Part shown: positions 1 to 64,000 of the stretch, in pieces
Layout: each line of letters starts with the position of its first letter
How positions within the stretch are numbered: the stretch's first letter is position 1
From: an uncultured Lachnospiraceae bacterium
Lineage (GTDB): Bacteria; Bacillota; Clostridia; Lachnospirales; Lachnospiraceae
Direction of reading: 5' to 3'
Assembly: GCA_900316165.1 (NCBI GenBank)
Contig: ONBW01000003.1
Location: 20,430 to 84,429, forward strand
Length of the DNA: 64,000 nucleotides
Translations under genes and position numbers: made by a program
The notes under the pieces: generated by a model
Database searches by the model: none
Told to the model about the DNA's origin: nothing
The model's input: only the letters and a program-made list of their open reading frames with translations

Positions 1-730
1 CAGCATCGGCAGCGGCCATTTTTGCAATCTTTTCATCAGAGTTTAAGTATGTGGTCACATCGTGTTTACTCGAGATAAAAGCACCTTCGACGATTATTCC
101 TGGAATATTATGCAGCTTTGAAGTCCTGATAACTGCATAGTAGTCAGCAAGGCTTCCGTCAGGATAATGAGTGACTGTTGAAGTCCTTGTTTTTATCTGC
201 CTGTCAAAAAGCCCCAATGCCGTAAGGCTCTTACGGATATTCGTTGCCATAAGCTTTCCGACAGTGAAAGCATTTGTATCATAGTGGTTATTCGGATAGT
301 AGATCTCACAGCCATTAGGAGCGGATGAAGAAGCAGAATTCAGATGAATCGAAACAAAGGCGTCAGCACCAACAGATGCAGCATAGGCCGTTCTGTCAGA
401 GAGTCCGACATAGGTGTCGTTTGTTCTCGATAAGTAAACCTTCACATGTGAATACTCTTCGAGCTTGGTCTGTACAGCTTTTGCAATCTTAAGAGTCAGG
501 TCCTTTTCCTTGTACCCATTTCCGACTGCGCCTGAATCTGAACCACCGTGGCCAGCATCAATGACTATTACAGTGTCGGTTTCATCAGTTGTGATGGGGT
601 CGTAGGGACTGCCCGCCGTATCTACAGCTTCCGCTGTTACAGTATTTTTTTGAGTAAAAAATAAAAGACCGCTGAGTGAGGTGACTGTCATCGCAGCAGC
701 CAGAATTAATGAACAAATCTGTTTTTTCAA
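1..730 (-). CDS. N-acetylmuramoyl-L-alanine amidase (Amidase_3), 3' end off the window
   Basis: Secreted zinc amidase that cleaves the bond between muramic acid and the stem peptide in peptidoglycan. I read it from a TTG start at 728-730, preceded on the minus strand by a GAAAGGTAGG ribosome site; the frame stays open to base 1, so the C-terminus lies outside the window. The N-terminus is a typical signal peptide (LKKQICSLILAAAMTV then a hydrophobic run). The Amidase_3 motifs follow: VIDAGHGGSDSG (first Zn His), a Glu in KEKDL, and SIHLNSA (second Zn His); IIVEGAF near the visible end supplies the catalytic Glu. The TTG start is inferred because the first internal ATG would remove most of the signal peptide. 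It is transcribed away from the gene at 966. A second amidase of the same family lies at 56528. Confidence 0.88.
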   Translation of the reverse strand, partial: MKKQICSLILAAAMTVTSLSGLLFFTQKNTVTAEAVDTAGSPYDPITTDETDTVIVIDAGHGGSDSGAVGNGYKEKDLTLKIAKAVQTKLEEYSHVKVYLSRTNDTYVGLSDRTAYAASVGADAFVSIHLNSASSSAPNGCEIYYPNNHYDTNAFTVGKLMATNIRKSLTALGLFDRQIKTRTSTVTHYPDGSLADYYAVIRTSKLHNIPGIIVEGAFISSKHDVTTYLNSDEKIAKMAAADA

Positions 731-965
731 AATAACCTACCTTTCACTTCCCTCGGTTTCTACTTTAACATTCTTTCAGGTTGTTATCAATTTTTTGCAC
801 AAATTTTACGAAAAAAAAGCGCCTGTATCCTGTCAATCTGTAAAAAAGTTTCAAGATTTTTTAAAGTTTCGGAGTATTTTTGTGGATTTTACGTTATTTT
901 ATTTTTATATGTATTGTGCTAGAATAAACTCTAACCGCGCATATTTATTATTGGAGGAAAAATAA
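731..965. promoter_or_regulatory. Divergent intergenic region with candidate promoter for the gene at 966
   Basis: AT-rich spacer between the minus-strand amidase and the plus-strand gene at 966. A candidate extended -10 for the plus strand is TAGAAT at 920-925 with TG at 917-918; I see no good -35. A ribosome site (TTGGAGGAAAAATAA) lies directly before the ATG at 966. No open frame here has coding character. Confidence 0.35.
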
Positions 966-1940
966 ATGAAAATCAGCAAAACTATTTTTGCAGTGCCAGT
1001 CATAGCAGCTATGCTTTTGACCGGCTGTGGTGGGAGTGCGGGAAACGGACAAGCCTCAGGTGATGCATTGAATTTTTCAACAGCGTCAGGAGATGCCAGC
1101 AACGAGTTGGTAGTTTCAATAGGTGACGAAGCCGATACAGAGGTCTTGAATCAGATTGTTACTAATTTCAAAAAGGATAATCCAGATTTTCCGTACACTG
1201 TAAAGTCAGAAATTATCAGTGAATCTGATGCTTCAAATAAGGTACTCGGAGACATAAATGCTGCGCCGGATATTTTTACTTTCGCAGATGACCAGCTGAA
1301 TGCTCTTACAGCATCAGGAATTCTTCAGCCGATAACAGATTCTTCTATTAAGAGTGAGAATCTCGATGCAGCCGATGATGCAGCTTCAATCGATGGAAAG
1401 CTCTATGCTTACCCTATGACAGCCGATAACGGTTATTTTTTGTATTATAACAAAAAATACTTCAAGGACTCTGACCTGGCTAAAATGGATGGAATCCTCG
1501 ATGTGGCAGCCAAAAATGGCAAGAAAGTGACCATGGATATCGGAAATGGCTGGTATATGTATTCTTTCTTTGGCAATACCGGCATGAAGCTGACTCTCGC
1601 AGATGACGGACTTACGAATGTCTGCGACTGGAATTCAACTGATAACAAAATAAAAGGGATCGACGTAGCAAAGGCTATGTCTGCAATCGCCTCAAACAGT
1701 GGATTTGAAGCTGGCGGAGATGATGCCTTAAAAGCAGGAGCCGCCGATGGTTCAGTTATTGCAGACTCTATCGGTTCTATTTCTAATTCTATCAGTGAGG
1801 GTGCTCAGGGAGTTACAGGCGCAGCAAACAGCACCCAGACTCTTGTAAATGATATGGATTCGATCACCCAGAGAATGGATGAGAACCAGAAGATAGCTAA
1901 GAATCTTAAGGATGAGACATCGGTATTTACAAACGTATGA
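966..1940 (+). CDS. Chimera: N-terminal two-thirds of a sugar-binding lipoprotein joined to the tail of a chemotaxis receptor
   Basis: Residues 1-22 are a lipoprotein signal with lipobox LLTGC. Residues about 45-265 read as a MalE-like extracellular solute-binding protein (PDIFTFADDQLNAL, a YYNKKYF segment). From about residue 266 the sequence changes to the C-terminal end of a methyl-accepting chemotaxis protein: SIGSISNSISEGAQGVTGAA, then a helical run to the terminal ETSVFTNV. The join is near codons 263-267 (nt 1752-1766). Family knowledge: such binding proteins are about 400-430 residues, so the second lobe is cut short, and the receptor has lost its sensor, membrane segments and most of its signalling domain. 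The reading frame is intact and overlaps the next gene by ATGA, the arrangement expected of an intact receptor gene. It is probably a non-functional product of an in-frame deletion, or an assembly join. SD GGAGG precedes the ATG. Confidence 0.8.
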   Translation: MKISKTIFAVPVIAAMLLTGCGGSAGNGQASGDALNFSTASGDASNELVVSIGDEADTEVLNQIVTNFKKDNPDFPYTVKSEIISESDASNKVLGDINAAPDIFTFADDQLNALTASGILQPITDSSIKSENLDAADDAASIDGKLYAYPMTADNGYFLYYNKKYFKDSDLAKMDGILDVAAKNGKKVTMDIGNGWYMYSFFGNTGMKLTLADDGLTNVCDWNSTDNKIKGIDVAKAMSAIASNSGFEAGGDDALKAGAADGSVIADSIGSISNSISEGAQGVTGAANSTQTLVNDMDSITQRMDENQKIAKNLKDETSVFTNV

Positions 1941-3178
1941 ATAAGAAATTAGTTTCATTAGTTTTATCAGCAGCAGTTGCGATAACCTGTTTTTGTGGCT
2001 GTGGTAAAAAAACTTCATACAAACCGCTTAAGGATGAGGATGATACAGTTTACACCATCGGCATGGTTTCTTCTGTTTCTGAGAATGACGATTTGAAAAA
2101 AGGTTTCGAAGATGCTGTATCAGATACCTTTGGTAAAGGTCACTATAAATTTGTAAATGCCACCTGCTCCTCCAAAAATGATACCGCTTCTATTCAGTCT
2201 CTTTTGGATCAGGGCGCTCAGCTTATTTTAACTGAGGACTGGAAGTCTCTCGTGGCTTCATACACATTGACTCAGCAGGCATCAGATGATAAGGACAAAA
2301 CTCCTGTTGTCTCAACGGGTGTAAATGATATTGCAGCAGCTCTTGGCATAGAGTATTCGGATGAGGATAACAAGACTACAGGAGTGAATGTAACTGGGGT
2401 TACTCCGTCACCTGGTGTAAGCAGTAAGCTCTCTGAGCTGATTGAAACAGTGAAAAAGCCTAAACGTGTAGGCATCATTTATTCACCTGAGAACAGGGAT
2501 GCTGTAAAAGAAAACAGACTTCTTGAGGAATATTTAAGCCAGGCTGGCATCGGATACCGCGAATTTATTCTGCCGACTTCTGCATACAAGTCTCTTATGA
2601 AAGACAGTGCCGAGGCGGAAGCGATAAAGAAGAGTGATGATATGGATCCTACTGTCCCACAGATCTCTGATGATTTTGCTGGGTCACTTTTTCAGATTGC
2701 CAACGACTCACAGATTCTAGACTGGGAAAAGAAAGCACGCAGATCTTTAAAAAATGCCAGCTCCTCAAAAATCATCAAAACTGCTGTGCAGCAGTGTGAT
2801 GCATTATTTATCTCAAGTGGTTTTTCAGCAGGGACTGTAAAGAAGATAACAAGGGCCGCTAGAAATGCTGACCTCGTTACATTTGGAAGCGATGATACTG
2901 CCGGCAGGTATTCTCTGATAACATTATGGGCAGATCCTTATGACAGTGGCTATCAGGCTGGTGAAATGGTTTATCAGATTCTTGTGAATGGCCAGAATCC
3001 GGGAGATATGCCAATTGCCTCTCAGTCAGAGGATTCCTTCCACAAGCTCTATAATGGTTCTTACGCTGAGGTCTTAGGACTCACTTTTCCAAAATCTTTC
3101 AGCGAGTATTCTTCATTTATGGCTTCATACGAGCCAGGTGAAGGTACTGAAAAAGTCAGTGACGAAGAAGAAAACTAA
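1937..3178 (+). CDS. ABC_sub_bind-family substrate-binding lipoprotein (TrpX-like)
   Basis: 413-residue lipoprotein with signal MNKKLVSLVLSAAVAITCF and lipobox FCGC. The body matches the ABC_sub_bind fold (type I periplasmic-binding family that includes TrpX): an opening YTIGMVSSVSEND strand, a PKRVGIIYSPENRDAV segment at the second lobe, and DLVTFGSDD near the end. The ligand cannot be read from sequence; relatives bind amino acids or other small molecules. The start overlaps the preceding chimeric gene by ATGA, so translation is probably coupled. No permease or ATPase gene follows; a terminator at 3183-3215 closes the unit. Together with the receptor tail at the end of the gene before it, this suggests that the protein once worked as a ligand-binding partner of that chemotaxis receptor rather than in transport (inference). 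Confidence 0.75.
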   Translation: MNKKLVSLVLSAAVAITCFCGCGKKTSYKPLKDEDDTVYTIGMVSSVSENDDLKKGFEDAVSDTFGKGHYKFVNATCSSKNDTASIQSLLDQGAQLILTEDWKSLVASYTLTQQASDDKDKTPVVSTGVNDIAAALGIEYSDEDNKTTGVNVTGVTPSPGVSSKLSELIETVKKPKRVGIIYSPENRDAVKENRLLEEYLSQAGIGYREFILPTSAYKSLMKDSAEAEAIKKSDDMDPTVPQISDDFAGSLFQIANDSQILDWEKKARRSLKNASSSKIIKTAVQQCDALFISSGFSAGTVKKITRAARNADLVTFGSDDTAGRYSLITLWADPYDSGYQAGEMVYQILVNGQNPGDMPIASQSEDSFHKLYNGSYAEVLGLTFPKSFSEYSSFMASYEPGEGTEKVSDEEEN

Positions 3179-3182
3179 TGAA

Positions 3183-3215
3183 AGTCTCCTGGTTTTTGAA
3201 ACTGGGAGGCTTTTT
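3183..3215 (+). terminator. Rho-independent terminator after the binding-protein gene
   Basis: A 13-pair stem (with G-T pairs) begins AGTCTCC at 3183 and returns as GGAGGCT ending at 3211, followed by a T-run. The loop is TTG. Confidence 0.85.
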
Positions 3216-3217
3216 AT

Positions 3218-3235
3218 GTACACATGACAGTGTAC
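3218..3235. promoter_or_regulatory. Inverted repeat GTACAC-N6-GTGTAC upstream of glpK
   Basis: Perfect 6-bp arms around a 6-base centre, about 50 bp before the glpK -35 element. It could be an operator for glycerol or global control; no cognate regulator is visible in the window. Confidence 0.3.
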
Positions 3236-3286
3236 GTTTCTGGTCGTTTATGCTCATTTATCGGCAATTTTTGCATTTTCGTTCTG

Positions 3287-3315
3287 TTGAGATGGATTCT
3301 GAGCAGTGTTATAAT
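3287..3315 (+). promoter_or_regulatory. glpK promoter
   Basis: TTGAGA at 3287-3292, 17-base spacer, TATAAT at 3310-3315. The SD GAAGGAG follows, then ATG at 3355. Confidence 0.7.
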
Positions 3316-3342
3316 GGTTTCGGGGTAAAAATTACAGTATAG

Positions 3343-4852
<1,510 letters not shown>

Positions 4853-4854
<2 letters not shown>

Positions 4855-4884
4855 AAAAACGGGGCTCGAAAGAGCCCCGTTTAC
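4853..4884. terminator. Bidirectional terminator between glpK and trxA
   Basis: GGGGCTC-GAAA-GAGCCCC stem flanked by an A-run on the left and GTTT on the right. It serves both converging genes; the longer T-run is on the minus strand, after trxA. Confidence 0.9.
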
Positions 4885-4918
4885 TATGCGTTTTTGATAA
4901 TCGGTTTTGCTGCGCTGA

Positions 4919-5236
4919 TTACTTTGCAGAATTTATCATATCGATGAGCTGCTCCCTTGTATGAACACCGACAGCCTTCTGTACGACCTCGCCGTTCTTG
5001 AAAACAAGAAGGGTAGGGATGCTCATTACATTGTACTTCTCTGCAATATCGGAATTCTCATCTACATCGAGCTTTCCAATCTTTACATCTGTGAGCTCAT
5101 CAGCGAGCTTCTCTACGATAGGTCCCTGCATACGGCAAGGTGCGCACCAGGTAGCCCAAAGGTCTACAAGAACCGGCTTGTCTGACTGTAAAACCTCTGA
5201 ATCAAAATTATCTGAAGTAAACTTTAAAACTGCCAT
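4919..5236 (-). CDS. trxA: Thioredoxin
   Basis: 105 residues, a single thioredoxin fold acting as a cytoplasmic protein-disulfide reductase. The active site is WCAPC (Cys31, Cys34), with Ala in place of the Gly of the commonest WCGPC form, followed by RMQGP instead of the usual KxxAP. The cis-Pro loop MSIPTLLVF is present. It starts at ATG 5234-5236 after an AGGAGAA ribosome site on the minus strand. No thioredoxin reductase gene adjoins it. Confidence 0.95.
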   Translation of the reverse strand: MAVLKFTSDNFDSEVLQSDKPVLVDLWATWCAPCRMQGPIVEKLADELTDVKIGKLDVDENSDIAEKYNVMSIPTLLVFKNGEVVQKAVGVHTREQLIDMINSAK

Positions 5237-5276
5237 TTTATTCTCCTTTTTTAAATAACTCTTCGTTACAACTGCT

Positions 5277-5305
5277 ACTATATCATGAAATTAGATTGTA
5301 CGCAA
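5277..5305 (-). promoter_or_regulatory. trxA promoter
   Basis: On the minus strand TTGCGT (5300-5305) and TATAGT (5277-5282) are separated by 17 bases. Confidence 0.5.
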
Positions 5306-5336
5306 TACATTTTTTGAAAAATTAACAAATTTCTTT

Positions 5337-6245
5337 TTACACGCGCAGAATTGATGAGATTCTCGACAGCACATTGTCAGGGAGCAGCGGTCCTATCAGG
5401 AAGTCTAAGAATGAGACTATCGATGGGGTTGAAACCAGGCCGCGGCGATAAATAGTTCTTAGGCTTCTTCTTACGATAGTCTCTGTCTTTGCAGAGAGGA
5501 ACGGTGAAGACTTGTGTCCGGAGACAGTCTCAATAAATCCGGTATCGCGGATCCAGTAAGGGCAGATGGCCGTTACGGTTATTTTTTCATGAGAAAGTTC
5601 CTGACGAAGTGCACGGCTGTAGCTTAAGACAAAGGCTTTTGAGGCTGAGTAGGTGTTAAAGCCCTTAAGTGACTGGAAAGCGGCGATTGAGGCGATATTT
5701 ACGATGCGCGATCCGGCTTTCATATACGGCAGGCAGACATGGATCATCGCGACTGTGGCCGAGTCATTTAAGGCTATCATCTGCTGCTCGCCGTCATTTC
5801 CTATCTGCTCAGTAGTGCCGGACAGACCGAAGCCTGCGCAGTTAATTAATAGACTCACCTGATAGTTACCTGACTCGAGCTGCTTTTTTATCAAATCAAA
5901 GGAAGCCTCTTTTGTAAGGTCGGCCGGGAGAACCTTTGCCGGGACCTGTATCTCATCAGAGAGCGCCTTAAGCTTATCCTCGCTTCTTGCGATAAGCCAG
6001 AATTCGTCGATATCGAACTTTTCCATCTGGTCTTTAAGCGCGCGCACGTAGCCACGGCCGAGACCGCTTGAGGCGCCGGTGATAACGGCTATTTTTTTAT
6101 GAGAGAACTTATCAGATGTCCTTTGAAGGTGCCTGAGGCGGATGGTCTCTATTACAGCAATCACGATCCCCAACAGTCCCATCCAGAAAAAAATGTTGCC
6201 GGCGATACTTACTATTCTCGAATAGACTTCATTTACTATATGCAT
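5337..6245 (-). CDS. Membrane-anchored short-chain dehydrogenase/reductase
   Basis: 302 residues. An N-terminal hydrophobic helix (about residues 13-32, IAGNIFFWMGLLGIVIAVIE) precedes a classical SDR domain: TGASSGLG cofactor loop, NCAG in place of the usual NNAG, and the YSASK catalytic pair with its upstream Ser in NIASIAAF. The expected reaction is NAD(P)(H)-dependent oxidoreduction of an unknown substrate; membrane anchoring recalls the SDRs that act on lipids or steroids, but this is inference. A candidate minus-strand promoter lies at 6294-6323. It sits between trxA and the copper module with no clear functional tie. Confidence 0.85.
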   Translation of the reverse strand: MHIVNEVYSRIVSIAGNIFFWMGLLGIVIAVIETIRLRHLQRTSDKFSHKKIAVITGASSGLGRGYVRALKDQMEKFDIDEFWLIARSEDKLKALSDEIQVPAKVLPADLTKEASFDLIKKQLESGNYQVSLLINCAGFGLSGTTEQIGNDGEQQMIALNDSATVAMIHVCLPYMKAGSRIVNIASIAAFQSLKGFNTYSASKAFVLSYSRALRQELSHEKITVTAICPYWIRDTGFIETVSGHKSSPFLSAKTETIVRRSLRTIYRRGLVSTPSIVSFLDFLIGPLLPDNVLSRISSILRV

Positions 6246-6293
6246 ATTAACTTTCCAATCTGATTATCCTAAGCTGATTTATTGGTATAGACT

Positions 6294-6323
6294 ATTATAG
6301 TGAAGTCATCATGGGTTTTGCAA
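6294..6323 (-). promoter_or_regulatory. Candidate promoter for the SDR gene
   Basis: Minus strand TTGCAA (6318-6323) and TATAAT (6294-6299), 18-base spacer. Confidence 0.4.
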
Positions 6324-6352
6324 GCTCTATTCAAATCTGCGGTAAAAAGCAC

Positions 6353-6384
6353 TTGACATATACCCCTAGAGGGTATATTATAAT
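6353..6384 (+). promoter_or_regulatory. copA promoter
   Basis: TTGACA at 6353-6358; the -10 is either TATTAT (6376-6381, 17-base spacer) or TATAAT (6379-6384, 20-base spacer). The spacer is filled by a CsoR-type palindrome, so bound repressor would exclude RNA polymerase. Confidence 0.75.
6359..6377. promoter_or_regulatory. CsoR-type operator 1 of copA
   Basis: TATACCC-CTAGA-GGGTATA, perfect 7-bp arms, inside the copA promoter spacer. It matches the GC-rich palindromes bound by copper-sensing CsoR repressors. Confidence 0.8.
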
Positions 6385-6389
6385 CACAG

Positions 6390-6406
6390 ATACCCGGAAG
6401 GGGTAT
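6390..6406. promoter_or_regulatory. CsoR-type operator 2 of copA
   Basis: ATACCC-GGAAG-GGGTAT, 6-bp arms, just downstream of the -10. Its centre is 30 bp (about three helical turns) from operator 1, so two tetramers could bind on one DNA face. Confidence 0.75.
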
Positions 6407-6417
6407 TAGAGATTGCT

Positions 6418-9045
6418 ATGAAAGAAGGTATTCCCTTGGAAAAATATAACGTAACCGGTATGAGCTGTGCTTCCTGCCAGGCTCACGTCGAAAAGGCTGT
6501 TAGTAAGGTCCCTGGCGTTAAATCAGTAAGCGTCTCACTTCTTACGAATTCGATGGCAGTCGATGGCACAGCCAGTGATGCTGATATTATAAAAGCTGTT
6601 GAAGATGCAGGCTATGGCGCCTCCAAGCAGGACTTCGATACTCCGAAGGCAGGCAGTGCGAGCGCGAAGCTTGCGGCAGAAGAGGAGTCGCTAAAGGATA
6701 AGACTACACCGAAGCTCATTAAAAGGCTGATCTGGTCCGTAATAGTTCTCTTAGTCCTTATGTATATTACGATGGGCCACAATATGTGGGGCTGGCCGGT
6801 GCCAGCATTTTTAAATCATAACCACATAGGACTTGCAATCACGCAGATGCTTCTGGCACTGATAGTAATGACGATAAACCGTGCATTTTTCACATCAGGC
6901 TTCAAGTCACTTATCCACGGCTCTCCGAATATGGACGCGCTTGTGGCATTGGGTTCAGGCGTTTCATTCGGCTGGTCCCTATACATTCTCTACCGTATGA
7001 CATATCTGCTTACGACAGGCGCCTCTCAGATGGATCTGATGCCGCTCTATCACAACCAGCTCTACTTCGAGTCGGCTGCGATGATTCCGGCACTTATCAC
7101 TATCGGAAAAACTCTTGAGTCCTATTCAAAGGGCCGCACGACAGATGCTCTTAAGAACCTGATGAAGATGGCCCCTAAGACTGCTGTAATTGAGCGTGAT
7201 GGTCAGCAGGTCGAGGTCGGAATTGACGAGGTTAAGTCAGGCGATATCTTCGTCGTAAAGCCTGGTGAATCGATTCCGGTCGATGGTGTGATCGTCGAGG
7301 GCACAACTGCTGTAGATGAATCCGCCCTGACTGGTGAGTCTATCCCGGTCGATAAGGCAGTAGACGATACAGTTTCAGCCGCTACTATAAATCAGTCTGG
7401 ATTTATCAGAGCCCGTGCTACAAGGGTCGGCGAGGATACTACCTTTTCACAGATTATACAGATGGTAAGCGACGCTGCTGCCACAAAAGCTCCAATCGCA
7501 CGAATCGCAGATACTGTATCTGGTGTGTTTGTACCGGCTGTAATGGCTATAGCACTAGTCGTATTCATCGTCTGGATGATAGTCGGCGGCGGCACGACAA
7601 CCTCTCTTGAGCACGCGATAACAGTCCTTGTTATTTCCTGCCCTTGCGCCTTGGGACTTGCAACTCCTGTTGCCATCATGGTCGGAAACGGGATGGGCGC
7701 GAAGAACGGTGTACTCTTCAAGACCTCAGAGGCGCTTGAGAATGCCGGAAAGGTACAGATCATTGCTCTCGACAAAACAGGTACTATCACAGAGGGAAAG
7801 CCTCAGGTAACAGATATCATCCCGACCGAGGGATTTTCAGCTTATGAGCTTCTTAAAAAGGCCTATTCACTCGAGTCGAAGTCTGAGCATCCGCTCGCAA
7901 GGGCTGTTGTGGAAAAGGCTGAGGGCGCCGGCGTGAAGGCCGATGAGACAGAGAACTTTGAGGCTCTTACAGGTAATGGACTTAAGGGCACCATAAATGG
8001 TGAAATAATCTATGGCGGTTCAGAGAAGTTTATTTCTTCTCTTGTAAAAATAAACGATGACCTGCTTAAGAAATCGACGGAGCTCTCAGAGCAGGGCAAG
8101 ACGCCTTTATTTTTTGAAGAGGATGGAAAGCTTATCGGTATCATCGCTGTAGCAGATATCATAAAGAGCGATTCGAGACAGGCTGTAAAGGAATTACAGC
8201 ACATGGGAATCGAGGTCGTAATGCTTACCGGTGATAACGAGAGAACGGCAAAGGCAATCGGTGAAGAGGCTGGTGTTGACAGAGTCATAGCAGGCGTTCT
8301 TCCTGATGGAAAGGAAAAAGTAATACGTGAGCTTCAGAAGCGTGGCAGAGTTGCGATGGTCGGCGACGGCATTAACGATGCTCCGGCTCTTACGAGAGCT
8401 GACACAGGTATCGCTATCGGAGCCGGAACTGATGTGGCTATCGATTCAGCAGATATCGTTCTGATGAACTCAAAGCTTACAGATGTATCAGCTGCTATAA
8501 GGCTGTCCCGTGCTACTCTTAAGAATATCTACGAGAACCTTTTCTGGGCCTTCGCCTACAATGCTCTTCTGATTCCAATGGCAGCAGGCCTGTATCCGGG
8601 AATCCATTTGAACCCTATGTGGGGAGCTGCCGCAATGAGCCTTTCGAGCTTTACCGTATGTATGAACGCTCTTAGACTGAACCTCTTTAGGGTTCACAGC
8701 GCAAAGCACGATAAACCACTGAGGCATCCTGCTCTTCCGGACACCTCAGGTGCAAAAATAACTGTGGCAGAAAACGCCGTGAATGGAAATCCGGCCGCCT
8801 GCCCTATAGAAAGTGTAAATGGAGGTAACACAATGAAAGAAACTGTAAATGTAAAGGGAATGATGTGCCAGATGTGCGAGAAGCACGTAAGCGAGGGCCT
8901 CAGGAAAATCGATGGCGTAACCTCAGCAACTGCTGACCACGAGAAGGGTACAGCTGTAATCGAGGCTACAAAGCCAATTGCAGAGGCTGACATCAAGAAG
9001 GCAGTCGAGGACGCAGGCTACGAGTTCGTATCTGTAGAAGGTTAA
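6418..9045 (+). CDS. copA: Copper-exporting P1B-type ATPase with N- and C-terminal metal-binding domains
   Basis: 875-residue membrane ATPase that pumps Cu(I) out of the cell. Order: N-terminal HMA domain with MSCASC (Cys17, Cys20), membrane helices, actuator motif TGES (305-308), the transmembrane CPC (408-410), phosphorylation motif DKTGT (Asp452), SEHPLA, hinge GDGINDAP, the last two helices, then a linker and a second HMA domain with MMCQMC (Cys817, Cys820) from residue 806. Most CopA proteins lack such a C-terminal domain; here it resembles a fused CopZ chaperone and keeps a ribosome site inside the gene (see 8833). The ATG at 6418 has a weak SD; TTG at 6436, eight bases after GAAGG, would give 869 residues and may be the real start. 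Two CsoR operators precede it and csoR follows. Confidence 0.95.
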   Translation: MKEGIPLEKYNVTGMSCASCQAHVEKAVSKVPGVKSVSVSLLTNSMAVDGTASDADIIKAVEDAGYGASKQDFDTPKAGSASAKLAAEEESLKDKTTPKLIKRLIWSVIVLLVLMYITMGHNMWGWPVPAFLNHNHIGLAITQMLLALIVMTINRAFFTSGFKSLIHGSPNMDALVALGSGVSFGWSLYILYRMTYLLTTGASQMDLMPLYHNQLYFESAAMIPALITIGKTLESYSKGRTTDALKNLMKMAPKTAVIERDGQQVEVGIDEVKSGDIFVVKPGESIPVDGVIVEGTTAVDESALTGESIPVDKAVDDTVSAATINQSGFIRARATRVGEDTTFSQIIQMVSDAAATKAPIARIADTVSGVFVPAVMAIALVVFIVWMIVGGGTTTSLEHAITVLVISCPCALGLATPVAIMVGNGMGAKNGVLFKTSEALENAGKVQIIALDKTGTITEGKPQVTDIIPTEGFSAYELLKKAYSLESKSEHPLARAVVEKAEGAGVKADETENFEALTGNGLKGTINGEIIYGGSEKFISSLVKINDDLLKKSTELSEQGKTPLFFEEDGKLIGIIAVADIIKSDSRQAVKELQHMGIEVVMLTGDNERTAKAIGEEAGVDRVIAGVLPDGKEKVIRELQKRGRVAMVGDGINDAPALTRADTGIAIGAGTDVAIDSADIVLMNSKLTDVSAAIRLSRATLKNIYENLFWAFAYNALLIPMAAGLYPGIHLNPMWGAAAMSLSSFTVCMNALRLNLFRVHSAKHDKPLRHPALPDTSGAKITVAENAVNGNPAACPIESVNGGNTMKETVNVKGMMCQMCEKHVSEGLRKIDGVTSATADHEKGTAVIEATKPIAEADIKKAVEDAGYEFVSVEG
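8833..9045 (+). other. Possible internal translation start giving a free CopZ-like copper chaperone
   Basis: Inside copA and in its frame, GGAGG (8821-8825) lies seven bases before ATG at 8833. From that ATG the frame encodes 70 residues, MKETVNVKGMMCQMCEKHV onward, which is the size and sequence type of a stand-alone CopZ (beta-alpha-beta-beta-alpha-beta HMA fold with CxxC). Either the signal is a relic of a former copZ gene fused to copA, or ribosomes still start here and make a soluble chaperone in addition to the full pump. Sequence alone cannot tell these apart. Confidence 0.45.
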
Positions 9046-9070
9046 CGAATCAGAATCATCCTTTTGAATG

Positions 9071-9104
9071 AGCCCGGCAGACATGCCGGGCCCGTTTAGT
9101 TTTA
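9071..9104 (+). terminator. Terminator after copA
   Basis: GCCCGGCA-GACA-TGCCGGGC stem at 9072-9091, followed by a broken T-rich stretch. The csoR promoter starts a few bases later. Confidence 0.7.
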
Positions 9105-9109
9105 AGAAC

Positions 9110-9141
9110 TTGACTTATACCCCGAAGGGGTATATCATAAT
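9110..9141 (+). promoter_or_regulatory. csoR promoter with CsoR operator
   Basis: TTGACT at 9110-9115 and CATAAT at 9136-9141 enclose TATACCCCGAAGGGGTATA (9116-9134), a perfect 8-bp-arm palindrome. The placement mirrors the copA promoter and indicates autoregulation. Confidence 0.8.
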
Positions 9142-9168
9142 TCTAATGTAATTTTTAGGAGGTTCTTT

Positions 9169-9537
9169 ATGGCACAGGAAGCAGAAGAGAAGGTCTGCCC
9201 ACACTGCGGGCAGGCATCAGATATAGAGGGAACTGGTGGAGGCTGCGCGGCCTGCTCCGGCAAAATGAAGGACAGAAGCGACAAGGAAAAGAAGGACCTC
9301 GTGAACCGGCTCTCGAGAATCGAGGGCCAGATCCGGGGCATAAAGAGGATGATCGAGGAAGACGCTTACTGCATCGATATCCTGAGACAGAGCACTGCTG
9401 CGACCGCAGCCTTGAACAGCTTTAACAAGGTCGTCTTGGCAAACCATATCCGCACCTGCGTGAAAGAGAATGTGAGGAACGGAAATGACGAGGTCATCGA
9501 TGAGCTGGTAGATACAATCCAGAAACTGATGAAGTAA
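9169..9537 (+). CDS. csoR: Copper-sensing repressor, CsoR family, with N-terminal CxxC/CxxC extension
   Basis: 122 residues. The C-terminal 85 residues are an all-helical CsoR/RcnR domain: RLSRIEGQIRGIKRMI, then Cys68, His93 and Cys97, with the C-x24-H-x3-C spacing of the Cu(I) site in known CsoR proteins. Cu(I) binding releases DNA and relieves repression. Unusually, residues 1-35 add CPHC (10-13) and CAAC (26-29), a small zinc-ribbon-like knuckle not found in minimal CsoR. AGGAGG sets the ATG start. Its targets are the three palindromes at 6359, 6390 and 9116. Confidence 0.93.
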   Translation: MAQEAEEKVCPHCGQASDIEGTGGGCAACSGKMKDRSDKEKKDLVNRLSRIEGQIRGIKRMIEEDAYCIDILRQSTAATAALNSFNKVVLANHIRTCVKENVRNGNDEVIDELVDTIQKLMK

Positions 9538-9566
9538 ACAATATTTATATCATAAAACAAATACTA

Positions 9567-9600
9567 AAAACCGCAGACGGCGCAGCCGACTGCGGTTTTT
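9567..9600 (+). terminator. Terminator after csoR
   Basis: AACCGCAG ... CTGCGGTT stem (9569-9576 with 9590-9597) followed by TTTTT. Confidence 0.85.
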
Positions 9601-9612
9601 GTGATAAAAATA

Positions 9613-9626
9613 GTAAAATACTTTAG
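9613..9626. promoter_or_regulatory. Arabinan-locus operator, distal copy
   Basis: GTAAAATACTTTAG, 13/14 identical to the copy at 9727. It lies 114 bp upstream of that copy, a distance that would suit looping. Confidence 0.6.
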
Positions 9627-9687
9627 TCAAAATGCACAAAAGCCAATTGAAATTTTGGTATATAATGACAAAAACTACAAAAAACAG

Positions 9688-9715
9688 TTGCCTTCTTAAG
9701 AAAAATGTGTATAAT
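9688..9715 (+). promoter_or_regulatory. Promoter of the GH43-GH43-GH51 operon
   Basis: TTGCCT at 9688-9693, 16-base spacer, TATAAT at 9710-9715. Confidence 0.5.
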
Positions 9716-9726
9716 TATAGCTAAAG

Positions 9727-9740
9727 CTAAAATACTTTAG
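9727..9740. promoter_or_regulatory. Arabinan-locus operator, proximal copy
   Basis: CTAAAATACTTTAG begins about 11 bases after the -10, over the expected start of transcription, where a repressor would block initiation. Confidence 0.65.
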
Positions 9741-9776
9741 AAATATATCAATTAACAACATCAAAAAGGGACGGCA

Positions 9777-10730
9777 ATGGACAGACAGGGAAATTATAAC
9801 AAACCATGGATTCTGCAGAGGGCGGATCCATATGTGTGCAAGGCGGATGGAGGATATTATTTTACGGCATCAGTGCCGGCGTTCGACAGGATAATCCTCA
9901 GATACAGCAAAACGCTGAGGGGACTAGGTGAAGCTTCGGAAAGAGTTATCTGGAAAAAACACGATCACGGCCCAATGTCTGAGAATATCTGGGCACCAGA
10001 ACTGCACTGGCTGTATGGCGGCTGGTACATCTACTATGCAGGCGGAGAAGTAGAGGATAAGTGGCATATCCGGCCATATGTGTTAAAGCTTGATGGAACT
10101 GACCCTATGAAGGATGAGTGGGTAGAAGCGGGGCCGATGCGGCCCGCAGACACGGACGAGTTCTCATTCAGGACATTTTCGCTGGATGCGACTATTTTTC
10201 AAGTGAACGGGGAATACTACTATGTGTGGGCAGAAAAGGTCAGCGTAGGAAAGCAGATTTCGAATCTTTATATATCGAGGATGGAAAGCCCTGTGAAGCT
10301 CGCGACAGACCAGGTACTTCTTACATCGCCGGATTATGACTGGGAACGTCACGGATTCTGGGTGAATGAAGGACCAGGAGTACTTTTTCATGGAGATGAT
10401 ATCTGGCTTACATATTCGGCGTCTGATACGGGGCCGGCATACAGTGTAGGTATGCTTCACGCGAAGAAGAATTCTGACCTTCTGGATCCGAGAAGCTGGG
10501 AGAAGTCCAGATATCCAGTGCTTTCTACTGACCAGGAACTGGGCATCTATGGGCCGGGCCACAATTGTTTCGTAAAGGACGAGAATGAAAATGATCAGAT
10601 GATAGTGCACGCCAGGACAAAGCCGGAGATAGAAGGGAATCCGCTTGATAATCCGGACAGACATGCGTTTATCCTTCCTGTCAGATGGAATGAAGATACT
10701 CCTGTATTTTCTTTCAGAGGTGAGATATGA
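9777..10730 (+). CDS. Cytoplasmic glycoside hydrolase family 43, probable alpha-L-arabinofuranosidase
   Basis: 317 residues, no signal peptide, one five-bladed propeller domain. The three GH43 acidic residues are visible: base Asp17 in RADPYV, the pKa-modulating Asp in SLDATIF, and the acid Glu in NEGPGVLFH. WAPELHWL is a family hallmark. Neighbours (an extracellular GH43, a GH51, an arabinose operon) point to removal of arabinofuranosyl units from imported arabino-oligosaccharides; the exact linkage cannot be read. First gene of a three-gene operon with 4-bp overlaps. The start ATG at 9777 has only a weak ribosome site (AAAAAGGGACGGCA). Confidence 0.85.
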   Translation: MDRQGNYNKPWILQRADPYVCKADGGYYFTASVPAFDRIILRYSKTLRGLGEASERVIWKKHDHGPMSENIWAPELHWLYGGWYIYYAGGEVEDKWHIRPYVLKLDGTDPMKDEWVEAGPMRPADTDEFSFRTFSLDATIFQVNGEYYYVWAEKVSVGKQISNLYISRMESPVKLATDQVLLTSPDYDWERHGFWVNEGPGVLFHGDDIWLTYSASDTGPAYSVGMLHAKKNSDLLDPRSWEKSRYPVLSTDQELGIYGPGHNCFVKDENENDQMIVHARTKPEIEGNPLDNPDRHAFILPVRWNEDTPVFSFRGEI

Positions 10731-12223
10731 AACGGGCAGTTACAGCGCTTGTCATGGCGATGACAATGGCTTTGACAGGATGCGCGGGTACAAACGGTGG
10801 AAAAGCAGGGACGGAGAAAAAAGTGGAAATCAAGAAGGGAAACTATAACAGCGAAGCCAGTATTCATGATCCGCAGATACTTCTGGACAGTGAGGGGACA
10901 TACTGGATGGTAGGCAGTCATTATCTGGAAGCAGAATCAGGCGATTTAGAGAAATGGACTTACACGTCCAAAACGCCGACAGTACTTTTTTCAAATATTT
11001 ATGATGGTGACATGCCGGCATTTGACTATGTGGGTAAAAATGACCAGGGTACGTACTCCTGCTGGGCAGAAAATATCATCTATAATGACACTATGAAGAA
11101 ATATGTGATGTATTTCTGCACGACATCCACATATATAAAAAGTGATATCTGCATGGCGGTAGCAGACAGCCCTAAGGGACCGTGGGAGTATAAGGCAAAA
11201 TTCCTCTATTCAGGATGGACTAAAAAGGATGTAAAGAATACTGATATGTACGATGTCCTTGGAGAAAATGCCGATTTGAGCAGATATCTTCAGTACGGAG
11301 CGTACAATAACAAGCAGTGGCCGAACAGCATAGACCCGGCAGTATTTACGGATATGGACGGGCGGATGTGGCTTGTATACGGATCGTGGTCGGGTGGCAT
11401 TTTTTTAATAGAGCTCGATAAAGCAACGGGACTGCCGGTTTCTCCGAAGGAAACAGGAGAAGGCATAGATCCGTATTATGGCTATCGCCTGCTCGGGGGC
11501 GGACATCATGCAATAGAGGCACCTTATATAGTTTATGACAGCGAGACGAAGTACTATTATCTGTTCCTGTCGTATGGTGAGTTGAAAAGAGAAGGCGGCT
11601 ATCAGATAAGAGAATTCAGGAGCAAGACACCGACCGGACCATATGTGGATGCAAAGGGGCAGACACCGGCAGATCAGGATGATTTTTTCAATTACGGTGT
11701 CAAACTGATGGGGAATTATACTTTTCCAAGTCTCGAGACGGCTTATATGGCACCTGGCGGCGAGTCAGTATTCAAGGACAAAAACGGAGACTGGTGCCTT
11801 GTGTACCACCAGAGGTTTGACAACGGCTCTGAGGACTTTCAGGACAGGATCCACAGGCTGTATATGACACCGGAAGGGTGGCTCGTGCCGCAACCATTTG
11901 AGCTCAGCGACGACAAAGTGAAAAACAAGGGTTATCAGGATGATGACCTTGACGGGGACGTCTACATGATAGACCATGGCCTGTCGGTAGATTCAAATAT
12001 CAATGAAGCAGAGAAGACTGCTTTTCATAAAGAAAAAATAACCGGAGCGTATAAAGGCACCTACGAGATAAAGAAAGGCACGAACCAGGTCGTTCTGAAA
12101 ATCAATGGCGGCGTATATACAGGGGTTATTACAGACACAACAGATGAAGCCGGAAACAAGATCCGCACAATACTTGCAGTCGGCGATAACAACCAGACTA
12201 TCTGGGGAGTCAAATACTTATGA
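10727..12223 (+). CDS. Lipoprotein arabinan endo-1,5-alpha-L-arabinanase-type GH43
   Basis: 498-residue surface lipoprotein: signal and lipobox LTGC (Cys19), a GH43 propeller to about residue 390, then a beta-rich C-terminal domain to the end. Catalytic residues: base Asp in SIHDPQILL, Asp in SIDPAVF, acid Glu in HHAIEAPYIVYD. The two-domain layout with GGGHHAIEAP resembles Bacillus Abn2-type endo-arabinanases, which need both domains. Expected role: cutting the 1,5-linked arabinan backbone at the cell surface to give oligosaccharides for the importer at 15026. Starts by ATGA overlap with the previous gene and ends by ATGA overlap with the next. Confidence 0.87.
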   Translation: MKRAVTALVMAMTMALTGCAGTNGGKAGTEKKVEIKKGNYNSEASIHDPQILLDSEGTYWMVGSHYLEAESGDLEKWTYTSKTPTVLFSNIYDGDMPAFDYVGKNDQGTYSCWAENIIYNDTMKKYVMYFCTTSTYIKSDICMAVADSPKGPWEYKAKFLYSGWTKKDVKNTDMYDVLGENADLSRYLQYGAYNNKQWPNSIDPAVFTDMDGRMWLVYGSWSGGIFLIELDKATGLPVSPKETGEGIDPYYGYRLLGGGHHAIEAPYIVYDSETKYYYLFLSYGELKREGGYQIREFRSKTPTGPYVDAKGQTPADQDDFFNYGVKLMGNYTFPSLETAYMAPGGESVFKDKNGDWCLVYHQRFDNGSEDFQDRIHRLYMTPEGWLVPQPFELSDDKVKNKGYQDDDLDGDVYMIDHGLSVDSNINEAEKTAFHKEKITGAYKGTYEIKKGTNQVVLKINGGVYTGVITDTTDEAGNKIRTILAVGDNNQTIWGVKYL

Positions 12224-13719
12224 GATTATTTATCAATGAAAAAGTAAAAAAAGGAACGATCTCACCTGAAATCTACGGACAGTTCAGTGAGCATCTCGGC
12301 AGAGGGATTTATGGCGGACTATATGTCGGCGAAAACTCTGATATTCCGAATACAAACGGAATGAGAAATGACGTTGTAAATGCGCTCAAAGAGATCAAAG
12401 TGCCGGTTCTCAGATGGCCGGGAGGCTGTTTCGCGGATGAATACCACTGGATGGACGGCATCGGACCAAAGGAAAACCGCAAAAAAATGGTAAACACCCA
12501 TTGGGGAGGAGTGACGGAGGATAACAGCTTCGGGACCCACGAATACTTTGAGCTCGTAAAACAGTTAGGCTGCAGGACATATATCAATGGAAATGTCGGG
12601 AGCGGCACAGTACAGGAGATGTCAGAATGGGTGGAGTATATGACATTTGGCGGACTTTCGCCGATGTCAGAACTTAGAAAGAAAAACGGACACAAAAAGC
12701 CGTGGACAGTCGATTACTTCGGAGTCGGAAATGAAAACTGGGGCTGTGGCGGCAATATGCGCCCGCAGTATTATGCGGATCTGTACCGCAGATTTCAGAC
12801 ATATATCAGGATTTACGATCCGGAGCACCCGATTAAAAAAATCTGTGGCGGAGCAAATGTGGATGACTATGACTGGACAAAGAAGGTTTTAGATACATGC
12901 TTTGACCACTCGATTCCTGAGGCACACGGCTTTATGGACGGGCTTTCGCTGCATTACTATGTACATCCGGAAGGCTGGGAGATAAAGGGCTCATCGACAG
13001 ATTTTGACAGAGAGGTATGGTATAAAACACTCTCAAAAGCTTTGTACATGGAAGAACTGGTGACAAAGCACTCAAAGATAATGGATGTGTATGACCCTGA
13101 GAAGAAGATCGGCATGGTAGTTGACGAATGGGGCAGCTGGTATACTGCAGAGCCGGGGACTAATCCGGGATTCTTATATCAGCAGAATACAATAAGAGAT
13201 GCTCTTATTGCCGGAATAACCCTAAATATTTTCAACCGCCACTGTGACCGTGTAAAAATGGCCTGCATAGCCCAGATGATAAATGTGCTCCAGTCGATGA
13301 TACTGACAGATGGTGATCAGATGATCAAGACACCGACATACCATGTGTTCCATCAGTACAGGTATCATCAGGGCGCGGAACTTTTAGATACGCAGATAAC
13401 AGATGATGGAACGGAAGGACCAGATGAGTGGCGGGTTCCAGAAGTTACAGAGTCTGTATCAGTGGATAAAGACGGGGTTATGACGATAACTCTGGCTAAT
13501 CTGTCAGCAGATGACTCAAAGGATATGGAAATCAGCTTTGCTGAGAAAAAAGCTCTTAAAGTCAAAGAAGCTACGGTTGTGACCGGTGATATCCACGCGC
13601 ATAATACGTTCGAGGCTCCGTCAGAAGTCATCGAGCAGAAATTCGACGCTTACATGGAGGGGGAAGATGGCCTTAAGGTCACTCTGCCTCCGGCAAGTAT
13701 AACTCTCCTTCGTATCTGA
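12220..13719 (+). CDS. abfA: Alpha-L-arabinofuranosidase, GH51
   Basis: 499 residues, cytoplasmic, the normal GH51 length: a TIM barrel followed by a beta-sandwich. The acid/base is Glu172 in GNENWG and the nucleophile Glu303 in DEWGSWY; RWPGGCFADEYHWMDGIG is a strong family marker near residue 65. It releases L-arabinofuranose from short arabino-oligosaccharides and arabinoxylan fragments by a retaining mechanism. Translation is coupled to the upstream GH43 through an ATGA overlap. The released arabinose feeds the araA operon at 19569. Confidence 0.95.
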   Translation: MRLFINEKVKKGTISPEIYGQFSEHLGRGIYGGLYVGENSDIPNTNGMRNDVVNALKEIKVPVLRWPGGCFADEYHWMDGIGPKENRKKMVNTHWGGVTEDNSFGTHEYFELVKQLGCRTYINGNVGSGTVQEMSEWVEYMTFGGLSPMSELRKKNGHKKPWTVDYFGVGNENWGCGGNMRPQYYADLYRRFQTYIRIYDPEHPIKKICGGANVDDYDWTKKVLDTCFDHSIPEAHGFMDGLSLHYYVHPEGWEIKGSSTDFDREVWYKTLSKALYMEELVTKHSKIMDVYDPEKKIGMVVDEWGSWYTAEPGTNPGFLYQQNTIRDALIAGITLNIFNRHCDRVKMACIAQMINVLQSMILTDGDQMIKTPTYHVFHQYRYHQGAELLDTQITDDGTEGPDEWRVPEVTESVSVDKDGVMTITLANLSADDSKDMEISFAEKKALKVKEATVVTGDIHAHNTFEAPSEVIEQKFDAYMEGEDGLKVTLPPASITLLRI

Positions 13720-13730
13720 GATATGCTCAG

Positions 13731-13772
13731 AAAAACAGGGCGGCGGGCCTTTGACCCACCGCCCTTGTTTTA
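13731..13772. terminator. Bidirectional terminator between the GH51 gene and the regulator
   Basis: GGGCGG-C-GGG pairs with CCC-A-CCGCCC across a 7-base loop; AAAACA on the left and TTGTTTT on the right give T-runs on both strands. It slightly overlaps the end of the minus-strand regulator gene. Confidence 0.85.
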
Positions 13773-14690
13773 ATCTGAAATAGGTTCATAGTAAAGACTT
13801 ACTTTGATATCCTGAGCGTAATTTCCGAAAGTGCTTCCAAAAATTGTAAGACCACCCACATGCTCGGCATCGTCTTTTACTTCAAGTCTGAAAGAAATTT
13901 TACTTTTATAATTAAGAGCCAGATCATCAATGCTTATGTCAGAGATCTGAAGTCCATCTATAAAAGTTCCCTCGTGGTTTATCACCAGGAGCTTTAACAG
14001 CCCGTACTGATTCCAGTTTGGAAACCACCAGTCAGGAGTAAAGATTCCCCGGGTATCGCCGAAATCTCCCGGAGAAGTCCACATGCCAAGCTCAGTGTCA
14101 TTTATTGAGAAAGTGATATCAGATGGCCAGACTGAATTTACGCCTGGAGCCTCTGATGATAACTCGGCAGATATCATGATCTGATTGATTTTCTGGTTTA
14201 CAGGAATGAAGTTTGGAACCTCATACTCTACAAAGCCCCGGGTGAACCAGAGAATATCAGCATCATATCTGTCAGGATGAGAGAAGTATCTGGTATCATC
14301 CACCTCGCCAATCAGTGATTTGCTTGTCGCTATACCGCAGGTCGGGTAGACTCTGTAATTCGTGTAGTGGCCGACTCTTATATCTGCGTTGTAGATATTC
14401 TGGACTTCTTCCGGAGTCTCAAAGTCTATAAGGATTTTTTCAAGACGGGGAGAGATGAGCTTCTGGTTTCCGTGCCCTTCGCTGTCGCTGTTTATGCTTA
14501 TAAGGCCTGCTGCCTCGAGCTTTTTTATGTGACCTGTGAGAGCTCCGTTTGTAATGTTAAGCGCAGAGGCGATTTCGTTCATGCTCATCTGCTTGTTCTC
14601 AAGCAGAAGACTGATAATCTGCATTCTGGCGTCTGATCCCAGGACTTTAAAAAGCGGGAGAGCTTCTTCTGGTGTAGTGATTCTGATCAT
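13770..14690 (-). CDS. ArsR-type winged-helix regulator with long C-terminal domain, probable arabinan-locus regulator
   Basis: 306 residues. Residues about 5-90 form an ArsR-like winged helix (VLGSDARMQIISLLLENK, then ITNGALTGHIKKLEAAGL as recognition helix). There is no ELCVCDL-type metal motif, so metal sensing is unlikely. Residues about 95-306 are a beta-rich domain I do not recognise as a named family; it holds many aromatic residues (WWFPNWNQYG) and may bind sugar. The gene is divergent from the importer genes and convergent with the GH operon. Its own promoter (14725-14753) contains a copy of the palindrome found at 9613, 9727 and 14791, pointing to autoregulation and local control. 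SD GGAGG sets the ATG. Confidence 0.75.
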   Translation of the reverse strand: MIRITTPEEALPLFKVLGSDARMQIISLLLENKQMSMNEIASALNITNGALTGHIKKLEAAGLISINSDSEGHGNQKLISPRLEKILIDFETPEEVQNIYNADIRVGHYTNYRVYPTCGIATSKSLIGEVDDTRYFSHPDRYDADILWFTRGFVEYEVPNFIPVNQKINQIMISAELSSEAPGVNSVWPSDITFSINDTELGMWTSPGDFGDTRGIFTPDWWFPNWNQYGLLKLLVINHEGTFIDGLQISDISIDDLALNYKSKISFRLEVKDDAEHVGGLTIFGSTFGNYAQDIKVSLYYEPISD

Positions 14691-14724
14691 TTTCGCCTCC
14701 AGTTATGTATAAAACCTTAATCCT

Positions 14725-14753
14725 ATAATAGAACATAAAGTAATTTAGGTCAA
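14725..14753 (-). promoter_or_regulatory. Regulator promoter with embedded operator
   Basis: Minus strand TTGACC (14748-14753), 17-base spacer, TATTAT (14725-14730). The palindrome at 14735-14748 fills the spacer: CTAAATTACTTTAT on the minus strand, 12/14 to the proximal arabinan operator. Confidence 0.7.
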
Positions 14754-14790
14754 CAGAAATTCTTTAATTTTTGACAAAAATCTTAACAAC

Positions 14791-14804
14791 CTAAAATATT
14801 TTAG
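14791..14804. promoter_or_regulatory. Arabinan-locus operator, importer copy
   Basis: CTAAAATATTTTAG is a perfect 14-bp palindrome, 19 bp upstream of the importer -35 and 56 bp from the copy at 14735. Confidence 0.65.
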
Positions 14805-14822
14805 AAAAAAATAAAAAACATA

Positions 14823-14851
14823 TTGACATAACGGCAAATACCTAGTACAAT
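14823..14851 (+). promoter_or_regulatory. Importer operon promoter
   Basis: TTGACA at 14823-14828, 17-base spacer, TACAAT at 14846-14851. Confidence 0.75.
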
Positions 14852-14979
14852 ATGCATAGAAAATCGAATTGGGGACTGGGGTTTTACGGTAATGTTTCAC
14901 AAAAAGGCCGGGCGCGCGAGCTGAGTAAGTGAATCAAAAGTAAAAAAATTCACCAAAACGATATGGGTAAACAAGCAAA

Positions 14980-15008
14980 GGGGCTGGTTTAACTAAGAAG
15001 GGAGCCCC
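14980..15008 (+). promoter_or_regulatory. Leader stem-loop before the binding-protein ribosome site
   Basis: GGGGCT (14980-14985) pairs with AGCCCC (15003-15008) across 17 bases, ending two bases before the SD AGGAGGT (15011-15017). It may stabilise the message or tune initiation of this abundant protein. Confidence 0.4.
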
Positions 15009-15025
15009 ATAGGAGGTAATGATTT

Positions 15026-16459
15026 ATGAAATTGAGGAAGGTTTTAGCGGCTGGCTTATGTGCAGCCATGACAGTCACATCTATGGCAGGATGCAGCGTG
15101 GCGAAGAATGAGGCATCATCAAGTGATGCTTCTACAAGCACGAACCTGAAGGGCGAAGGAAAGGATGAACTGCATATCCTGATTTACGCACAGGAGCATG
15201 AGAAGGCAGCTTATGAGGAACAGATAAAGAAGTTTACAGAGGCCCATAAGGACCAGATCAAGAACGTGAACTTTGAAGTCACAACTCAGGACGAGTATAA
15301 TACAAAGATGACAGCAGCCATCGCGGCAAATGATCTACCGGACATCTTCTATATCGGACCGGCGTCTGTGAAAGAGTATGTTGATAACGGCTACTGCATC
15401 CCGCTTGATGATTATGTAGATCAGACGGCTGTTGATAATCTCTGGCCAGAGATAAAGAGCGCTTATCAGTATGATGGAAAAGAAATCGGAAAGGGCTCGC
15501 TCTACTGCCTGCCGAAGGATCTCTCATGCTTCGCCTTTGCATATAACAAGGATTTGTTTGATAAGGCCGGCATCGACTATCCGGATCCTGATAAACCGTA
15601 CACTTATGACGAGTTCCTTGATGTCTGCAAGAAGCTGACAAAGGATACAGACGGGGACGGTGAAATCGACCAGTGGGGCGTTGCGAATGCTAACGCGTTC
15701 GGTATGACACCGTATATGTATTCAAACGGAGTAAAGTTCTTAAGTGATGACTACAAGACAGTAAACCTCACGAATAACAAAGCTCTCGAGGACAGTTTCC
15801 AGTTTTATACAGACCTCACATCCAAGTATAAGGTTACTCCTTCAGTAGAACAGGATACAGCAATGGGCGGCTACCAGAGATGGCTGGATGGACAGATCGG
15901 CTTCTATGCCTGCGGTACATGGGATGTAGCAGCATTCATGGACAAGGCTACATTCCCTTATGACTGGGATCTCTGCGGATGGCCGGTAGGACCTGATGGA
16001 GACGGAAAGTCCACAACCTGGCTAGGAACAGTAGGATTTGCAGTATCAAAGACATGCAAGCATCCTGATCTCGCAGCTGAGCTTATCACGGCGCTTTCTA
16101 CAGATCTTGATGGTCAGAAGGCACTCTCAGGTGAGACTACAGGAAAGTCAATGCAGATCCCGAACATCAAGGACTATGCTACAGGCGACTGGAAGCAGGC
16201 TGTAAAGGATGGCAAAATCCCATACGCTTCAAATGTAGATGTTATTTTCGGATATATCGAAGGAAACGACAAGTACAAGGGCATTTTTGAGGAGACTACA
16301 TACACTCCGAACAACGAGTGGTGGACTACATTCCTTGAGGGAATACCGAATGTACAGAATGGCTCGGAATCAGCCGGCGATTATCTGAAAGAAGTAGAAC
16401 CTAAGTGTCAGGAAGCCCTCGACAACGCATGGGATCTCTCATCAGGAAACAAGAACTAA
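15026..16459 (+). CDS. ABC sugar-transporter substrate-binding lipoprotein (arabino-oligosaccharide type)
   Basis: 477-residue lipoprotein, lipobox MAGC (Cys23), followed by a Ser/Thr-rich tether and a family-1 extracellular solute-binding fold (LPDIFYIGPASVKEYV, FAYNKDLFDKAGI). A calcium-loop-like DTDGDGEIDQWG occurs in the centre, as in many sugar-binding proteins. It should capture sugars released by the surface arabinanase; the ligand is inferred from context only. A strong SD (AGGAGGT) and a transcript-weakening stem-loop after the gene suggest more binding protein than permease, usual for such systems. No ATPase subunit gene is present here, so a shared MsmK-type ATPase elsewhere is expected. 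Confidence 0.87.
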   Translation: MKLRKVLAAGLCAAMTVTSMAGCSVAKNEASSSDASTSTNLKGEGKDELHILIYAQEHEKAAYEEQIKKFTEAHKDQIKNVNFEVTTQDEYNTKMTAAIAANDLPDIFYIGPASVKEYVDNGYCIPLDDYVDQTAVDNLWPEIKSAYQYDGKEIGKGSLYCLPKDLSCFAFAYNKDLFDKAGIDYPDPDKPYTYDEFLDVCKKLTKDTDGDGEIDQWGVANANAFGMTPYMYSNGVKFLSDDYKTVNLTNNKALEDSFQFYTDLTSKYKVTPSVEQDTAMGGYQRWLDGQIGFYACGTWDVAAFMDKATFPYDWDLCGWPVGPDGDGKSTTWLGTVGFAVSKTCKHPDLAAELITALSTDLDGQKALSGETTGKSMQIPNIKDYATGDWKQAVKDGKIPYASNVDVIFGYIEGNDKYKGIFEETTYTPNNEWWTTFLEGIPNVQNGSESAGDYLKEVEPKCQEALDNAWDLSSGNKN

Positions 16460-16490
16460 CAGACATTCTCTAGCGCGAAATCCGTTTTCT

Positions 16491-16537
16491 GCGGCCTCTC
16501 TTTCATAGAGTTTTATCTAAAAGAGTGGCCGCTTTTT
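16491..16537 (+). terminator. Intercistronic stem-loop with T-run (partial terminator)
   Basis: GCGGCC-T-CTCTTT (16491-16503) pairs with AAAGAG-T-GGCCGC (16520-16532), then TTTTT. It sits between the binding protein and the permeases and probably ends a fraction of transcripts. Confidence 0.7.
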
Positions 16538-16555
16538 CGAAAAGAGGAATAACAA

Positions 16556-17476
16556 ATGGAAATAAAAAAGTCAGGAAGCAAGGGAATGTCTGCGATGGCG
16601 AAACGGGAAGAACGCTGGGCGTGGCTTTTTATCCTGCCTCCATTCATCGGGTTCTGCCTGTTTATGGCATATCCTATTGTATTTGCAGTGACAGCCAGTT
16701 TCTCGAGATGGACAGGACTGAACTCCCTTCTCGGTAATATGGCCGGTTTCAGAAACTATCATGACATACTGACAGATCCGAAGTTCTGGAAGGCCATGGC
16801 GAATACCATTATCTACATGATTGGTATTCCGATAGGAATGATACTTTCAATTCTGATTTCTATGGGAATCAACCGTCTGAAAAGTCTTGGACGTATTTTT
16901 ACAACACTCTATTATATCCCGGTAGTTTCATCTCTTGTGGCAGTCTCAATTCTCTGGGCCTGGGTATTCAACTATGATTATGGTCTGCTGAACTCGATCA
17001 TTAAAGCCCTGACAGGCCTGCATGGACCTAACTGGCTCGGCGATGAAGCTATGGTAAAGGTCGCCATGATCATTTTTATGACATGGAAGGGTCTTGGTGG
17101 TACAATCATTCTGTATCTGGCAGGACTGCAGAATATTCCCAAGGATTACTATGAGGCAGCGAAGATTGACGGAGCCACAGGCTTACAGCTGTTCAGGTAT
17201 ATTACTCTGCCGCTTATCTCCCCAATCACATTCTATGTGCTTATCACATCGATGATTGGCGGATGGCAGGTGTTCGTAGAGGTGCAGGTAATGACAGGAA
17301 ACGGTGGTACAAACTACAGTGCCGCAACAATCGTATTCTACCTGTATCAGAAGGCATTTGCACAGAACCAGCTCGGATACGGCTGCGCCGTAGCAGTTAT
17401 CCTTGCGATTATTATCTTTATAATTACCGCAATAAACTTCAGCAACCAGGATAAATGGGTGAAGACGATGGACTGA
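16556..17476 (+). CDS. ABC sugar-transporter permease (MalF/AraP-type)
   Basis: 306 residues, six predicted membrane segments beginning WLFILPPFIGFCLFMAYPI. The EAA loop that docks the ATPase is clear: YYEAAKIDGATGLQLFRYI. It is one half of the membrane channel for the binding protein at 15026; the other half follows at once. ATG 16556 follows AGAGGAATAACAA. It ends just before the next start, and the downstream ribosome site lies over its stop codon. Confidence 0.92.
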   Translation: MEIKKSGSKGMSAMAKREERWAWLFILPPFIGFCLFMAYPIVFAVTASFSRWTGLNSLLGNMAGFRNYHDILTDPKFWKAMANTIIYMIGIPIGMILSILISMGINRLKSLGRIFTTLYYIPVVSSLVAVSILWAWVFNYDYGLLNSIIKALTGLHGPNWLGDEAMVKVAMIIFMTWKGLGGTIILYLAGLQNIPKDYYEAAKIDGATGLQLFRYITLPLISPITFYVLITSMIGGWQVFVEVQVMTGNGGTNYSAATIVFYLYQKAFAQNQLGYGCAVAVILAIIIFIITAINFSNQDKWVKTMD

Positions 17477-17487
17477 GGAGGAAGAAA

Positions 17488-18378
17488 ATGAGCGATAGGG
17501 TTATAGACAGGAAAGAACTTTTAAAGAGGGCTAAAAAGGGGCATCGGACAAAGAAACAGAAAGCTGGAGATGTGATAGTCTTTGTACTGTTAGCTCTCGG
17601 CGCTGTGACGATGGTCTTCCCGCTTATCTATATGGTGGCGACCTCTTTTATGACTAAGAACCAGATCCTTTCAGGAAAGCTTACGATTTTACCGGATCCT
17701 ATCCTGATAGGAAAATACTCAGAGGTGCTTTCAAAGGGAAGTTTCATAAACGGTATTTTGAACACGATGAAAGTAGAGATACCGGTGCTTTTCTTCGGAG
17801 GATTCACTTCGTCGCTTGCAGCATTCGCATTTGCAAAAATGAGATTCCGCGGAAAGGACACGTTTTTTATGGCTCTTCTTGCTACGATCATGATTCCTTT
17901 TGCGGTTGTCATGATTCCGCAGTATGTGCTTTTTACAAAAATGGGATGGACGAATTCTCTTCTTCCGCTCATAGTTCCGGGCTGCTTCGGCAATGTAAGC
18001 ATTATTTTCTTCCTGAGACAAAATCTCTACAGTATCCCGACCGAACTGATGGAAGCAGCAAAGCTCGATGGCTGTTCCTACTTCGGAGTATACTGGAGAA
18101 TCTTCCTCCCGCTGATGAAGGGGGCTTTGGGAACACAGCTTATTCTCTGGTTCATGGGAATCTGGAATGATTACCTTGCACCGGTAATCTTCCTGAGGAA
18201 TGAGGACAAATGGACACTGCAGGTGGTTATCAAGTCGTTTAACTCATACTACGCGATACAGAGTGACTATGCTCTGATCATGGCTGCATCAGTTATTTCA
18301 ATCATACCGACACTGATACTCTTCTTCTGTTTCCAGAAAGTGATAGTTCAGTCGGTAGCCATCAGCGGCATCAAATAA
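17488..18378 (+). CDS. ABC sugar-transporter permease (MalG/AraQ-type)
   Basis: 296 residues from ATG 17488, chosen because GAGGAGGAAG lies just before it; an upstream in-frame ATG at 17455 would overlap the first permease by 22 bp and lacks a ribosome site. After a basic N-terminus it has six membrane segments and the EAA loop LMEAAKLDGCSYFGVYWRI. It forms the second half of the importer channel with the product of 16556. Confidence 0.92.
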   Translation: MSDRVIDRKELLKRAKKGHRTKKQKAGDVIVFVLLALGAVTMVFPLIYMVATSFMTKNQILSGKLTILPDPILIGKYSEVLSKGSFINGILNTMKVEIPVLFFGGFTSSLAAFAFAKMRFRGKDTFFMALLATIMIPFAVVMIPQYVLFTKMGWTNSLLPLIVPGCFGNVSIIFFLRQNLYSIPTELMEAAKLDGCSYFGVYWRIFLPLMKGALGTQLILWFMGIWNDYLAPVIFLRNEDKWTLQVVIKSFNSYYAIQSDYALIMAASVISIIPTLILFFCFQKVIVQSVAISGIK

Positions 18379-18398
18379 TAGAAAGGAGCGTGGCATAC

Positions 18399-19058
18399 AT
18401 GGATTTACTGAATAATAGTGTTGTTAAATTTTTAAATAAAATGACCGATATTCTGGTCTTAAATCTTCTCTTCATATTTACCTCCCTACCGGTCTTTACG
18501 ATCGGAGCATCACTTTCAGCCATGTATGCCGTTTCACTCCGTTCAGTCAGGTATGGCGACGGCTATGTGGTCAAGACGTACTTTAAAGCTTTCAAGCAGA
18601 GCTTCAAGCAGTCTACTGCCGCCTTTCTGGTAACAGCTGCGGCGGGAGCCCTCCTTTTTTTGGACTACAGATTCTGGAAAGCGATGGATGCCGGATTGTT
18701 CGGCCGTATCCAGCAGGTGATTATCATAGTTATAGCGTTTATCATAGGGATAACTGCTATGTGGCTTTTCCCGCTTATTGCAAAAATGAACGATACCCTG
18801 ATCACTCAGATAAAAAACGCAGTAAAGATAGCCTTCGGGTATTTTCTTCCATATACTGTATCTGCGGCGGGGATAGCGGTTTTTGCTGCCTGGCTTGCGA
18901 CACTGAATCCGGGACTTACGATTATCATGATCATATTCGGATTCGCGTCTGTGAGCAACCTGCAGTCACTTTTCTTCTATAAAGTTTTTTCAAAGTATAT
19001 AAAAGAGAACCCTGCAGGACCGGATGATCCACTTTATGGCAGAGACTATACAGAATGA
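18399..19058 (+). CDS. YesL-family membrane protein (DUF624)
   Basis: 219 residues from ATG 18399, ten bases after GGAG; the in-frame GTG at 18390 lies too close to the ribosome site. Five to six hydrophobic segments. DUF624/YesL proteins commonly sit in carbohydrate-import operons of Firmicutes, but their function is not established. The position after two permeases fits that pattern. It overlaps the next gene by ATGA. Confidence 0.8.
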   Translation: MDLLNNSVVKFLNKMTDILVLNLLFIFTSLPVFTIGASLSAMYAVSLRSVRYGDGYVVKTYFKAFKQSFKQSTAAFLVTAAAGALLFLDYRFWKAMDAGLFGRIQQVIIIVIAFIIGITAMWLFPLIAKMNDTLITQIKNAVKIAFGYFLPYTVSAAGIAVFAAWLATLNPGLTIIMIIFGFASVSNLQSLFFYKVFSKYIKENPAGPDDPLYGRDYTE

Positions 19059-19303
19059 ATGATAAAAATAAATGCCGCCTCTGTGAGCTTGCAAAAATGG
19101 CATCTGCGGATGCAGCAGACCTGCTTCACTATAGAGATTTGATCGCACCTTGTGACCGCGCTGATGAGACGGTCTACAACAGACGCCTGCTTTTTTGCGA
19201 GGAGTGTCCGTCTCTTGTGGGAGTCACCTGTCAGTCATGCGGATGTTATGTACAGATACGTGCTTTTGCAAAAAATGCCCGCTGTCCGGAGAAAAAGTGG
19301 TGA
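19055..19303 (+). CDS. Small Cys-rich protein, DUF6171-like
   Basis: 82 residues, translationally coupled to the YesL gene by ATGA. It carries CRLC near the start, CEEC in the middle, CQSCGCYV and a final ARCPEKKW, a layout that fits a small zinc-binding ribbon and resembles the DUF6171 proteins of Lachnospiraceae (my recollection of the family). Function unknown. It is the last gene of the importer operon. I see no good terminator after it, only a short AGTGG/CCACT hairpin and a T-run at 19330-19336. Confidence 0.7.
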   Translation: MNDKNKCRLCELAKMASADAADLLHYRDLIAPCDRADETVYNRRLLFCEECPSLVGVTCQSCGCYVQIRAFAKNARCPEKKW

Positions 19304-19437
19304 CAGCCACTTCGATGGCCGGGCAGCTTTTTTTAGTCCTTTACACACTGCATATGTATATATACAACTTTATGGTAGAACTGCACAAATTCAGAAGTGA
19401 AAATATATGCATTTTTCACAAAGCTCAATAAAGTATA

Positions 19438-19466
19438 TTGACAAATCAACCGGAAGGCTGTATACA
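19438..19466 (+). promoter_or_regulatory. araA operon promoter
   Basis: TTGACA at 19438-19443, 17-base spacer, TATACA at 19461-19466. Confidence 0.7.
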
Positions 19467-19471
19467 TGTAT
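19462..19471. promoter_or_regulatory. Candidate AraR operator over the -10
   Basis: ATACATGTAT, a perfect 10-bp palindrome overlapping the -10 element. The style resembles the TTGTACGTACAA sites of GntR-type AraR proteins. Confidence 0.45.
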
Positions 19472-19497
19472 TTAGAAGATTGATGAAATTATAAAAG

Positions 19498-19510
19498 ATG
19501 TACAGTACAT
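19498..19510. promoter_or_regulatory. Candidate AraR operator in the araA leader
   Basis: ATGTACAGTACAT, an odd-length palindrome 36 bp after the first site. Paired sites fit a repressor that acts on araA and its own gene in this operon. Confidence 0.5.
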
Positions 19511-19568
19511 ATTTTTAACGGAATCTGAAAACCAATTCAAAAATCAGCAAACGCTGGAAAGGAACGTT

Positions 19569-20999
19569 ATGAAGAAGATTTATTTTGTACCTGGAAGTCA
19601 GGATCTCTATGGAGAAGAGTGTCTGAAGCAGGTAGCTGCAGACTGCAGACAGATGGTTGATTTTTTAAATGAAAAGCTGTCAGACACTATTCAGTTCTGC
19701 CTTCTCCCGACTGTAGAGACATCGGAGATCTGTGTTGAGGACATGAAAAAAGCTGTCTGCGATGATGAATGCGTAGGAGTCTGCACCTGGATGCATACTT
19801 TTTCACCGGCGAAGATGTGGATAAAAGGTCTGCAGATATTAAACAAGCCTCTATTGCATCTGCATACTCAGGCAAACGAAAAGCTGCCATATGAAACTAT
19901 AGACATGGATTTCATGAACTTAAACCAGGCGGCACATGGAGACCGTGAATTCGGATACATTCTCGCAAGACTTGACATTCCTCATCAGGTAGTGGCAGGA
20001 TACTATAAGCACGATGATTTTATCGCCAAGGTCCGTCAGTTCGCTGAGGTGGCAAAGGCCATAGATTATTCGTACCATATGCGTGTCGCTACCTTCGGCA
20101 ATAATATGCGCGATGTAGCAGTAACAGACGGTAACAGACTTTCATGTGAGATCAAGTACGGCTGGGAGATCAAATACTGGGGCATCGGAGAGATCGCAGA
20201 TCTGGCAGCTGAAGTCACAGATGCTGAGATCGATTCTAAGATGGCTGAGTACAAGGATAAGTACGAGATGGCAACAGACCGTATAGATGTAGTTCGTGAG
20301 CAGGCAAGGTATGAGGTGGCCTTTGAAAAATTCCTGAAGGAAAATAAATGCTCAGCCTTTACAGACAGCTTCCAGGATCTCCATGGATTAAACCAGCTCC
20401 CGGGAATAGCCGCTCAGAATATGATGGCAAAGGGAATAGGATTTGGACCTGAAGGCGACTATAAGATCGCGGCTTTCCAGGCAGTCCTTGAAAAAATGTC
20501 CGAAGGCCGTAAAGGAGCGACAGGATTTATGGAGGACTACACCTACGATCTGACACCTGGCGAAGAGGTAGAGCTCGCCAGCCATATGCTCGAAGTGCCA
20601 CCACAGCTTGCGGCAAATAAACCAAGGATTGAAGTACATCCATTGGGAATCGGCGGAAAATCCGATCCGGCCAGACTTGTATTTGACTGCGCTGAAGGCG
20701 ATGGAATCCAGGTGACACTTATTGATATGGGTGACCATTTCAGAATTGTCTGCGCAGATGTAGAGCTTATCAAAGAGCCTCATCCGATGCCAAACCTTCC
20801 GGTAGCGCATATCATGTACAGACATAAGCCGAACTTCGAGATCGGCACAGCAGCATGGTGCTATGCCGGAGGCGCACATCACTCTGTTATTTCAACAGCT
20901 TTGAACCGATCGGACATAGCGCTTTTTGCAAAGCTGACAGGAACGGAGCTTATAACAATTGGTGATGATACCACTGAAGCAGACCTCGAAAAGCTATGA
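19569..20999 (+). CDS. araA: L-arabinose isomerase
   Basis: 476 residues, within the family's usual 470-500. Mn-dependent cytoplasmic enzyme converting L-arabinose to L-ribulose, the first step of catabolism. Recognisable stretches: an opening FVPGSQDLYG, CTWMHTFSPAKMWI, LHLHTQANEKLPY, and the C-terminal AWCYAGGAHHSV with metal-binding His residues. The start has AAAGGA seven bases before the ATG. It is the first gene of araA-araR-araD-kinase-transaldolase and overlaps araR by ATGA. Confidence 0.97.
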   Translation: MKKIYFVPGSQDLYGEECLKQVAADCRQMVDFLNEKLSDTIQFCLLPTVETSEICVEDMKKAVCDDECVGVCTWMHTFSPAKMWIKGLQILNKPLLHLHTQANEKLPYETIDMDFMNLNQAAHGDREFGYILARLDIPHQVVAGYYKHDDFIAKVRQFAEVAKAIDYSYHMRVATFGNNMRDVAVTDGNRLSCEIKYGWEIKYWGIGEIADLAAEVTDAEIDSKMAEYKDKYEMATDRIDVVREQARYEVAFEKFLKENKCSAFTDSFQDLHGLNQLPGIAAQNMMAKGIGFGPEGDYKIAAFQAVLEKMSEGRKGATGFMEDYTYDLTPGEEVELASHMLEVPPQLAANKPRIEVHPLGIGGKSDPARLVFDCAEGDGIQVTLIDMGDHFRIVCADVELIKEPHPMPNLPVAHIMYRHKPNFEIGTAAWCYAGGAHHSVISTALNRSDIALFAKLTGTELITIGDDTTEADLEKL

Positions 21000-22093
21000 C
21001 GCAGCAGAATCCGCAGTACAAAAAGGTAGTCGAATATATCATGTCGGAGATTGAGAACGGCAGCCTGAAAGAAGGGTCACGGCTTCCTTCTGAGAAGGAA
21101 TTGTGTGAAATGTTCTCACTCTCCAGACAGACTATCCGCCATGCTACAGGAGAACTGGAAAAAAACAGGGTAATTACCAGAGTAAAGGGCAGCGGAACCT
21201 ACGTGGGGGATCAGTCAAGACCACGGAGAAAACCACGATACAGGTCAGTGGCTGTAATGCTTACTTATGTAAACAGCTATATTTTTCCACCTGTACTGCA
21301 GGGTATTTCAAATACCTTGAACAATAAAGGATATTCGGTCAGTGTGTCTTTCACAAATAACGATATTGAGAGAGAAAAGCGCGCTTTGGAACAGATTTTA
21401 TCTTCGGATAAGGTTGACGCGCTGATAGCTGAGCCGTCGAAAAGCGCGCTGCCGAATCCGAATATGAATTATTATCGGATGCTGGAAAAAAGAGGGATTC
21501 CGGTACTTTTTATAAATTCGTCGTACCCAAAGCTTGATATGCCCTGCATCAGACTTGATGATGAGGGGATTGGATACGAGGCGGTGAAATACCTGATATC
21601 ACAGGGACACAGGGATATTGCGGCTGTTTTTCACTGTGAAGACCTCCAGGGAATCAGGCGATATGCCGGATTCGACAGGGCGCTTCGGGAAAACGGGATA
21701 GTGCTTGACCCTGAAAAAGTAATCTGGCTTGATACTGCAGGTGTTTCAGATCTGGATCCTCTGATGGACTACATTACAAAAAGGATCAGTACAGCGACAG
21801 CTGTTTTTGCCTATAATGACGAGGTGGCCTGTCAGCTGATAAGAGGATTTAACCGAAAAGGCATCAGGGTGCCGGATGATATATCTGTTATCGGAGTGGA
21901 TGATGCAGAGGCTGCCAGAACAGCGGAACCGCCACTTACGACCTTTCCGCATCCTAAGGCAGAGCTGGGAATAATGGCGGCACAGAAGATCATAGAGCAG
22001 ATAGAAAATCCGCTGATGAAAAGGGATCATCTGTTTCTGCCTGAAATCATAGTCAGAGATTCTGTAAAGAATCTCAATAAGGAGGAAAAATAA
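20996..22093 (+). CDS. araR: AraR-type repressor (GntR DNA-binding domain, LacI-like sensor domain)
   Basis: 365 residues. Residues 1-75 form a GntR winged helix (SRLPSEKELCEMFSLSRQTI, with the GSGTYVG wing); the rest is a LacI/GalR-type effector domain (RSVAVMLTYVNSYIFPPVLQ; a terminal FPHPKAELGIMAA segment). This domain pair is the AraR architecture of Bacillus, where arabinose releases the protein from DNA. Being inside the operon it controls gives negative feedback through the palindromes at 19462 and 19498. Confidence 0.9.
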   Translation: MTQQNPQYKKVVEYIMSEIENGSLKEGSRLPSEKELCEMFSLSRQTIRHATGELEKNRVITRVKGSGTYVGDQSRPRRKPRYRSVAVMLTYVNSYIFPPVLQGISNTLNNKGYSVSVSFTNNDIEREKRALEQILSSDKVDALIAEPSKSALPNPNMNYYRMLEKRGIPVLFINSSYPKLDMPCIRLDDEGIGYEAVKYLISQGHRDIAAVFHCEDLQGIRRYAGFDRALRENGIVLDPEKVIWLDTAGVSDLDPLMDYITKRISTATAVFAYNDEVACQLIRGFNRKGIRVPDDISVIGVDDAEAARTAEPPLTTFPHPKAELGIMAAQKIIEQIENPLMKRDHLFLPEIIVRDSVKNLNKEEK

Positions 22094-22807
22094 ATGCTCG
22101 AAGAACTGAAAGAAAAGGTGCTCGAAGCGAACCTGAAGCTGCCTGAACATCATCTGGTGACTTTTACATGGGGAAATGTCAGCGCTTTTGATAAGGAGAC
22201 CGGGCTTTTTGTAATAAAGCCGAGCGGAGTACCGTATGAGAAGCTTAAAGCTGAGGATATGGTGGTTGTTGATTTAGACGGCAACAAGGTCGAGGGAGAC
22301 CTGAACCCATCTTCAGATACGCCTACTCACGCTGTACTCTACAAACGTTTCCCGCAGATCGGCGGGATAGTCCACACCCATTCTACATTTGCGACATCCT
22401 GGGCACAGTCAGGAAGAGATATTCCGTGCTACGGTACGACTCACGCTGACTACATCTACGGGCCGATTCCCTGTGTCAGGAATCTGACAAAGGAGGAGAT
22501 AGATGAGGCCTATGAGAAAAATACCGGAAAACTCATCGCAGACTACTTTGAAGAAAATAACAGAGATGTGACAGCGGTACCTGGAGCTCTCTGCAAAAAC
22601 CATGGAGTATTTACCTGGGGAAAGGACGCACACGAGGCAGTCTATAATGCGGTAGTATTCGAAGAGGTAGCAAAGATGGCATATCTCACAGAACAGATAA
22701 ACCCTAGAGTATCAGTCGCCCCGCAGTCTCTTGTAGACAAGCATTATTACAGAAAGCATGGCGAAAACGCCTATTATGGACAGAAAGGCAGTCATGATGG
22801 AAGATAG
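22094..22807 (+). CDS. araD: L-ribulose-5-phosphate 4-epimerase
   Basis: 237 residues, class II aldolase/epimerase fold. It converts L-ribulose-5-phosphate to D-xylulose-5-phosphate. Zinc ligands are visible in [12 protein letters not shown] and in [15 protein letters not shown] is the phosphate-binding stretch. The ATG directly follows the araR stop, with AAGGAGG inside the end of araR, so translation is coupled. It overlaps the kinase gene by 11 bp. Confidence 0.95.
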
Positions 22808-24401
22808 AGAGATAATAGAAAAGGGACTTGACAGCCTCGGAATAGAATTTGGCTCTACTAATATCAAGGCAGTGCTTATTGATGACAGTGGCAGGGTATT
22901 GGCTAAGGGCTCACACAGATGGGAGAATTCTCTAAAGGATGGCATATGGACCTATTCATATCAGGAGATTGATGATGGTCTGAGAGCCGCTTATTCGTCT
23001 CTGCGCAAAGCAGTAGAAGAGAAATACTCAGTAACGATCAAAAAAGTCGGAGCCATGGGTATTTCCGCAATGATGCACGGAATCATCCCACTTGGCAGAA
23101 ATGGGGAGCCTCTTTCCGAATTCCAGACCTGGAGAAATTCCAATACCCAGAAAGCGGCTGATCTGCTGACGGATTTGTTCCACTTTAACATTCCGCTCAG
23201 ATGGACGATAGCTCATCTCTATCAGTATATGCTTGATGATGAGAAGTTCTTAGGTGACCTGGATTTCGCGACTACACTTGACAGCTACATGACATGGAAG
23301 CTTACCGGAGAGAGGGTTACAGGTGTAGGAGACGCTTCAGGTATTTTTCCTATAGATACCAGGACAAAGGACTACGACCAGACGATGGTGGATGCCTTCG
23401 ATGCCATTATAGCAGAAAAAGGCTATGGATGGAGATTAAGGGATGTTCTGCCTGTAGTAAAGGTGGCTGGGGATACAGCCGGGCATCTGATTAAAGAAGG
23501 AGCAGCCCTTCTCGATGAGACAGGAAATCTCGAGCCGGGTATACCTTTTGCGCCACCTGAGGGTGACGCAGGGACAGGTATGGTGGCAACTAATGCGGTT
23601 TCGCCACGAACAGGAAATATTTCCGCGGGAACGTCTACTTTTGCAATGGTTGTTACAGAAAAGCCATTGAAGGAAGTGCACCGTGAAATCGATATCGTAA
23701 CGACTCCGGATGGTGCCACCTGTGCCATGAGCCACGCGAATAACGGAACTACTGATATAAATGCCTGGCATGATATTTTTGCACAGTTTACAGAAGCTCT
23801 TGGACTCGATCCAAAGAATTATGACCTGTATACCATTCTCTGCAAAGCATCACTTGACGGGGATCCGGACTGCGGAGGGCTTGTAAATTTCGGCTACTAT
23901 TCAGGTGAAGGAGTTACAAAGCTTAACGAAGGCAGACCCTTGTATGTGAGGATGCCTGATTCGCATTTTACCCTTGCGAACCTGATGAGAGCGAATATCT
24001 ACTCTGCTCTCGCGGCTGTAAAGCTTGGAATGGATATCCTGATGAAGGACGAACAGGTCCAGATAGACAGGATAACCGGACATGGCGGGCTCTTCGGGAC
24101 AAAGGGAGTGGCTCAGAAGTATCTTGCAGCTGCGATAAATACTCCGGTAACAGTGCTTTCGACAGCAACTGAGGGAGGACCTTGGGGAATGGCGCTCTTA
24201 GCACTGTATATGAAAAAGTCATATGAAAAGAGCCTGCCAGAATTTCTGGATAAGGATATTTTTTCAGGAATGCAGGGAGAAACTGTAGAACCGGATAAAA
24301 CGACAATAGAGGGCTATGAGATATTTATGGAACACTACAAGGCGGCACTTGAGATAGAAGGTCTTACAATTAAACAGATCCGGTGGGATAATAGAAACTG
24401 A
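22797..24401 (+). CDS. FGGY-family kinase, probable L-ribulokinase of this operon
   Basis: 534 residues from ATG 22797 (AAAGG eight bases before; ATG 22794 and 22758 are alternatives). FGGY marks: N-terminal [15 protein letters not shown] phosphate loop, [14 protein letters not shown], a GTSTFAM segment in the centre and [12 protein letters not shown] near the C-terminus. It is shorter than and not closely similar to classic AraB (about 560 residues) and looks nearer to the xylulokinase branch. The position between araD and transaldolase, with no other kinase present, makes L-ribulose the likely substrate; D-xylulose or both is possible. Confidence 0.82.
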
Positions 24402-24415
24402 CAGGAGGTTATAAA

Positions 24416-25072
24416 ATGAAGTTTTTTATTGACACAGCAAACATCGATGAGATCAAAGCAGCAAATGACATGGGAGTCATCGCCGGAGTTACGACGAACC
24501 CTTCACTCATTGCAAAAGAGGGCAGGGACTACAAAACTGTCTTGAAAGAGATCACTGGAATCGTAGATGGAGCTATCTCAGGTGAGGTAAAGGCTACGAC
24601 TACCGATGCAGAGGGAATGGTGAAGGAAGGCCGTGAGATCGCAGCTATTCACCCGAACATGGTAGTAAAGATCCCTATGACAGCTGAGGGCCTCAAGGCT
24701 ATAAAGACACTCTCAAGCGAGGGAATCAAGACCAACTGCACCCTGATTTTTACAGCAAACCAGGCACTTCTGGCAGCAAGAGCAGGAGCTACATATGTAT
24801 CTCCATTCCTTGGAAGACTCGATGATATATCAGAGGCAGGATTCCAGCTTATTGAAGAGATCGCTACGATTTTTGGCAATTATGACGATATAACTGCACA
24901 AATCATTTCAGCTTCAGTCAGAAGCCCGCTGCATGTGACACAGTGTGCTCTTGCAGGAGCAGACATAGCTACAGTTCCATATAAGGTCATCATGCAGATG
25001 ATCCACCATCCTCTGACAGATGAGGGAATTGTGAAATTCCAGAAAGATTATACAGCAGTATTCGGAAAGTGA
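24416..25072 (+). CDS. tal: Transaldolase (short, TalC/fructose-6-phosphate aldolase type)
   Basis: 218 residues, the small-subunit class. The barrel starts [14 protein letters not shown], the Schiff-base Lys is in MVVKIPMT (about residue 85), and [17 protein letters not shown] is a strong family stretch. It moves a dihydroxyacetone unit between sugar phosphates and so joins pentose phosphates to glycolysis, a fitting last gene for the arabinose operon. ACAGGAGGT sets the start. A terminator follows. Confidence 0.93.
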
Positions 25073-25107
25073 TCTCCGGATTTATACCTGTACTACAAGC
25101 CTTTCAG

Positions 25108-25146
25108 ATGCGTCCTTCGCCAATGGCGAACGGACGCATTCTTTTT
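25108..25146 (+). terminator. Terminator of the arabinose operon
   Basis: ATGCGTCC-TTCGCC pairs with GGCGAA-C-GGACGCAT across AAT, then a T-run broken by one C. Confidence 0.9.
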
Positions 25147-25226
25147 CTCCTAGATTATACCAAAACGGAGTCTGCCGTTTGTAAAGAGTAAGTTAAGAGT
25201 ACTTTATTTTTTGCAAAAATAAACGT

Positions 25227-25766
25227 TTAAAGCGTAAATTCCCTGATTTCGCAGTTCTTCGGCTTTGGATTCCACATCAGCTCATGCTTCTTGTGACCCA
25301 GGATGCCACAGAGGACACGCATGATTCCGCCGTGGCAGGAGATAAGCACGTTCTGATAATCCTTTTTGGAGAGATCGTCTAAGAAGGAGTGCGCTCTCTC
25401 CTTCATATGTGCTATCGACTCGACAGTAGCAGGCTCCTTAAAAACAGTAGGAAGCAGCCAAAATGACCACATCTCAAGGCCAAGGGCTGTATACTTTTTC
25501 TTTTCGTAGCGGCCGAAATCCACCTCGATTATGCGCTCGTCAGTTATTATGTCCCTTTTGTCCCAGCCGGAAATGATGGAGGCAGTGTCTACTGCTCGCT
25601 GGAGCGGGCTTGAATAGACCGCGTCGAAGTGGATGCCCTTTACCTGCTGAGCGGCTTCGGCTGCCTGCTGCCTGCCATGGGCGTTTAAAGGCGCGTCAGT
25701 TCTGCCCTGCATCAGGTGCGCCTTGTTCAGGTCTGTTTGTCCGTGTCGTGTGATATAAATATTCAT
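25227..25766 (-). CDS. Histidine phosphatase family protein (phosphoglycerate-mutase-like)
   Basis: 179 residues. TRHGQTDLN near the start holds the phosphorylated His8; Arg in SSPLQRAVDTA and the second His in ISCHGGIMRVL complete the active site. The size fits a broad phosphatase (CobC/GpmB-like) rather than a dedicated glycolytic mutase. Substrate unknown. It is divergent from lon, and no cobalamin or other pathway genes adjoin it. Confidence 0.9.
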   Translation of the reverse strand: MNIYITRHGQTDLNKAHLMQGRTDAPLNAHGRQQAAEAAQQVKGIHFDAVYSSPLQRAVDTASIISGWDKRDIITDERIIEVDFGRYEKKKYTALGLEMWSFWLLPTVFKEPATVESIAHMKERAHSFLDDLSKKDYQNVLISCHGGIMRVLCGILGHKKHELMWNPKPKNCEIREFTL

Positions 25767-25801
25767 GGAGACAGTTTAACACATTTTTCATATTTTTCCT
25801 A

Positions 25802-25830
25802 TTGACAGATTGAGAAACTGGTGGTATTAT
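25802..25830 (+). promoter_or_regulatory. lon promoter
   Basis: TTGACA at 25802-25807, 17-base spacer, TATTAT at 25825-25830. Confidence 0.8.
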
Positions 25831-25845
25831 TTGTGCACAATCTAA

Positions 25846-25872
25846 TTAGCACTCGACTTTGATGGTTGCTAA
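25846..25872. promoter_or_regulatory. CIRCE-like element (HrcA operator) before lon
   Basis: TTAGCACTC, exactly nine bases, then GGTTGCTAA. The left half is a perfect CIRCE half-site and the right half matches 7/9 of GAGTGCTAA; spacing is canonical. It lies in the leader just after the promoter. Confidence 0.7.
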
Positions 25873-25898
25873 TAATAATCGATGAAGGAGGAAATCGC

Positions 25899-28208
25899 AT
25901 GACAGTATTGCCATTGTACAATGTGATGCTGATCCCGGAGACGAACCTGTACCTGCAGACGCAGGCATTTACAGCGATGACCGGGAAGGAGCCTGAGAAC
26001 CAGGAAAGGCTTATCATAGCAGCAGAGAAATCTCCTAAGAAGAGAGAGGAGATTACAGAGGACGACCTCTATCCTATTGGAGTGTCAGGTATTATCACAG
26101 AGATAAATTCCGATAACGGCTACATCGTGATCAGAACGAAGAAGAGAGCCGATATCACGGATGTTACTATTTTTGCAGACCATACGATAAATGTCACAGC
26201 CACAAGGCGTGAGGATACACCAGATGAGGAGATAAGCCCAGACGAGGAGAGAGCCCGTTTGGATAAGATGAAACAGGCGCTTGTCGGATATTTTGCCAAC
26301 TCACAGTATGGGAACCTGAGCAGAGGCTACATCGCGCAGTTTAATTCTATCTCAGAGGTTGCTGCAGCTATGAGCCCGTGGCTTTTCAACTCAGCTGAGG
26401 ACAGATATAAGGTCCTTGAGGAGGATTCGAAGGTCAAGCGTCTCGAGCTCATGGAGAAGATGATCTATGAGAACATCGAGATGAGTAACATCGGCGCTGA
26501 GGCTGCAAATGCTCAGGAGGCTGATTACCAGAAGATTTACAGAGAGTCAGCCTTGAAGAAGCAGATCGACTATCTGCAGAAGGAACTTGACGACATGCAT
26601 CCTGAGAACGTCTCAGATATCAGAAAGTTCGAGATCGCTCTTAAGGACAACGGCATGAATGAGGATGCCAAGAAAGAGGCCGAGAAGGTTCTCGGACGAC
26701 TTAAGCAGGAGGGTAAGAATTCTCCTGAGTACGGCATGCTCTATGATTACCTCGATTTCGTGACGACTCTTTCCTGGAAAAAGGAGGAGCCGAAGGATAT
26801 AGATTTGAAACAGGCCAGAGCTGTCCTTGACGAAGACCATTTCGGTCTTAAGAAGGTCAAGGACAGGATCATTCAGCAGATCGCTGTTATGAACCTGAAG
26901 AAGCAGCAGGCCGGTTCTATTCTTCTTTTCGTAGGTGCCCCTGGTACTGGTAAAACCTCTATCGGAAAGAGCATCGCGCGTGCACTTGGCAGGAAGTATG
27001 TCAGAGTTGCCCTTGGCGGTGTCCGTGATGAGGCTGAGATCAGAGGTCACAGACGTACATATATAGGAGCTATGCCAGGCCGTATCATGGACGGCATCCA
27101 CAAGTCGGGTGTCTCGAATCCTGTTATGGTCTTAGATGAAATCGACAAGCTCTCAGAATCCTACAACGGTGATCCTGCATCAGCACTTCTCGAGGTCTTA
27201 GATCCTGAGCAGAACAACAGCTTCACCGATCACTATATGAATGTACCGTATGACCTGTCAGATGTACTTTTCATCTGCACAGCGAATACTCTTGATACTA
27301 TTCCGGCTCCACTTCTGAACAGAATGGAGGTCATTGAGTTCCAGGGCTACACTCCTATCGAGAAGGAGCACATAGCAAAGGATCATCTGATCCCGAAGGC
27401 TTTTGAAAAGGCAGGAATTCCGAAGGACAAGCTTTCTATCGATGACGACGCCCTTGAGACGATTATCTCAGACTATACGATGGAGGGTGGTGTCAGAGGC
27501 TTAAAGAAGCGTATCGATACGCTCTGCCGTATTGCCGCTGTAAAGATTGAGTCAGGAGAATCGAGCGTTACTGTCCATAAGGATGAGCTTCGTGACTACC
27601 TCGACATGCATCCGCTACACCAGGATAAGGTCAAGGAAGAAGGCAAGCCAGGTATTATCACCGGTCTCGCCTGGACTCAGGTAGGCGGAACAATCCTTTA
27701 CATCGAGTCCCTGATGACTAAAGGAACTGGAAAGCTTACTATCACCGGTCAGCTCGGTGACGTAATGAAGGAGTCGGCAACGATCGCCCTCTCACTTGTC
27801 AAGGCTATGTACCCTTCAAAAATCAAGCTTCTTGAAAAGAGCGATATCCATATTCATGTACCTGACGGCTCTACGCCAAAGGACGGACCTTCTGCAGGAA
27901 TCACTCTTACAACAGCTCTTTCTTCACTGGTTACAGGCACAGCCGTTACACCGCAGGTCGCTATGACTGGTGAGGTCTCACTGAACGGTTCTGTAAATCC
28001 TATCGGCGGACTTCCAGAGAAGCTGATGGCAGCCCAGAGAGCTGGCGTAAAGCACGTCTTTATCCCTGAAGAAAATATGGACGACCTCCGCGATGTAGCC
28101 GACGAGGTCAAGAGCGCATTAGAGATCACTCCTGTAAAGCAGGTGACAGATGTTCTTAATGCCTTAAACATCCCGGTAGAGAATCCATCACTTCAGAATA
28201 ACAAGTAA
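25899..28208 (+). CDS. lon: ATP-dependent protease Lon
   Basis: 769 residues from ATG 25899, chosen for AAGGAGG upstream. N-terminal Lon substrate domain, central coiled region, AAA+ module with Walker A GAPGTGKT (346-353) and Walker B VMVLDEIDKL, then the serine protease domain with catalytic Ser665 in DGPSAG and Lys708 in PEKLMAA (43 apart, as in known Lon). It degrades misfolded and regulatory proteins in the cytoplasm. The CIRCE-like element upstream suggests heat-shock control by HrcA. Confidence 0.96.
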   Translation: MTVLPLYNVMLIPETNLYLQTQAFTAMTGKEPENQERLIIAAEKSPKKREEITEDDLYPIGVSGIITEINSDNGYIVIRTKKRADITDVTIFADHTINVTATRREDTPDEEISPDEERARLDKMKQALVGYFANSQYGNLSRGYIAQFNSISEVAAAMSPWLFNSAEDRYKVLEEDSKVKRLELMEKMIYENIEMSNIGAEAANAQEADYQKIYRESALKKQIDYLQKELDDMHPENVSDIRKFEIALKDNGMNEDAKKEAEKVLGRLKQEGKNSPEYGMLYDYLDFVTTLSWKKEEPKDIDLKQARAVLDEDHFGLKKVKDRIIQQIAVMNLKKQQAGSILLFVGAPGTGKTSIGKSIARALGRKYVRVALGGVRDEAEIRGHRRTYIGAMPGRIMDGIHKSGVSNPVMVLDEIDKLSESYNGDPASALLEVLDPEQNNSFTDHYMNVPYDLSDVLFICTANTLDTIPAPLLNRMEVIEFQGYTPIEKEHIAKDHLIPKAFEKAGIPKDKLSIDDDALETIISDYTMEGGVRGLKKRIDTLCRIAAVKIESGESSVTVHKDELRDYLDMHPLHQDKVKEEGKPGIITGLAWTQVGGTILYIESLMTKGTGKLTITGQLGDVMKESATIALSLVKAMYPSKIKLLEKSDIHIHVPDGSTPKDGPSAGITLTTALSSLVTGTAVTPQVAMTGEVSLNGSVNPIGGLPEKLMAAQRAGVKHVFIPEENMDDLRDVADEVKSALEITPVKQVTDVLNALNIPVENPSLQNNK

Positions 28209-28331
28209 ACAGCTTGCTGCACCTGAAATCGACGGTCTTTCCCTTCTTTCTTAATCTATTTGACATAGATTTCAGGCGCGGTAAGTTTTTATAGTAACTC
28301 ATTCATTTCAAACAATAGTAAAATGCCAATT

Positions 28332-28361
28332 ACAGGCGCCGCATCCGCGGCGCCTGTTTTT
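28332..28361 (+). terminator. Strong terminator downstream of lon
   Basis: ACAGGCGCCGC-ATCC-GCGGCGCCTGT, 11-bp stem, then TTTTT. It probably ends lon transcripts. Confidence 0.85.
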
Positions 28362-28374
28362 CGTTCTGGAGTTT

Positions 28375-28782
28375 GTTGCAACATAGCGCTGTTTAAGGAA
28401 GAAAAAATACAACGCGGAGCCGGAAGTTTATCTGTGCCCCTGGCCAGTTGCAACATGGAGGTGTTTTCAGAATGAAAAATACAAGTGCGCTCCGCGAGTT
28501 GCAATATAAAAGGGTTTCTTATGGCAAAAATACAAATGGAGATTTTCAGTTGCACTATAGAGGACTTTTTTGCTGAGAAAATACAAGAGACCGCACATCC
28601 GTTGCAATATATCACGTATTCTTTTTTAGAAAATACAAGTCGTTGTATTTTTTGGATTTCGCTCCGTAGTATGTTGCAACTCGAAGAAGGATTTGATATC
28701 TTTTTGTAAATTATCCGGCGTATGTTGCAACTGGTGGAAAGCGTTTGTATTTTATTTATTTCGCCCCGCAGTATGTTGCAAC
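28375..28782. repeat. Array of eight 38-bp elements with conserved ends and variable cores, five forward then three reversed
   Basis: Each element is GTTGCAAYAT, 19 variable bases, AAAATACAA. Forward copies: 28375-28412, 28447-28484, 28498-28535, 28549-28586, 28601-28638. Reversed copies: 28643-28680, 28694-28731 (AAAATACAA end degenerate), 28745-28782. Linkers are 13, 13, 14, 13 and 13 bp (34 between the first two, 4 at the turning point), so the main period is 51 bp, near five helical turns. Cores and linkers differ between copies, so this is not a CRISPR. The two groups face each other, and AAAATACAA-GTCG-TTGTATTTT (28630-28651) forms a 9-bp hairpin at the centre. Confidence 0.85.
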
Positions 28783-28821
28783 TAGAAGACACCGGCAGTC
28801 TCTTTATGGAGACTTGACTCA

Positions 28822-28862
28822 TAAAATAAGAAATCCGGCACAGAAAAGATTCCAGTGCCGGA
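28822..28862 (-). terminator. Terminator of the secreted-protein gene at 28959
   Basis: TCCGGCAC (28834-28841) and GTGCCGGA (28855-28862) form an 8-bp stem; on the minus strand a T-rich tail follows. Confidence 0.65.
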
Positions 28863-28958
28863 TAATGAAGTGTTATTTGCTTTCGAACGTACTCTTATGG
28901 ATAATAACGTTGGCTTATCCACAAAGATTTATAAATTACTTACTGTACTGAGATTTTA

Positions 28959-30143
28959 TTACTTTACTGTGACTTTGTAAGTTCTGTAGAACTTTACGAG
29001 AGTTTTTGACTCCGGAAAATTATTAACAGCTTGTTTGACAGTACTCTGCCATATCGGTGTATTAAAATTTTTTGTATGAGATAATTTTTTTGTTATTGTT
29101 ATGTCGAGTTCTGCGGAATCCTTTATCTTTGTCAAATCCCTGTATTCTTTTATCAGATATGGGTCACCAATTACAGGCATCATTTCATAATAACATACAG
29201 TTATATAAGCGGTTCCCTTCTTTAGACCTGTTACCTTACCTGTTTTTTTATCTATAGAAACAACGTCGCTACCAGACTTTACATTATCAAAGTTATAGCC
29301 TTTATTCTGCACCTGATAAGCCTTTTCAGTACCTGGGGTGTTGTGCATAAATCCCGTATGTGTTGGGTCCCAAGTAAGATAAGTCTGTTTATTCTTTTTA
29401 GCTTTATTGAATTCTTCCGGAGTGTAGGCCCTCCATTTCTGAATTATTCCGCAACTACCGCCATACCAATCGGAGCTTGGCATGTTTGATGGCTTGTTTG
29501 TTATAGTATCACCAACATTTATAGTCTTATCCTTGAGCTTGTCAGCACCATAATACAAACTGTATTTCAAATAACCCTTTTTATAAAGCTGGTTCATCTC
29601 CTTTATGGTAAGCATCATTGGAACGCTTTCAAGATAATGACCTACCCCGGTTTGTGCGCCATCAAAGCCAAAGTTTTGGAACGCTGTCCCGATACCATAT
29701 AAATCCTCTGTTGTTCCATACTTACATACATAGGACATATCCCCAAGAAGAATATCATAATCTATAAGCTTACTGTACTGGTTCTTAGACCTATATGCTT
29801 TAAGTTTCTTTAAAAGGTTTTTACCATAAGACCCAGATAAATATTTGCCAGTTACCTGCAGTTCATAAGGTGTACCCTTTACCTTTTTATAATATGACGC
29901 AGGCATACCACTATTCAGGAACCAACCGCCCTTCTTTTTAGACAGATTCTTGAACTTAAAAGACTTTGCGCTATCAAAATAGTACGAGTCTCTCTGGTCC
30001 GTCTTGTTCGCTAATCCAGTTTTGATTGAAGGGTACACGAAGTTCTGCATATCCTCGTTTCCTACATATACCGTGCCCTGCAGCATAAATGCTGTTGCGA
30101 GTACCGCTGCAAGTACCGCTGTCCATCTCTTTTTGTTTCTCAT
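28959..30143 (-). CDS. Secreted protein with a Big_2-type Ig-like segment, function unknown
   Basis: 394 residues with an N-terminal signal peptide (MRNKKRWTAVLAAVLATAFML). The main body (about 45-290) matches no family I recognise and is rich in Lys, Tyr and Gly. At about 295-330, DVVSIDKKTGKVTGLKKGTA is the signature of a bacterial Ig-like (Big_2) domain. No LPXTG sorting signal or lipobox, so it is probably released or held by non-covalent wall binding. It lies next to a signal peptidase gene on the same strand and looks more AT-rich than neighbouring genes, hinting at recent gain (inference). Confidence 0.7.
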   Translation of the reverse strand: MRNKKRWTAVLAAVLATAFMLQGTVYVGNEDMQNFVYPSIKTGLANKTDQRDSYYFDSAKSFKFKNLSKKKGGWFLNSGMPASYYKKVKGTPYELQVTGKYLSGSYGKNLLKKLKAYRSKNQYSKLIDYDILLGDMSYVCKYGTTEDLYGIGTAFQNFGFDGAQTGVGHYLESVPMMLTIKEMNQLYKKGYLKYSLYYGADKLKDKTINVGDTITNKPSNMPSSDWYGGSCGIIQKWRAYTPEEFNKAKKNKQTYLTWDPTHTGFMHNTPGTEKAYQVQNKGYNFDNVKSGSDVVSIDKKTGKVTGLKKGTAYITVCYYEMMPVIGDPYLIKEYRDLTKIKDSAELDITITKKLSHTKNFNTPIWQSTVKQAVNNFPESKTLVKFYRTYKVTVK

Positions 30144-30337
30144 TAAATAACACCTCTATATATTCTTGTATCTGTACGCCCGAGATTTTGCGGATAAATA
30201 GACAAGGCTGTCTGCCAGTTTTGATTTTGGATATTTCCTTTTTCTGTTACCGAGTTCATAGAATAAACCGGAAAATCCGTTTATGATAATATCATACGCC
30301 ATGGCATTTATCAACAAAAAGTGGCATTTGAGAAATG
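30144..30337. other. Spacer between secreted protein and signal peptidase genes
   Basis: AT-rich, no gene. An imperfect hairpin AAACCGGA / TCCGTTT lies at about 30264-30281. A promoter for the minus-strand gene at 28959 must be here or upstream, but I see no clear one. Confidence 0.4.
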
Positions 30338-30871
30338 CTATCTACCAGCGAATAAATCGTGCGTAGGTACGATAAAAAGTATCTTTCCTTTGATATGGCT
30401 GTATGGGATGTAAGGATCCTTCCAGGCACGGGAGTCATATGAGATTTCCCTGTTATCACCCATCACAAATACACTACCAGCCGGTACTTTAAACTCCTGA
30501 TAGCAGATTGTCTCTGTATCTGAAGAAGGCAGATAGTTCTCCTTCAGCCTCTTTCCATTCCGATATACATATCCATCCTGAAATGAAATTGTATCTCCAG
30601 GCGTTCCGATAACCCGTTTGCCACCAGTTTCACCATGATAGGTAAAAACAATCAGGTCTCCATGTTTTGGAGCACTGTGTTTATATGCATACTTGTACAT
30701 AACGCCGTAATCGCCAACCATAATGGTCGGTTCCATACTTCCCGAAGTGCTTCTCATTAGCTTGAAATTTATGCTGAAAATCAACATTACTGTTGCAAAG
30801 GCAGCAACGAAGGCAATAAGCTTTGCATAGAATTTTTTATCATCATCTTTTGTTGGCTGAGGCTTAGTCAT
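30338..30871 (-). CDS. lepB: Signal peptidase I
   Basis: 177 residues, type I signal peptidase (family S26) with one N-terminal membrane anchor (about 17-36). The catalytic dyad is Ser45 in SGSMEPT and Lys85 in GGKRVIG; MGDNREISYDSR is the conserved C-terminal box. It removes signal peptides outside the membrane. It lies between two secreted-protein genes, which may be clients. A TATAAT box sits only six bases before the ATG on the minus strand, so the transcript may begin at or near the start codon. Confidence 0.92.
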   Translation of the reverse strand: MTKPQPTKDDDKKFYAKLIAFVAAFATVMLIFSINFKLMRSTSGSMEPTIMVGDYGVMYKYAYKHSAPKHGDLIVFTYHGETGGKRVIGTPGDTISFQDGYVYRNGKRLKENYLPSSDTETICYQEFKVPAGSVFVMGDNREISYDSRAWKDPYIPYSHIKGKILFIVPTHDLFAGR

Positions 30872-30877
30872 GGCTCT

Positions 30878-30883
30878 ATTATA
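30878..30883 (-). promoter_or_regulatory. -10 box almost touching the lepB start codon
   Basis: Minus-strand TATAAT, then six bases, then ATG. Initiation seven bases after a -10 would give a leaderless message. No good -35 is seen. Confidence 0.4.
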
Positions 30884-30973
30884 GCAGATATTGAAAAATA
30901 AATGGAGACAATATAGAATAGAGATAGTTTAGACTTGAAACGTTTATTTTTCAAAGAGAAAACGAGGACAATA

Positions 30974-31594
30974 ATGTTTAAAAAGAAATTATTCAGTATC
31001 TTGATTTCATTAGCAATTGCAATATCTGCTGTAATAGTAAATCCCGCTGTATCGGCTTTAGCATCGATACATAAAAATCCGTATCCATTTTTTAAAGTTC
31101 CAGAGATTCATAGCTATGACGTGATTTTTACAGGAGTATCGGGAACTCAGTACAAGGCAAATTCAGATGATGAGATTCCATATAGTGAGTTCAGTGAATG
31201 GGGAATTTATTCCACAACTACGGGACCATCTATCGCTATTACGGGGGCTCCGAATGCGTCACACATTTATGCTGTTGCTTCATCAAAGAAGCTGACCAAT
31301 GTGCGCGGGCAGATGTATAGAGACATAAAAGGAGCAACTAAATTTTCAAATAACACAATGATAAAGTATAAAACAGGGATGAATTTTTCTGATCAGAAGA
31401 TATATGAGTACATAGAAAATGATTCAAAGTCATTTGTAAATGGAACATGGAAACCAAAGTATATCTATGTCGAGATATATTCAGGAAAAACCACTGACAA
31501 AATCTATTTTGATGAAACGGGCATACACAAGAAGGTCATTTATTCTAAGAGCCTTTCACAACCTGTAGATATAGCAGTTTTTAAAATCAAATAA
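30974..31594 (+). CDS. Small secreted protein of unknown function
   Basis: 206 residues from ATG 30974 (GAGGA just upstream; the in-frame TTG at 30935 has no ribosome site). Signal peptide MFKKKLFSILISLAIAISAV with a likely cut after a SALA-type site. The mature part is beta-rich, with many Ser, Thr, Tyr and Lys, and no cysteines, repeats or wall anchor. I do not recognise the family. It is divergent from lepB and like the gene at 28959 appears AT-rich. Confidence 0.65.
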   Translation: MFKKKLFSILISLAIAISAVIVNPAVSALASIHKNPYPFFKVPEIHSYDVIFTGVSGTQYKANSDDEIPYSEFSEWGIYSTTTGPSIAITGAPNASHIYAVASSKKLTNVRGQMYRDIKGATKFSNNTMIKYKTGMNFSDQKIYEYIENDSKSFVNGTWKPKYIYVEIYSGKTTDKIYFDETGIHKKVIYSKSLSQPVDIAVFKIK

Positions 31595-31640
31595 TTTTTT
31601 CAAATCCTATGTGTCCAACAATCTTCCTGCGAAAAAACAG

Positions 31641-31669
31641 TTGAGTTAAAACGCAAATTAAACTATAAT
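31641..31669 (+). promoter_or_regulatory. Promoter of the ppiB-tex-tsa operon
   Basis: TTGAGT at 31641-31646, 17-base spacer, TATAAT at 31664-31669. Confidence 0.75.
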
Positions 31670-31706
31670 TAAATGACCTATGAAATTTTAACAGGAGGAA
31701 AGACAG

Positions 31707-32228
31707 ATGGCACAGAACCCAGTTGTTACAATAACTATGGAGGATGGGAGCGTGATGAAGGCAGAGCTCTATCCTGAGATAGCACCGAATACGGTGAATA
31801 ATTTTATCAGCCTGATAAAGAAGGGCTTCTATGACGGACTCGGATTTCACAGAGTAATAAACGGGTTCATGCTTCAGGGCGGAGATCCGGATGGAAACGG
31901 AACCGGCGGCCCGGGATATTCTATAAAGGGAGAATTCTCCTCAAACGGATTTAAGAATGATTTAAAGCATACAGCAGGAGTGCTTTCTATGGCACGCACG
32001 ATGATGCCGGATTCAGCAGGAAGCCAGTTCTTCATCATGCATAAGGACGCACCGCATCTCGACGGTGAGTATGCAGCCTTTGGAAAAATTACTGAGGGAA
32101 TGGACGTGGTAAATAAGATTGCCGAGGTCGAGACAGACTGGTCAGACTGTCCGGTAGAGCCACAGATCATGAAGACAGTAACAGTAGAGACCTTCGGAGA
32201 AGAGTATCCGGAGCCGGAGAAAGCCTGA
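31707..32228 (+). CDS. ppiB: Peptidyl-prolyl cis-trans isomerase, cyclophilin type
   Basis: 173 residues, single cyclophilin domain without signal peptide, so cytoplasmic. It speeds proline isomerisation during folding. Marks: the GFYDGLGFHRVINGFMLQGG core with the catalytic Arg, and AGSQFFIMHKDAPHLDGEYAAFG split by normal short spacing. AGGAGGAAAGACAG precedes the ATG. It is the first gene of the operon; tex starts two bases after its stop. Confidence 0.95.
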   Translation: MAQNPVVTITMEDGSVMKAELYPEIAPNTVNNFISLIKKGFYDGLGFHRVINGFMLQGGDPDGNGTGGPGYSIKGEFSSNGFKNDLKHTAGVLSMARTMMPDSAGSQFFIMHKDAPHLDGEYAAFGKITEGMDVVNKIAEVETDWSDCPVEPQIMKTVTVETFGEEYPEPEKA

Positions 32229-32229
32229 T

Positions 32230-34605
32230 ATGGATATAAATGCACTGATAGCACAGGAGCTTTCCGTAAAGAAATCCCAGATCGATGCGGCAGTACAGCT
32301 CTTAGACGAGGGGAACACCATCCCTTTTATTGCGAGATACAGAAAAGAGGTCACAGGAGGACTCGATGACGATGCTCTCCGTGTCTTAGGCGAGAGACTT
32401 GAGTACCTGCGCGGACTTGAGGACAGGAAGCAGACAGTCCTTTCTACAATAGAAGCAGCAGGAGCCTTAACAGATGAGCTTCGTAGAAAAATAGACATAG
32501 CCCAGACCTTAGCCGAGGTCGAGGATATCTACAGACCTTATAAGCCGAAGCGCAGGACCAGAGCTACGATAGCGAAGGAGAAGGGCCTCGAGCCGCTTGC
32601 ACTTACGATAAAGGCACAGGAGCTTTCAACCCCGCTATTAGATGAGGCAGCGAAGTACGTAGACCCTGAGAATGATGTCCACGTACCGGAGGACGCGATA
32701 AACGGAGCCTGCGACATCATAGCAGAGGAAATCTCAGATAACGCTGATTACCGCAGCTACATCAGAGAGAAGACAAAGAAGGAAGGACTCATAGTCTCGA
32801 CTCAGAAGAAGGAGAACGCTCCTTCAGTCTACGAGATGTACTACGACTATTCCGAGAAGCTCACTACAGTGCCAGGGCACAGAGTCCTCGCGATGAACCG
32901 TGGTGAGAAGGAGGATTTCCTCACTGTAAAAATAACCGCTCCGGAAGAGGACATAGTCAGATACTTAGAGAAGCAGCTTGTCACAAAGGATAATCCAAAT
33001 ACTACACCGGCTTTAAAGAACGCAGCATCCGATGCTTATGACAGGCTTATTGCGCCATCAATCGAGCGTGAGATCAGAAGTGACCTGACAGAGATGGCAG
33101 AGGATGGAGCCATAAAGGTTTTCGCAGCAAACTTAAGACAGCTGCTTTTGGCGCCTCCAATCACGGGAAAGACAGTTTTAGGCTGGGATCCGGGATATGT
33201 CCACGGCTGCAAGCTCGCGGTCTGTGATCCAACTGGCAAAATCCTGACTACAGATATGGTCTTCCCATTCAAGCCAAAGAACGATACAGAGGGCACGAAG
33301 AAAAAGGTTCTAGCACTTATAGACAAATACAGCATTGATCTGATTGCGCTTGGAAACGGTACAGCCTCAAGAGAATCAGAGGCACTGGTAGCTGAGATCA
33401 TTAAGGAGGCCAGCAGACCTGTTCAGTACGTGATAGTAAATGAGGCGGGAGCCTCAGTCTACTCAGCAAGTGAGCTTGCGGCAAAGGAGCTTCCGGACCT
33501 CGATGTCGAGGGAAGAGGAGCAGCCTCGATGGCCAGAAGACTCATAGACCCGTTATCAGAGCTTGTTAAAATCGATCCGAAGGCCATCGGAGTCGGACAG
33601 TATCAGCATGATATGAACCAGAAGAAGCTCTCAGAGGCACTTTCAGGCGTAGTAGAGTCGGTAGTAAACTCAGTCGGCGTAGATGTAAATACAGCATCAG
33701 CACCACTGCTCTCATATGTGGCAGGAATCACAAAGACTGTAGCAAATAATATCCTTTCCTACAGAGAAGAAAACGGAAGCTTCTCAGAGAGAAAGGAGCT
33801 CTTATCTGTAAAGGGCTTGGGACCAAAGGCCTATGAGCAGTGCGCTGGATTCCTCCGTATCAGAAACGGCAAGGAGCCTCTTGATAACACGGGAGTACAT
33901 CCGGAGTCATATGATAAGACGAAGGAGCTGCTCGGACTATTAGGATATACCACAGAAGACCTTAAGGCCGGAGCACTTTCAGATATAGATAAAAAGGCAG
34001 GCTCAGTAGAGGAGCTTGCAGATAAGCTAAATATCGGAGTTCCGACACTTACAGATATCATCAAGGAATTAAAGAAGCCTGGACGAGATCCGCGTGAGGA
34101 AATGCCGCTTCCTGTTTTAAGAAGTGATGTTCTTTCGATGGAAGACTTAAAGCCAGGTATGAAGCTCAAGGGCACAGTCAGAAATATCGTGGATTTTGGA
34201 GCTTTTGTCGATATCGGAGTACATGAGGACGGTCTTGTGCACATTTCACAGATATCAAATCGTCGTATTAATCATCCGCTCGATGTCTTAAGTGTAGGCG
34301 ATATAGTAGATGTCACAGTCTTAGATGTCGATCAGGAGAAGGGCCGTATCTCACTTACTATGAGAAATGACGCTGGTAAGACAGAGGGCCATGACAAGTC
34401 CACTGGACACAACAGCGGTGAGAGACCGAAGAACCGGAATGGTGAAAGACCTGACAGGCAGAGAAACAACGTCGGTGAAAAGTCCGACAGGAAAAATAAC
34501 CGCGGTACAAGACCACAGAATAAACAGAATGGAAAGCAGCGTACGAATAACCGCGATGTCGGAACGAGTCTCGGAAGTCTGCTTTCTGGATTAAAACTGG
34601 ACTGA
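32230..34605 (+). CDS. tex: RNA-binding transcription accessory protein Tex
   Basis: 791 residues. Order: helical N-terminal domain, a YqgF-like RNase H fold (GWDPGYVHGCKLAVCD), helix-hairpin-helix pair (SYVAGITKTVANNILSYRE, LLSVKGLGPKAYEQCAGF), and an S1 domain at about 645-715 (GMKLKGTVRNIVDFGAFVDI). Tex binds nucleic acid and RNA polymerase and affects transcription; its exact task is unsettled. After the S1 domain it carries a tail of about 75 residues rich in Arg, Asn, Gly and Asp, longer than in most Tex proteins and probably disordered and RNA-binding, ending in the conserved-looking SLGSLLSGLKLD. Confidence 0.94.
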   Translation: MDINALIAQELSVKKSQIDAAVQLLDEGNTIPFIARYRKEVTGGLDDDALRVLGERLEYLRGLEDRKQTVLSTIEAAGALTDELRRKIDIAQTLAEVEDIYRPYKPKRRTRATIAKEKGLEPLALTIKAQELSTPLLDEAAKYVDPENDVHVPEDAINGACDIIAEEISDNADYRSYIREKTKKEGLIVSTQKKENAPSVYEMYYDYSEKLTTVPGHRVLAMNRGEKEDFLTVKITAPEEDIVRYLEKQLVTKDNPNTTPALKNAASDAYDRLIAPSIEREIRSDLTEMAEDGAIKVFAANLRQLLLAPPITGKTVLGWDPGYVHGCKLAVCDPTGKILTTDMVFPFKPKNDTEGTKKKVLALIDKYSIDLIALGNGTASRESEALVAEIIKEASRPVQYVIVNEAGASVYSASELAAKELPDLDVEGRGAASMARRLIDPLSELVKIDPKAIGVGQYQHDMNQKKLSEALSGVVESVVNSVGVDVNTASAPLLSYVAGITKTVANNILSYREENGSFSERKELLSVKGLGPKAYEQCAGFLRIRNGKEPLDNTGVHPESYDKTKELLGLLGYTTEDLKAGALSDIDKKAGSVEELADKLNIGVPTLTDIIKELKKPGRDPREEMPLPVLRSDVLSMEDLKPGMKLKGTVRNIVDFGAFVDIGVHEDGLVHISQISNRRINHPLDVLSVGDIVDVTVLDVDQEKGRISLTMRNDAGKTEGHDKSTGHNSGERPKNRNGERPDRQRNNVGEKSDRKNNRGTRPQNKQNGKQRTNNRDVGTSLGSLLSGLKLD

Positions 34606-34612
34606 GGTAGAA

Positions 34613-35044
34613 ATGACATTTGAAAGTCACAGCAGAGAAGAGACTATAAAGTTTGCTGCCAATCTGGCGGCAAAATCAAAGCCAGGAGACGTCTATACTC
34701 TCACCGGAGATTTGGGAGTCGGAAAGACGGTCTTCGCGAAGGGCTTTGCGAAGGGACTTGGAGTTACTGAACCGGTGACGAGTCCAACCTTTACGATAGT
34801 TCAGGAATATTTAAGTGGCAGACTGCCGTTTTTCCATTTCGATGTCTACAGGATAGCAGATCCTGATGAGATGGAGGAGACAGGATTTTACGATTACCTT
34901 GACAGAGGCGGAGTAGTCCTTATCGAGTGGGCAGAGCTTATAGAGGATATACTTCCTCTCCCACGTACATCGGTAAAAATCGAGAAGGACTTAAACGGGG
35001 ATGACGACTACAGGCTTATCACAGTGGAAGTGGAGAATTCATGA
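34613..35044 (+). CDS. tsaE: tRNA threonylcarbamoyladenosine synthesis ATPase TsaE
   Basis: 143 residues, P-loop protein with Walker A GDLGVGKT (32-39) and the HFDVYRI stretch typical of the family. With TsaB and TsaD it makes the t6A base at position 37 of ANN-decoding tRNAs. It starts after GAGGTAGAA and overlaps tsaB by ATGA. Confidence 0.94.
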   Translation: MTFESHSREETIKFAANLAAKSKPGDVYTLTGDLGVGKTVFAKGFAKGLGVTEPVTSPTFTIVQEYLSGRLPFFHFDVYRIADPDEMEETGFYDYLDRGGVVLIEWAELIEDILPLPRTSVKIEKDLNGDDDYRLITVEVENS

Positions 35045-35754
35045 GGATACTTGGAATAGACTCTTCAGGACTTGTCGCATCAGTCGCAGTGACAGACGAC
35101 GACGTACTCCTCGGAGAATTTACAACTGATTATAAAAAGACTCATTCGACGACACTTATGCCTATGCTCGATGAGCTGATCAAAATGCTTGGAATCGATA
35201 TAAAGACTATCGATGCTATAGCCACAGCCGAAGGTCCGGGAAGCTTTACGGGACTCAGAATCGGAGCTGCTACAGTAAAGGGCTTAGCCTATGCACTTAA
35301 AGTACCGGTTATTGCAGTACCTACAGTTGATGCCATAGCCTATAACCTCTATGGCTCAAAGCGGCTTATCTGCCCGCTTATGGACGCGAGAAGACAGCAG
35401 GCTTATTCAGGGCTCTACCGCTTTGATGAGACAAACGAGTTTGTCGTTAAAAAAGAGCAGGAGCCAGAGGCTATAAAGGATATCATCGACAGGATAAATA
35501 TCGCTGATGAGCCGGTTACTTTTTTAGGAGATGGTGTGCCCGTGTTTAAGGACTACATCGAGAAAAATGCGACCGTGGACTACGATTTTGCACCGGCATT
35601 CTGCAGCAGGCAGAGAGCGGGAGCAGTAGCGTCACTTGGAAAGAAATATTTCGACAGAGAGTTCTATACCTCGGCCGAGGAATTCAGACCGGTGTACCTG
35701 CGTAAGTCACAGGCAGAGAGGGAACGTGAAGAGAAGGCAGGTGCAAATGCTTGA
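35041..35754 (+). CDS. tsaB: tRNA threonylcarbamoyladenosine synthesis dimerisation subunit TsaB
   Basis: 237 residues, ASKHA fold lacking the full metal site of TsaD. ILGIDSSGLVASVAV and AEGPGSFTGLRIGAATVKGL are diagnostic. It pairs with TsaD and TsaE in the t6A complex. It overlaps tsaE by 4 bp and rnz by 8 bp; the rimI gene often found next in other bacteria is absent. Confidence 0.94.
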   Translation: MRILGIDSSGLVASVAVTDDDVLLGEFTTDYKKTHSTTLMPMLDELIKMLGIDIKTIDAIATAEGPGSFTGLRIGAATVKGLAYALKVPVIAVPTVDAIAYNLYGSKRLICPLMDARRQQAYSGLYRFDETNEFVVKKEQEPEAIKDIIDRINIADEPVTFLGDGVPVFKDYIEKNATVDYDFAPAFCSRQRAGAVASLGKKYFDREFYTSAEEFRPVYLRKSQAEREREEKAGANA

Positions 35755-36658
35755 TATCTGTCTTCTAGGCTGCGGAGGAATGATGCCGCTCCCGAAAAGG
35801 CATCTGACTTCACTTGCAGTCAGGTTCAATGGACATACGACTCTTATTGACTGTGGAGAAGGAACTCAGGTAGCCATGAAAAGAGCGGGCATTTCGCCTG
35901 CACCGATAGATACAATCTGCTTTACGCACTACCATGCAGACCATATCAGCGGACTGCCGGGACTTCTTCTCGATATGGGGAACTCGGACCGCACAAAGCC
36001 AGTCTTTATGATAGGCCCTAAGGGTCTGATGCGGACTGTAAAGGCGCTCTGCGTTATAGCACCTCAGCTGCCTTTTGAGATAAAGTTCCACGAGTTTTCA
36101 GAGAACGAGGAGACCTTCGATTTAGATGGGCTGCGCCTTAAGGCTTTCCATGTAAATCACAATGTGACCTGCTATGGTTATACTTTTGAGCTCGACAGAG
36201 CGGGAAGGTTCGATGCCGAAGCAGCTAAGTCGCTTGGAATTCCGATAAATTACTGGAGCATTTTACAGCACGGGAATGAAGTGGATATCCCAGAGGGACA
36301 TTTTGTACCGGAGCAGGTGATGGGCCCAGCCAGGAAAGGCTTAAAGGTCACCTACACTACGGATACGAGGCCGACGCAGTCGATAGAAGAGAATGCCAGG
36401 GGCAGTGACCTCTTTATCTGCGAGGGCATGTACGGAGACCCGGAAAAGGCGGCCAGTGCAAAAGAAAAAAAGCATATGACGATGCAGGAGGCAGCGAAGC
36501 TTGGAAAGGCTGCCGGGGTAAAGAAAATGTGGCTTACCCACTTCTCTCCATCGGTTATCAATCCGAAAATATATATAGAAGATGTAAAAGCCGTTTTTCC
36601 AAATATCTCAATGGGGAAGGATGGAAAAACGACCGAGCTTGATTTTGTAGATGAGTAA
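35747..36658 (+). CDS. rnz: Ribonuclease Z (tRNA 3' endonuclease)
   Basis: 303 residues from ATG 35747, which begins the conserved MLDICLLGCGG; longer in-frame starts read through tsaB. Metallo-beta-lactamase fold with the zinc motif THYHADHISGLPG (Ala replaces the Gly of the usual HGDH), further ligands in FHVNHN, TYTTDTRP and THFSPS. It cuts the 3' trailer from tRNA precursors. It lies inside the t6A operon, and its product would act on the same substrates. Confidence 0.92.
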   Translation: MLDICLLGCGGMMPLPKRHLTSLAVRFNGHTTLIDCGEGTQVAMKRAGISPAPIDTICFTHYHADHISGLPGLLLDMGNSDRTKPVFMIGPKGLMRTVKALCVIAPQLPFEIKFHEFSENEETFDLDGLRLKAFHVNHNVTCYGYTFELDRAGRFDAEAAKSLGIPINYWSILQHGNEVDIPEGHFVPEQVMGPARKGLKVTYTTDTRPTQSIEENARGSDLFICEGMYGDPEKAASAKEKKHMTMQEAAKLGKAAGVKKMWLTHFSPSVINPKIYIEDVKAVFPNISMGKDGKTTELDFVDE

Positions 36659-36687
36659 GTCTATGTGATTTGCCAGGAGGTGAGTTT

Positions 36688-37296
36688 ATGAGACGTGGAG
36701 CCAGAACAGTATCAGTACTTATTCTCTGTGCTGTGATAATTGTCGCGTTTTATATGTATCTGAACAAGGCAGCAGGTGATCGTGAGGAAAATGCAGAGAC
36801 AGAAGCTGTTACAGAGATGGACAGGCTTCTTGACGCAGATTTTGACAAGTATTATCCTCCGACACCGAGAGCGGTTATCAAGTATTACAACCGCTATTCG
36901 ATGGTCTGCTTCGGTGAGGAGAAGCCATCAGAAAGTGATACAAAAAAGCTTGCGAAAAAAATGCGCGAGCTTATGGATGACGACCTTGCTGCCGCAAATA
37001 GTGAAAGCAGCTACGCGGCGTCTCTCTGGAGCGAGGTGAAGGATTTTACTGACAGAAAGGCAACGCTAATAGAAGCGGATGTAGACGATACAGATGATGT
37101 AGTCTACAAGACGATAAAGGACAAAAATTATGCCTACGTGCAGACTATGTATCTTATCAGAGAGGCAGGCACCTACACGACGACATACCAGAAGTTTGTT
37201 CTAAGACAGGATAAAGACGAAAACTGGAAGATATATGGATTCAGCCGTACAGACAAGGACGGCAATCCTGTAGATACGACTACAAAGACTAAATGA
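36688..37296 (+). CDS. Membrane-anchored protein, DUF6715-like
   Basis: 202 residues from ATG 36688 (CCAGGAGGTGAG upstream). One N-terminal membrane helix (about 6-26), then an extracellular, acidic, helical domain with the phrase [18 protein letters not shown], which I recall from DUF6715 proteins of Lachnospiraceae. Function unknown. It is embedded between rnz and tsaD, two bases before tsaD, in an otherwise cytoplasmic tRNA operon. Confidence 0.72.
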
Positions 37297-37297
37297 T

Positions 37298-38308
37298 ATG
37301 AGTGATATAAAAATACTTGGAATCGAAAGCTCCTGCGACGAGACCGCAGCCGCTGTCGTAGTAAACGGAAGAGAGGTCTTATCAAATGAGATCTCGACTC
37401 AGATACCTATACATACACTCTATGGTGGAGTTGTGCCAGAGATAGCATCTAGAAAGCATGTCGAGCGCATCACTCAGGTAGTAGACTTGGCTCTTAAAAA
37501 AGCAGGCACGCCACCTGGTGAGATAGACGCTGTGGCTGTGACATACGGGCCTGGACTTGTGGGGCCGCTCCTCGTAGGCGTTTCATTTGCGAAGGCCTTC
37601 GCCTACGCAAAGCAAAAGCCCTTTTTAGGAATTAACCACATTTCTGGACATATCAGCGCGAACTATATCGAGGCAGCTGACCTGAAGCCGCCTTTTCTAT
37701 GCCTTGTAGTATCAGGTGGACATACACATCTCGTGAGAGTCATAGACTACGGTAAGTACGAGGTACTTGGGCGCACTGTAGATGACGCGGCAGGGGAGGC
37801 CTTCGACAAGGTCGCGAGAGCCATCGGTTTAGGATACCCAGGAGGCCCGAAGATCGAGAAGGAAGCGAAAAATGGTGATCCGGATTCGATAGAGTTCCCG
37901 AGGGCTAAGGTCGCAGACCACCCATACGATTTTTCGTTTTCAGGCCTTAAAAGTGCAGTCCTTAACTATTTAAATCATGAAAAAATGGCCGGCCACGAGA
38001 TCAACCGCGCAAATGTAGCCGCCTCGTTCCAGAAAGCAGTAGTCGGTGCGCTTACAGATCATGCCGAGATGGCAATAGATGAGTTCGGCGAGGACAAATT
38101 CGCGATAGCCGGAGGAGTGGCTTCAAACGGAGCCTTAAGAGCATCTATTGAAGCACTCTGCCAGAGAAAGGGCGTAAAGTTCTATAGGCCGGCACCGATA
38201 CTCTGTACAGATAACGGAGCCATGATAGCAGCAGCAGGCTACTATGAATTTGAAGAGGGCGTCAGGTCAGGACTCGATTTAAACGCCGAGCCAGGACTCA
38301 TGCTTTAA
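37298..38308 (+). CDS. tsaD: tRNA N6-adenosine threonylcarbamoyltransferase TsaD
   Basis: 336 residues. Transfers the threonylcarbamoyl group to A37. [14 protein letters not shown] opens the ASKHA fold, the metal-binding INHISGH lies near residue 112, VSGGHTHLV follows, and [10 protein letters not shown] and [10 protein letters not shown] are near the end. It completes the tsaE-tsaB-tsaD set in this operon. The ATG begins two bases after the previous stop. A terminator follows at 38323. Confidence 0.96.
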
Positions 38309-38322
38309 TAAATAATGATTTT

Positions 38323-38349
38323 GACCTGCACACAGCAGGTCTTTTTTTT
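38323..38349 (+). terminator. Terminator of the tRNA-modification operon
   Basis: GACCTGC-ACACA-GCAGGTC stem then eight T. Confidence 0.93.
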
Positions 38350-38420
38350 GTAAAAACTATGGAAACATTCTGCAAATATGTTATACTTGTTTGTACGAAA
38401 AATTCAGGAGATACATAATC

Positions 38421-40250
38421 ATGTCAAACAAGACTACTAAAAAGAGTAAATATCAGGAAAAAGCACCTGCAGGAATTGTTCTTTCAATTCTAGCGGCAGG
38501 AATAGTTCCACTCATTATGAGAACTTTCACCTACGATTCACATCTTTCGGATTATGAATGGTTCCCTACAGATGGCACAGTTGTAGACATTTTTCTGGCA
38601 TATAAATCCTTTGCGATAATTACAATCGGCATTTGTATGGCAATAGCCCTTATTTACAGAAAGTATGACCATGAGAAGCTTCCGGTTACAAGACTTTTCT
38701 GGTGTATGTTTGCCTATGCTGCACTTGTTCTGATAAGCGGCTTTGCATCGAAATGGAAGGGCTTTGCGTTCGGCGGCTCCTATGAGATGTTTGAATCAGT
38801 GCCGGTAGTGCTCTGCTATGTGCTTTTTGCCTACTACACATTTACAGATGTAAAGAATGAAATAACAGTAAAAATACTTCTCAAATGGGTGGGTATTTTT
38901 TCACTGATCCTGATGGCTATTGGAGTATTCCAGGGCTTTGGAGCCGATCTCTTCGCTACGAACTTTGGAAAAGTGCTCTACTCGACACCTTCATTCTGGA
39001 GCCAGCTCGGGAATCTGACGATCAGAATGCCGAAGGGCACATCTTATTCGACACTCTACAACCCGAATTTCTTCTCACTCTATCTGGCAATTGTGCTTCC
39101 TATGGCAGTGGCATCATTTTTCGCATTCAAGGAAAAGAAGGCAAGGATACTCTCAGGTATTCTAATTGTATGCTCTGTGATTCTTCTGATAACGGATATT
39201 TCAATCACTGGAGTTATGTCACTTGTTATATCAGGTATCATCACTCTGCTTGTTTTTATATCAAAGAAGAAAAAACTTTTTATTACAGGAATCAGTGTAT
39301 TGGCAGCGCTGGTTGTGCTCGCAATCGTATTAAGCGTTGCGGTAAAGCCTGTACACGATTTTGTCCTGACAAAAATAAACGCTGATCCGACACCTCTAAC
39401 GACCGGAACTCTTAAGGATATAGAGACCAACCAGGATAATGTCACTCTCGAATTTAAGGACGGCACCTCTGCTGCGATAGAGTATTCGTTTGATGATACG
39501 GGAAAGATGGGCGTTACTGCACAGGATGGAGATGGAAATGAACTTGGCGTAACATGGAATGATACTACCGGTCAGGCTGACATAGTGAATGCGGACGGAG
39601 TCTTGATTGCAGGTGTTGCCCCAAAGGATACAGCTGATGGACAGCATTTCATCAGTGTGAGGGTAGATACCAGAGAGTTCTATTTCATGACAGATGAGGA
39701 GGGATACGAGTATATCACAGGGGCAGGCAAGCTCGTAAAGCTTGATAATGATATTAAGACAGCAAACGTATTCCCTGAGGACTTCTTCAGTAACAGAGGA
39801 ATCCTTTGGAACAGGACACTTCCACTTCTGCCAAGCCATATAATCATCGGTGGCGGACAGAATACTTTTGTGATGCAGTACCCGCAGAATAACTATGTCA
39901 TGAAGTCATTACTTATAGAGAGTGAGACTACATCAATCGATGTAAAGCCTCACAATATCTTCCTGCAGCAGTGGGTTGAGAATGGACTTATAGCCCTGAT
40001 CCTTTACCTGATTGTGGTGATAGGATATCTCGTGCAGACTGCCTCAGTCATTAAAAGACACGATATCAAAAAGCCTATGACAATAATGGCTGCCGGCGCG
40101 TTTGCGGCTATCGCAGCACATACTGCGGCAGGCATCGCAAACGACTCAAATGTCTGCACATCACCTGTGATGTGGGTAATGCTTGGCCTTGGTTTTGCCA
40201 TAAACGAAATAGTAAAAAATGAAGATACAGATACTGCTGGCAACTCATAA
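38421..40250 (+). CDS. O-antigen ligase-like membrane protein (Wzy_C type)
   Basis: 609 residues from ATG 38421 (CAGGAGA upstream; the in-frame TTG at 38391 has no support). About ten membrane segments. Near the C-terminus the LLPSHIIIGGGQNTF stretch and KPHNIFLQQWVENG form the Wzy_C/O-antigen ligase signature. Between helices, about residues 310-450, lies a soluble beta-rich insert (GTLKDIETNQDNVTLEFKDG) outside the membrane, large for the family. Likely role: polymerising or attaching a surface polysaccharide. It overlaps the next GT2 gene by 32 bp. Confidence 0.82.
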   Translation: MSNKTTKKSKYQEKAPAGIVLSILAAGIVPLIMRTFTYDSHLSDYEWFPTDGTVVDIFLAYKSFAIITIGICMAIALIYRKYDHEKLPVTRLFWCMFAYAALVLISGFASKWKGFAFGGSYEMFESVPVVLCYVLFAYYTFTDVKNEITVKILLKWVGIFSLILMAIGVFQGFGADLFATNFGKVLYSTPSFWSQLGNLTIRMPKGTSYSTLYNPNFFSLYLAIVLPMAVASFFAFKEKKARILSGILIVCSVILLITDISITGVMSLVISGIITLLVFISKKKKLFITGISVLAALVVLAIVLSVAVKPVHDFVLTKINADPTPLTTGTLKDIETNQDNVTLEFKDGTSAAIEYSFDDTGKMGVTAQDGDGNELGVTWNDTTGQADIVNADGVLIAGVAPKDTADGQHFISVRVDTREFYFMTDEEGYEYITGAGKLVKLDNDIKTANVFPEDFFSNRGILWNRTLPLLPSHIIIGGGQNTFVMQYPQNNYVMKSLLIESETTSIDVKPHNIFLQQWVENGLIALILYLIVVIGYLVQTASVIKRHDIKKPMTIMAAGAFAAIAAHTAAGIANDSNVCTSPVMWVMLGLGFAINEIVKNEDTDTAGNS

Positions 40251-41133
40251 CGGCGAAAAATACATAGAGACCCAGCTCGATTCGCTTATTGCCCAGCAGC
40301 TTCCGGTAAATGCACATTTAAGTATTTTAGTCTCTGATGATGCGTCGTCTGATTCGACACCAGAAATCCTCAGAGAGTATCAGGAGAGATATCCGTCAAT
40401 AATCGATATTCTTCCAGAGAAAAAATCTGGCTCGGCGAAGGATAATTTTCTAAGGCTTATCAGTGCTGCAGATGCAGACTATATATTTTTCTGCGATCAG
40501 GACGACTGGTGGCTCCCTGAAAAAATACTTAAAACGGTTGAAGCATTTAAAAGCACAGAGAGACCTCAGCTCGTTTACTCGGATGCCTTTATTGCTGACG
40601 AGAACTTAAAAATCATTGAAGCAGATGAAAGCAGGCTGCAGACTTATAACAGAGGGCTTACGCTTCAGAAGCTGATAGTTCAAAACTACATCTCAGGCTG
40701 TACAATGGCTGTAAACAGGGCACTTCTAAAAGGCGTAAGAAGAGACAGTTATCCAGGAATTGAAATGCACGACTGGTGGCTTGTCATCTATGCAGAAACA
40801 TTCGGAGAGATAATCCATGTGCCGGAGAAACTGATGAAGTACAGGCAGCATGGTGACAATGAGGTTGGAGCAAAGGACTTAAAGAGCTTTAAGTACATTA
40901 AAACCCATATGAACGGAGAAATTCTTCGCGAAAACTGTGGAAATCTGCTTGCACAGGCTAAGGGGTTTTACATGACTTATGGTGAAGAGATGCCTCCTGA
41001 AAAAAGGCGGATTTTCAAAGAGTTTTATACATTAAGAGACAGGAATAAGCTGTCGAGGATAGCAGCTCAGATAAAGGGCGGGTATCTGAAGAGCACGGCA
41101 GCGCGCGTTATAGGTCAGCTGATCTATATGTGA
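40219..41133 (+). CDS. GT2 glycosyltransferase (rhamnosyltransferase-like)
   Basis: 304 residues, GT-A fold at the N-terminus: LLATHNGEKYIETQLDSL, SDDASSD nucleotide-sugar site, FCDQDDWWLPEKI metal motif, then HDWWLVIYAETFG and a YRQHGDN loop common in rhamnosyltransferase-type GT2 proteins. Cytoplasmic side of the membrane. Donor and acceptor unknown. Its start lies within the end of the ligase-like gene, and I see no separate promoter. Confidence 0.85.
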   Translation: MKIQILLATHNGEKYIETQLDSLIAQQLPVNAHLSILVSDDASSDSTPEILREYQERYPSIIDILPEKKSGSAKDNFLRLISAADADYIFFCDQDDWWLPEKILKTVEAFKSTERPQLVYSDAFIADENLKIIEADESRLQTYNRGLTLQKLIVQNYISGCTMAVNRALLKGVRRDSYPGIEMHDWWLVIYAETFGEIIHVPEKLMKYRQHGDNEVGAKDLKSFKYIKTHMNGEILRENCGNLLAQAKGFYMTYGEEMPPEKRRIFKEFYTLRDRNKLSRIAAQIKGGYLKSTAARVIGQLIYM

Positions 41134-41157
41134 TTTACTAAAAGCAGGGGCGCTTGA

Positions 41158-42642
41158 ATGAAGCTTAGAACGAGGCTGATATTCAGCTTTTTACTTATGG
41201 TGCTGCTTCCGATTTTTCTCGCGGCAGCTGTATATCTGACCGTAAACCATACCAGAACTACTAAGGGAAAGACGGCCGGACAGTTTTATTTTTCAAATAA
41301 TGTAGATGACCTTGCCGCGTATACTGACGATGAGGTCAGGACATTGGAGGAGCTTGCAAGGACGTTTCCGGATTATTTCCTGAATTCTGATTCTCAGAAG
41401 CAGGCAAACGACAATCTGGCAAAGAAGAACTCGTATCTCGTAATAAGGGTTGGGACAAAGATAGTTTACGATGGTGCTTCGGCAGGTGTACATCCCCAGT
41501 ATAACAAGCTGCCGATGTATGGGAAGCTTTCGAATGGAGATATGCTGATCATAGATCTTCAGACCGAGACCGGAATCTTAAAAGAGATTGACTTCGGAAA
41601 AGAGGATGGGAAACGCGGTCAGGCTTTTGTGATAACGCCGGCCGGAAGCATAGTCAGAGGCGGGGGAAGTGTAGCACTTTACTATGTATCTTGGTTTGTA
41701 GTAATAATGATAATCACTGGTCTCGTTACTTCATTTCTGCTCTATAGGAGCATCATGAGGAAGGTCTCTCTGATGCAGGCCGCAACGGAAAAGATCCGTG
41801 AGGGTGACCTCGAGTCGAGAATTGAGGTCAGAGGCCGTGATGAACTCTCACAGCTGGCAGAGAGCATGGAGAGGATGAGATCGAGGCTCCTTTCTGATGC
41901 GACACAGAAGGTTGCGGATGAGGACTCCAACAGGAAGTTTTTGAGTAATATCACTCATGACCTGAAGACCCCTCTGACATCGATCATTGGCTATTCGGAG
42001 GGAATCCTTGACGGGATTGCGGCTGACCCGGAGAGGCAGAAGAAGTACGTCGGCATAATCCACTCGAAAGCAGTGGATATGAACGAGCTGTTGAATGAGC
42101 TCTCGGAATTTTCGAAGCTCGATATGCACGAGATACCTTATCATTTTGAAAAAATAGATGCAATCGAGTACTTTGATGATTTCGCGCAGGAGACATCGGA
42201 GGAGCTGTCTGGCGACGGTGCTGATTTTTCTTACAAAAATACACTTGAGCCGGAGACAGAGATCATGGCCGATCCTGCTCAGATAAAAAGAGTACTTCAC
42301 AATCTGGTATCAAATGCGTTAAAATATTGTAGAGATGATGTAAAACTTTCTGTTTCACTGAGAGTGCTCGATGCCGGGGACTTTATCCAGGCAGAGTTCG
42401 AGGACAACGGAAAGGGCATAAGCCCGGAGGATGTACCGCATGTGTTTGAGAGGCTTTTCAGAGCTGACAAGTCGAGGAACACAGGTATCAGAGGAAGTGG
42501 AATCGGGCTTTCCATCGCAAAGAAGATAATAGAAGACCATGGCGGTCAGATCTGGGTTACGAGCAGGATAAATGAAGGCAGTACGTTTTATTTTTTGCTG
42601 AAAAAGGTATCAGAAGAGAGTCAGGATACTGAGGATATGTAA
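41158..42642 (+). CDS. Sensor histidine kinase
   Basis: 494 residues. Membrane helix about 9-29, extracellular sensor to about 170, second helix about 172-200, HAMP linker, HisKA box NITHDLKTPLTS with His267, and ATPase boxes DNGKGISPEDV and GSGIGLSIAK. Signals to the response regulator directly downstream. The ligand of the roughly 140-residue sensor is unknown. Being inside the polysaccharide locus suggests that it senses the cell envelope and controls this locus (inference). Confidence 0.93.
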   Translation: MKLRTRLIFSFLLMVLLPIFLAAAVYLTVNHTRTTKGKTAGQFYFSNNVDDLAAYTDDEVRTLEELARTFPDYFLNSDSQKQANDNLAKKNSYLVIRVGTKIVYDGASAGVHPQYNKLPMYGKLSNGDMLIIDLQTETGILKEIDFGKEDGKRGQAFVITPAGSIVRGGGSVALYYVSWFVVIMIITGLVTSFLLYRSIMRKVSLMQAATEKIREGDLESRIEVRGRDELSQLAESMERMRSRLLSDATQKVADEDSNRKFLSNITHDLKTPLTSIIGYSEGILDGIAADPERQKKYVGIIHSKAVDMNELLNELSEFSKLDMHEIPYHFEKIDAIEYFDDFAQETSEELSGDGADFSYKNTLEPETEIMADPAQIKRVLHNLVSNALKYCRDDVKLSVSLRVLDAGDFIQAEFEDNGKGISPEDVPHVFERLFRADKSRNTGIRGSGIGLSIAKKIIEDHGGQIWVTSRINEGSTFYFLLKKVSEESQDTEDM

Positions 42643-42661
42643 AACTGGATAGGAGGTTACA

Positions 42662-43357
42662 ATGAGCAGAATTCTCATAGTAGAAGACGAAGAGGCAATC
42701 GCAGAGTTAGAGCGTGATTATCTCGAGCTTTCGGGTTATACAGTTGAAATCGAAAACAATGGTGATGAGGGACTCAAGAGGGCAATGAGTGAGGAGTGGG
42801 ATCTCTTCATTCTCGATATTATGCTTCCGGGGACTGATGGGTTTGAAATCTGCCGTCAGATCCGTACGGAGAAGTCGACACCGATTATTTTTGTATCAGC
42901 CAGAAAGGATGACATCGATAAGGTCAAGGGCTTAGGCTTCGGCGCTGATGACTATATCACAAAGCCTTTCTCACCTAGTGAGCTTGTAGCCAGAGTCAAG
43001 GCTCACCTGGCTTCATTTGACAGGGTGGTAAATTCTTCATCAGCCTATTCAAATGATGATGTCATAAGGATAAGAGGCTTAAAGATTGATAATATCTCTC
43101 ACAAGGTCTGGGTTGATGGTGTTGAGAAGCTGCTTACGACAAAGGAGTATGACCTTCTGTACTTTTTTGCAAGGCATCCTGGCCAGGTGTTCTCAAAGGA
43201 AGAACTGTTCCAGCGTATCTGGGATCAGGATTCTGTCGGTGACATCGCCACTGTAACTGTCCATGTAAAGAAAATCCGTGAGAAGATTGAGCTCGACAAG
43301 GATCACCCTCAGTATATCGAAACTGTCTGGGGCGTCGGCTACAGGATGAAGATATAA
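42662..43357 (+). CDS. OmpR-family response regulator
   Basis: 231 residues. Receiver domain with acidic pocket VEDEE, phospho-acceptor Asp52 in LDIMLPGTDG and Lys in ITKPFSP, then a C-terminal OmpR winged helix ending VHVKKIREKIELD and TVWGVGYRM. Partner of the kinase at 41158. AGGAGGT precedes the ATG; the Wzt-type gene starts three bases after its stop. Confidence 0.95.
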   Translation: MSRILIVEDEEAIAELERDYLELSGYTVEIENNGDEGLKRAMSEEWDLFILDIMLPGTDGFEICRQIRTEKSTPIIFVSARKDDIDKVKGLGFGADDYITKPFSPSELVARVKAHLASFDRVVNSSSAYSNDDVIRIRGLKIDNISHKVWVDGVEKLLTTKEYDLLYFFARHPGQVFSKEELFQRIWDQDSVGDIATVTVHVKKIREKIELDKDHPQYIETVWGVGYRMKI

Positions 43358-43360
43358 TTG

Positions 43361-44476
43361 ATGAACAGTGATAATGCCATTGAGGTAAGAAACCTCACGA
43401 AAGAATTCAAGGTAAGTTATGACGGGGCAAAGACTCTAAAGGAGTTCCTTGTCAGGCGGCATACGAAGGCTGAGAAGCATGTAGTCTTAAAGGACATCAG
43501 TCTAGATATTAAAAAAGGTGAGACTGTTGGACTAATAGGTGTAAACGGCAGCGGAAAGTCTACGCTCCTTAAGCTTATGACAAGGATCATCTATCCGACA
43601 AAGGGAACCGTTGAGACAAACGGCAGACTTACCTCTCTTCTTGAACTTGGGGCAGGTTTTCATCCTGACTTTACAGGCAGGGAGAATATCTATTTCAATG
43701 CTTCAATTTTTGGAATGACTAAAAAGCAGATCGACGCGAGGGTTGATGACATAATTGCTTTTTCTGAGCTTGGAGATGCCATCGACGAGCCAATCCGTAC
43801 CTATTCGTCTGGCATGTATATGCGCCTTGCTTTTTCTGTTGCGATAAATGTAGACGCTGATATTCTGCTTATCGATGAGATACTAGCGGTCGGCGATCAG
43901 CATTTCCAGGACAAATGCTTTGATAAGCTTCTCGAGCTGAAAAATTCCGGAAAGACTATAGTTATCGTCTCCCATGCCTTGGACCAGGTCAGAAGACTCT
44001 GTACGAGGGCAGTCTGGATATACAAGGGAACCTTGAGATTAGACGGTGACCCGGCCTATGTGATCGAGGCCTATAAGAAGCAGTCCGCCATAGATCACAA
44101 GGAAGAGAAAAAAGCCGCGGTAGAAAGTGGGACAGCTGCCTACAAGGGAGTTGTTTTTATCGACAGTCCGTCTGATTTCTCAAGGGAGAAATGCGGGCAA
44201 AAGGTTACAGTGAACGGCTGGAGGATTGCTGACAGTGACGACTTCGAGTTTTCAGTGGAGGTTAATGGAAAGCCTGTCTCTGAAATATCTGAGGTAGACA
44301 GACCTGATGTGGCATCGGTCTACGAGGAGGAATATGCAGGCTTCGTCGAGGATAAAAGACTCGGTTTTTCAGCAGCTTTTGTTCCGGAGAAGGCTGGAGA
44401 GTATGTGATAAGGGCGCAGATAAGAACGGCTGGCAGGATTATAGCCGAAAAACAGATTACGGTTATTGCATCATAA
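43361..44476 (+). CDS. Polysaccharide ABC exporter ATP-binding subunit (Wzt/TagH type)
   Basis: 371 residues from ATG 43361 (a TTG three bases before is also in frame). ATPase domain 1 to about 240 with Walker A GVNGSGKST, signature TYSSGMYMRL and Walker B ADILLIDEILAVGD, the last being diagnostic for polysaccharide and teichoic acid exporters. The C-terminal 120 residues form a beta-rich domain of the kind that in some Wzt proteins binds the polysaccharide end. Works with the permease at 44476; the stop and next start overlap as TAATG. Confidence 0.9.
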   Translation: MNSDNAIEVRNLTKEFKVSYDGAKTLKEFLVRRHTKAEKHVVLKDISLDIKKGETVGLIGVNGSGKSTLLKLMTRIIYPTKGTVETNGRLTSLLELGAGFHPDFTGRENIYFNASIFGMTKKQIDARVDDIIAFSELGDAIDEPIRTYSSGMYMRLAFSVAINVDADILLIDEILAVGDQHFQDKCFDKLLELKNSGKTIVIVSHALDQVRRLCTRAVWIYKGTLRLDGDPAYVIEAYKKQSAIDHKEEKKAAVESGTAAYKGVVFIDSPSDFSREKCGQKVTVNGWRIADSDDFEFSVEVNGKPVSEISEVDRPDVASVYEEEYAGFVEDKRLGFSAAFVPEKAGEYVIRAQIRTAGRIIAEKQITVIAS

Positions 44477-45249
44477 TGCTTAGAGAATTATACGATTACA
44501 GAGAATTATTAAAAACCAATGTGAAAAAGGATATCAGAGGCCGCTATAAGGCCTCTGTTCTTGGTGTCCTCTGGTCTTTTATAAATCCACTTCTCCAGGT
44601 CCTCGTATACGCTATAGTTTTTCCATATCTGATGAAGGGCGCGGGGGACCACTATGTGGTCTACCTGGTAACTGGTATCATTCCCTGGACATTTTTTCAG
44701 ACTGTTGTAAACCAGTCGACTACCTGTATCAAGGCTAATTCCGGTATCATCAAAAAGGTATATTTTCCGAGGATGATTCTGCCGCTGTCGGCATTTTTCT
44801 CGGGACTCATTAATTTTTTCATTTCGTGTGTGATCATAATAGTTTTCTGCTTGATTTTTGGAATGGGTGTGTCATGGCATCTTATATTTGTGCCGATTAT
44901 CGCTGTAACTGAAGGACTTTTAGGCCTTGCTATAGGAACTATCTGCGGAGCGATAAATGCCTACATTCAGGACACGGAATATATCGTGAATTTCCTTCTT
45001 CTGATGGCTATGTACGGCGCACCGATCATCTATGAGACCAGCATTTTTCCAGATGGCTCACGCATTGGTGCATTGATTCAGCTTAATCCGATGACTCATA
45101 TAATGAACGCCTACCGTGATGTCTTCATGAACCACCGCATTCCTGATATGGGAGCAGTAGGCATAGTTTTTCTTTTGTCATTCGCTCTGTTCCTCGTGGC
45201 CGTTGCTGTTTTTAACAGGATGCAGAAGGGCTTCGCGGAGCAGTTTTAA
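44476..45249 (+). CDS. Polysaccharide ABC exporter permease (Wzm/TagG type)
   Basis: 257 residues, ABC-2 type membrane protein with six helices. RDIRGRYKASVLGVLWSFI-type N-terminus (here KDIRGRYKASVLGVLWSF) and LNPMTHIMNAYRDVF near the C-terminus are family marks. Forms the channel that carries lipid-linked polysaccharide across the membrane. Confidence 0.9.
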   Translation: MLRELYDYRELLKTNVKKDIRGRYKASVLGVLWSFINPLLQVLVYAIVFPYLMKGAGDHYVVYLVTGIIPWTFFQTVVNQSTTCIKANSGIIKKVYFPRMILPLSAFFSGLINFFISCVIIIVFCLIFGMGVSWHLIFVPIIAVTEGLLGLAIGTICGAINAYIQDTEYIVNFLLLMAMYGAPIIYETSIFPDGSRIGALIQLNPMTHIMNAYRDVFMNHRIPDMGAVGIVFLLSFALFLVAVAVFNRMQKGFAEQF

Positions 45250-45264
45250 GAGAGGAGAAAATCG

Positions 45265-46962
45265 ATGAGGCAGATCAGTATAGGAAATCAGAGCTTTGAA
45301 AGCCTAATAGAGGAGAAGGCCTTCTATGTGGATAAAAGTATATTCATTAAGGAATGGTGGGATAATCTGGATGTAGTAACTCTGATCATGCGTCCGCGCA
45401 GATTTGGAAAAACCCTGAACATGCAGATGCTTGAATGCTTTTTTTCAAACAGATACGAGGGCCGCGGAGATCTGTTTGATGGACTCGATATCTGGAAATA
45501 CGAGAAATTCAGACAGATGCAGGGTACTTTTCCGGTTATTTTTCTCTCTTTTGCAAATGTAAAAGAGACAAACGCTGCTGACGCCATATATCGTATCTGC
45601 TCAATCCTTTCACAGCTTTTCAGAGAGTATGACTTTCTTTTGAAATCAGAAAAGCTCAGCAGATCAGAAAAGGACAGAATAGAAAAATACTGCTCATCGA
45701 TTTCGAGAATTGAGGCAGAGGATTCCATTGGTTTTCTTTCAAGTGTACTTGAAAAGCACTTTGGGAAAAAAGTAATTATTCTCCTCGACGAATATGATAC
45801 TCCGCTCCAGGAGGCTTATGTGGATGGCTACTGGGATGAGATGTCAGCCTTTATCAGAGCACTGTTCAATTCTACTTTTAAGACGAATTCATCGATGCAG
45901 AGATCTCTGATGACAGGTATCACGAGAGTAAGTAAGGAGTCTATTTTTTCAGATCTGAATAATCTGACTGTCGCTGATGTAACCTCTGAGCAGTACGAGA
46001 CATCATTCGGGTTCACCCAGAATGAGGTGCTGGATTCACTGGATGAATATGGACTTGCGGAAGAGGCTTCTCAGGTTAAAAAATGGTACGACGGCTTTAC
46101 CATAGGTGACACGACCGATATATACAATCCGTGGTCGATTACGAATTATCTGAAGTACAGACAGTTTAAGGCATACTGGGCAAATACATCAGGCAACAGC
46201 CTGATCAGCTATGAGCTGCGTACATCCAATACAGACTCAAAGGATGAAATGCAGGCTCTGCTTGAGGGCAGAACTGTCAGAGCAAAAATAAATGATCAGG
46301 TAGTCTACTCACAACTGGATGGTGATTCTGATGCCCTATGGAGCTTTTTCCTTGCAAGCGGATATATGACTGTTGTAAGTAAGGAGCTTTCCGGTTCAGA
46401 ACTGTATTGCGAGCTTAAGCTTACGAATCAGGAAGTCAGATTTATGTTTCGAAGCATGATAAACAGCTGGTTCAATGAATCGGGCTCGGACTTCGGACAG
46501 TTTATGAGGTCACTGATTGCGGGAGACGATTACTCTGCGAACAAATATCTGAATGGCGTACTTTTTAATATGGTGAGCTTTTTTGATACGAAGAGACAGG
46601 TATCAGATGAACGCAGACCGGAAAGCTTTTATCATGGACTTGTTTTGGGTATCGTGGTCCAGGAGAGCGGATATCATATTGAGTCTAATGGAGAGAGTGG
46701 TTATGGTCGATATGATATAATGATGATTCCGACAATGCAGAGCGTCGCTGAGAACAATGGCCTTCCAGTCATTATAATGGAATTCAAGATTATGAATCCG
46801 GTAACTGAGAATTCTCTTGATGATACTGCGAGCCGTGCGCTGGCTCAGATTGAAGAGAAAAAGTATGAGGCTAAGGCACTTGATATGGGATTTTCTGATA
46901 AAAATATCCTCAAATACGGTCTTGGGTTCTCCGGAAAGAAAGTAGTGGTAAAAAAAGGATGA
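45265..46962 (+). CDS. AAA-ATPase-like / PD-(D/E)XK (DUF1703) protein
   Basis: 565 residues. N-terminal AAA-ATPase-like domain with the divergent P-loop MRPRRFGKTLN (Lys49) and Walker B IILLDEYDTPL; C-terminal PD-(D/E)XK_9 domain with GYGRYDIMMIP and VIIMEFKI as the Asp and Glu-x-Lys elements. The family is abundant in gut Firmicutes and Bacteroidetes, often in many copies, and has no settled role; the nuclease residues suggest nucleic-acid work. It interrupts the exporter and glycosyltransferase genes but is kept in the operon: SD AGAGGAG before, ATGA overlap after. It has no evident link to sugar chemistry. Confidence 0.85.
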   Translation: MRQISIGNQSFESLIEEKAFYVDKSIFIKEWWDNLDVVTLIMRPRRFGKTLNMQMLECFFSNRYEGRGDLFDGLDIWKYEKFRQMQGTFPVIFLSFANVKETNAADAIYRICSILSQLFREYDFLLKSEKLSRSEKDRIEKYCSSISRIEAEDSIGFLSSVLEKHFGKKVIILLDEYDTPLQEAYVDGYWDEMSAFIRALFNSTFKTNSSMQRSLMTGITRVSKESIFSDLNNLTVADVTSEQYETSFGFTQNEVLDSLDEYGLAEEASQVKKWYDGFTIGDTTDIYNPWSITNYLKYRQFKAYWANTSGNSLISYELRTSNTDSKDEMQALLEGRTVRAKINDQVVYSQLDGDSDALWSFFLASGYMTVVSKELSGSELYCELKLTNQEVRFMFRSMINSWFNESGSDFGQFMRSLIAGDDYSANKYLNGVLFNMVSFFDTKRQVSDERRPESFYHGLVLGIVVQESGYHIESNGESGYGRYDIMMIPTMQSVAENNGLPVIIMEFKIMNPVTENSLDDTASRALAQIEEKKYEAKALDMGFSDKNILKYGLGFSGKKVVVKKG

Positions 46963-47927
46963 AGACAGTAGTTTCAGTGATAGTTCCTGTCTTCAATGGA
47001 GCAAAGCAGATCATCAGATGCCTTGAGAGCATAAAAAAACAGACCTTTAGCGACTTTGAATGCCTGATAATAGATGATGGCTCAGTTGATGATTCCAGTG
47101 AGGTTATAAGGAACTGGATTACAGATGACCGCTTTCATCTGTATCACCAGGACAATACTGGTGTTGCCGTGACCAGAAACCGCGGTATTTCATACGCAAG
47201 GGGAGATTTCCTTGCCTTTGTAGACCAGGACGACTATGTGGATCCTGATTATCTGAAGCATCTGATGGAAGCAGTGGATGATGATACAGATATAGTAGTG
47301 ACTGGGTACAGCCGTGTTGAAGAAGATGGAAAGGTACTCTTTAAAGTTTCATTAAAGAAGGGAATTTTTTCAAAGCTGATAGTTACTGCACCCTGGGCAC
47401 ATCTTTACAGGACTTCTTTTATAAAAAGGCATCAGATACAATTTTTGGACAGTAAGATCGGTGAAGATGTTTATTTTAACATGACAGCAGTTTTTTATAC
47501 GAATAATATCAGGATAGCAGCGGTTGATTCAGATTACAGATGGGTATTCAATACTGCTTCGGTTTCAAACAGTTCTCAGAGTGAAGCAGGTGGTACTGAC
47601 CCAAGGTATCTGCTGGATTCCATTTATAAGGCCAGACCGGATGGAAACTGTATTCCAGATGATATTCTGGAATATTATTTTCTCAGATACTGTGTCTGGT
47701 ATATACTTTTCGTTATGAGAAAATCGCCATTAGAGGACAATCTGGAATGGCAAAACAGGCTGAGGAAATGGCTCAAGGAGCATTTTCCTGATTATTTGAA
47801 AAATAAATACATAAAAAAATGCCCGGAGGGTGAGATAGGAAAATATCATCTTGCTGTAAAAGGCTGGATGATGCTGCGGCAGATAAAACTTGATAAACTG
47901 ATTACAAGATTTTTTTCAAAAAAATGA
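46959..47927 (+). CDS. GT2 glycosyltransferase
   Basis: 322 residues. VSVIVPVFNGAKQIIRCLES, the IIDDGSVDDS donor site, GVAVTRNRGISYARGDFLAF and the metal motif DQDDYVDPDYL define a GT-A inverting glycosyltransferase. The C-terminal third (YFLRYCVWYILFVM) is less conserved and may bind the membrane. Coupled to the preceding gene by ATGA and to the next by a 4-bp overlap. Donor and acceptor unknown. Confidence 0.9.
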   Translation: MKTVVSVIVPVFNGAKQIIRCLESIKKQTFSDFECLIIDDGSVDDSSEVIRNWITDDRFHLYHQDNTGVAVTRNRGISYARGDFLAFVDQDDYVDPDYLKHLMEAVDDDTDIVVTGYSRVEEDGKVLFKVSLKKGIFSKLIVTAPWAHLYRTSFIKRHQIQFLDSKIGEDVYFNMTAVFYTNNIRIAAVDSDYRWVFNTASVSNSSQSEAGGTDPRYLLDSIYKARPDGNCIPDDILEYYFLRYCVWYILFVMRKSPLEDNLEWQNRLRKWLKEHFPDYLKNKYIKKCPEGEIGKYHLAVKGWMMLRQIKLDKLITRFFSKK

Positions 47928-49318
47928 TAATAGATAAATTAAAAAACATTGAACTTCATAAAAAATATGCTTTTTGGGCTGTTATTTTTGGGATAGCATT
48001 TTCACTGCTTATTCCATTAAGGACTGTCCCTGATGAGCCGTTACATATTGCCCAGGCTTATTCGATTTCCAATCAGTTGATGGGAACAAAGGTGAATATA
48101 AATGGCAGTGTGGCTGAGAGATCGGACGATTTTACCAACTATGAATATACAGATCATTACTCATGGGATTTATATGTGAAGTATTGGAAAAGTCTTTTAT
48201 CACCGATAGAGAATGAAACAATGGTGCCGACGGGACAGAAAGAAATATCTACCAGATATCCATATGTTCTTGCCGCTTTAGGAATAACTATAGGGCGTCT
48301 TTTTCATGCGGGAACAGGAATCACTCTGAATTTGGGACGTCTGTTTAATCTTCTATTTTTTGCTGCATGTGGTGCATTGGCTTTAAAGCTGATTCCATTT
48401 GGAAGAGAGCTTCTTTTTGTTATCCTGCTGCTTCCCATGACTATACAACAGGGAATGTCATTTTCTTATGATGTGATGGTGATGGCTTTATCTTTTTTGA
48501 TTACGGCATTGTTTATCAGAGATAATATGTCTGAGAATCTGACAAAAAAACAGATAGTAAAGTCAGTTGTAATTCAGTTTATTCTGGCAGCTTTAATTTT
48601 TCCTATAAAGAGCCATGCTTATGTGCTTTTTTTTCTGCTGCCAGTTTATACCTTGATTCATCATTTCTTAAATGCCGAAACTAAGAGAAAGATTCTTATC
48701 GCAGTAAGAATTTTTTTGCTTTTGGCAGTTGTTACTGGAATCATTTTCTGGATATTTACAGCACTCCATCCTTCGTTCATTCCAGAAAAAACCAGTTATG
48801 TGGCATGGGCAAAGGAGGATGGATATACTTTAAGTTATGTCCTCCATCACCAGCTGAAAATTATGTATGCCATGTTTTTGACTCTTAACTATAAATTCGA
48901 CTATTACTTTGTTACAACTGTGATAGGAACAGCGCTTGGACCACTTACTCTGCCGCTTCCGAACTCTTTAAACTATGTATTTTTGGTACTGTTGGTTCTG
49001 GCATCTCTGCATAACAGAGATCAGGAGATTAAGCTTAGCAGAAATATCAAGATCTTATTCTTCTGGATATTTATAGTAACTGTCCTGGCTATTTTTCTGG
49101 GTATGATTATCGCATGGACTCCAATTTCATCCAACTATGTACTTGGAATTCAGGGCAGATACTTCCTGCCGGTGCTTTTTATGGCCTGGATTCTATTGGA
49201 CAGCCCAAAAGTAACTATATCAGAGAGGTTAAAAGAAAAAGTTGTACCAGCCACGATAATTATGGACATTATAACTGTACTTTTTATTCTTGGATATGGA
49301 TATATATACAGGATATAA
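47924..49318 (+). CDS. DUF2142-family membrane protein, candidate lipid-linked-sugar glycosyltransferase
   Basis: 464 residues, about ten to twelve helices. The first extracellular loop contains VPDEPLHIAQAYSISN, the DUF2142 signature, which resembles the acidic loop of GT-C enzymes that use polyprenyl-phosphate sugars. With the DPM1-like gene at 52571 and DUF2304 at 53296 it would make a route by which a sugar is loaded on a lipid carrier, flipped and added outside the membrane (inference). The gene is AT-rich relative to its neighbours. Confidence 0.78.
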   Translation: MIIDKLKNIELHKKYAFWAVIFGIAFSLLIPLRTVPDEPLHIAQAYSISNQLMGTKVNINGSVAERSDDFTNYEYTDHYSWDLYVKYWKSLLSPIENETMVPTGQKEISTRYPYVLAALGITIGRLFHAGTGITLNLGRLFNLLFFAACGALALKLIPFGRELLFVILLLPMTIQQGMSFSYDVMVMALSFLITALFIRDNMSENLTKKQIVKSVVIQFILAALIFPIKSHAYVLFFLLPVYTLIHHFLNAETKRKILIAVRIFLLLAVVTGIIFWIFTALHPSFIPEKTSYVAWAKEDGYTLSYVLHHQLKIMYAMFLTLNYKFDYYFVTTVIGTALGPLTLPLPNSLNYVFLVLLVLASLHNRDQEIKLSRNIKILFFWIFIVTVLAIFLGMIIAWTPISSNYVLGIQGRYFLPVLFMAWILLDSPKVTISERLKEKVVPATIIMDIITVLFILGYGYIYRI

Positions 49319-49339
49319 TTAAATGGAGCCGTTCTCATA

Positions 49340-51796
49340 ATGAAGGATAAAAAGTTTTCGTTAATAGGTGTACATATAAATGAGAAAAATTCTTCCAAGT
49401 TGATTTTTTGGGGAGAAACTTATTCAAATCAGTTTATTCAGTTATCTGCGGTTATTGATGGCCAGGATACAACTGTAAGAATTTATGGGCAGGATGACAG
49501 AGTATTTCAGAATCTGATCAATACTTCTAATGAAAAAATAGATGTTGCTGGAGAGATAGAGATACCAGAGAAGTCTCTGAAAAATAATTCAATTCATTTA
49601 ACAATGTATGCTGATGGAAATAAGATTGTTGGCAAAAAAATAGATTTAAACGGTAAGCATGGTGTATTTATCTATAATCTCGAGAAGACGATTTACAGGG
49701 ATGATGGAAGCGTCGATATGGCTGGCTGGGCGATTGATAAGGAACCGGTAGACGTTAGGTTCTTTACAGCCGATGGCACCGAAATTCCAGTTGAAAAGAG
49801 ATATAGAAAAGATCTGTATTCGGCATGGCCGGAGCTTGATGAGGAGGACCTCAATGCAGGCTTTTCGATAAAGATACCAAGGGATAAAGTAAATGATTAT
49901 CCATGGCTTCTTCAGTTTAAATGCTCGCATGGAATTGTAGAGAGAAGGTTTACCAAACGGACTTCATTTAAGGAAGACTGGAAGGCAGCAGGCGGAGTAA
50001 AGCGGGCTGTTGCGAGATCATATGAGATAGCAAATGAAGATGGACTCCGTGCACTTTTTTCAAGGCTTATATTTGAGATTAAGTCAGGAAGGGTGAAGAC
50101 TCTCGCTTATCAGAAATGGATAGAAGGCTTAGAACCATCAGAGGAAGAGCTTGAAAAACAGAGAGCTGAGTATCGTGGGCAGGACAACAGTAAGCTGGAA
50201 CTTTACTCAATAGTTGTAGCTGTCTATAAGCCAAAGCAGAAGGACCTGGAAGCCCTGATTGATTCAGTTAAAGCGCAGACATATGAGAAATGGGAGCTGA
50301 TTTTAGCGGATGCGGCTGGCGATAGCTTTGCAAAGCTGGCAGCAGGCGATGACCGGATCAAATATTTTTCACTTGGATCAAATGAGGGCATTTCGGCCAA
50401 TACAAATGAGGCGATAAAGAAAGCCACAGGAGATTGGATATTATTTGCAGATCATGATGATACGTTGGCGCCAGATGCGCTGTATCAGATTCATAGGAGA
50501 ATTCTGGAGAACCCGGATGCTGGTTTTATTTATTCAGACGAGGATAAAATAAGCGCAGACGGAAGAAAAAGATTTGAACCTGTTTTCAAAACTGACTATA
50601 ATCCAGACCTGCTTTGCAGCGAGAATTATATCTCACATCTTTCAGCTGTAAAAAGAACGGTAATGGACGAAGCAGGCCTTCTAGACCCGGCATATGACGG
50701 CGCTCAGGATTATGATTTTACTTTAAGATGTGTTGAGAGATTAAGGGATGATCAGATAATTCATATACCGGAGGTGCTTTACCATTGGAGGACATCATCT
50801 GCCTCCACTGCGGCAGATCAGGAGAACAAGCTCTATGCATTTGAAGCAGGAAAAAGGGCAGTTCAGTCTCATCTGGATAGAATCGGAATACCTGCTGAGG
50901 TTACAGAGATGTTGAGGCATGGCAGATACAGAGTGCACTATCATTGGGACCGTACTCCACTTGTGTCTGTAATCATTCCGAATAAGGACCACATAGATGA
51001 TCTGAGCCGCTGTCTGGATTCGATAAGAAATAAAACAGATTATCCAAGCTATGAGATAATAATCGTAGAAAATAACAGTACAGAGAAAGCAACATTTGAG
51101 TATTATAAATCGCTCGAATCTGACAAACGGATAAAGGTTGTAAAGTACGAAGGTGGATTTAATTTTTCAGCAATTAATAACTATGGATCCTCATTTGCCA
51201 ACGGTGATTTTTTCCTGCTTCTGAATAATGATACAGAAGTCATTAACTCGGGATGGATGAGTGAGATGGTTGGAATCTGTATGAGAAAAGATGTGGGTAT
51301 TGTAGGTGCAAAGCTCTATTATCCAGATGGAACTATCCAGCATGCGGGAGCCATAATTGGAATCGGAGGCGTGGCTGGACATGCCTTCAAGTATTTCCCT
51401 CATGCACATCCGGGGACAGCTGACAGGCTTCTTCTGTGCCAGGATTACAGTGCTGTGACAGCAGCCTGCATGATGGTAAAGAAGGATGCTTTTGAAAAAG
51501 TAAACGGTCTGTCAGAGGAGCTTGCAGTAGCCTTTAATGATATAGATTTCTGTCTTAAAGTCGGAAAAGCAGGATATCGGATTGTGTTCACTCCATTCGC
51601 TGAGCTGACACACTATGAGTCGAAATCAAGAGGACTTGAAGAAACAGCTGAGCAGCAGGACAGATTCAGGAACGAGGTTGAGACCTTTCTTGATAAATGG
51701 GGCGACTTTGTAAGAAAGGGAGATCCGTATTATAACAAGCATTACTCATTGAAACGTGAGGATTTTTCATTTAATGAGGAACTGACACATGAATAA
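49340..51796 (+). CDS. Large two-domain GT2 glycosyltransferase
   Basis: 818 residues. Residues 1-200 form a beta-rich N-terminal part I do not recognise; the first GT-A domain spans about 290-530 (SIVVAVYKPKQKDLEALIDS, FADHDDTLAPDAL, YSDEDKI) and the second about 545-790 (SVIIPNKDHIDDLSRCLDSI, NNDTEVINSGW, AFNDIDFCLKVGKAGYRI). Paired GT2 domains of this type add alternating residues in rhamnose-rich polymers in other bacteria. It overlaps the next gene by 8 bp. The start ATG has only a weak ribosome site. Confidence 0.87.
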   Translation: MKDKKFSLIGVHINEKNSSKLIFWGETYSNQFIQLSAVIDGQDTTVRIYGQDDRVFQNLINTSNEKIDVAGEIEIPEKSLKNNSIHLTMYADGNKIVGKKIDLNGKHGVFIYNLEKTIYRDDGSVDMAGWAIDKEPVDVRFFTADGTEIPVEKRYRKDLYSAWPELDEEDLNAGFSIKIPRDKVNDYPWLLQFKCSHGIVERRFTKRTSFKEDWKAAGGVKRAVARSYEIANEDGLRALFSRLIFEIKSGRVKTLAYQKWIEGLEPSEEELEKQRAEYRGQDNSKLELYSIVVAVYKPKQKDLEALIDSVKAQTYEKWELILADAAGDSFAKLAAGDDRIKYFSLGSNEGISANTNEAIKKATGDWILFADHDDTLAPDALYQIHRRILENPDAGFIYSDEDKISADGRKRFEPVFKTDYNPDLLCSENYISHLSAVKRTVMDEAGLLDPAYDGAQDYDFTLRCVERLRDDQIIHIPEVLYHWRTSSASTAADQENKLYAFEAGKRAVQSHLDRIGIPAEVTEMLRHGRYRVHYHWDRTPLVSVIIPNKDHIDDLSRCLDSIRNKTDYPSYEIIIVENNSTEKATFEYYKSLESDKRIKVVKYEGGFNFSAINNYGSSFANGDFFLLLNNDTEVINSGWMSEMVGICMRKDVGIVGAKLYYPDGTIQHAGAIIGIGGVAGHAFKYFPHAHPGTADRLLLCQDYSAVTAACMMVKKDAFEKVNGLSEELAVAFNDIDFCLKVGKAGYRIVFTPFAELTHYESKSRGLEETAEQQDRFRNEVETFLDKWGDFVRKGDPYYNKHYSLKREDFSFNEELTHE

Positions 51797-52574
51797 CCAC
51801 ACTTTTGCAGTCTGCGCATATAAGGACAGTCATTATCTGGAAGACTGCATCAAATCGCTCGAGAAGCAGACGGTTAAGAGTGATATTTTTATTGCTACAT
51901 CAACCCCAAGTGACTATATTTTAGAAATTGCATCAAGGCATGGAATCAGTGTGTATGTAAACGAGGGTGAGAAGGGAATAACGCAGGATTGGAATTTTGC
52001 AATGACAAAAGCAAAAACTGATTTTGTGACTATTGCACACCAGGACGATATCTATCTGCCTGATTACACGGAAAAATGCCTGAGTTATTTGAAAAAAGCA
52101 GATCATCCGATGATATTTTTTTCAGATTATGCTGAACTGAGAAATGGTGAGGTGGTAAAGGATAACAGAAATCTCAAGGTGAAGAGGATTTTGTTGAGAA
52201 ATCTGGCAAATCCAAAGAATTGGAGCAGAAAAAATGTCAGAAGAAGGTCGCTTTCACTAGGAGATGCTATCTGTTGTCCTTCTGTAACCTATTGCATGAA
52301 AAATATACCGAGCCCGCTATTTGCGAATCATTTTGAGGCGAGTGAGGACTGGGAGGCATGGGAGAGGCTTTCAAAACTAGACGGTGATTTTGTCTATGCA
52401 CCTGAAATCCTTATGTATCATAGAATCCATGCAGAATCTGCTACGACAAAGGTCATAGGAGAAAATCACAGAAAGAGTGAAACCTATGAGATGTTCCGGA
52501 AATTCTGGCCTGCATGGATAGCAGAAATACTTACAAAGATTTATTCTGGCAGCGAAAGGTCAAATCAGATATGA
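51789..52574 (+). CDS. GT2-like glycosyltransferase
   Basis: 261 residues. FAVCAYKDSHYLEDCIKSL, GITQDWNFAMTKAKTDFVT and AHQDDIYLPDYTEKCL (metal motif with HQDD) show a GT-A fold; a SEDWEAWERLS segment may hold the catalytic acidic residue, followed by YHRIHAES. Shorter and more divergent than the other GT2 proteins in this locus. It overlaps its neighbours on both sides. Confidence 0.82.
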   Translation: MNNHTFAVCAYKDSHYLEDCIKSLEKQTVKSDIFIATSTPSDYILEIASRHGISVYVNEGEKGITQDWNFAMTKAKTDFVTIAHQDDIYLPDYTEKCLSYLKKADHPMIFFSDYAELRNGEVVKDNRNLKVKRILLRNLANPKNWSRKNVRRRSLSLGDAICCPSVTYCMKNIPSPLFANHFEASEDWEAWERLSKLDGDFVYAPEILMYHRIHAESATTKVIGENHRKSETYEMFRKFWPAWIAEILTKIYSGSERSNQI

Positions 52575-53299
52575 ATGATGACTTGGAAAAAAGGCTGGTT
52601 ATCATTCCAGCATATAATGAGGAAGGTGCAATCCTTGGAACGGTGGACAGCATCAGGAAAAAGGCACCATCCTTCGATGTGATTGTTATAAATGACTGTT
52701 CGTCGGATTCTACACGGGAGCTGCTTGAAAAAAATGGCATCAGGCATATCAATCTGCCAATGAATCTTGGGATTGGCGGAGCTGTTCAGACTGGATATAT
52801 CTATGCGGCAAAGAAGGGCTACGATGTCGCTGTGCAGATGGATGGTGATGGACAGCATGACCCTGCTTATTTGGACAAAATGCTAGATGCCATGAAGAAG
52901 CAAAAAGCTGATATGGTTATAGGTTCCAGATTTATAGAAAATGAGGGCTTTCAATCTACAAAACTCAGAAGATTTGGCATAGGCTTTTTTACTAAATGGA
53001 TAAAGATGCTTACGCATAAAACTATTACAGATCCTACTTCAGGAATGAGAATGGCAAACAAAAAGGTGATAGAAGTTTTTGCGGAGAATTATCCAAAGGA
53101 TTATCCTGAGCCTGAGACTGTTGTGAGCATCTTGAAACAGGGTTATACTATTACCGAGATACCTGTTAAAATGCTTGAGCGCACTGCTGGAGAATCATCT
53201 ATTTCAATGAAAAAATCTGTCTACTATATGATCAAGGTTTCTATGGCATGTCTTATTTCGTCATGGACAGCAGGACTTACTGGAGGAAAAAGAAAATGA
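52571..53299 (+). CDS. GT2 polyprenyl-phosphate sugar synthase (DPM1-like)
   Basis: 242 residues from ATG 52571, giving an ATGA overlap with the gene before; longer frames start inside that gene. RLVIIPAYNEEGAILGTVDS, NDCSSDST, MNLGIGGAVQTGYIYA, QMDGDGQHDPAYLDK and DPTSGMRMANKKVI are typical of dolichol/undecaprenyl-phosphate glycosyl synthases. It lacks the C-terminal double-helix anchor found in some relatives; the DUF2304 protein that follows probably supplies the membrane part. Confidence 0.9.
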   Translation: MNDDLEKRLVIIPAYNEEGAILGTVDSIRKKAPSFDVIVINDCSSDSTRELLEKNGIRHINLPMNLGIGGAVQTGYIYAAKKGYDVAVQMDGDGQHDPAYLDKMLDAMKKQKADMVIGSRFIENEGFQSTKLRRFGIGFFTKWIKMLTHKTITDPTSGMRMANKKVIEVFAENYPKDYPEPETVVSILKQGYTITEIPVKMLERTAGESSISMKKSVYYMIKVSMACLISSWTAGLTGGKRK

Positions 53300-53649
53300 A
53301 TCTGAGACTACAGCTTGTTGTTGCTGCTGTAATAATTCTTGCGATGATTTATATCACCAACAAAATCAGAAAAAGACAGGTTGAACTAAAATATGCCTTG
53401 ATCTGGTATGCGCTTGGAATTGTATATCTGCTATTTGATCTTATCCCTCCCCTTCAGATAGGAATATGCAGACTGCTTGGAATTACGGTCCCGATAAATA
53501 TGCTTATTTTCCTGGCGATAGGTCTCATTCTACTAATTATTTTCCAGCAGACGATAATAGTATCAAAGCAGACAAAAATGATAACGAGGCTTGCGCAGGA
53601 AATAGGTATACTAAACGAAGAGATAAAAGAACAAGAGAGAAAACTTTAA
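53296..53649 (+). CDS. DUF2304 membrane protein
   Basis: 117 residues from ATG 53296 (ATGA overlap). Three membrane segments, with RKRQVELKYALIW after the first, and a charged helical tail (MITRLAQEIGILNEEIKEQE). DUF2304 proteins pair with DPM1-like GT2 proteins, as here. Likely a membrane partner for transfer or flipping of the polyprenyl-phosphate sugar (inference). Confidence 0.85.
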   Translation: MNLRLQLVVAAVIILAMIYITNKIRKRQVELKYALIWYALGIVYLLFDLIPPLQIGICRLLGITVPINMLIFLAIGLILLIIFQQTIIVSKQTKMITRLAQEIGILNEEIKEQERKL

Positions 53650-53659
53650 TCAGGTAATG

Positions 53660-53773
53660 ACTTAAAAATGACGATAAATATTCCGATGAACCTTTGAAAA
53701 ATGACAACGAATCATCATTTGAACATTTGAAAAATGACAATGAAACGATGCATGAACCTTTGAAAAATGACAA
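53660..53773. repeat. 33-bp tandem repeats upstream of the DUF4143 gene
   Basis: TTTGAAAAATGACAA occurs at 53693-53707, 53726-53740 and 53759-53773, each exactly 33 bp apart, with a weaker copy (11/15) at 53660-53674. The 18-base linkers are partly conserved (ending ATGAACC in two). The last copy supplies the -35 of the downstream promoter. Confidence 0.85.
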
Positions 53774-53787
53774 AAGCATGATATAAT
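53760..53787 (+). promoter_or_regulatory. Promoter of the DUF4143 gene within the repeats
   Basis: TTGAAA (53760-53765, inside the last repeat), 16-base spacer, TATAAT (53782-53787). Anything bound to the repeats would control this promoter. Confidence 0.6.
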
Positions 53788-53811
53788 CTTCTCAGGAGGT
53801 GCTGTATCGAT

Positions 53812-55230
53812 ATGCTTAAAAGGTCGATTTGGAATAAACTGCTTTCCTGGAAGAACAGTCCACATCATCCTTTGATTCTTGCTGGACTGAGGCAGACAGG
53901 AAAGACATATATAGTCCGCGAATTCGGCAAAGAGAACTATGAAAACGTGGTATATCTCGATATGAGAAAAGAGGTGCGTTTTCATAGTATTTTTGAGGGC
54001 GATTTTGACATAGATACAATGGTAACGGCAATCACAGCGAATGAGCCTTCGGCACACTTTGTTCCGGGAAAGACGCTTTTGATTCTTGATGAGATACAGG
54101 ATTGCCCTGATGCCAGAAGTTCATTGAAATACTGGGATATAGACGGACGATATGATGTGATAGCAACGGGGAGTTTTCTTGGAGTAAGAGGATTTAGAAC
54201 GCCATATAAGAGAGGTATTCCTGTAGGATACGAACAGAGACTCGAGATGTATCCGCTTTCTTTTGCGGAATTTCTTGAGAATGCGGGAATGCAGCAGAGT
54301 GTTGTAGACTATGTAAAGCAGTGCTTTAAGGATGGTACGCCAGTTATGAAGCCTGTGCATGAAAGAATCAGGGCACTATATTATCAGTATATAGTAGTGG
54401 GCGGAATGCCTGATGCAGTAAATACTTTTTTTGAAACGCATGATATGAATCAGGTCAAAAAGGTTCAGAGACAGATTATAGATTCGATAAGAGATGATTT
54501 CGGCAGATATATGACCGAGAACGGAGAGACAAAAATCAATGAGACGCTGAAGCTTAGAGCTGAAGCCTGTCTCGATTCTGTCCCAGAGCAGCTTTCCCGA
54601 GAGTACAAGAAGTTCAAATACAGCGAAGTCGATGTGAAAGGTCATAGTACCGAAAAGGCAGACGGTCTCTGGTATATAGCTGACGTAGGGCTTGTGCTGC
54701 TATCTTACAATCTCCGCGAGATTTCTGCACCGCTTGAGGCACAGAAGCTTGAAAAGGAGTTCAAGGTTTTTTATGCAGACACAGGACTTTTGGTTTCTCA
54801 GTTAGATGACGGCACAGCGGCTAAAGTGTTAGAGGGAGACCTGAGTGCGTATAAGGGTGCTATTGCGGAAAATACAGTAGCGTGTGCTTTTACAGCGGCG
54901 GGAATTCCGCTGTACTATTACCGGGCAAAGAGCGGATCTCCTGAGCTGGACTTCGTATTCAGCAATCAGGGTGTCCCAACTCTGGTGGAATGCAAATCAT
55001 CACGAACCAGTGCTACCAGTCTGAAGTTTGTTCTGACTCATCCCTCAAGGTTTGGATCACATCCAGCAGTAAAATATGCTGATACTAACGTTGGTGGAGG
55101 AGACGGATTCTCCACATATCCATTGTATGCTCTTGGGTTTCTTGAGAATGAAAGCGATGACAGTTTTGTAGTACCAGAGGTGGACATCGGAAATCTTGCA
55201 GACATAATATCTGATAGGAAAAATAAATGA
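53812..55230 (+). CDS. AAA ATPase with C-terminal DUF4143 nuclease-like domain
   Basis: 472 residues. AAA_14 domain with Walker A AGLRQTGKTY (Lys31) and Walker B LLILDEIQD; a winged-helix-like middle; C-terminal DUF4143 domain with the PD-(D/E)XK-type ELDFVF and LVECKSS. Members often occur in many copies per genome and are suspected defence, mobile or DNA-maintenance factors; no role is settled. It follows SD CAGGAGGTGC and the repeat promoter, and overlaps the flippase gene by ATGA. It breaks an otherwise tight run of surface-polysaccharide genes, which suggests insertion. Confidence 0.87.
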   Translation: MLKRSIWNKLLSWKNSPHHPLILAGLRQTGKTYIVREFGKENYENVVYLDMRKEVRFHSIFEGDFDIDTMVTAITANEPSAHFVPGKTLLILDEIQDCPDARSSLKYWDIDGRYDVIATGSFLGVRGFRTPYKRGIPVGYEQRLEMYPLSFAEFLENAGMQQSVVDYVKQCFKDGTPVMKPVHERIRALYYQYIVVGGMPDAVNTFFETHDMNQVKKVQRQIIDSIRDDFGRYMTENGETKINETLKLRAEACLDSVPEQLSREYKKFKYSEVDVKGHSTEKADGLWYIADVGLVLLSYNLREISAPLEAQKLEKEFKVFYADTGLLVSQLDDGTAAKVLEGDLSAYKGAIAENTVACAFTAAGIPLYYYRAKSGSPELDFVFSNQGVPTLVECKSSRTSATSLKFVLTHPSRFGSHPAVKYADTNVGGGDGFSTYPLYALGFLENESDDSFVVPEVDIGNLADIISDRKNK

Positions 55231-56435
55231 AAAAAGACATAGCCTGGAATACCTTCGGGAATATTTTTTACGGGTTCTGTACCTGGGTTATTACGATACT
55301 TGTCGTGAGGATGGGATCGTTTACTGATGCAGGTTATCTGTCTCTCGCGATGACGACGAGCAGCACCTATAATGCTATCGCGCTGTTTGCGATGAGAAAC
55401 TACCAGATAACGGATTCTGGGCACCTGTACAGTGACGGAGAGTACGTCTCGAGCCGAATCATAAGCTGTCTGGCAGCATACGTGTTTTTGGCTGTGGCGG
55501 CGGTGTTCAGCGGTTCGATGTATCAGGCCATCTGTATTATAGCATTTATGCCAGTCAGACTTTCTGAGGCCTATTCGGATGTGTTCCACGGGATTGACCA
55601 GATGCATGACAGATATGACCTGATCGGAAAGTCATTTACCATGAGAGGCATTGCGGTTATCGTAATCTTCATAGCGGGAATGGCTGTGTCAGGGAATCTG
55701 GCTCTTACTCTTGGACTTATTTCAATCGCTACTTTTGCTATATCAATCCTCTGGGACAAGAGACTTACTTCAAAAATCACAACTATCGAAATGCGGTTAA
55801 AGGACTCGAAGATACTTAAACTGTATTTAAGCTGCCTTCCGCTGATGCTGTTTACTTTTTTCATGGGGATGCAGATGATGTATGCGAAGACGGTTCTTTC
55901 AGAGGTAGTCGGAGTCACAAGGCAGGGCATCTATGCGTCCATATCGAATCCGACCTATGCGATCCAGGTGATGGGAGCTGCGCTCTTTGCGCCTTTCCTT
56001 CCAGTGCTGGCTGAATATCTGAAGGAGAGGGATATACAGGGATTTAACAGAGGAGTGCGGAAGGTCACGGGAATCCTTGTAGTCTTCTCGGCACTGGTGC
56101 TTGTGGCAGCATCGCTCTTAGGCAGATGGGTGCTTGGGATTTTCTTCGGAAAAGAAATCCTTGACTACTATGAGCTCTTTATTCCGGTGGTCATAGTTAT
56201 CATAATAAACACCTTTGTCTACTGGTTCCAGGGAGTTCTTGTAGCCCTCAGGAAAAATGTCCTGCTGGCCGTGGGAATGATAGTGGATTTCATGCTTTTT
56301 GTAATTCTTATCAGGCCTGCAATAGAGATATTCGGAATGAACGGGGCAAGCTACGCGCAGATCCTCTCGCTCGGGCTTTATCTGTTATTTGAGATAATCG
56401 CGACAGCATTTAACGGGAAGAAAATTCAGGAATAA
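55227..56435 (+). CDS. Polysaccharide flippase (MATE/Wzx-like)
   Basis: 402 residues with about 12 membrane segments, polysaccharide-biosynthesis family (MOP superfamily). Features: NTFGNIFYGFCTWVITILVV start, charged loop HGIDQMHDRYDLIGKSF, and MGMQMMYAKTVLSE at the seventh helix. It should flip lipid-linked oligosaccharide across the membrane. A Wzx-type flippase beside a Wzm/Wzt exporter means either two polymers or separate repeat-unit and side-chain export. Last gene of the locus. Confidence 0.88.
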   Translation: MKKDIAWNTFGNIFYGFCTWVITILVVRMGSFTDAGYLSLAMTTSSTYNAIALFAMRNYQITDSGHLYSDGEYVSSRIISCLAAYVFLAVAAVFSGSMYQAICIIAFMPVRLSEAYSDVFHGIDQMHDRYDLIGKSFTMRGIAVIVIFIAGMAVSGNLALTLGLISIATFAISILWDKRLTSKITTIEMRLKDSKILKLYLSCLPLMLFTFFMGMQMMYAKTVLSEVVGVTRQGIYASISNPTYAIQVMGAALFAPFLPVLAEYLKERDIQGFNRGVRKVTGILVVFSALVLVAASLLGRWVLGIFFGKEILDYYELFIPVVIVIIINTFVYWFQGVLVALRKNVLLAVGMIVDFMLFVILIRPAIEIFGMNGASYAQILSLGLYLLFEIIATAFNGKKIQE

Positions 56436-56527
56436 AGTTATTGAAGGAAACGGCGAAGAATCAGTCTTGAAAATAATAAAGAATTCGCTTTTATAAACTT
56501 TGTTAAAAATACATTCAGGAGGATAAA

Positions 56528-57250
56528 ATGAACAAGAAAATTATCAGAGCTTTCAGTCTGGTACTTGCAGTCTGTATGATGCTTGGAGTTTGCGCAGTTC
56601 CAACGCAGGCAGCTAAAAAGAAGAGGAGTCAGTACACGATTGGTATAGATCCGGGACACCAGAGGTATGCCGATACATCCTTAGAGCCGATAGGACCGGG
56701 AGCACGTACAAAGAAAGCAAAGGTTGCCGGAGGAACAAGTGGAAGGTATAGTGGACTTCCAGAGTATCGGCTTACTCTTCAGGTGGCAAGGAAGCTTAAG
56801 AAGGAGCTTGAACGCCGTGGCTATAAAGTCGTTATGACACGCAATAAGCATAGAGTAAATATCTCAAACAGTGAGAGAGCTAAGAAGCTCAACAAATCCT
56901 GTGATATAGCGATAAGACTTCATGGAGATGGGGCAGGCGCCTCAGCACACGGAGCTTCTATGCAGTGCTCGACCAGGAATAATCCATATATCTCAAAGCT
57001 CTACTCGAAATGCAATACACTTTCAAAGGACATCCTGAATGCCTACTGCAAAAAGACCGGTATGAAGAACCGCGGAATCGCATACCGTGACGACCTTACC
57101 GGTACGAATTTCTCAACGATTCCGGTTACCCTCATCGAGATGGGATTTATGACGAATAAATCAGACGATACCTATATGGCAAAGTCGTCCAATCAGACAA
57201 AGATGGCGAAGGGAATAGCCGATGGAATAGATGATTACTTTGGCTTCTGA
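56528..57250 (+). CDS. N-acetylmuramoyl-L-alanine amidase (Amidase_3), secreted
   Basis: 240 residues. Signal peptide MNKKIIRAFSLVLAVCMMLG ending near TQAA. Single catalytic domain: IGIDPGHQRY (Zn His), GLPEYRLTLQVA (Zn Glu), IRLHGDGA (Zn His) and TLIEMGFMTN (catalytic Glu). No cell-wall-binding repeats, so it may rely on charge or partners for localisation. CAGGAGGATAAA sets the start. It lies between the polysaccharide locus and proS as a single gene. Confidence 0.93.
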   Translation: MNKKIIRAFSLVLAVCMMLGVCAVPTQAAKKKRSQYTIGIDPGHQRYADTSLEPIGPGARTKKAKVAGGTSGRYSGLPEYRLTLQVARKLKKELERRGYKVVMTRNKHRVNISNSERAKKLNKSCDIAIRLHGDGAGASAHGASMQCSTRNNPYISKLYSKCNTLSKDILNAYCKKTGMKNRGIAYRDDLTGTNFSTIPVTLIEMGFMTNKSDDTYMAKSSNQTKMAKGIADGIDDYFGF

Positions 57251-57254
57251 AGTC

Positions 57255-57283
57255 TTGACATACCTGGTTATTTTTTCTATGAT
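57255..57283 (+). promoter_or_regulatory. proS promoter
   Basis: TTGACA at 57255-57260, 17-base spacer, TATGAT at 57278-57283. Confidence 0.75.
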
Positions 57284-57460
57284 TATATGTAACTATTCAG
57301 CACCAATGAAAAAAGATGGAAAACGGCGATGCAAGCTTGCTTGCAGGAGCCGGTTTACATCTTTTTTCATGGTGGCCAAGGCGCGTAGCGCCTCTGACCA
57401 CCCACAATGAGAGGCGCGAAGCGCCTCGAATGTGTGGGGTGCTGAACAGTTACGATTATA
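57284..57460 (+). repeat. Cloverleaf-like nested inverted-repeat element in the proS leader
   Basis: An outer stem joins 57289-57304 with 57438-57453 (GTAACT-A-TTCAGCACC against GGTGCTGAA-C-AGTTAC, one mismatch). Inside it are three hairpins: ATGAAAAAAGATG (57306-57318) with its perfect complement at 57358-57370, extended by inner GC stems; GGTGG (57371) with CCACC (57402) around AGGCGC-GTA-GCGCCT; and GAGGCGC-GAA-GCGCCTC at 57411-57427 closed by CACA/TGTG. It starts at the expected transcription start, so the message for proS would begin with a four-way fold. It lacks the T-box bulge sequence. It may be a dispersed MITE-like repeat or a structured leader. Confidence 0.8.
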
Positions 57461-57479
57461 AAAAAGCGAGGACCAAAAA

Positions 57480-58916
57480 ATGGCTGATAAGAAACTGGTG
57501 GAGGCTATTACCTCCCGTGATGAGGATTTTACACAGTGGTACACTGATGTCGTAAAAAAGGCAGAGCTGATGGAGTATTCATCCATCAAGGGCTTCATGA
57601 TCTACAAGCCGAACGGCTATGCTATCTGGGAGAACATCCAGAAAAAAATGGACGCTATGTTCAAGGCAACCGGCGTAGAGAACGTATATCTGCCGGTGCT
57701 TATTCCTGAGAGCCTTCTTCAGAAGGAGAAGGACCATGTAGAGGGCTTTGCACCAGAGGTAGCCTGGGTTACCCAGGGCGGTGGAAACGAGCTTCAGGAG
57801 AGGCTCTGTGTCCGCCCTACATCCGAGACACTTTTCTGTGAGCTCTTCAAGAACAACTGCCATACATACAGAGACCTGCCGATGGTCTACAACCAGTGGT
57901 GCTCGGTAGTCAGATGGGAGAAGACCACCCGTCCTTTCCTTCGTTCATCTGAGTTCCTGTGGCAGGAGGGACATACGATTCACGCTACAGCCGAGGAGGC
58001 TGAGGCCCGCACACTTCAGATGCTGAATATTTATGCGGATTTCTGTGAGAATGAGCTTGCCATCCCTGTTATCAAGGGCCAGAAGACAGATAAGGAGAAG
58101 TTCGCAGGAGCAGAGGCTACCTATACTATCGAGACTATGATGCATGACGGAAAGTCACTTCAGTCCGGTACCTCACATAACTTTGGTGACGGCTTTGCAA
58201 AGGCCTATGGCGTTCAGTACACAGGAAAGGACAACCAGCTCCATCCTGTATATCAGACTTCATGGGGCGCATCAACCCGTCTTATCGGTGCTATCATCAT
58301 GGTACACGGTGACGATTCAGGACTTGTTCTTCCTCCACACATCGCACCTGTTCAGGTTATGATCATCCCTATCCAGCAGCAGAAGGACGGTGTCCTGGAA
58401 GCAGCTTCAAAGGTCAAGGAGCAGCTTTCTGCAGCAGGTCTCTCTGTAAAGCTCGACGATTCAGATAAGAGACCTGGCTGGAAGTTTGCTGAGGAAGAGA
58501 TGAGAGGAATCCCTCTTCGTGTAGAGATCGGACCAAAGGATATCGAGAATGGTCAGTGCGTACTTGTAAGAAGAGACAACCGTGAGAAGACACAGGTCAG
58601 CCTTTCAGAAGTAGCTGAGAAGGCTAAGGAAATCCTTGAAAAGGAGCAGCAGGATATGTTCGACCGCGCAAAGGCATTCCGCGATTCTCATATCTACGAT
58701 GCTCACGACTACGATGAGTTCAAGGATATCGTAAACAACAAGCCTGGTATGGTTCGCGCCATGTGGTGCGGAGATCAGGCCTGCGAGGACAAGATTAAAG
58801 AAGATACTACTGCGACAAGCCGCTGCATGCCATTTGAGCAGGAGCATATCTCAGACAGATGCGTCTGCTGCGGAAGACCGGCTAAGAAGCTTGTCATCTG
58901 GGGAAAAGCTTATTAA
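57480..58916 (+). CDS. proS: Prolyl-tRNA synthetase (short, eukaryote/archaeal-like form)
   Basis: 478 residues. Class II synthetase charging tRNA-Pro. The short form without the bacterial INS editing domain is shown by length and by the C-terminal zinc-like [10 protein letters not shown] ... CMPFEQ ... [10 protein letters not shown] region. Motif 2 is [22 protein letters not shown], split here by a normal loop, and motif 3 includes [15 protein letters not shown]. It ends TAATG, overlapping the next gene by one base. AGGA lies 8 bases before the ATG. Confidence 0.95.
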
Positions 58917-61504
58917 TGCAATTACCTGATTCAGTTGAAAAAATAATACATACCCTGGAGACAGCCGGCTACGAAGCTTATGCAGTAGGCGGCTGTGTCC
59001 GTGACGCGCTTTTGGGCCTCACACCCGACGACTGGGACATCACTACGTCCGCAGAGCCGGAGGAGGTCAAGGCGCTTTTTTCTCGTACAATAGATACCGG
59101 GATCAAGCATGGTACTGTGACAGTAAGGCTTAATGGAAAGAGCTTCGAAGTCACGACATATCGAATCGACGGAAAGTATGAGGACGGCAGACATCCGGAA
59201 GAGGTTACTTTTACAAAGAGCCTTGAGGAGGATCTTAAACGCCGGGACTTTACTATAAATGCAATGGCCGTAAACGACAGAACAGGTATAGTAGACCTGT
59301 TTGGAGGCCAGGAGGATCTTAAGGCAGGAATTATCCGCTGTGTAGGTGACCCGATGGAGCGCTTTTCTGAGGATGCTCTTAGGATGATGCGTGCGGTGAG
59401 GTTCGCAGCAAAGCTCGATTTTTCAATTGAAGAAGAGACAAAGAAATCCATTTCAATACTTAAAGATAATTTAAGAAAAGTATCAGCAGAGCGCATTCAG
59501 GTGGAGCTTACGAAGCTTATAACTTCCAATCACCCGGAGATGATGAGGACGCTCTATGAGACAGGACTTACATCGGTATTTTTCCCAGAATGGGATAAGG
59601 CGATGGTCTGCGGGCAGAATACGAAGCACCACTGCTACACCGTGGGTGAGCATACTATCGAGGTCATGAAGCATGTAAGAAATGACAAGGTCATGCGACT
59701 TGCCGCTCTGCTTCACGATATCGGAAAGCCTGGAATGAAGCGCACTGATAAGAAAGGACACGACCATTTCCAGGGACATCCGCAGCTCTCTGATATCATG
59801 GCGGAAAGAATTCTGCGCCGTCTGAAATACGACAATGACACGATAAAAAAGGTCTGCATGCTGGTCAGATATCATGACGAGAGGCCCGCGCTAAATCCCA
59901 GAAGCATAAGACGCTGCATGCGCGAAATGAATCTTGATTTTGATGACCTCTTTGAGCTGAAGCGGGCTGATATCGCAGGTCAGAGCGATTACATGCATGA
60001 AGAAAAGCTTGCTGCAGTAGATAAATTTGAAAAGCTGTACCACGAGAATCTTGAATCAGGAAACTGCACCGATAAAAAGCAGCTGGCTGTAAACGGAGGA
60101 GACCTGATAAAAGCCGGGGTTGACAAGGGACCTGAGATGGGCCGAGTCATGGAAAAACTTCTTGATGATGTAATAGATGAGCCCTCTGCAAACACAAAGG
60201 AAACGCTGCTTTCAAGAGCTTTGAATTATTCGAAACTCGCAAAAAAAGGTAAACTGCTTTTAAGTATATTTGCGGTTATTTTTTGCATAAGTATGGGACT
60301 TACTGCCTGTGCAGATAACCGGGGAACGGTCTCCTACAGGGCACCGGGAACTCCGCTTGACGCTTCAGGTGACGCTTCTGCAGACGCCAAAGACTCACTC
60401 GATAAGGTCTATATCATTGAGGAAAATAACCGGGACGAGGGAAAACTTACTGTAATGAATATCACGAGTCTTCGCGAATTCAGATATCCGTACAATGTCT
60501 CGACTGAGTTCCTTGACAAATACGGAGACACAGATTCTGTCGAGGACTTCAAGCCTGGAATGGCTATTACCTTTGACGCGTCGGGCAGATATGGAATGCT
60601 TACTACTGTAAAAAAATCAAACGCTGTCTGGGAATGGGACGATCTGAAGAATTTTTCCTTTGACGAGTCTATAAGTGCTATGCAGTTCGGTGGTGAGAAT
60701 TACAGGTACACTGACTCAACACTTTTTCTCGATGGCAACAACCTGATGGAGAGAAAAGACCTGATAGGCGGCGTTGACGAGGTAATGGTGGTCGGAGTCG
60801 ACAAGGAAGTTCTTGCTGTAGCCCTTACAAAGGGACATGGATATCTGCAGCTTGATGATACAAAGCGTTTTGACGACAGCCTGATTCAGATCGGCTCGTA
60901 TGACGCTGCTCTGGTTTCTTCAGGAAAGACCTTTACAGTGCCAGTCGGAACGTACGCTGTAACCATCGCAAACAATGGCTGGGGCGGTACCAAAAATGTA
61001 AAAATAAAAAAGAACGTGACCTCTGTTCTAAACCTTGAGTCGATGAAGGGCAAGGGGCCGAAGTCATGTAAGCTGAAGTTTGAGATCGATGTGGATGGTG
61101 CGAAAATCTATCTCGATGGTAAACGGGTAAAGACAGATAAGACGATGACTGTACTTTACGGTGCTCATTCGCTTAAGGTTACGGCCGACGGCTATGATGA
61201 CTGGGAAAGAACCCTGTATGTGAACTCACCGACAGCTGTGATTTCGCTCGATATTTCTGACAGCAAGCAGGGTTCGTCGAATAACTCTACTGCGACTACG
61301 AATAATTCTGGAACGACAAACAGCAGTACAAATTCTTCAACTACGAATGATACTAACGGAAGTACAGTTACTACTGGAAATGGAAGCACTACTACGACGA
61401 GCTCGGGTACTACCCAGAAGGAACGTGACAAGGCTCAGGAGAACTATCTGTCAACTCTTGCTGACTCTGTAGTGAATACTCTTGGCTCTTTGAGCTCTGA
61501 CTAA
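58916..61504 (+). CDS. cca: tRNA CCA-adding enzyme fused in frame to a PEGA-domain lipoprotein
   Basis: 862 codons. Residues 1-445 are a class II tRNA nucleotidyltransferase with an HD domain: GGCVRDALLG, DDWDITTSA (catalytic Asp pair), EEDLKRRDFTINAMA, RMMRAVRFAAKL, and HDIGKPGM. It adds CCA to tRNA 3' ends. Residues about 447-465 are a lipoprotein signal, LLLSIFAVIFCISMGLTAC, with lipobox LTAC, followed by an extracellular protein with a PEGA domain (about 700-770, VDGAKIYLDGKRV) and a Ser/Thr/Asn-rich tail. The join is at an A7 run (60241-60247). In the -1 frame a TAA follows at once (60250-60252), which would end a normal-length CCA enzyme; TTG at 60221 could start the lipoprotein. Two genes joined by a one-base change, a slippage site, or a real membrane-tethered fusion are all possible. 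Confidence 0.85.
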   Translation: MQLPDSVEKIIHTLETAGYEAYAVGGCVRDALLGLTPDDWDITTSAEPEEVKALFSRTIDTGIKHGTVTVRLNGKSFEVTTYRIDGKYEDGRHPEEVTFTKSLEEDLKRRDFTINAMAVNDRTGIVDLFGGQEDLKAGIIRCVGDPMERFSEDALRMMRAVRFAAKLDFSIEEETKKSISILKDNLRKVSAERIQVELTKLITSNHPEMMRTLYETGLTSVFFPEWDKAMVCGQNTKHHCYTVGEHTIEVMKHVRNDKVMRLAALLHDIGKPGMKRTDKKGHDHFQGHPQLSDIMAERILRRLKYDNDTIKKVCMLVRYHDERPALNPRSIRRCMREMNLDFDDLFELKRADIAGQSDYMHEEKLAAVDKFEKLYHENLESGNCTDKKQLAVNGGDLIKAGVDKGPEMGRVMEKLLDDVIDEPSANTKETLLSRALNYSKLAKKGKLLLSIFAVIFCISMGLTACADNRGTVSYRAPGTPLDASGDASADAKDSLDKVYIIEENNRDEGKLTVMNITSLREFRYPYNVSTEFLDKYGDTDSVEDFKPGMAITFDASGRYGMLTTVKKSNAVWEWDDLKNFSFDESISAMQFGGENYRYTDSTLFLDGNNLMERKDLIGGVDEVMVVGVDKEVLAVALTKGHGYLQLDDTKRFDDSLIQIGSYDAALVSSGKTFTVPVGTYAVTIANNGWGGTKNVKIKKNVTSVLNLESMKGKGPKSCKLKFEIDVDGAKIYLDGKRVKTDKTMTVLYGAHSLKVTADGYDDWERTLYVNSPTAVISLDISDSKQGSSNNSTATTNNSGTTNSSTNSSTTNDTNGSTVTTGNGSTTTTSSGTTQKERDKAQENYLSTLADSVVNTLGSLSSD
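60221..61504 (+). other. Possible separate lipoprotein gene start within the fusion
   Basis: From TTG 60221 the frame reads MNYSKLAKKGKLLL and continues through the lipobox LTAC, a complete lipoprotein signal with basic N-terminus, giving 427 residues. The ribosome site is weak (AAAGGA about 20 bases away, AAGAG too near). The PEGA domain in the product occurs in envelope proteins that bind peptidoglycan or other proteins. Confidence 0.4.
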
Positions 61505-61510
61505 AAACAG

Positions 61511-61539
61511 TGGAAAAGCGAACAGATTTAAGCTATAAT
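61511..61539 (+). promoter_or_regulatory. Candidate promoter of the phosphohexomutase gene
   Basis: TGGAAA (61511-61516), 17-base spacer, TATAAT (61534-61539). Confidence 0.45.
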
Positions 61540-61580
61540 ATGCATAGTTTAACAGAAAGGCATTTTTCAAAGGAGGAAAA

Positions 61581-63314
61581 ATGGGATACAAGGAGACATA
61601 CGAGAGCTGGCTGTCTGATCCGTATTTCGATGATGAGACGAAGGCTGAGCTCAGGGGAATCGCAGGAAACGAAAAGGAAATCGAGGATCGCTTCTACATG
61701 GACCTCGAGTTTGGTACAGCAGGACTCCGCGGCGTTATCGGAGCCGGAACGAACAGGATGAATGTCTATACTGTCCGCCGCGCTACTCAGGGACTCGCCG
61801 ATTATATCAATAAGGTCGGCGGTGCTGACAGAGGCGTCGCTATTTCATACGACTGCCGTCATATGTCACCTGAATTTGCAGATGTGGCTGCATGCTGTCT
61901 TGCAGCAAACGGTATCAAGGCTTACGTGTTTGAGTCACTTCGTCCGACCCCTGTTCTTTCATATGCGGTCAGATACCTGCACTGCATCGCCGGAATCAAT
62001 ATCACAGCAAGCCACAACCCGGCTGAGTACAACGGCTACAAGGTTTACTGGGAGGATGGAGCACAGATCACTCCGCCACATGATACCGGAATCATGGATT
62101 GTGTAAAGGCTGTTGCCATCGATAAGGCAAAGACCATTACAAAGCAGCAGGCTATGGACAAGGGTCTCTACCAGGTAATCGGTGCCGATATCGATGATCC
62201 TTATATCGCTGAGTTAAAAAAGCTCGTTATCCACCAGGATGCTATCGATAAGGTCGGTAAGGATATCACAATCGTCTATACTCCTCTTCACGGCACTGGA
62301 AATATCCCTGTCAGAAGAGTTTTAAAGGAGCTTGGATTTACAAATGTCTTCGTAGTTCCTGAGCAGGAGAAGCCGGACGGTGACTTCCCTACAGTTTCTT
62401 ACCCTAACCCTGAGGCAAAGGAGGCATTTGCCCTTGCTCTTGCTCTTGGCAAGGAGAAGAATGCAGACCTCGTTCTTGCTACAGACCCTGACGCCGACAG
62501 ACTCGGTGTCTATGTAAAGGATAAGCAGGGAGAGTATCACTGCCTGACTGGTAACATGTCTGGCTGCCTGATTGGTAATTATGTAATCGGCCAGAGAAAG
62601 GCAAGAGACGGAAAGCTTCCTGAGGACGGCGCTTTCGTCAAGTCTATCGTTACTACAAATCTTGCTGATGCTATCGCAAAGGACTATGGCATTCAGCTGA
62701 TCGAGGTGCTTACCGGATTCAAGTACATCGGTGGTAAAATTCTTGAGTTTGAGAAGACAGGAAAGGGCACATACCTCTTCGGTATGGAGGAGAGCTACGG
62801 CTGCCTGACTGGTACCTATGCCCGTGATAAGGACGCTGTAGATGCCTCTATGACGCTCTGTGAGGCTGCTGCCTACTACAAGACTATCGGCTGGACTCTT
62901 TGGGATGCTATGGTAGATCTCTATGAGAGACTTGGCTACTATCAGGATGCCGTAAGTGCTATCACACTTAAGGGTAAAGAGGGAATCGAGAAGATCGGCT
63001 CTATCATGACTTACCTTCGTGAGAATCCGCTTACAGGAATCGGTGATTACAAGGTTGTCCGCACAAGAGATTACTTAAAGGATACGATTACTGATGCTGC
63101 TACCGGAAAGACTGAGCCTACAGGCCTTCCAAAGTCAAACGTTCTCTACTATGAGTTAAACGATGATGCATGGATCTGCGTTCGTCCGTCAGGTACCGAG
63201 CCGAAGATCAAATTCTACTACGGTATCAAGGGTTCAAGCTTCGCTGACGCTGATCAGAAGTCGGCTGCTATGGCCAAGTCACTTGAGGAGCTGGCTGATA
63301 AGCTGACCAAGTAA
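61581..63314 (+). CDS. pgcA: Phosphoglucomutase/phosphomannomutase
   Basis: 577 residues, alpha-D-phosphohexomutase family of the long Firmicutes type. It moves phosphate between C6 and C1 of glucose (or mannose), giving glucose-1-phosphate for nucleotide sugars. Active-site Ser in ITASHNPAEYNGYKVYW, metal loop DPDADRLG, sugar loop GMEESYGCL and C-terminal phosphate loop RPSGTEPKIKFYY. AAAGGAGGAAAA sets the start. It would supply precursors to the polysaccharide locus. Confidence 0.95.
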   Translation: MGYKETYESWLSDPYFDDETKAELRGIAGNEKEIEDRFYMDLEFGTAGLRGVIGAGTNRMNVYTVRRATQGLADYINKVGGADRGVAISYDCRHMSPEFADVAACCLAANGIKAYVFESLRPTPVLSYAVRYLHCIAGINITASHNPAEYNGYKVYWEDGAQITPPHDTGIMDCVKAVAIDKAKTITKQQAMDKGLYQVIGADIDDPYIAELKKLVIHQDAIDKVGKDITIVYTPLHGTGNIPVRRVLKELGFTNVFVVPEQEKPDGDFPTVSYPNPEAKEAFALALALGKEKNADLVLATDPDADRLGVYVKDKQGEYHCLTGNMSGCLIGNYVIGQRKARDGKLPEDGAFVKSIVTTNLADAIAKDYGIQLIEVLTGFKYIGGKILEFEKTGKGTYLFGMEESYGCLTGTYARDKDAVDASMTLCEAAAYYKTIGWTLWDAMVDLYERLGYYQDAVSAITLKGKEGIEKIGSIMTYLRENPLTGIGDYKVVRTRDYLKDTITDAATGKTEPTGLPKSNVLYYELNDDAWICVRPSGTEPKIKFYYGIKGSSFADADQKSAAMAKSLEELADKLTK

Positions 63315-63364
63315 AATCTTTGTAACAATTGTAATATTTATTTTGCTTTGGTTTTTCAAAAAAT

Positions 63365-63397
63365 GCCCGAAAATCAAATAAAATCGGGCTTTTTTTG
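63365..63397 (+). terminator. Terminator after pgcA
   Basis: GCCCGA (63365-63370) pairs with TCGGGC (63384-63389), then eight T. Confidence 0.88.
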
Positions 63398-63407
63398 GAA
63401 AAAGATA

Positions 63408-63436
63408 TTGACATTTTATTTAAAAAATTGTATAAA
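63408..63436 (+). promoter_or_regulatory. hup promoter
   Basis: TTGACA (63408-63413), 17-base spacer, TATAAA (63431-63436). A strong site for an abundant protein. Confidence 0.8.
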
Positions 63437-63513
63437 AGTAAGTAGCGCAGATAATTATGCAGTCTGCGTGGAACACAATAATATCGTATTAAAAATACGA
63501 GGAGGAAATTATA

Positions 63514-63789
63514 ATGAACAAGACAGAACTTGTAGCAGAGATTGCAGAGAAAGCAAACACTTCAAAGAAGGAAGCAGAAGTAGTTCTTCGTGCATTCACA
63601 GATGTTGTTACAGAGCAGCTGAAGAAGGGTGAAAAGATTCAGCTTGTTGGCTTTGGTACATTCGAAGTATCAGAGAGAAGTGCTCGTACAGGAAGAAATC
63701 CTCAGACTGGTGAGGAGATGCAGATCGCAGCTTCCAAGGCTCCTAAGTTTAAGGCTGGTAAGGCTCTTAAGGACGCTGTTAACGAGTAA
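63514..63789 (+). CDS. hup: HU-family DNA-binding protein
   Basis: 91 residues, the standard HU length. [14 protein letters not shown], the dimer core with [21 protein letters not shown] (the DNA-clasping arm begins at RSARTGRNP) and [18 protein letters not shown] end. It bends and compacts DNA as a homodimer. Strong SD GAGGAGGAAATT before the ATG; own promoter and terminator. Confidence 0.97.
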
Positions 63790-63820
63790 TCTATTATTTC
63801 GCATTTCATTACATAAAGGG

Positions 63821-63845
63821 ACGGCCGCATGGCCGTTCTTTTTTA
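63821..63845 (+). terminator. Terminator after hup
   Basis: ACGGCC-GCAT-GGCCGT stem followed by TCTTTTTT. Confidence 0.88.
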
Positions 63846-63875
63846 TTGACAGAATGTACCCTGCATTTGTGTAAT
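63846..63875 (+). promoter_or_regulatory. Candidate promoter for a gene beyond the window
   Basis: TTGACA (63846-63851), 18-base spacer, TGTAAT (63870-63875). Confidence 0.5.
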
Positions 63876-63951
63876 TTTCTAAAAAAATTGGTCAGTAAAT
63901 CATAGGGGTGTTTCATGAATGTATAACTGAATAATAGGATTTTTTGAAGAA

Positions 63952-64000
63952 GGCCAAGTCTGGAGATTATACTCATACATATTCCAGAAATGGCCCTTTT
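63952..64000 (+). terminator. Terminator-like or attenuator hairpin at the right edge
   Basis: GGCCA and CTGGA (63952-63964) pair with TCCAG and TGGCC (63983-63995), then CTTTT at the window end. It lies about 75 bp after a promoter and before any gene, as an attenuator in a leader would. Confidence 0.45.

Follow-up and report, generated by a model that had tools for sequence, protein, structure and literature searches.

The array of eight 38-bp units at positions 28375-28782 of the window (the whole 64,000-nucleotide stretch of DNA analyzed) probably belongs, as a copy without a gene, to a dispersed family of repeats that is part of a repeat-propagating, REP/RAYT-like system built on an unrelated nuclease. 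Because there are gene-bearing copies of this family, and many relatives of the gene, in kindred gut-type bacteria, have arrays of their own with other sequences, the whole looks like an unrecognized bacterial repeat-spreading system. Its putative parts are a stand-alone, roughly 257-aa protein whose C-terminal domain is PD-(D/E)XK-nuclease-like and arrays of short, oppositely oriented half-sites that adjoin the gene of this protein and would lie roughly on one helix face. Bacterial genomes often contain short dispersed repeats, and the maker is known for few of them.

The array in the window

Direct inspection of the sequence confirmed the eight units and their arrangement in two facing groups, with five right-pointing units (starts 28375, 28447, 28498, 28549, and 28601, forward strand) and three left-pointing units (28643, 28694, and 28745, reverse strand) separated by a 4-bp central gap that is bounded by AAAATACAA and TTGTATTTT. 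The exact pattern GTTGCAAYAT-N19-AAAATACAA is matched by six of the eight units and by nothing in 100 shuffles, while the remaining two deviate from it (GTTGCACTAT at 28549 and AAGATATCA at 28694). The gaps are, in order, 34, 13, 13, 14, 4, 13, and 13 bp; the linkers, described by the sequence-only reading as almost always 13 bp, generally have this length, one of them measuring 14 bp. The features of the array and its surroundings are as follows.

25866-28208, forward strand: lon protease gene, left neighbor (Pfam)
28332-28357, forward strand: terminator-like hairpin 3' of lon, just outside the array
28375-28412, forward strand: unit B5, outermost of the right-pointing arm (exact pattern match; positional class)
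28413-28446, forward strand: 34-bp linker with the outer motif of the family, GCGGAGCCGGAA (28414-28425), also found in G001 and G009 arrays
28447-28484, forward strand: unit B4 (exact pattern match; positional class)
28485-28497, forward strand: 13-bp linker between B4 and B3, gtgcgctccgcga, kept by position in several other arrays
28498-28535, forward strand: unit B3 (exact pattern match; positional class)
28549-28586, forward strand: unit B2 with the variant end GTTGCACTAT (unit tabulation)
28601-28638, forward strand: unit B1 (exact pattern match; positional class)
28630-28651, no strand: center AAAATACAA-GTCG-TTGTATTTT; its 4-bp gap (42-bp step) is common to seven two-armed arrays, six in this genome and one in G001
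28643-28680, reverse strand: unit A1 (exact pattern match; positional class)
28694-28731, reverse strand: unit A2 with the end AAGATATCA; AAGATA also occurs in A2 and A4 units of other arrays
28745-28782, reverse strand: unit A3 (exact pattern match; positional class)
28959-30143, reverse strand: gene of a 394-aa putative secreted protein (N-terminus like that of a secreted protein), right neighbor, convergent with lon

It had been stated that no gene crosses the array. A 177-aa ORF on the minus strand (28289-28822) does span it, but nothing supports this ORF as a gene, and a coding reading was set aside since the invariant unit positions follow no codon pattern by eye. No promoter-like (sigma70-like) site was seen in the window array, and a promoter array was rejected on this ground. 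The product of 28959-30143 has no Pfam match. A link of the array to secreted-protein genes was not established, as the immediate or near neighbors of the arrays are functionally mixed and include lon, clpB, Na/Pi transporter, VanZ-type, CAP-domain, and glycosyltransferase-like genes. Elsewhere in the window, a 33-bp tandem repeat of 3.3 copies (consensus AAAAATGACAATAAATAATCCATGAACCTTTG) lies at 53664-53773.

Arrays as copies of one composite

If the pattern had occurred nowhere else, or only at random spacing, the array would have counted as a chance or degenerate local repeat. Instead, six further arrays of the genome and a sister species show it again, at the same spacing and for the most part in the same facing arrangement. 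The guesses of the sequence-only reading, namely phased protein sites, a recombination repeat, or a family-specific repeat, pointed in the right direction. In the 2.59-Mb draft genome (G000), the exact pattern occurs 18 times, confined to contig C27 and to the contig of the window (C69), and looser scans give seven arrays, namely that of the window, a1 to a4 on C27, one on C102, and one on C15 that is only half an array. Related arrays are present in two sister species. At the genus level, a similarly exact pattern occurs in 2 of 13 genomes, and a strict center pattern in 2 of 397 sampled genomes of the family, both of this genus. The sole match to a relaxed center pattern, in a genome collection from which the window's own genome is possibly absent, was the MAG 'Lachnospiraceae bacterium isolate LCO1', a sister genome that has this array too. 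Its label confirms the Lachnospiraceae assignment and is listed alongside Candidatus Weimeria bifida (PMC6974650). A sequence-model search further detected single or degraded units on C37, C57, C59, and C31 of G000 and, in G009, a diverged version (TTTCAATATA..TCTACAA) with units of about 38 bp at a spacing of 49-53 bp. Viral contigs, phages, and plasmids contained no match to the array or half-site patterns, and a phage or plasmid origin of the arrays was rejected accordingly.

According to the ORF tables (short ORFs inside the arrays being ignored), all eight arrays found in G000 and G001 lie between genes, and their flanking gene pairs are convergent, co-directional, or divergent. Some of these intergenic regions have further features. 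Array a3 (L019 15877-16227, C27) lies behind a CIRCE-like TTAGCACT-N10-GAGTGCTAA site upstream of clpB, and a 33-bp repeat (TTGTCT..AGACAGAAAT) adjoins the array on C102 (L022 4071-4202). On C37, a stretch of about 200 bp with one unit is repeated (L042 1746 and 5953; L041 2809), and one of its copies sits just upstream of an Rpn-type (PDDEXK_2) gene. The Rpn-type protein was rejected as the protein of the family, since among five genome matches only one has a single unit, about 150-250 bp upstream.

To compare the arrays, 64 units in eight arrays were tabulated, selected by at most five mismatches to the unit ends. Positions 3, 6, 9, 30, 31, 33, and 35 are invariant in all 64 units, while the core is low in information. 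In each of the seven two-armed arrays (six in G000, one in G001), every unit was assigned to an arm and a position. Core identity was 0.583 for the same position in different arrays (148 pairs), 0.462 for other positions of the same arm in different arrays (488 pairs), 0.377 for other positions within the same array (184 pairs), and 0.285 for opposite arms (611 pairs). The cores, previously described as variable, are thus variable inside one array, but not to the same extent at matching positions of different arrays. End identity was 0.86-0.91 in every comparison class, a value inflated by picking units by end match. However, no unit is missing at positions A1-A3 and B1-B3 in the seven arrays, so that end-based picking is not the whole cause of the high end identity. 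Since cores are alike by position and ends are kept everywhere, whole composites have been copied and have aged, with mainly the ends retained. The arrays are copies of one composite and spread as whole composites, not as single sites.

Over 55 intervals, the unit spacings were 42, 51, 52, 62, 71, 72, and 73 bp, none deviating by more than 2.5 bp from whole 10.5-bp turns; this table omits a lone outer unit of a2 (L019 7683), which is 192 bp from its neighbor and about 3 bp off phase. As far as can be judged from sequence, the kept ends and the spacing are compatible with phased protein binding.

A nuclease-like protein encoded beside the arrays

Arrays a1 and a2 enclose the gene of a 257-aa protein on C27 of G000 (C27:5452-6222), with a VanZ-type gene also between them. 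At a second locus of G001, found via the G009-type pattern, two related arrays enclose an orthologue (54% identity to the G000 protein), and in G009 an array unit begins within 10 bp of the stop codon of the orthologue (64% identity). The arrays flanking the gene are, in our reading, inverted to each other in G000 and direct in G001, and therefore are not simple terminal repeats.

The three proteins gave no meaningful match to Pfam or NCBIfam, and searching 39 members singly against both libraries gave scattered weak matches, to at most three members per family. A PDB profile search yielded nothing convincing, and PHROGs gave weak endonuclease matches only (E 0.02-0.05). The 39 aligned proteins share the invariant motifs RSKxE, YE, PDF, and EHxG; E154, E171, D184, and E199 are invariant in all 39 sequences, and K216 is present in at least 90%. 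Among the PADLOC models, PDC-S68 matched 39, PDC-S69 33, and HEAT_CxxC_PD-DEXK 19 of the 39 members. The best PDC-S68 model reached an E-value of 3.8e-21 for the G000 protein and 9e-33 for the best member, the aligned part being the C-terminal model positions from about 1046 to 1250 of 1202-1273. Judged by motif knowledge and the PADLOC models, the C-terminal domain of the protein resembles PD-(D/E)XK nucleases.

No relative of the protein was found in viral contigs. Plasmids gave one partial match within a RecD-like helicase gene (43% covered) and none for the G000 protein, and a phage collection gave two matches, 81% and 47% covered. The better of these is a nuclease relative at 3192-3833 of an unannotated 4.2-kb fecal 'Bacteriophage sp.' scaffold (L137, MT839528.1), on which no obvious array was seen.

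Association of gene and array across relatives

Relatives of the protein were present in 52 of 245 related genomes, with 83 matches (profile A2). Forty-nine loci of these 83 matches were analyzed, 30 of them supplied by the search and 20 chosen before their flanks were viewed, minus one duplicate (L120 = L107). At least three chained copies of a 10-mer were found in the flanks of 30 of the 49 loci, compared with 1 of 26 control loci from a lon/clpB search (L059-L084; the window's own lon locus, L058, which does carry an array, is outside this range). The sole positive control was the clpB locus of G000 with array a3. As the lon/clpB controls are partly coding DNA and mostly of one genus, further controls were added. 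In 79 sides with a full 1450-bp flank, chained repeats were found in the near 725 bp in 27 and in the far 725 bp in 7; 24 sides had them in the near half only and 4 in the far half only. In 28 longer flanks they were near in 12 and far in 4. Only 2 of 44 segments of the window had chained repeats, namely the window array and a 33-bp repeat.

Similarly, a self-match scan revealed significant periodic repeats at 36 of the 49 loci, compared with 2 of 44 window segments and 2 of 27 lon/clpB-search loci, the latter both being arrays of the window's family. The other 13 homologue loci have no significant periodic repeat; contig ends truncate some of the flanks in these draft genomes. Half-sites in both orientations were present at 18 of 31 loci and at none of 25 controls (L072 omitted), and the same repeat family lay on both sides of the gene at 9 of 49 loci, one of which (L112) counts by AT-rich 9-mers only, and at none of 26 controls. 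The distance from array to gene had a median of 90 bp over 31 loci. Matches starting within 800 bp of a contig start (21 of 83 protein matches vs. 3 of 24 strong lon/clpB matches) were uninformative. Overall, the association of gene and array is well supported.

Array periods and helical turns

The main periods at the 36 loci were 50-54 bp (17 loci), 61-64 bp (6), 71-75 bp (5), 84-86 bp (3), and 94 bp (1), so that the periods beside the gene are near 5, 6, 7, 8, and 9 turns; periods of 23, 24, 28, and 32 bp, at one locus each, are outside these classes. Three composite shifts were reset by hand (L088 from 124 to 52, L089 from 71 to 51, and L111 from 107 to 53.5). For the 15 loci with periods of at least 58 bp, a cut chosen after the values had been seen, the phase concentration R was 0.77 at 10.5 bp, a value attained or exceeded by 4 of 200,000 random sets, and the best-fitting period of this set was 10.85. 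After collapsing close relatives and dropping the distant L102, the remaining 10 values gave R = 0.73, attained or exceeded by 537 of 200,000 sets.

Among close relatives, the period tracks protein kinship (22 of 29 nearest neighbors), an agreement that plain inheritance would also produce, while for neighbors at most 45% identical the period was shared in 8 of 29 (shuffled mean 10), giving no signal. This kinship test drops the loci with periods of 23, 24, 28, and 32 bp, L102 (repeat 1.3 kb away), L115 (one stop), and L119 (start too short). A 14/28-bp tandem repeat (CAAATTCCA) lies beside the homologue in the flank of L098 (G038 C36), outside the helical-turn classes.

Paralogues and their own repeat families

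In several intergenic regions (C15, C31, and C102 of G000 and C40 of G001), arrays or units of different families occur together. On C40 of G001, a 52-bp array (TTTACGKACT-N20-AGTCCGTAAA; L034 6390-7340) directly adjoins an array of the window's family, and 53-bp arrays with the ends TTACATACAGA-N17-TCTGTATGTAA are present on C15 (L021 4665-5247) and C31 (L044 2731-3110) of G000. Before the paralogues were viewed, we recorded the prediction that other arrays adjoining those of the window's family belong to paralogues of the protein, and it held for two of three paralogues (G001 C43 and G000 C64). The gene on C43 of G001 (L117) has the 52-bp AGTCCGTAAA family on both sides, the same family that occurs solo on C40, whose 52-bp array likely has this gene as its cognate. 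Likewise, the gene on C64 of G000 (L119), whose reading frame is open to about 262 aa, has the 53-bp TTACATACAGA family on both sides, and this family occurs solo on C15 and C31. The third paralogue, on C107 of G000, is accompanied on a single side by an unpredicted fourth family (TACGTGTGA, 53 bp; L118 2280-2660); on its other side recurs GATTCGAACC, a tRNA-like motif. Genes and repeat families thus match on both sides in three cases, namely fam1, the window's family (C27), fam2, the 53-bp TTACATACAGA family (C64), and fam3, the 52-bp family (G001 C43).

Proposed mechanism and alternative explanations

In the proposed mechanism, the protein would recognize GTTKCAAYAT and AAAATACAA, the constant ends of the units. 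The centers of these ends are separated by about 31 and 20 bp, corresponding to roughly 3 and 2 turns, and several subunits may bind along one face of the DNA. Cleavage followed by host repair would then copy or move arrays, with or without the gene, to other intergenic sites. No target-site duplication was visible by eye at a1, and the lon/clpB flanks viewed in related genomes, inspected by eye, were differently arranged with poor synteny and provided no clean empty site. It is quite possible, as a tentative wider reading, that undescribed stand-alone PD-(D/E)XK-type nucleases in many Lachnospiraceae make, maintain, and spread their own helically phased half-site arrays. With each paralogue serving its own repeat family, the system would functionally be a second invention of REP/RAYT.

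The arrays could also be operators through which the adjacent protein or another regulator controls transcription or folds the chromosome, their dispersal being incidental duplication. The kept ends, the spacing near whole turns, and the short distance to the associated gene agree with this, but the genes around solo arrays are functionally unrelated and occur in every relative orientation (convergent, co-directional, and divergent), the window array has no promoter-like site, and dispersal involved whole composites rather than single sites, so that we consider operators rather unlikely. A defense or toxin-like module, in which invading DNA would be the target of the nuclease and the arrays would serve to titrate the enzyme or to mark self, is suggested by the matches to the PADLOC candidate-defense models (PDC-S68 for 39 and PDC-S69 for 33 of 39 members). 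However, the PDC-S68 models have about 1200 positions and align in their C-terminal part only, and solo arrays away from the gene together with several families per genome fit self-spreading repeats better, which makes this module quite improbable.

Movement of the arrays as non-autonomous elements by an ordinary transposase (e.g., IS200/IS605), with the nuclease gene as a passenger, appears very unlikely, although Y1_Tnp matches are present on three G000 contigs and array a1 has the inverted motif GCGGAGCC at its boundary. Y1_Tnp was the family searched, and none of its matches adjoins an array, the nearest being about 8.7 kb away, while in many genomes members of the nuclease family are found next to arrays unrelated to one another. 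Finally, the ends may be kept for base pairing in an RNA or single-strand hairpin element. The central gap had been noted to form a hairpin, and in comparison with 30 shuffles the window array does fold better (z -3.7 and -5.2 for the two strands), but inverted repeats alone suffice for such a fold. Hairpin partners across the center share end variants no more often than non-partners (0.872, n = 23 vs. 0.864, n = 79), a result that speaks against the ends being kept for pairing. At gathering thresholds, Rfam gave no match in the window, L019, or L020, and an RNA element was rejected for want of an Rfam match and of covariation between hairpin partners; a hairpin of either kind is highly improbable. 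The nuclease-like gene gives a class of orphan repeats a direct candidate that can be put to the test, together with a candidate new mode of repeat spread.

Comparison with known systems

To our knowledge, no known system pairs such a protein with such arrays, and no such system was described in open-licence PMC papers among the matches listed; we therefore regard it as new in kind. A protein family without a curated name in the searched libraries adjoins arrays of unrelated sequence with periods near whole turns, which supplies natural protein-site pairs that may differ in specificity. The system could be said to work most like REP/RAYT/BIME. There, RAYT genes flanked by inverted REPs accompany dispersed repeats, a stand-alone gene lies between its own short repeats, gene-less copies are extragenic, and units are regularly spaced with alternating orientation (PMC2817692). 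Genes flanked by cognate repeats and dispersed gene-less intergenic copies were found for fam1, fam2, and fam3, the strict same-family test giving 9 of 49 loci. Unlike RAYT, the protein is not an HUH/Y1 tyrosine transposase, as it shows a PD-(D/E)XK-like pattern and none of 39 members has a Y1_Tnp Pfam match, and unlike REPs, the units measure 38 bp and have variable cores and periods near whole helical turns. Since the enzyme differs, the system is not a member of REP/RAYT, although a variant of the REP/RAYT kind is also arguable if layout is weighed over enzyme.

The PDC-S68 candidate defense proteins of PADLOC, whose models carry no description, align with the C-terminal part of the protein, but at about 1200 positions they do not share the full-length architecture of the stand-alone protein of about 257 aa. 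BOX repeats are modular in structure, and we know of no cognate nuclease alongside BOX or RUP. Both are small interspersed repeats of Streptococcus pneumoniae (PMC3049150), and the arrays resemble them in this by description. Regular spacing of constant and variable parts is shared with CRISPR arrays. The sequence-only reading called the end conservation the opposite of a CRISPR. Here the constant parts are short unit ends, and identical repeats with unrelated spacers are not what is found; the cores are inherited by position between arrays (58% alike), and units occur in both orientations.
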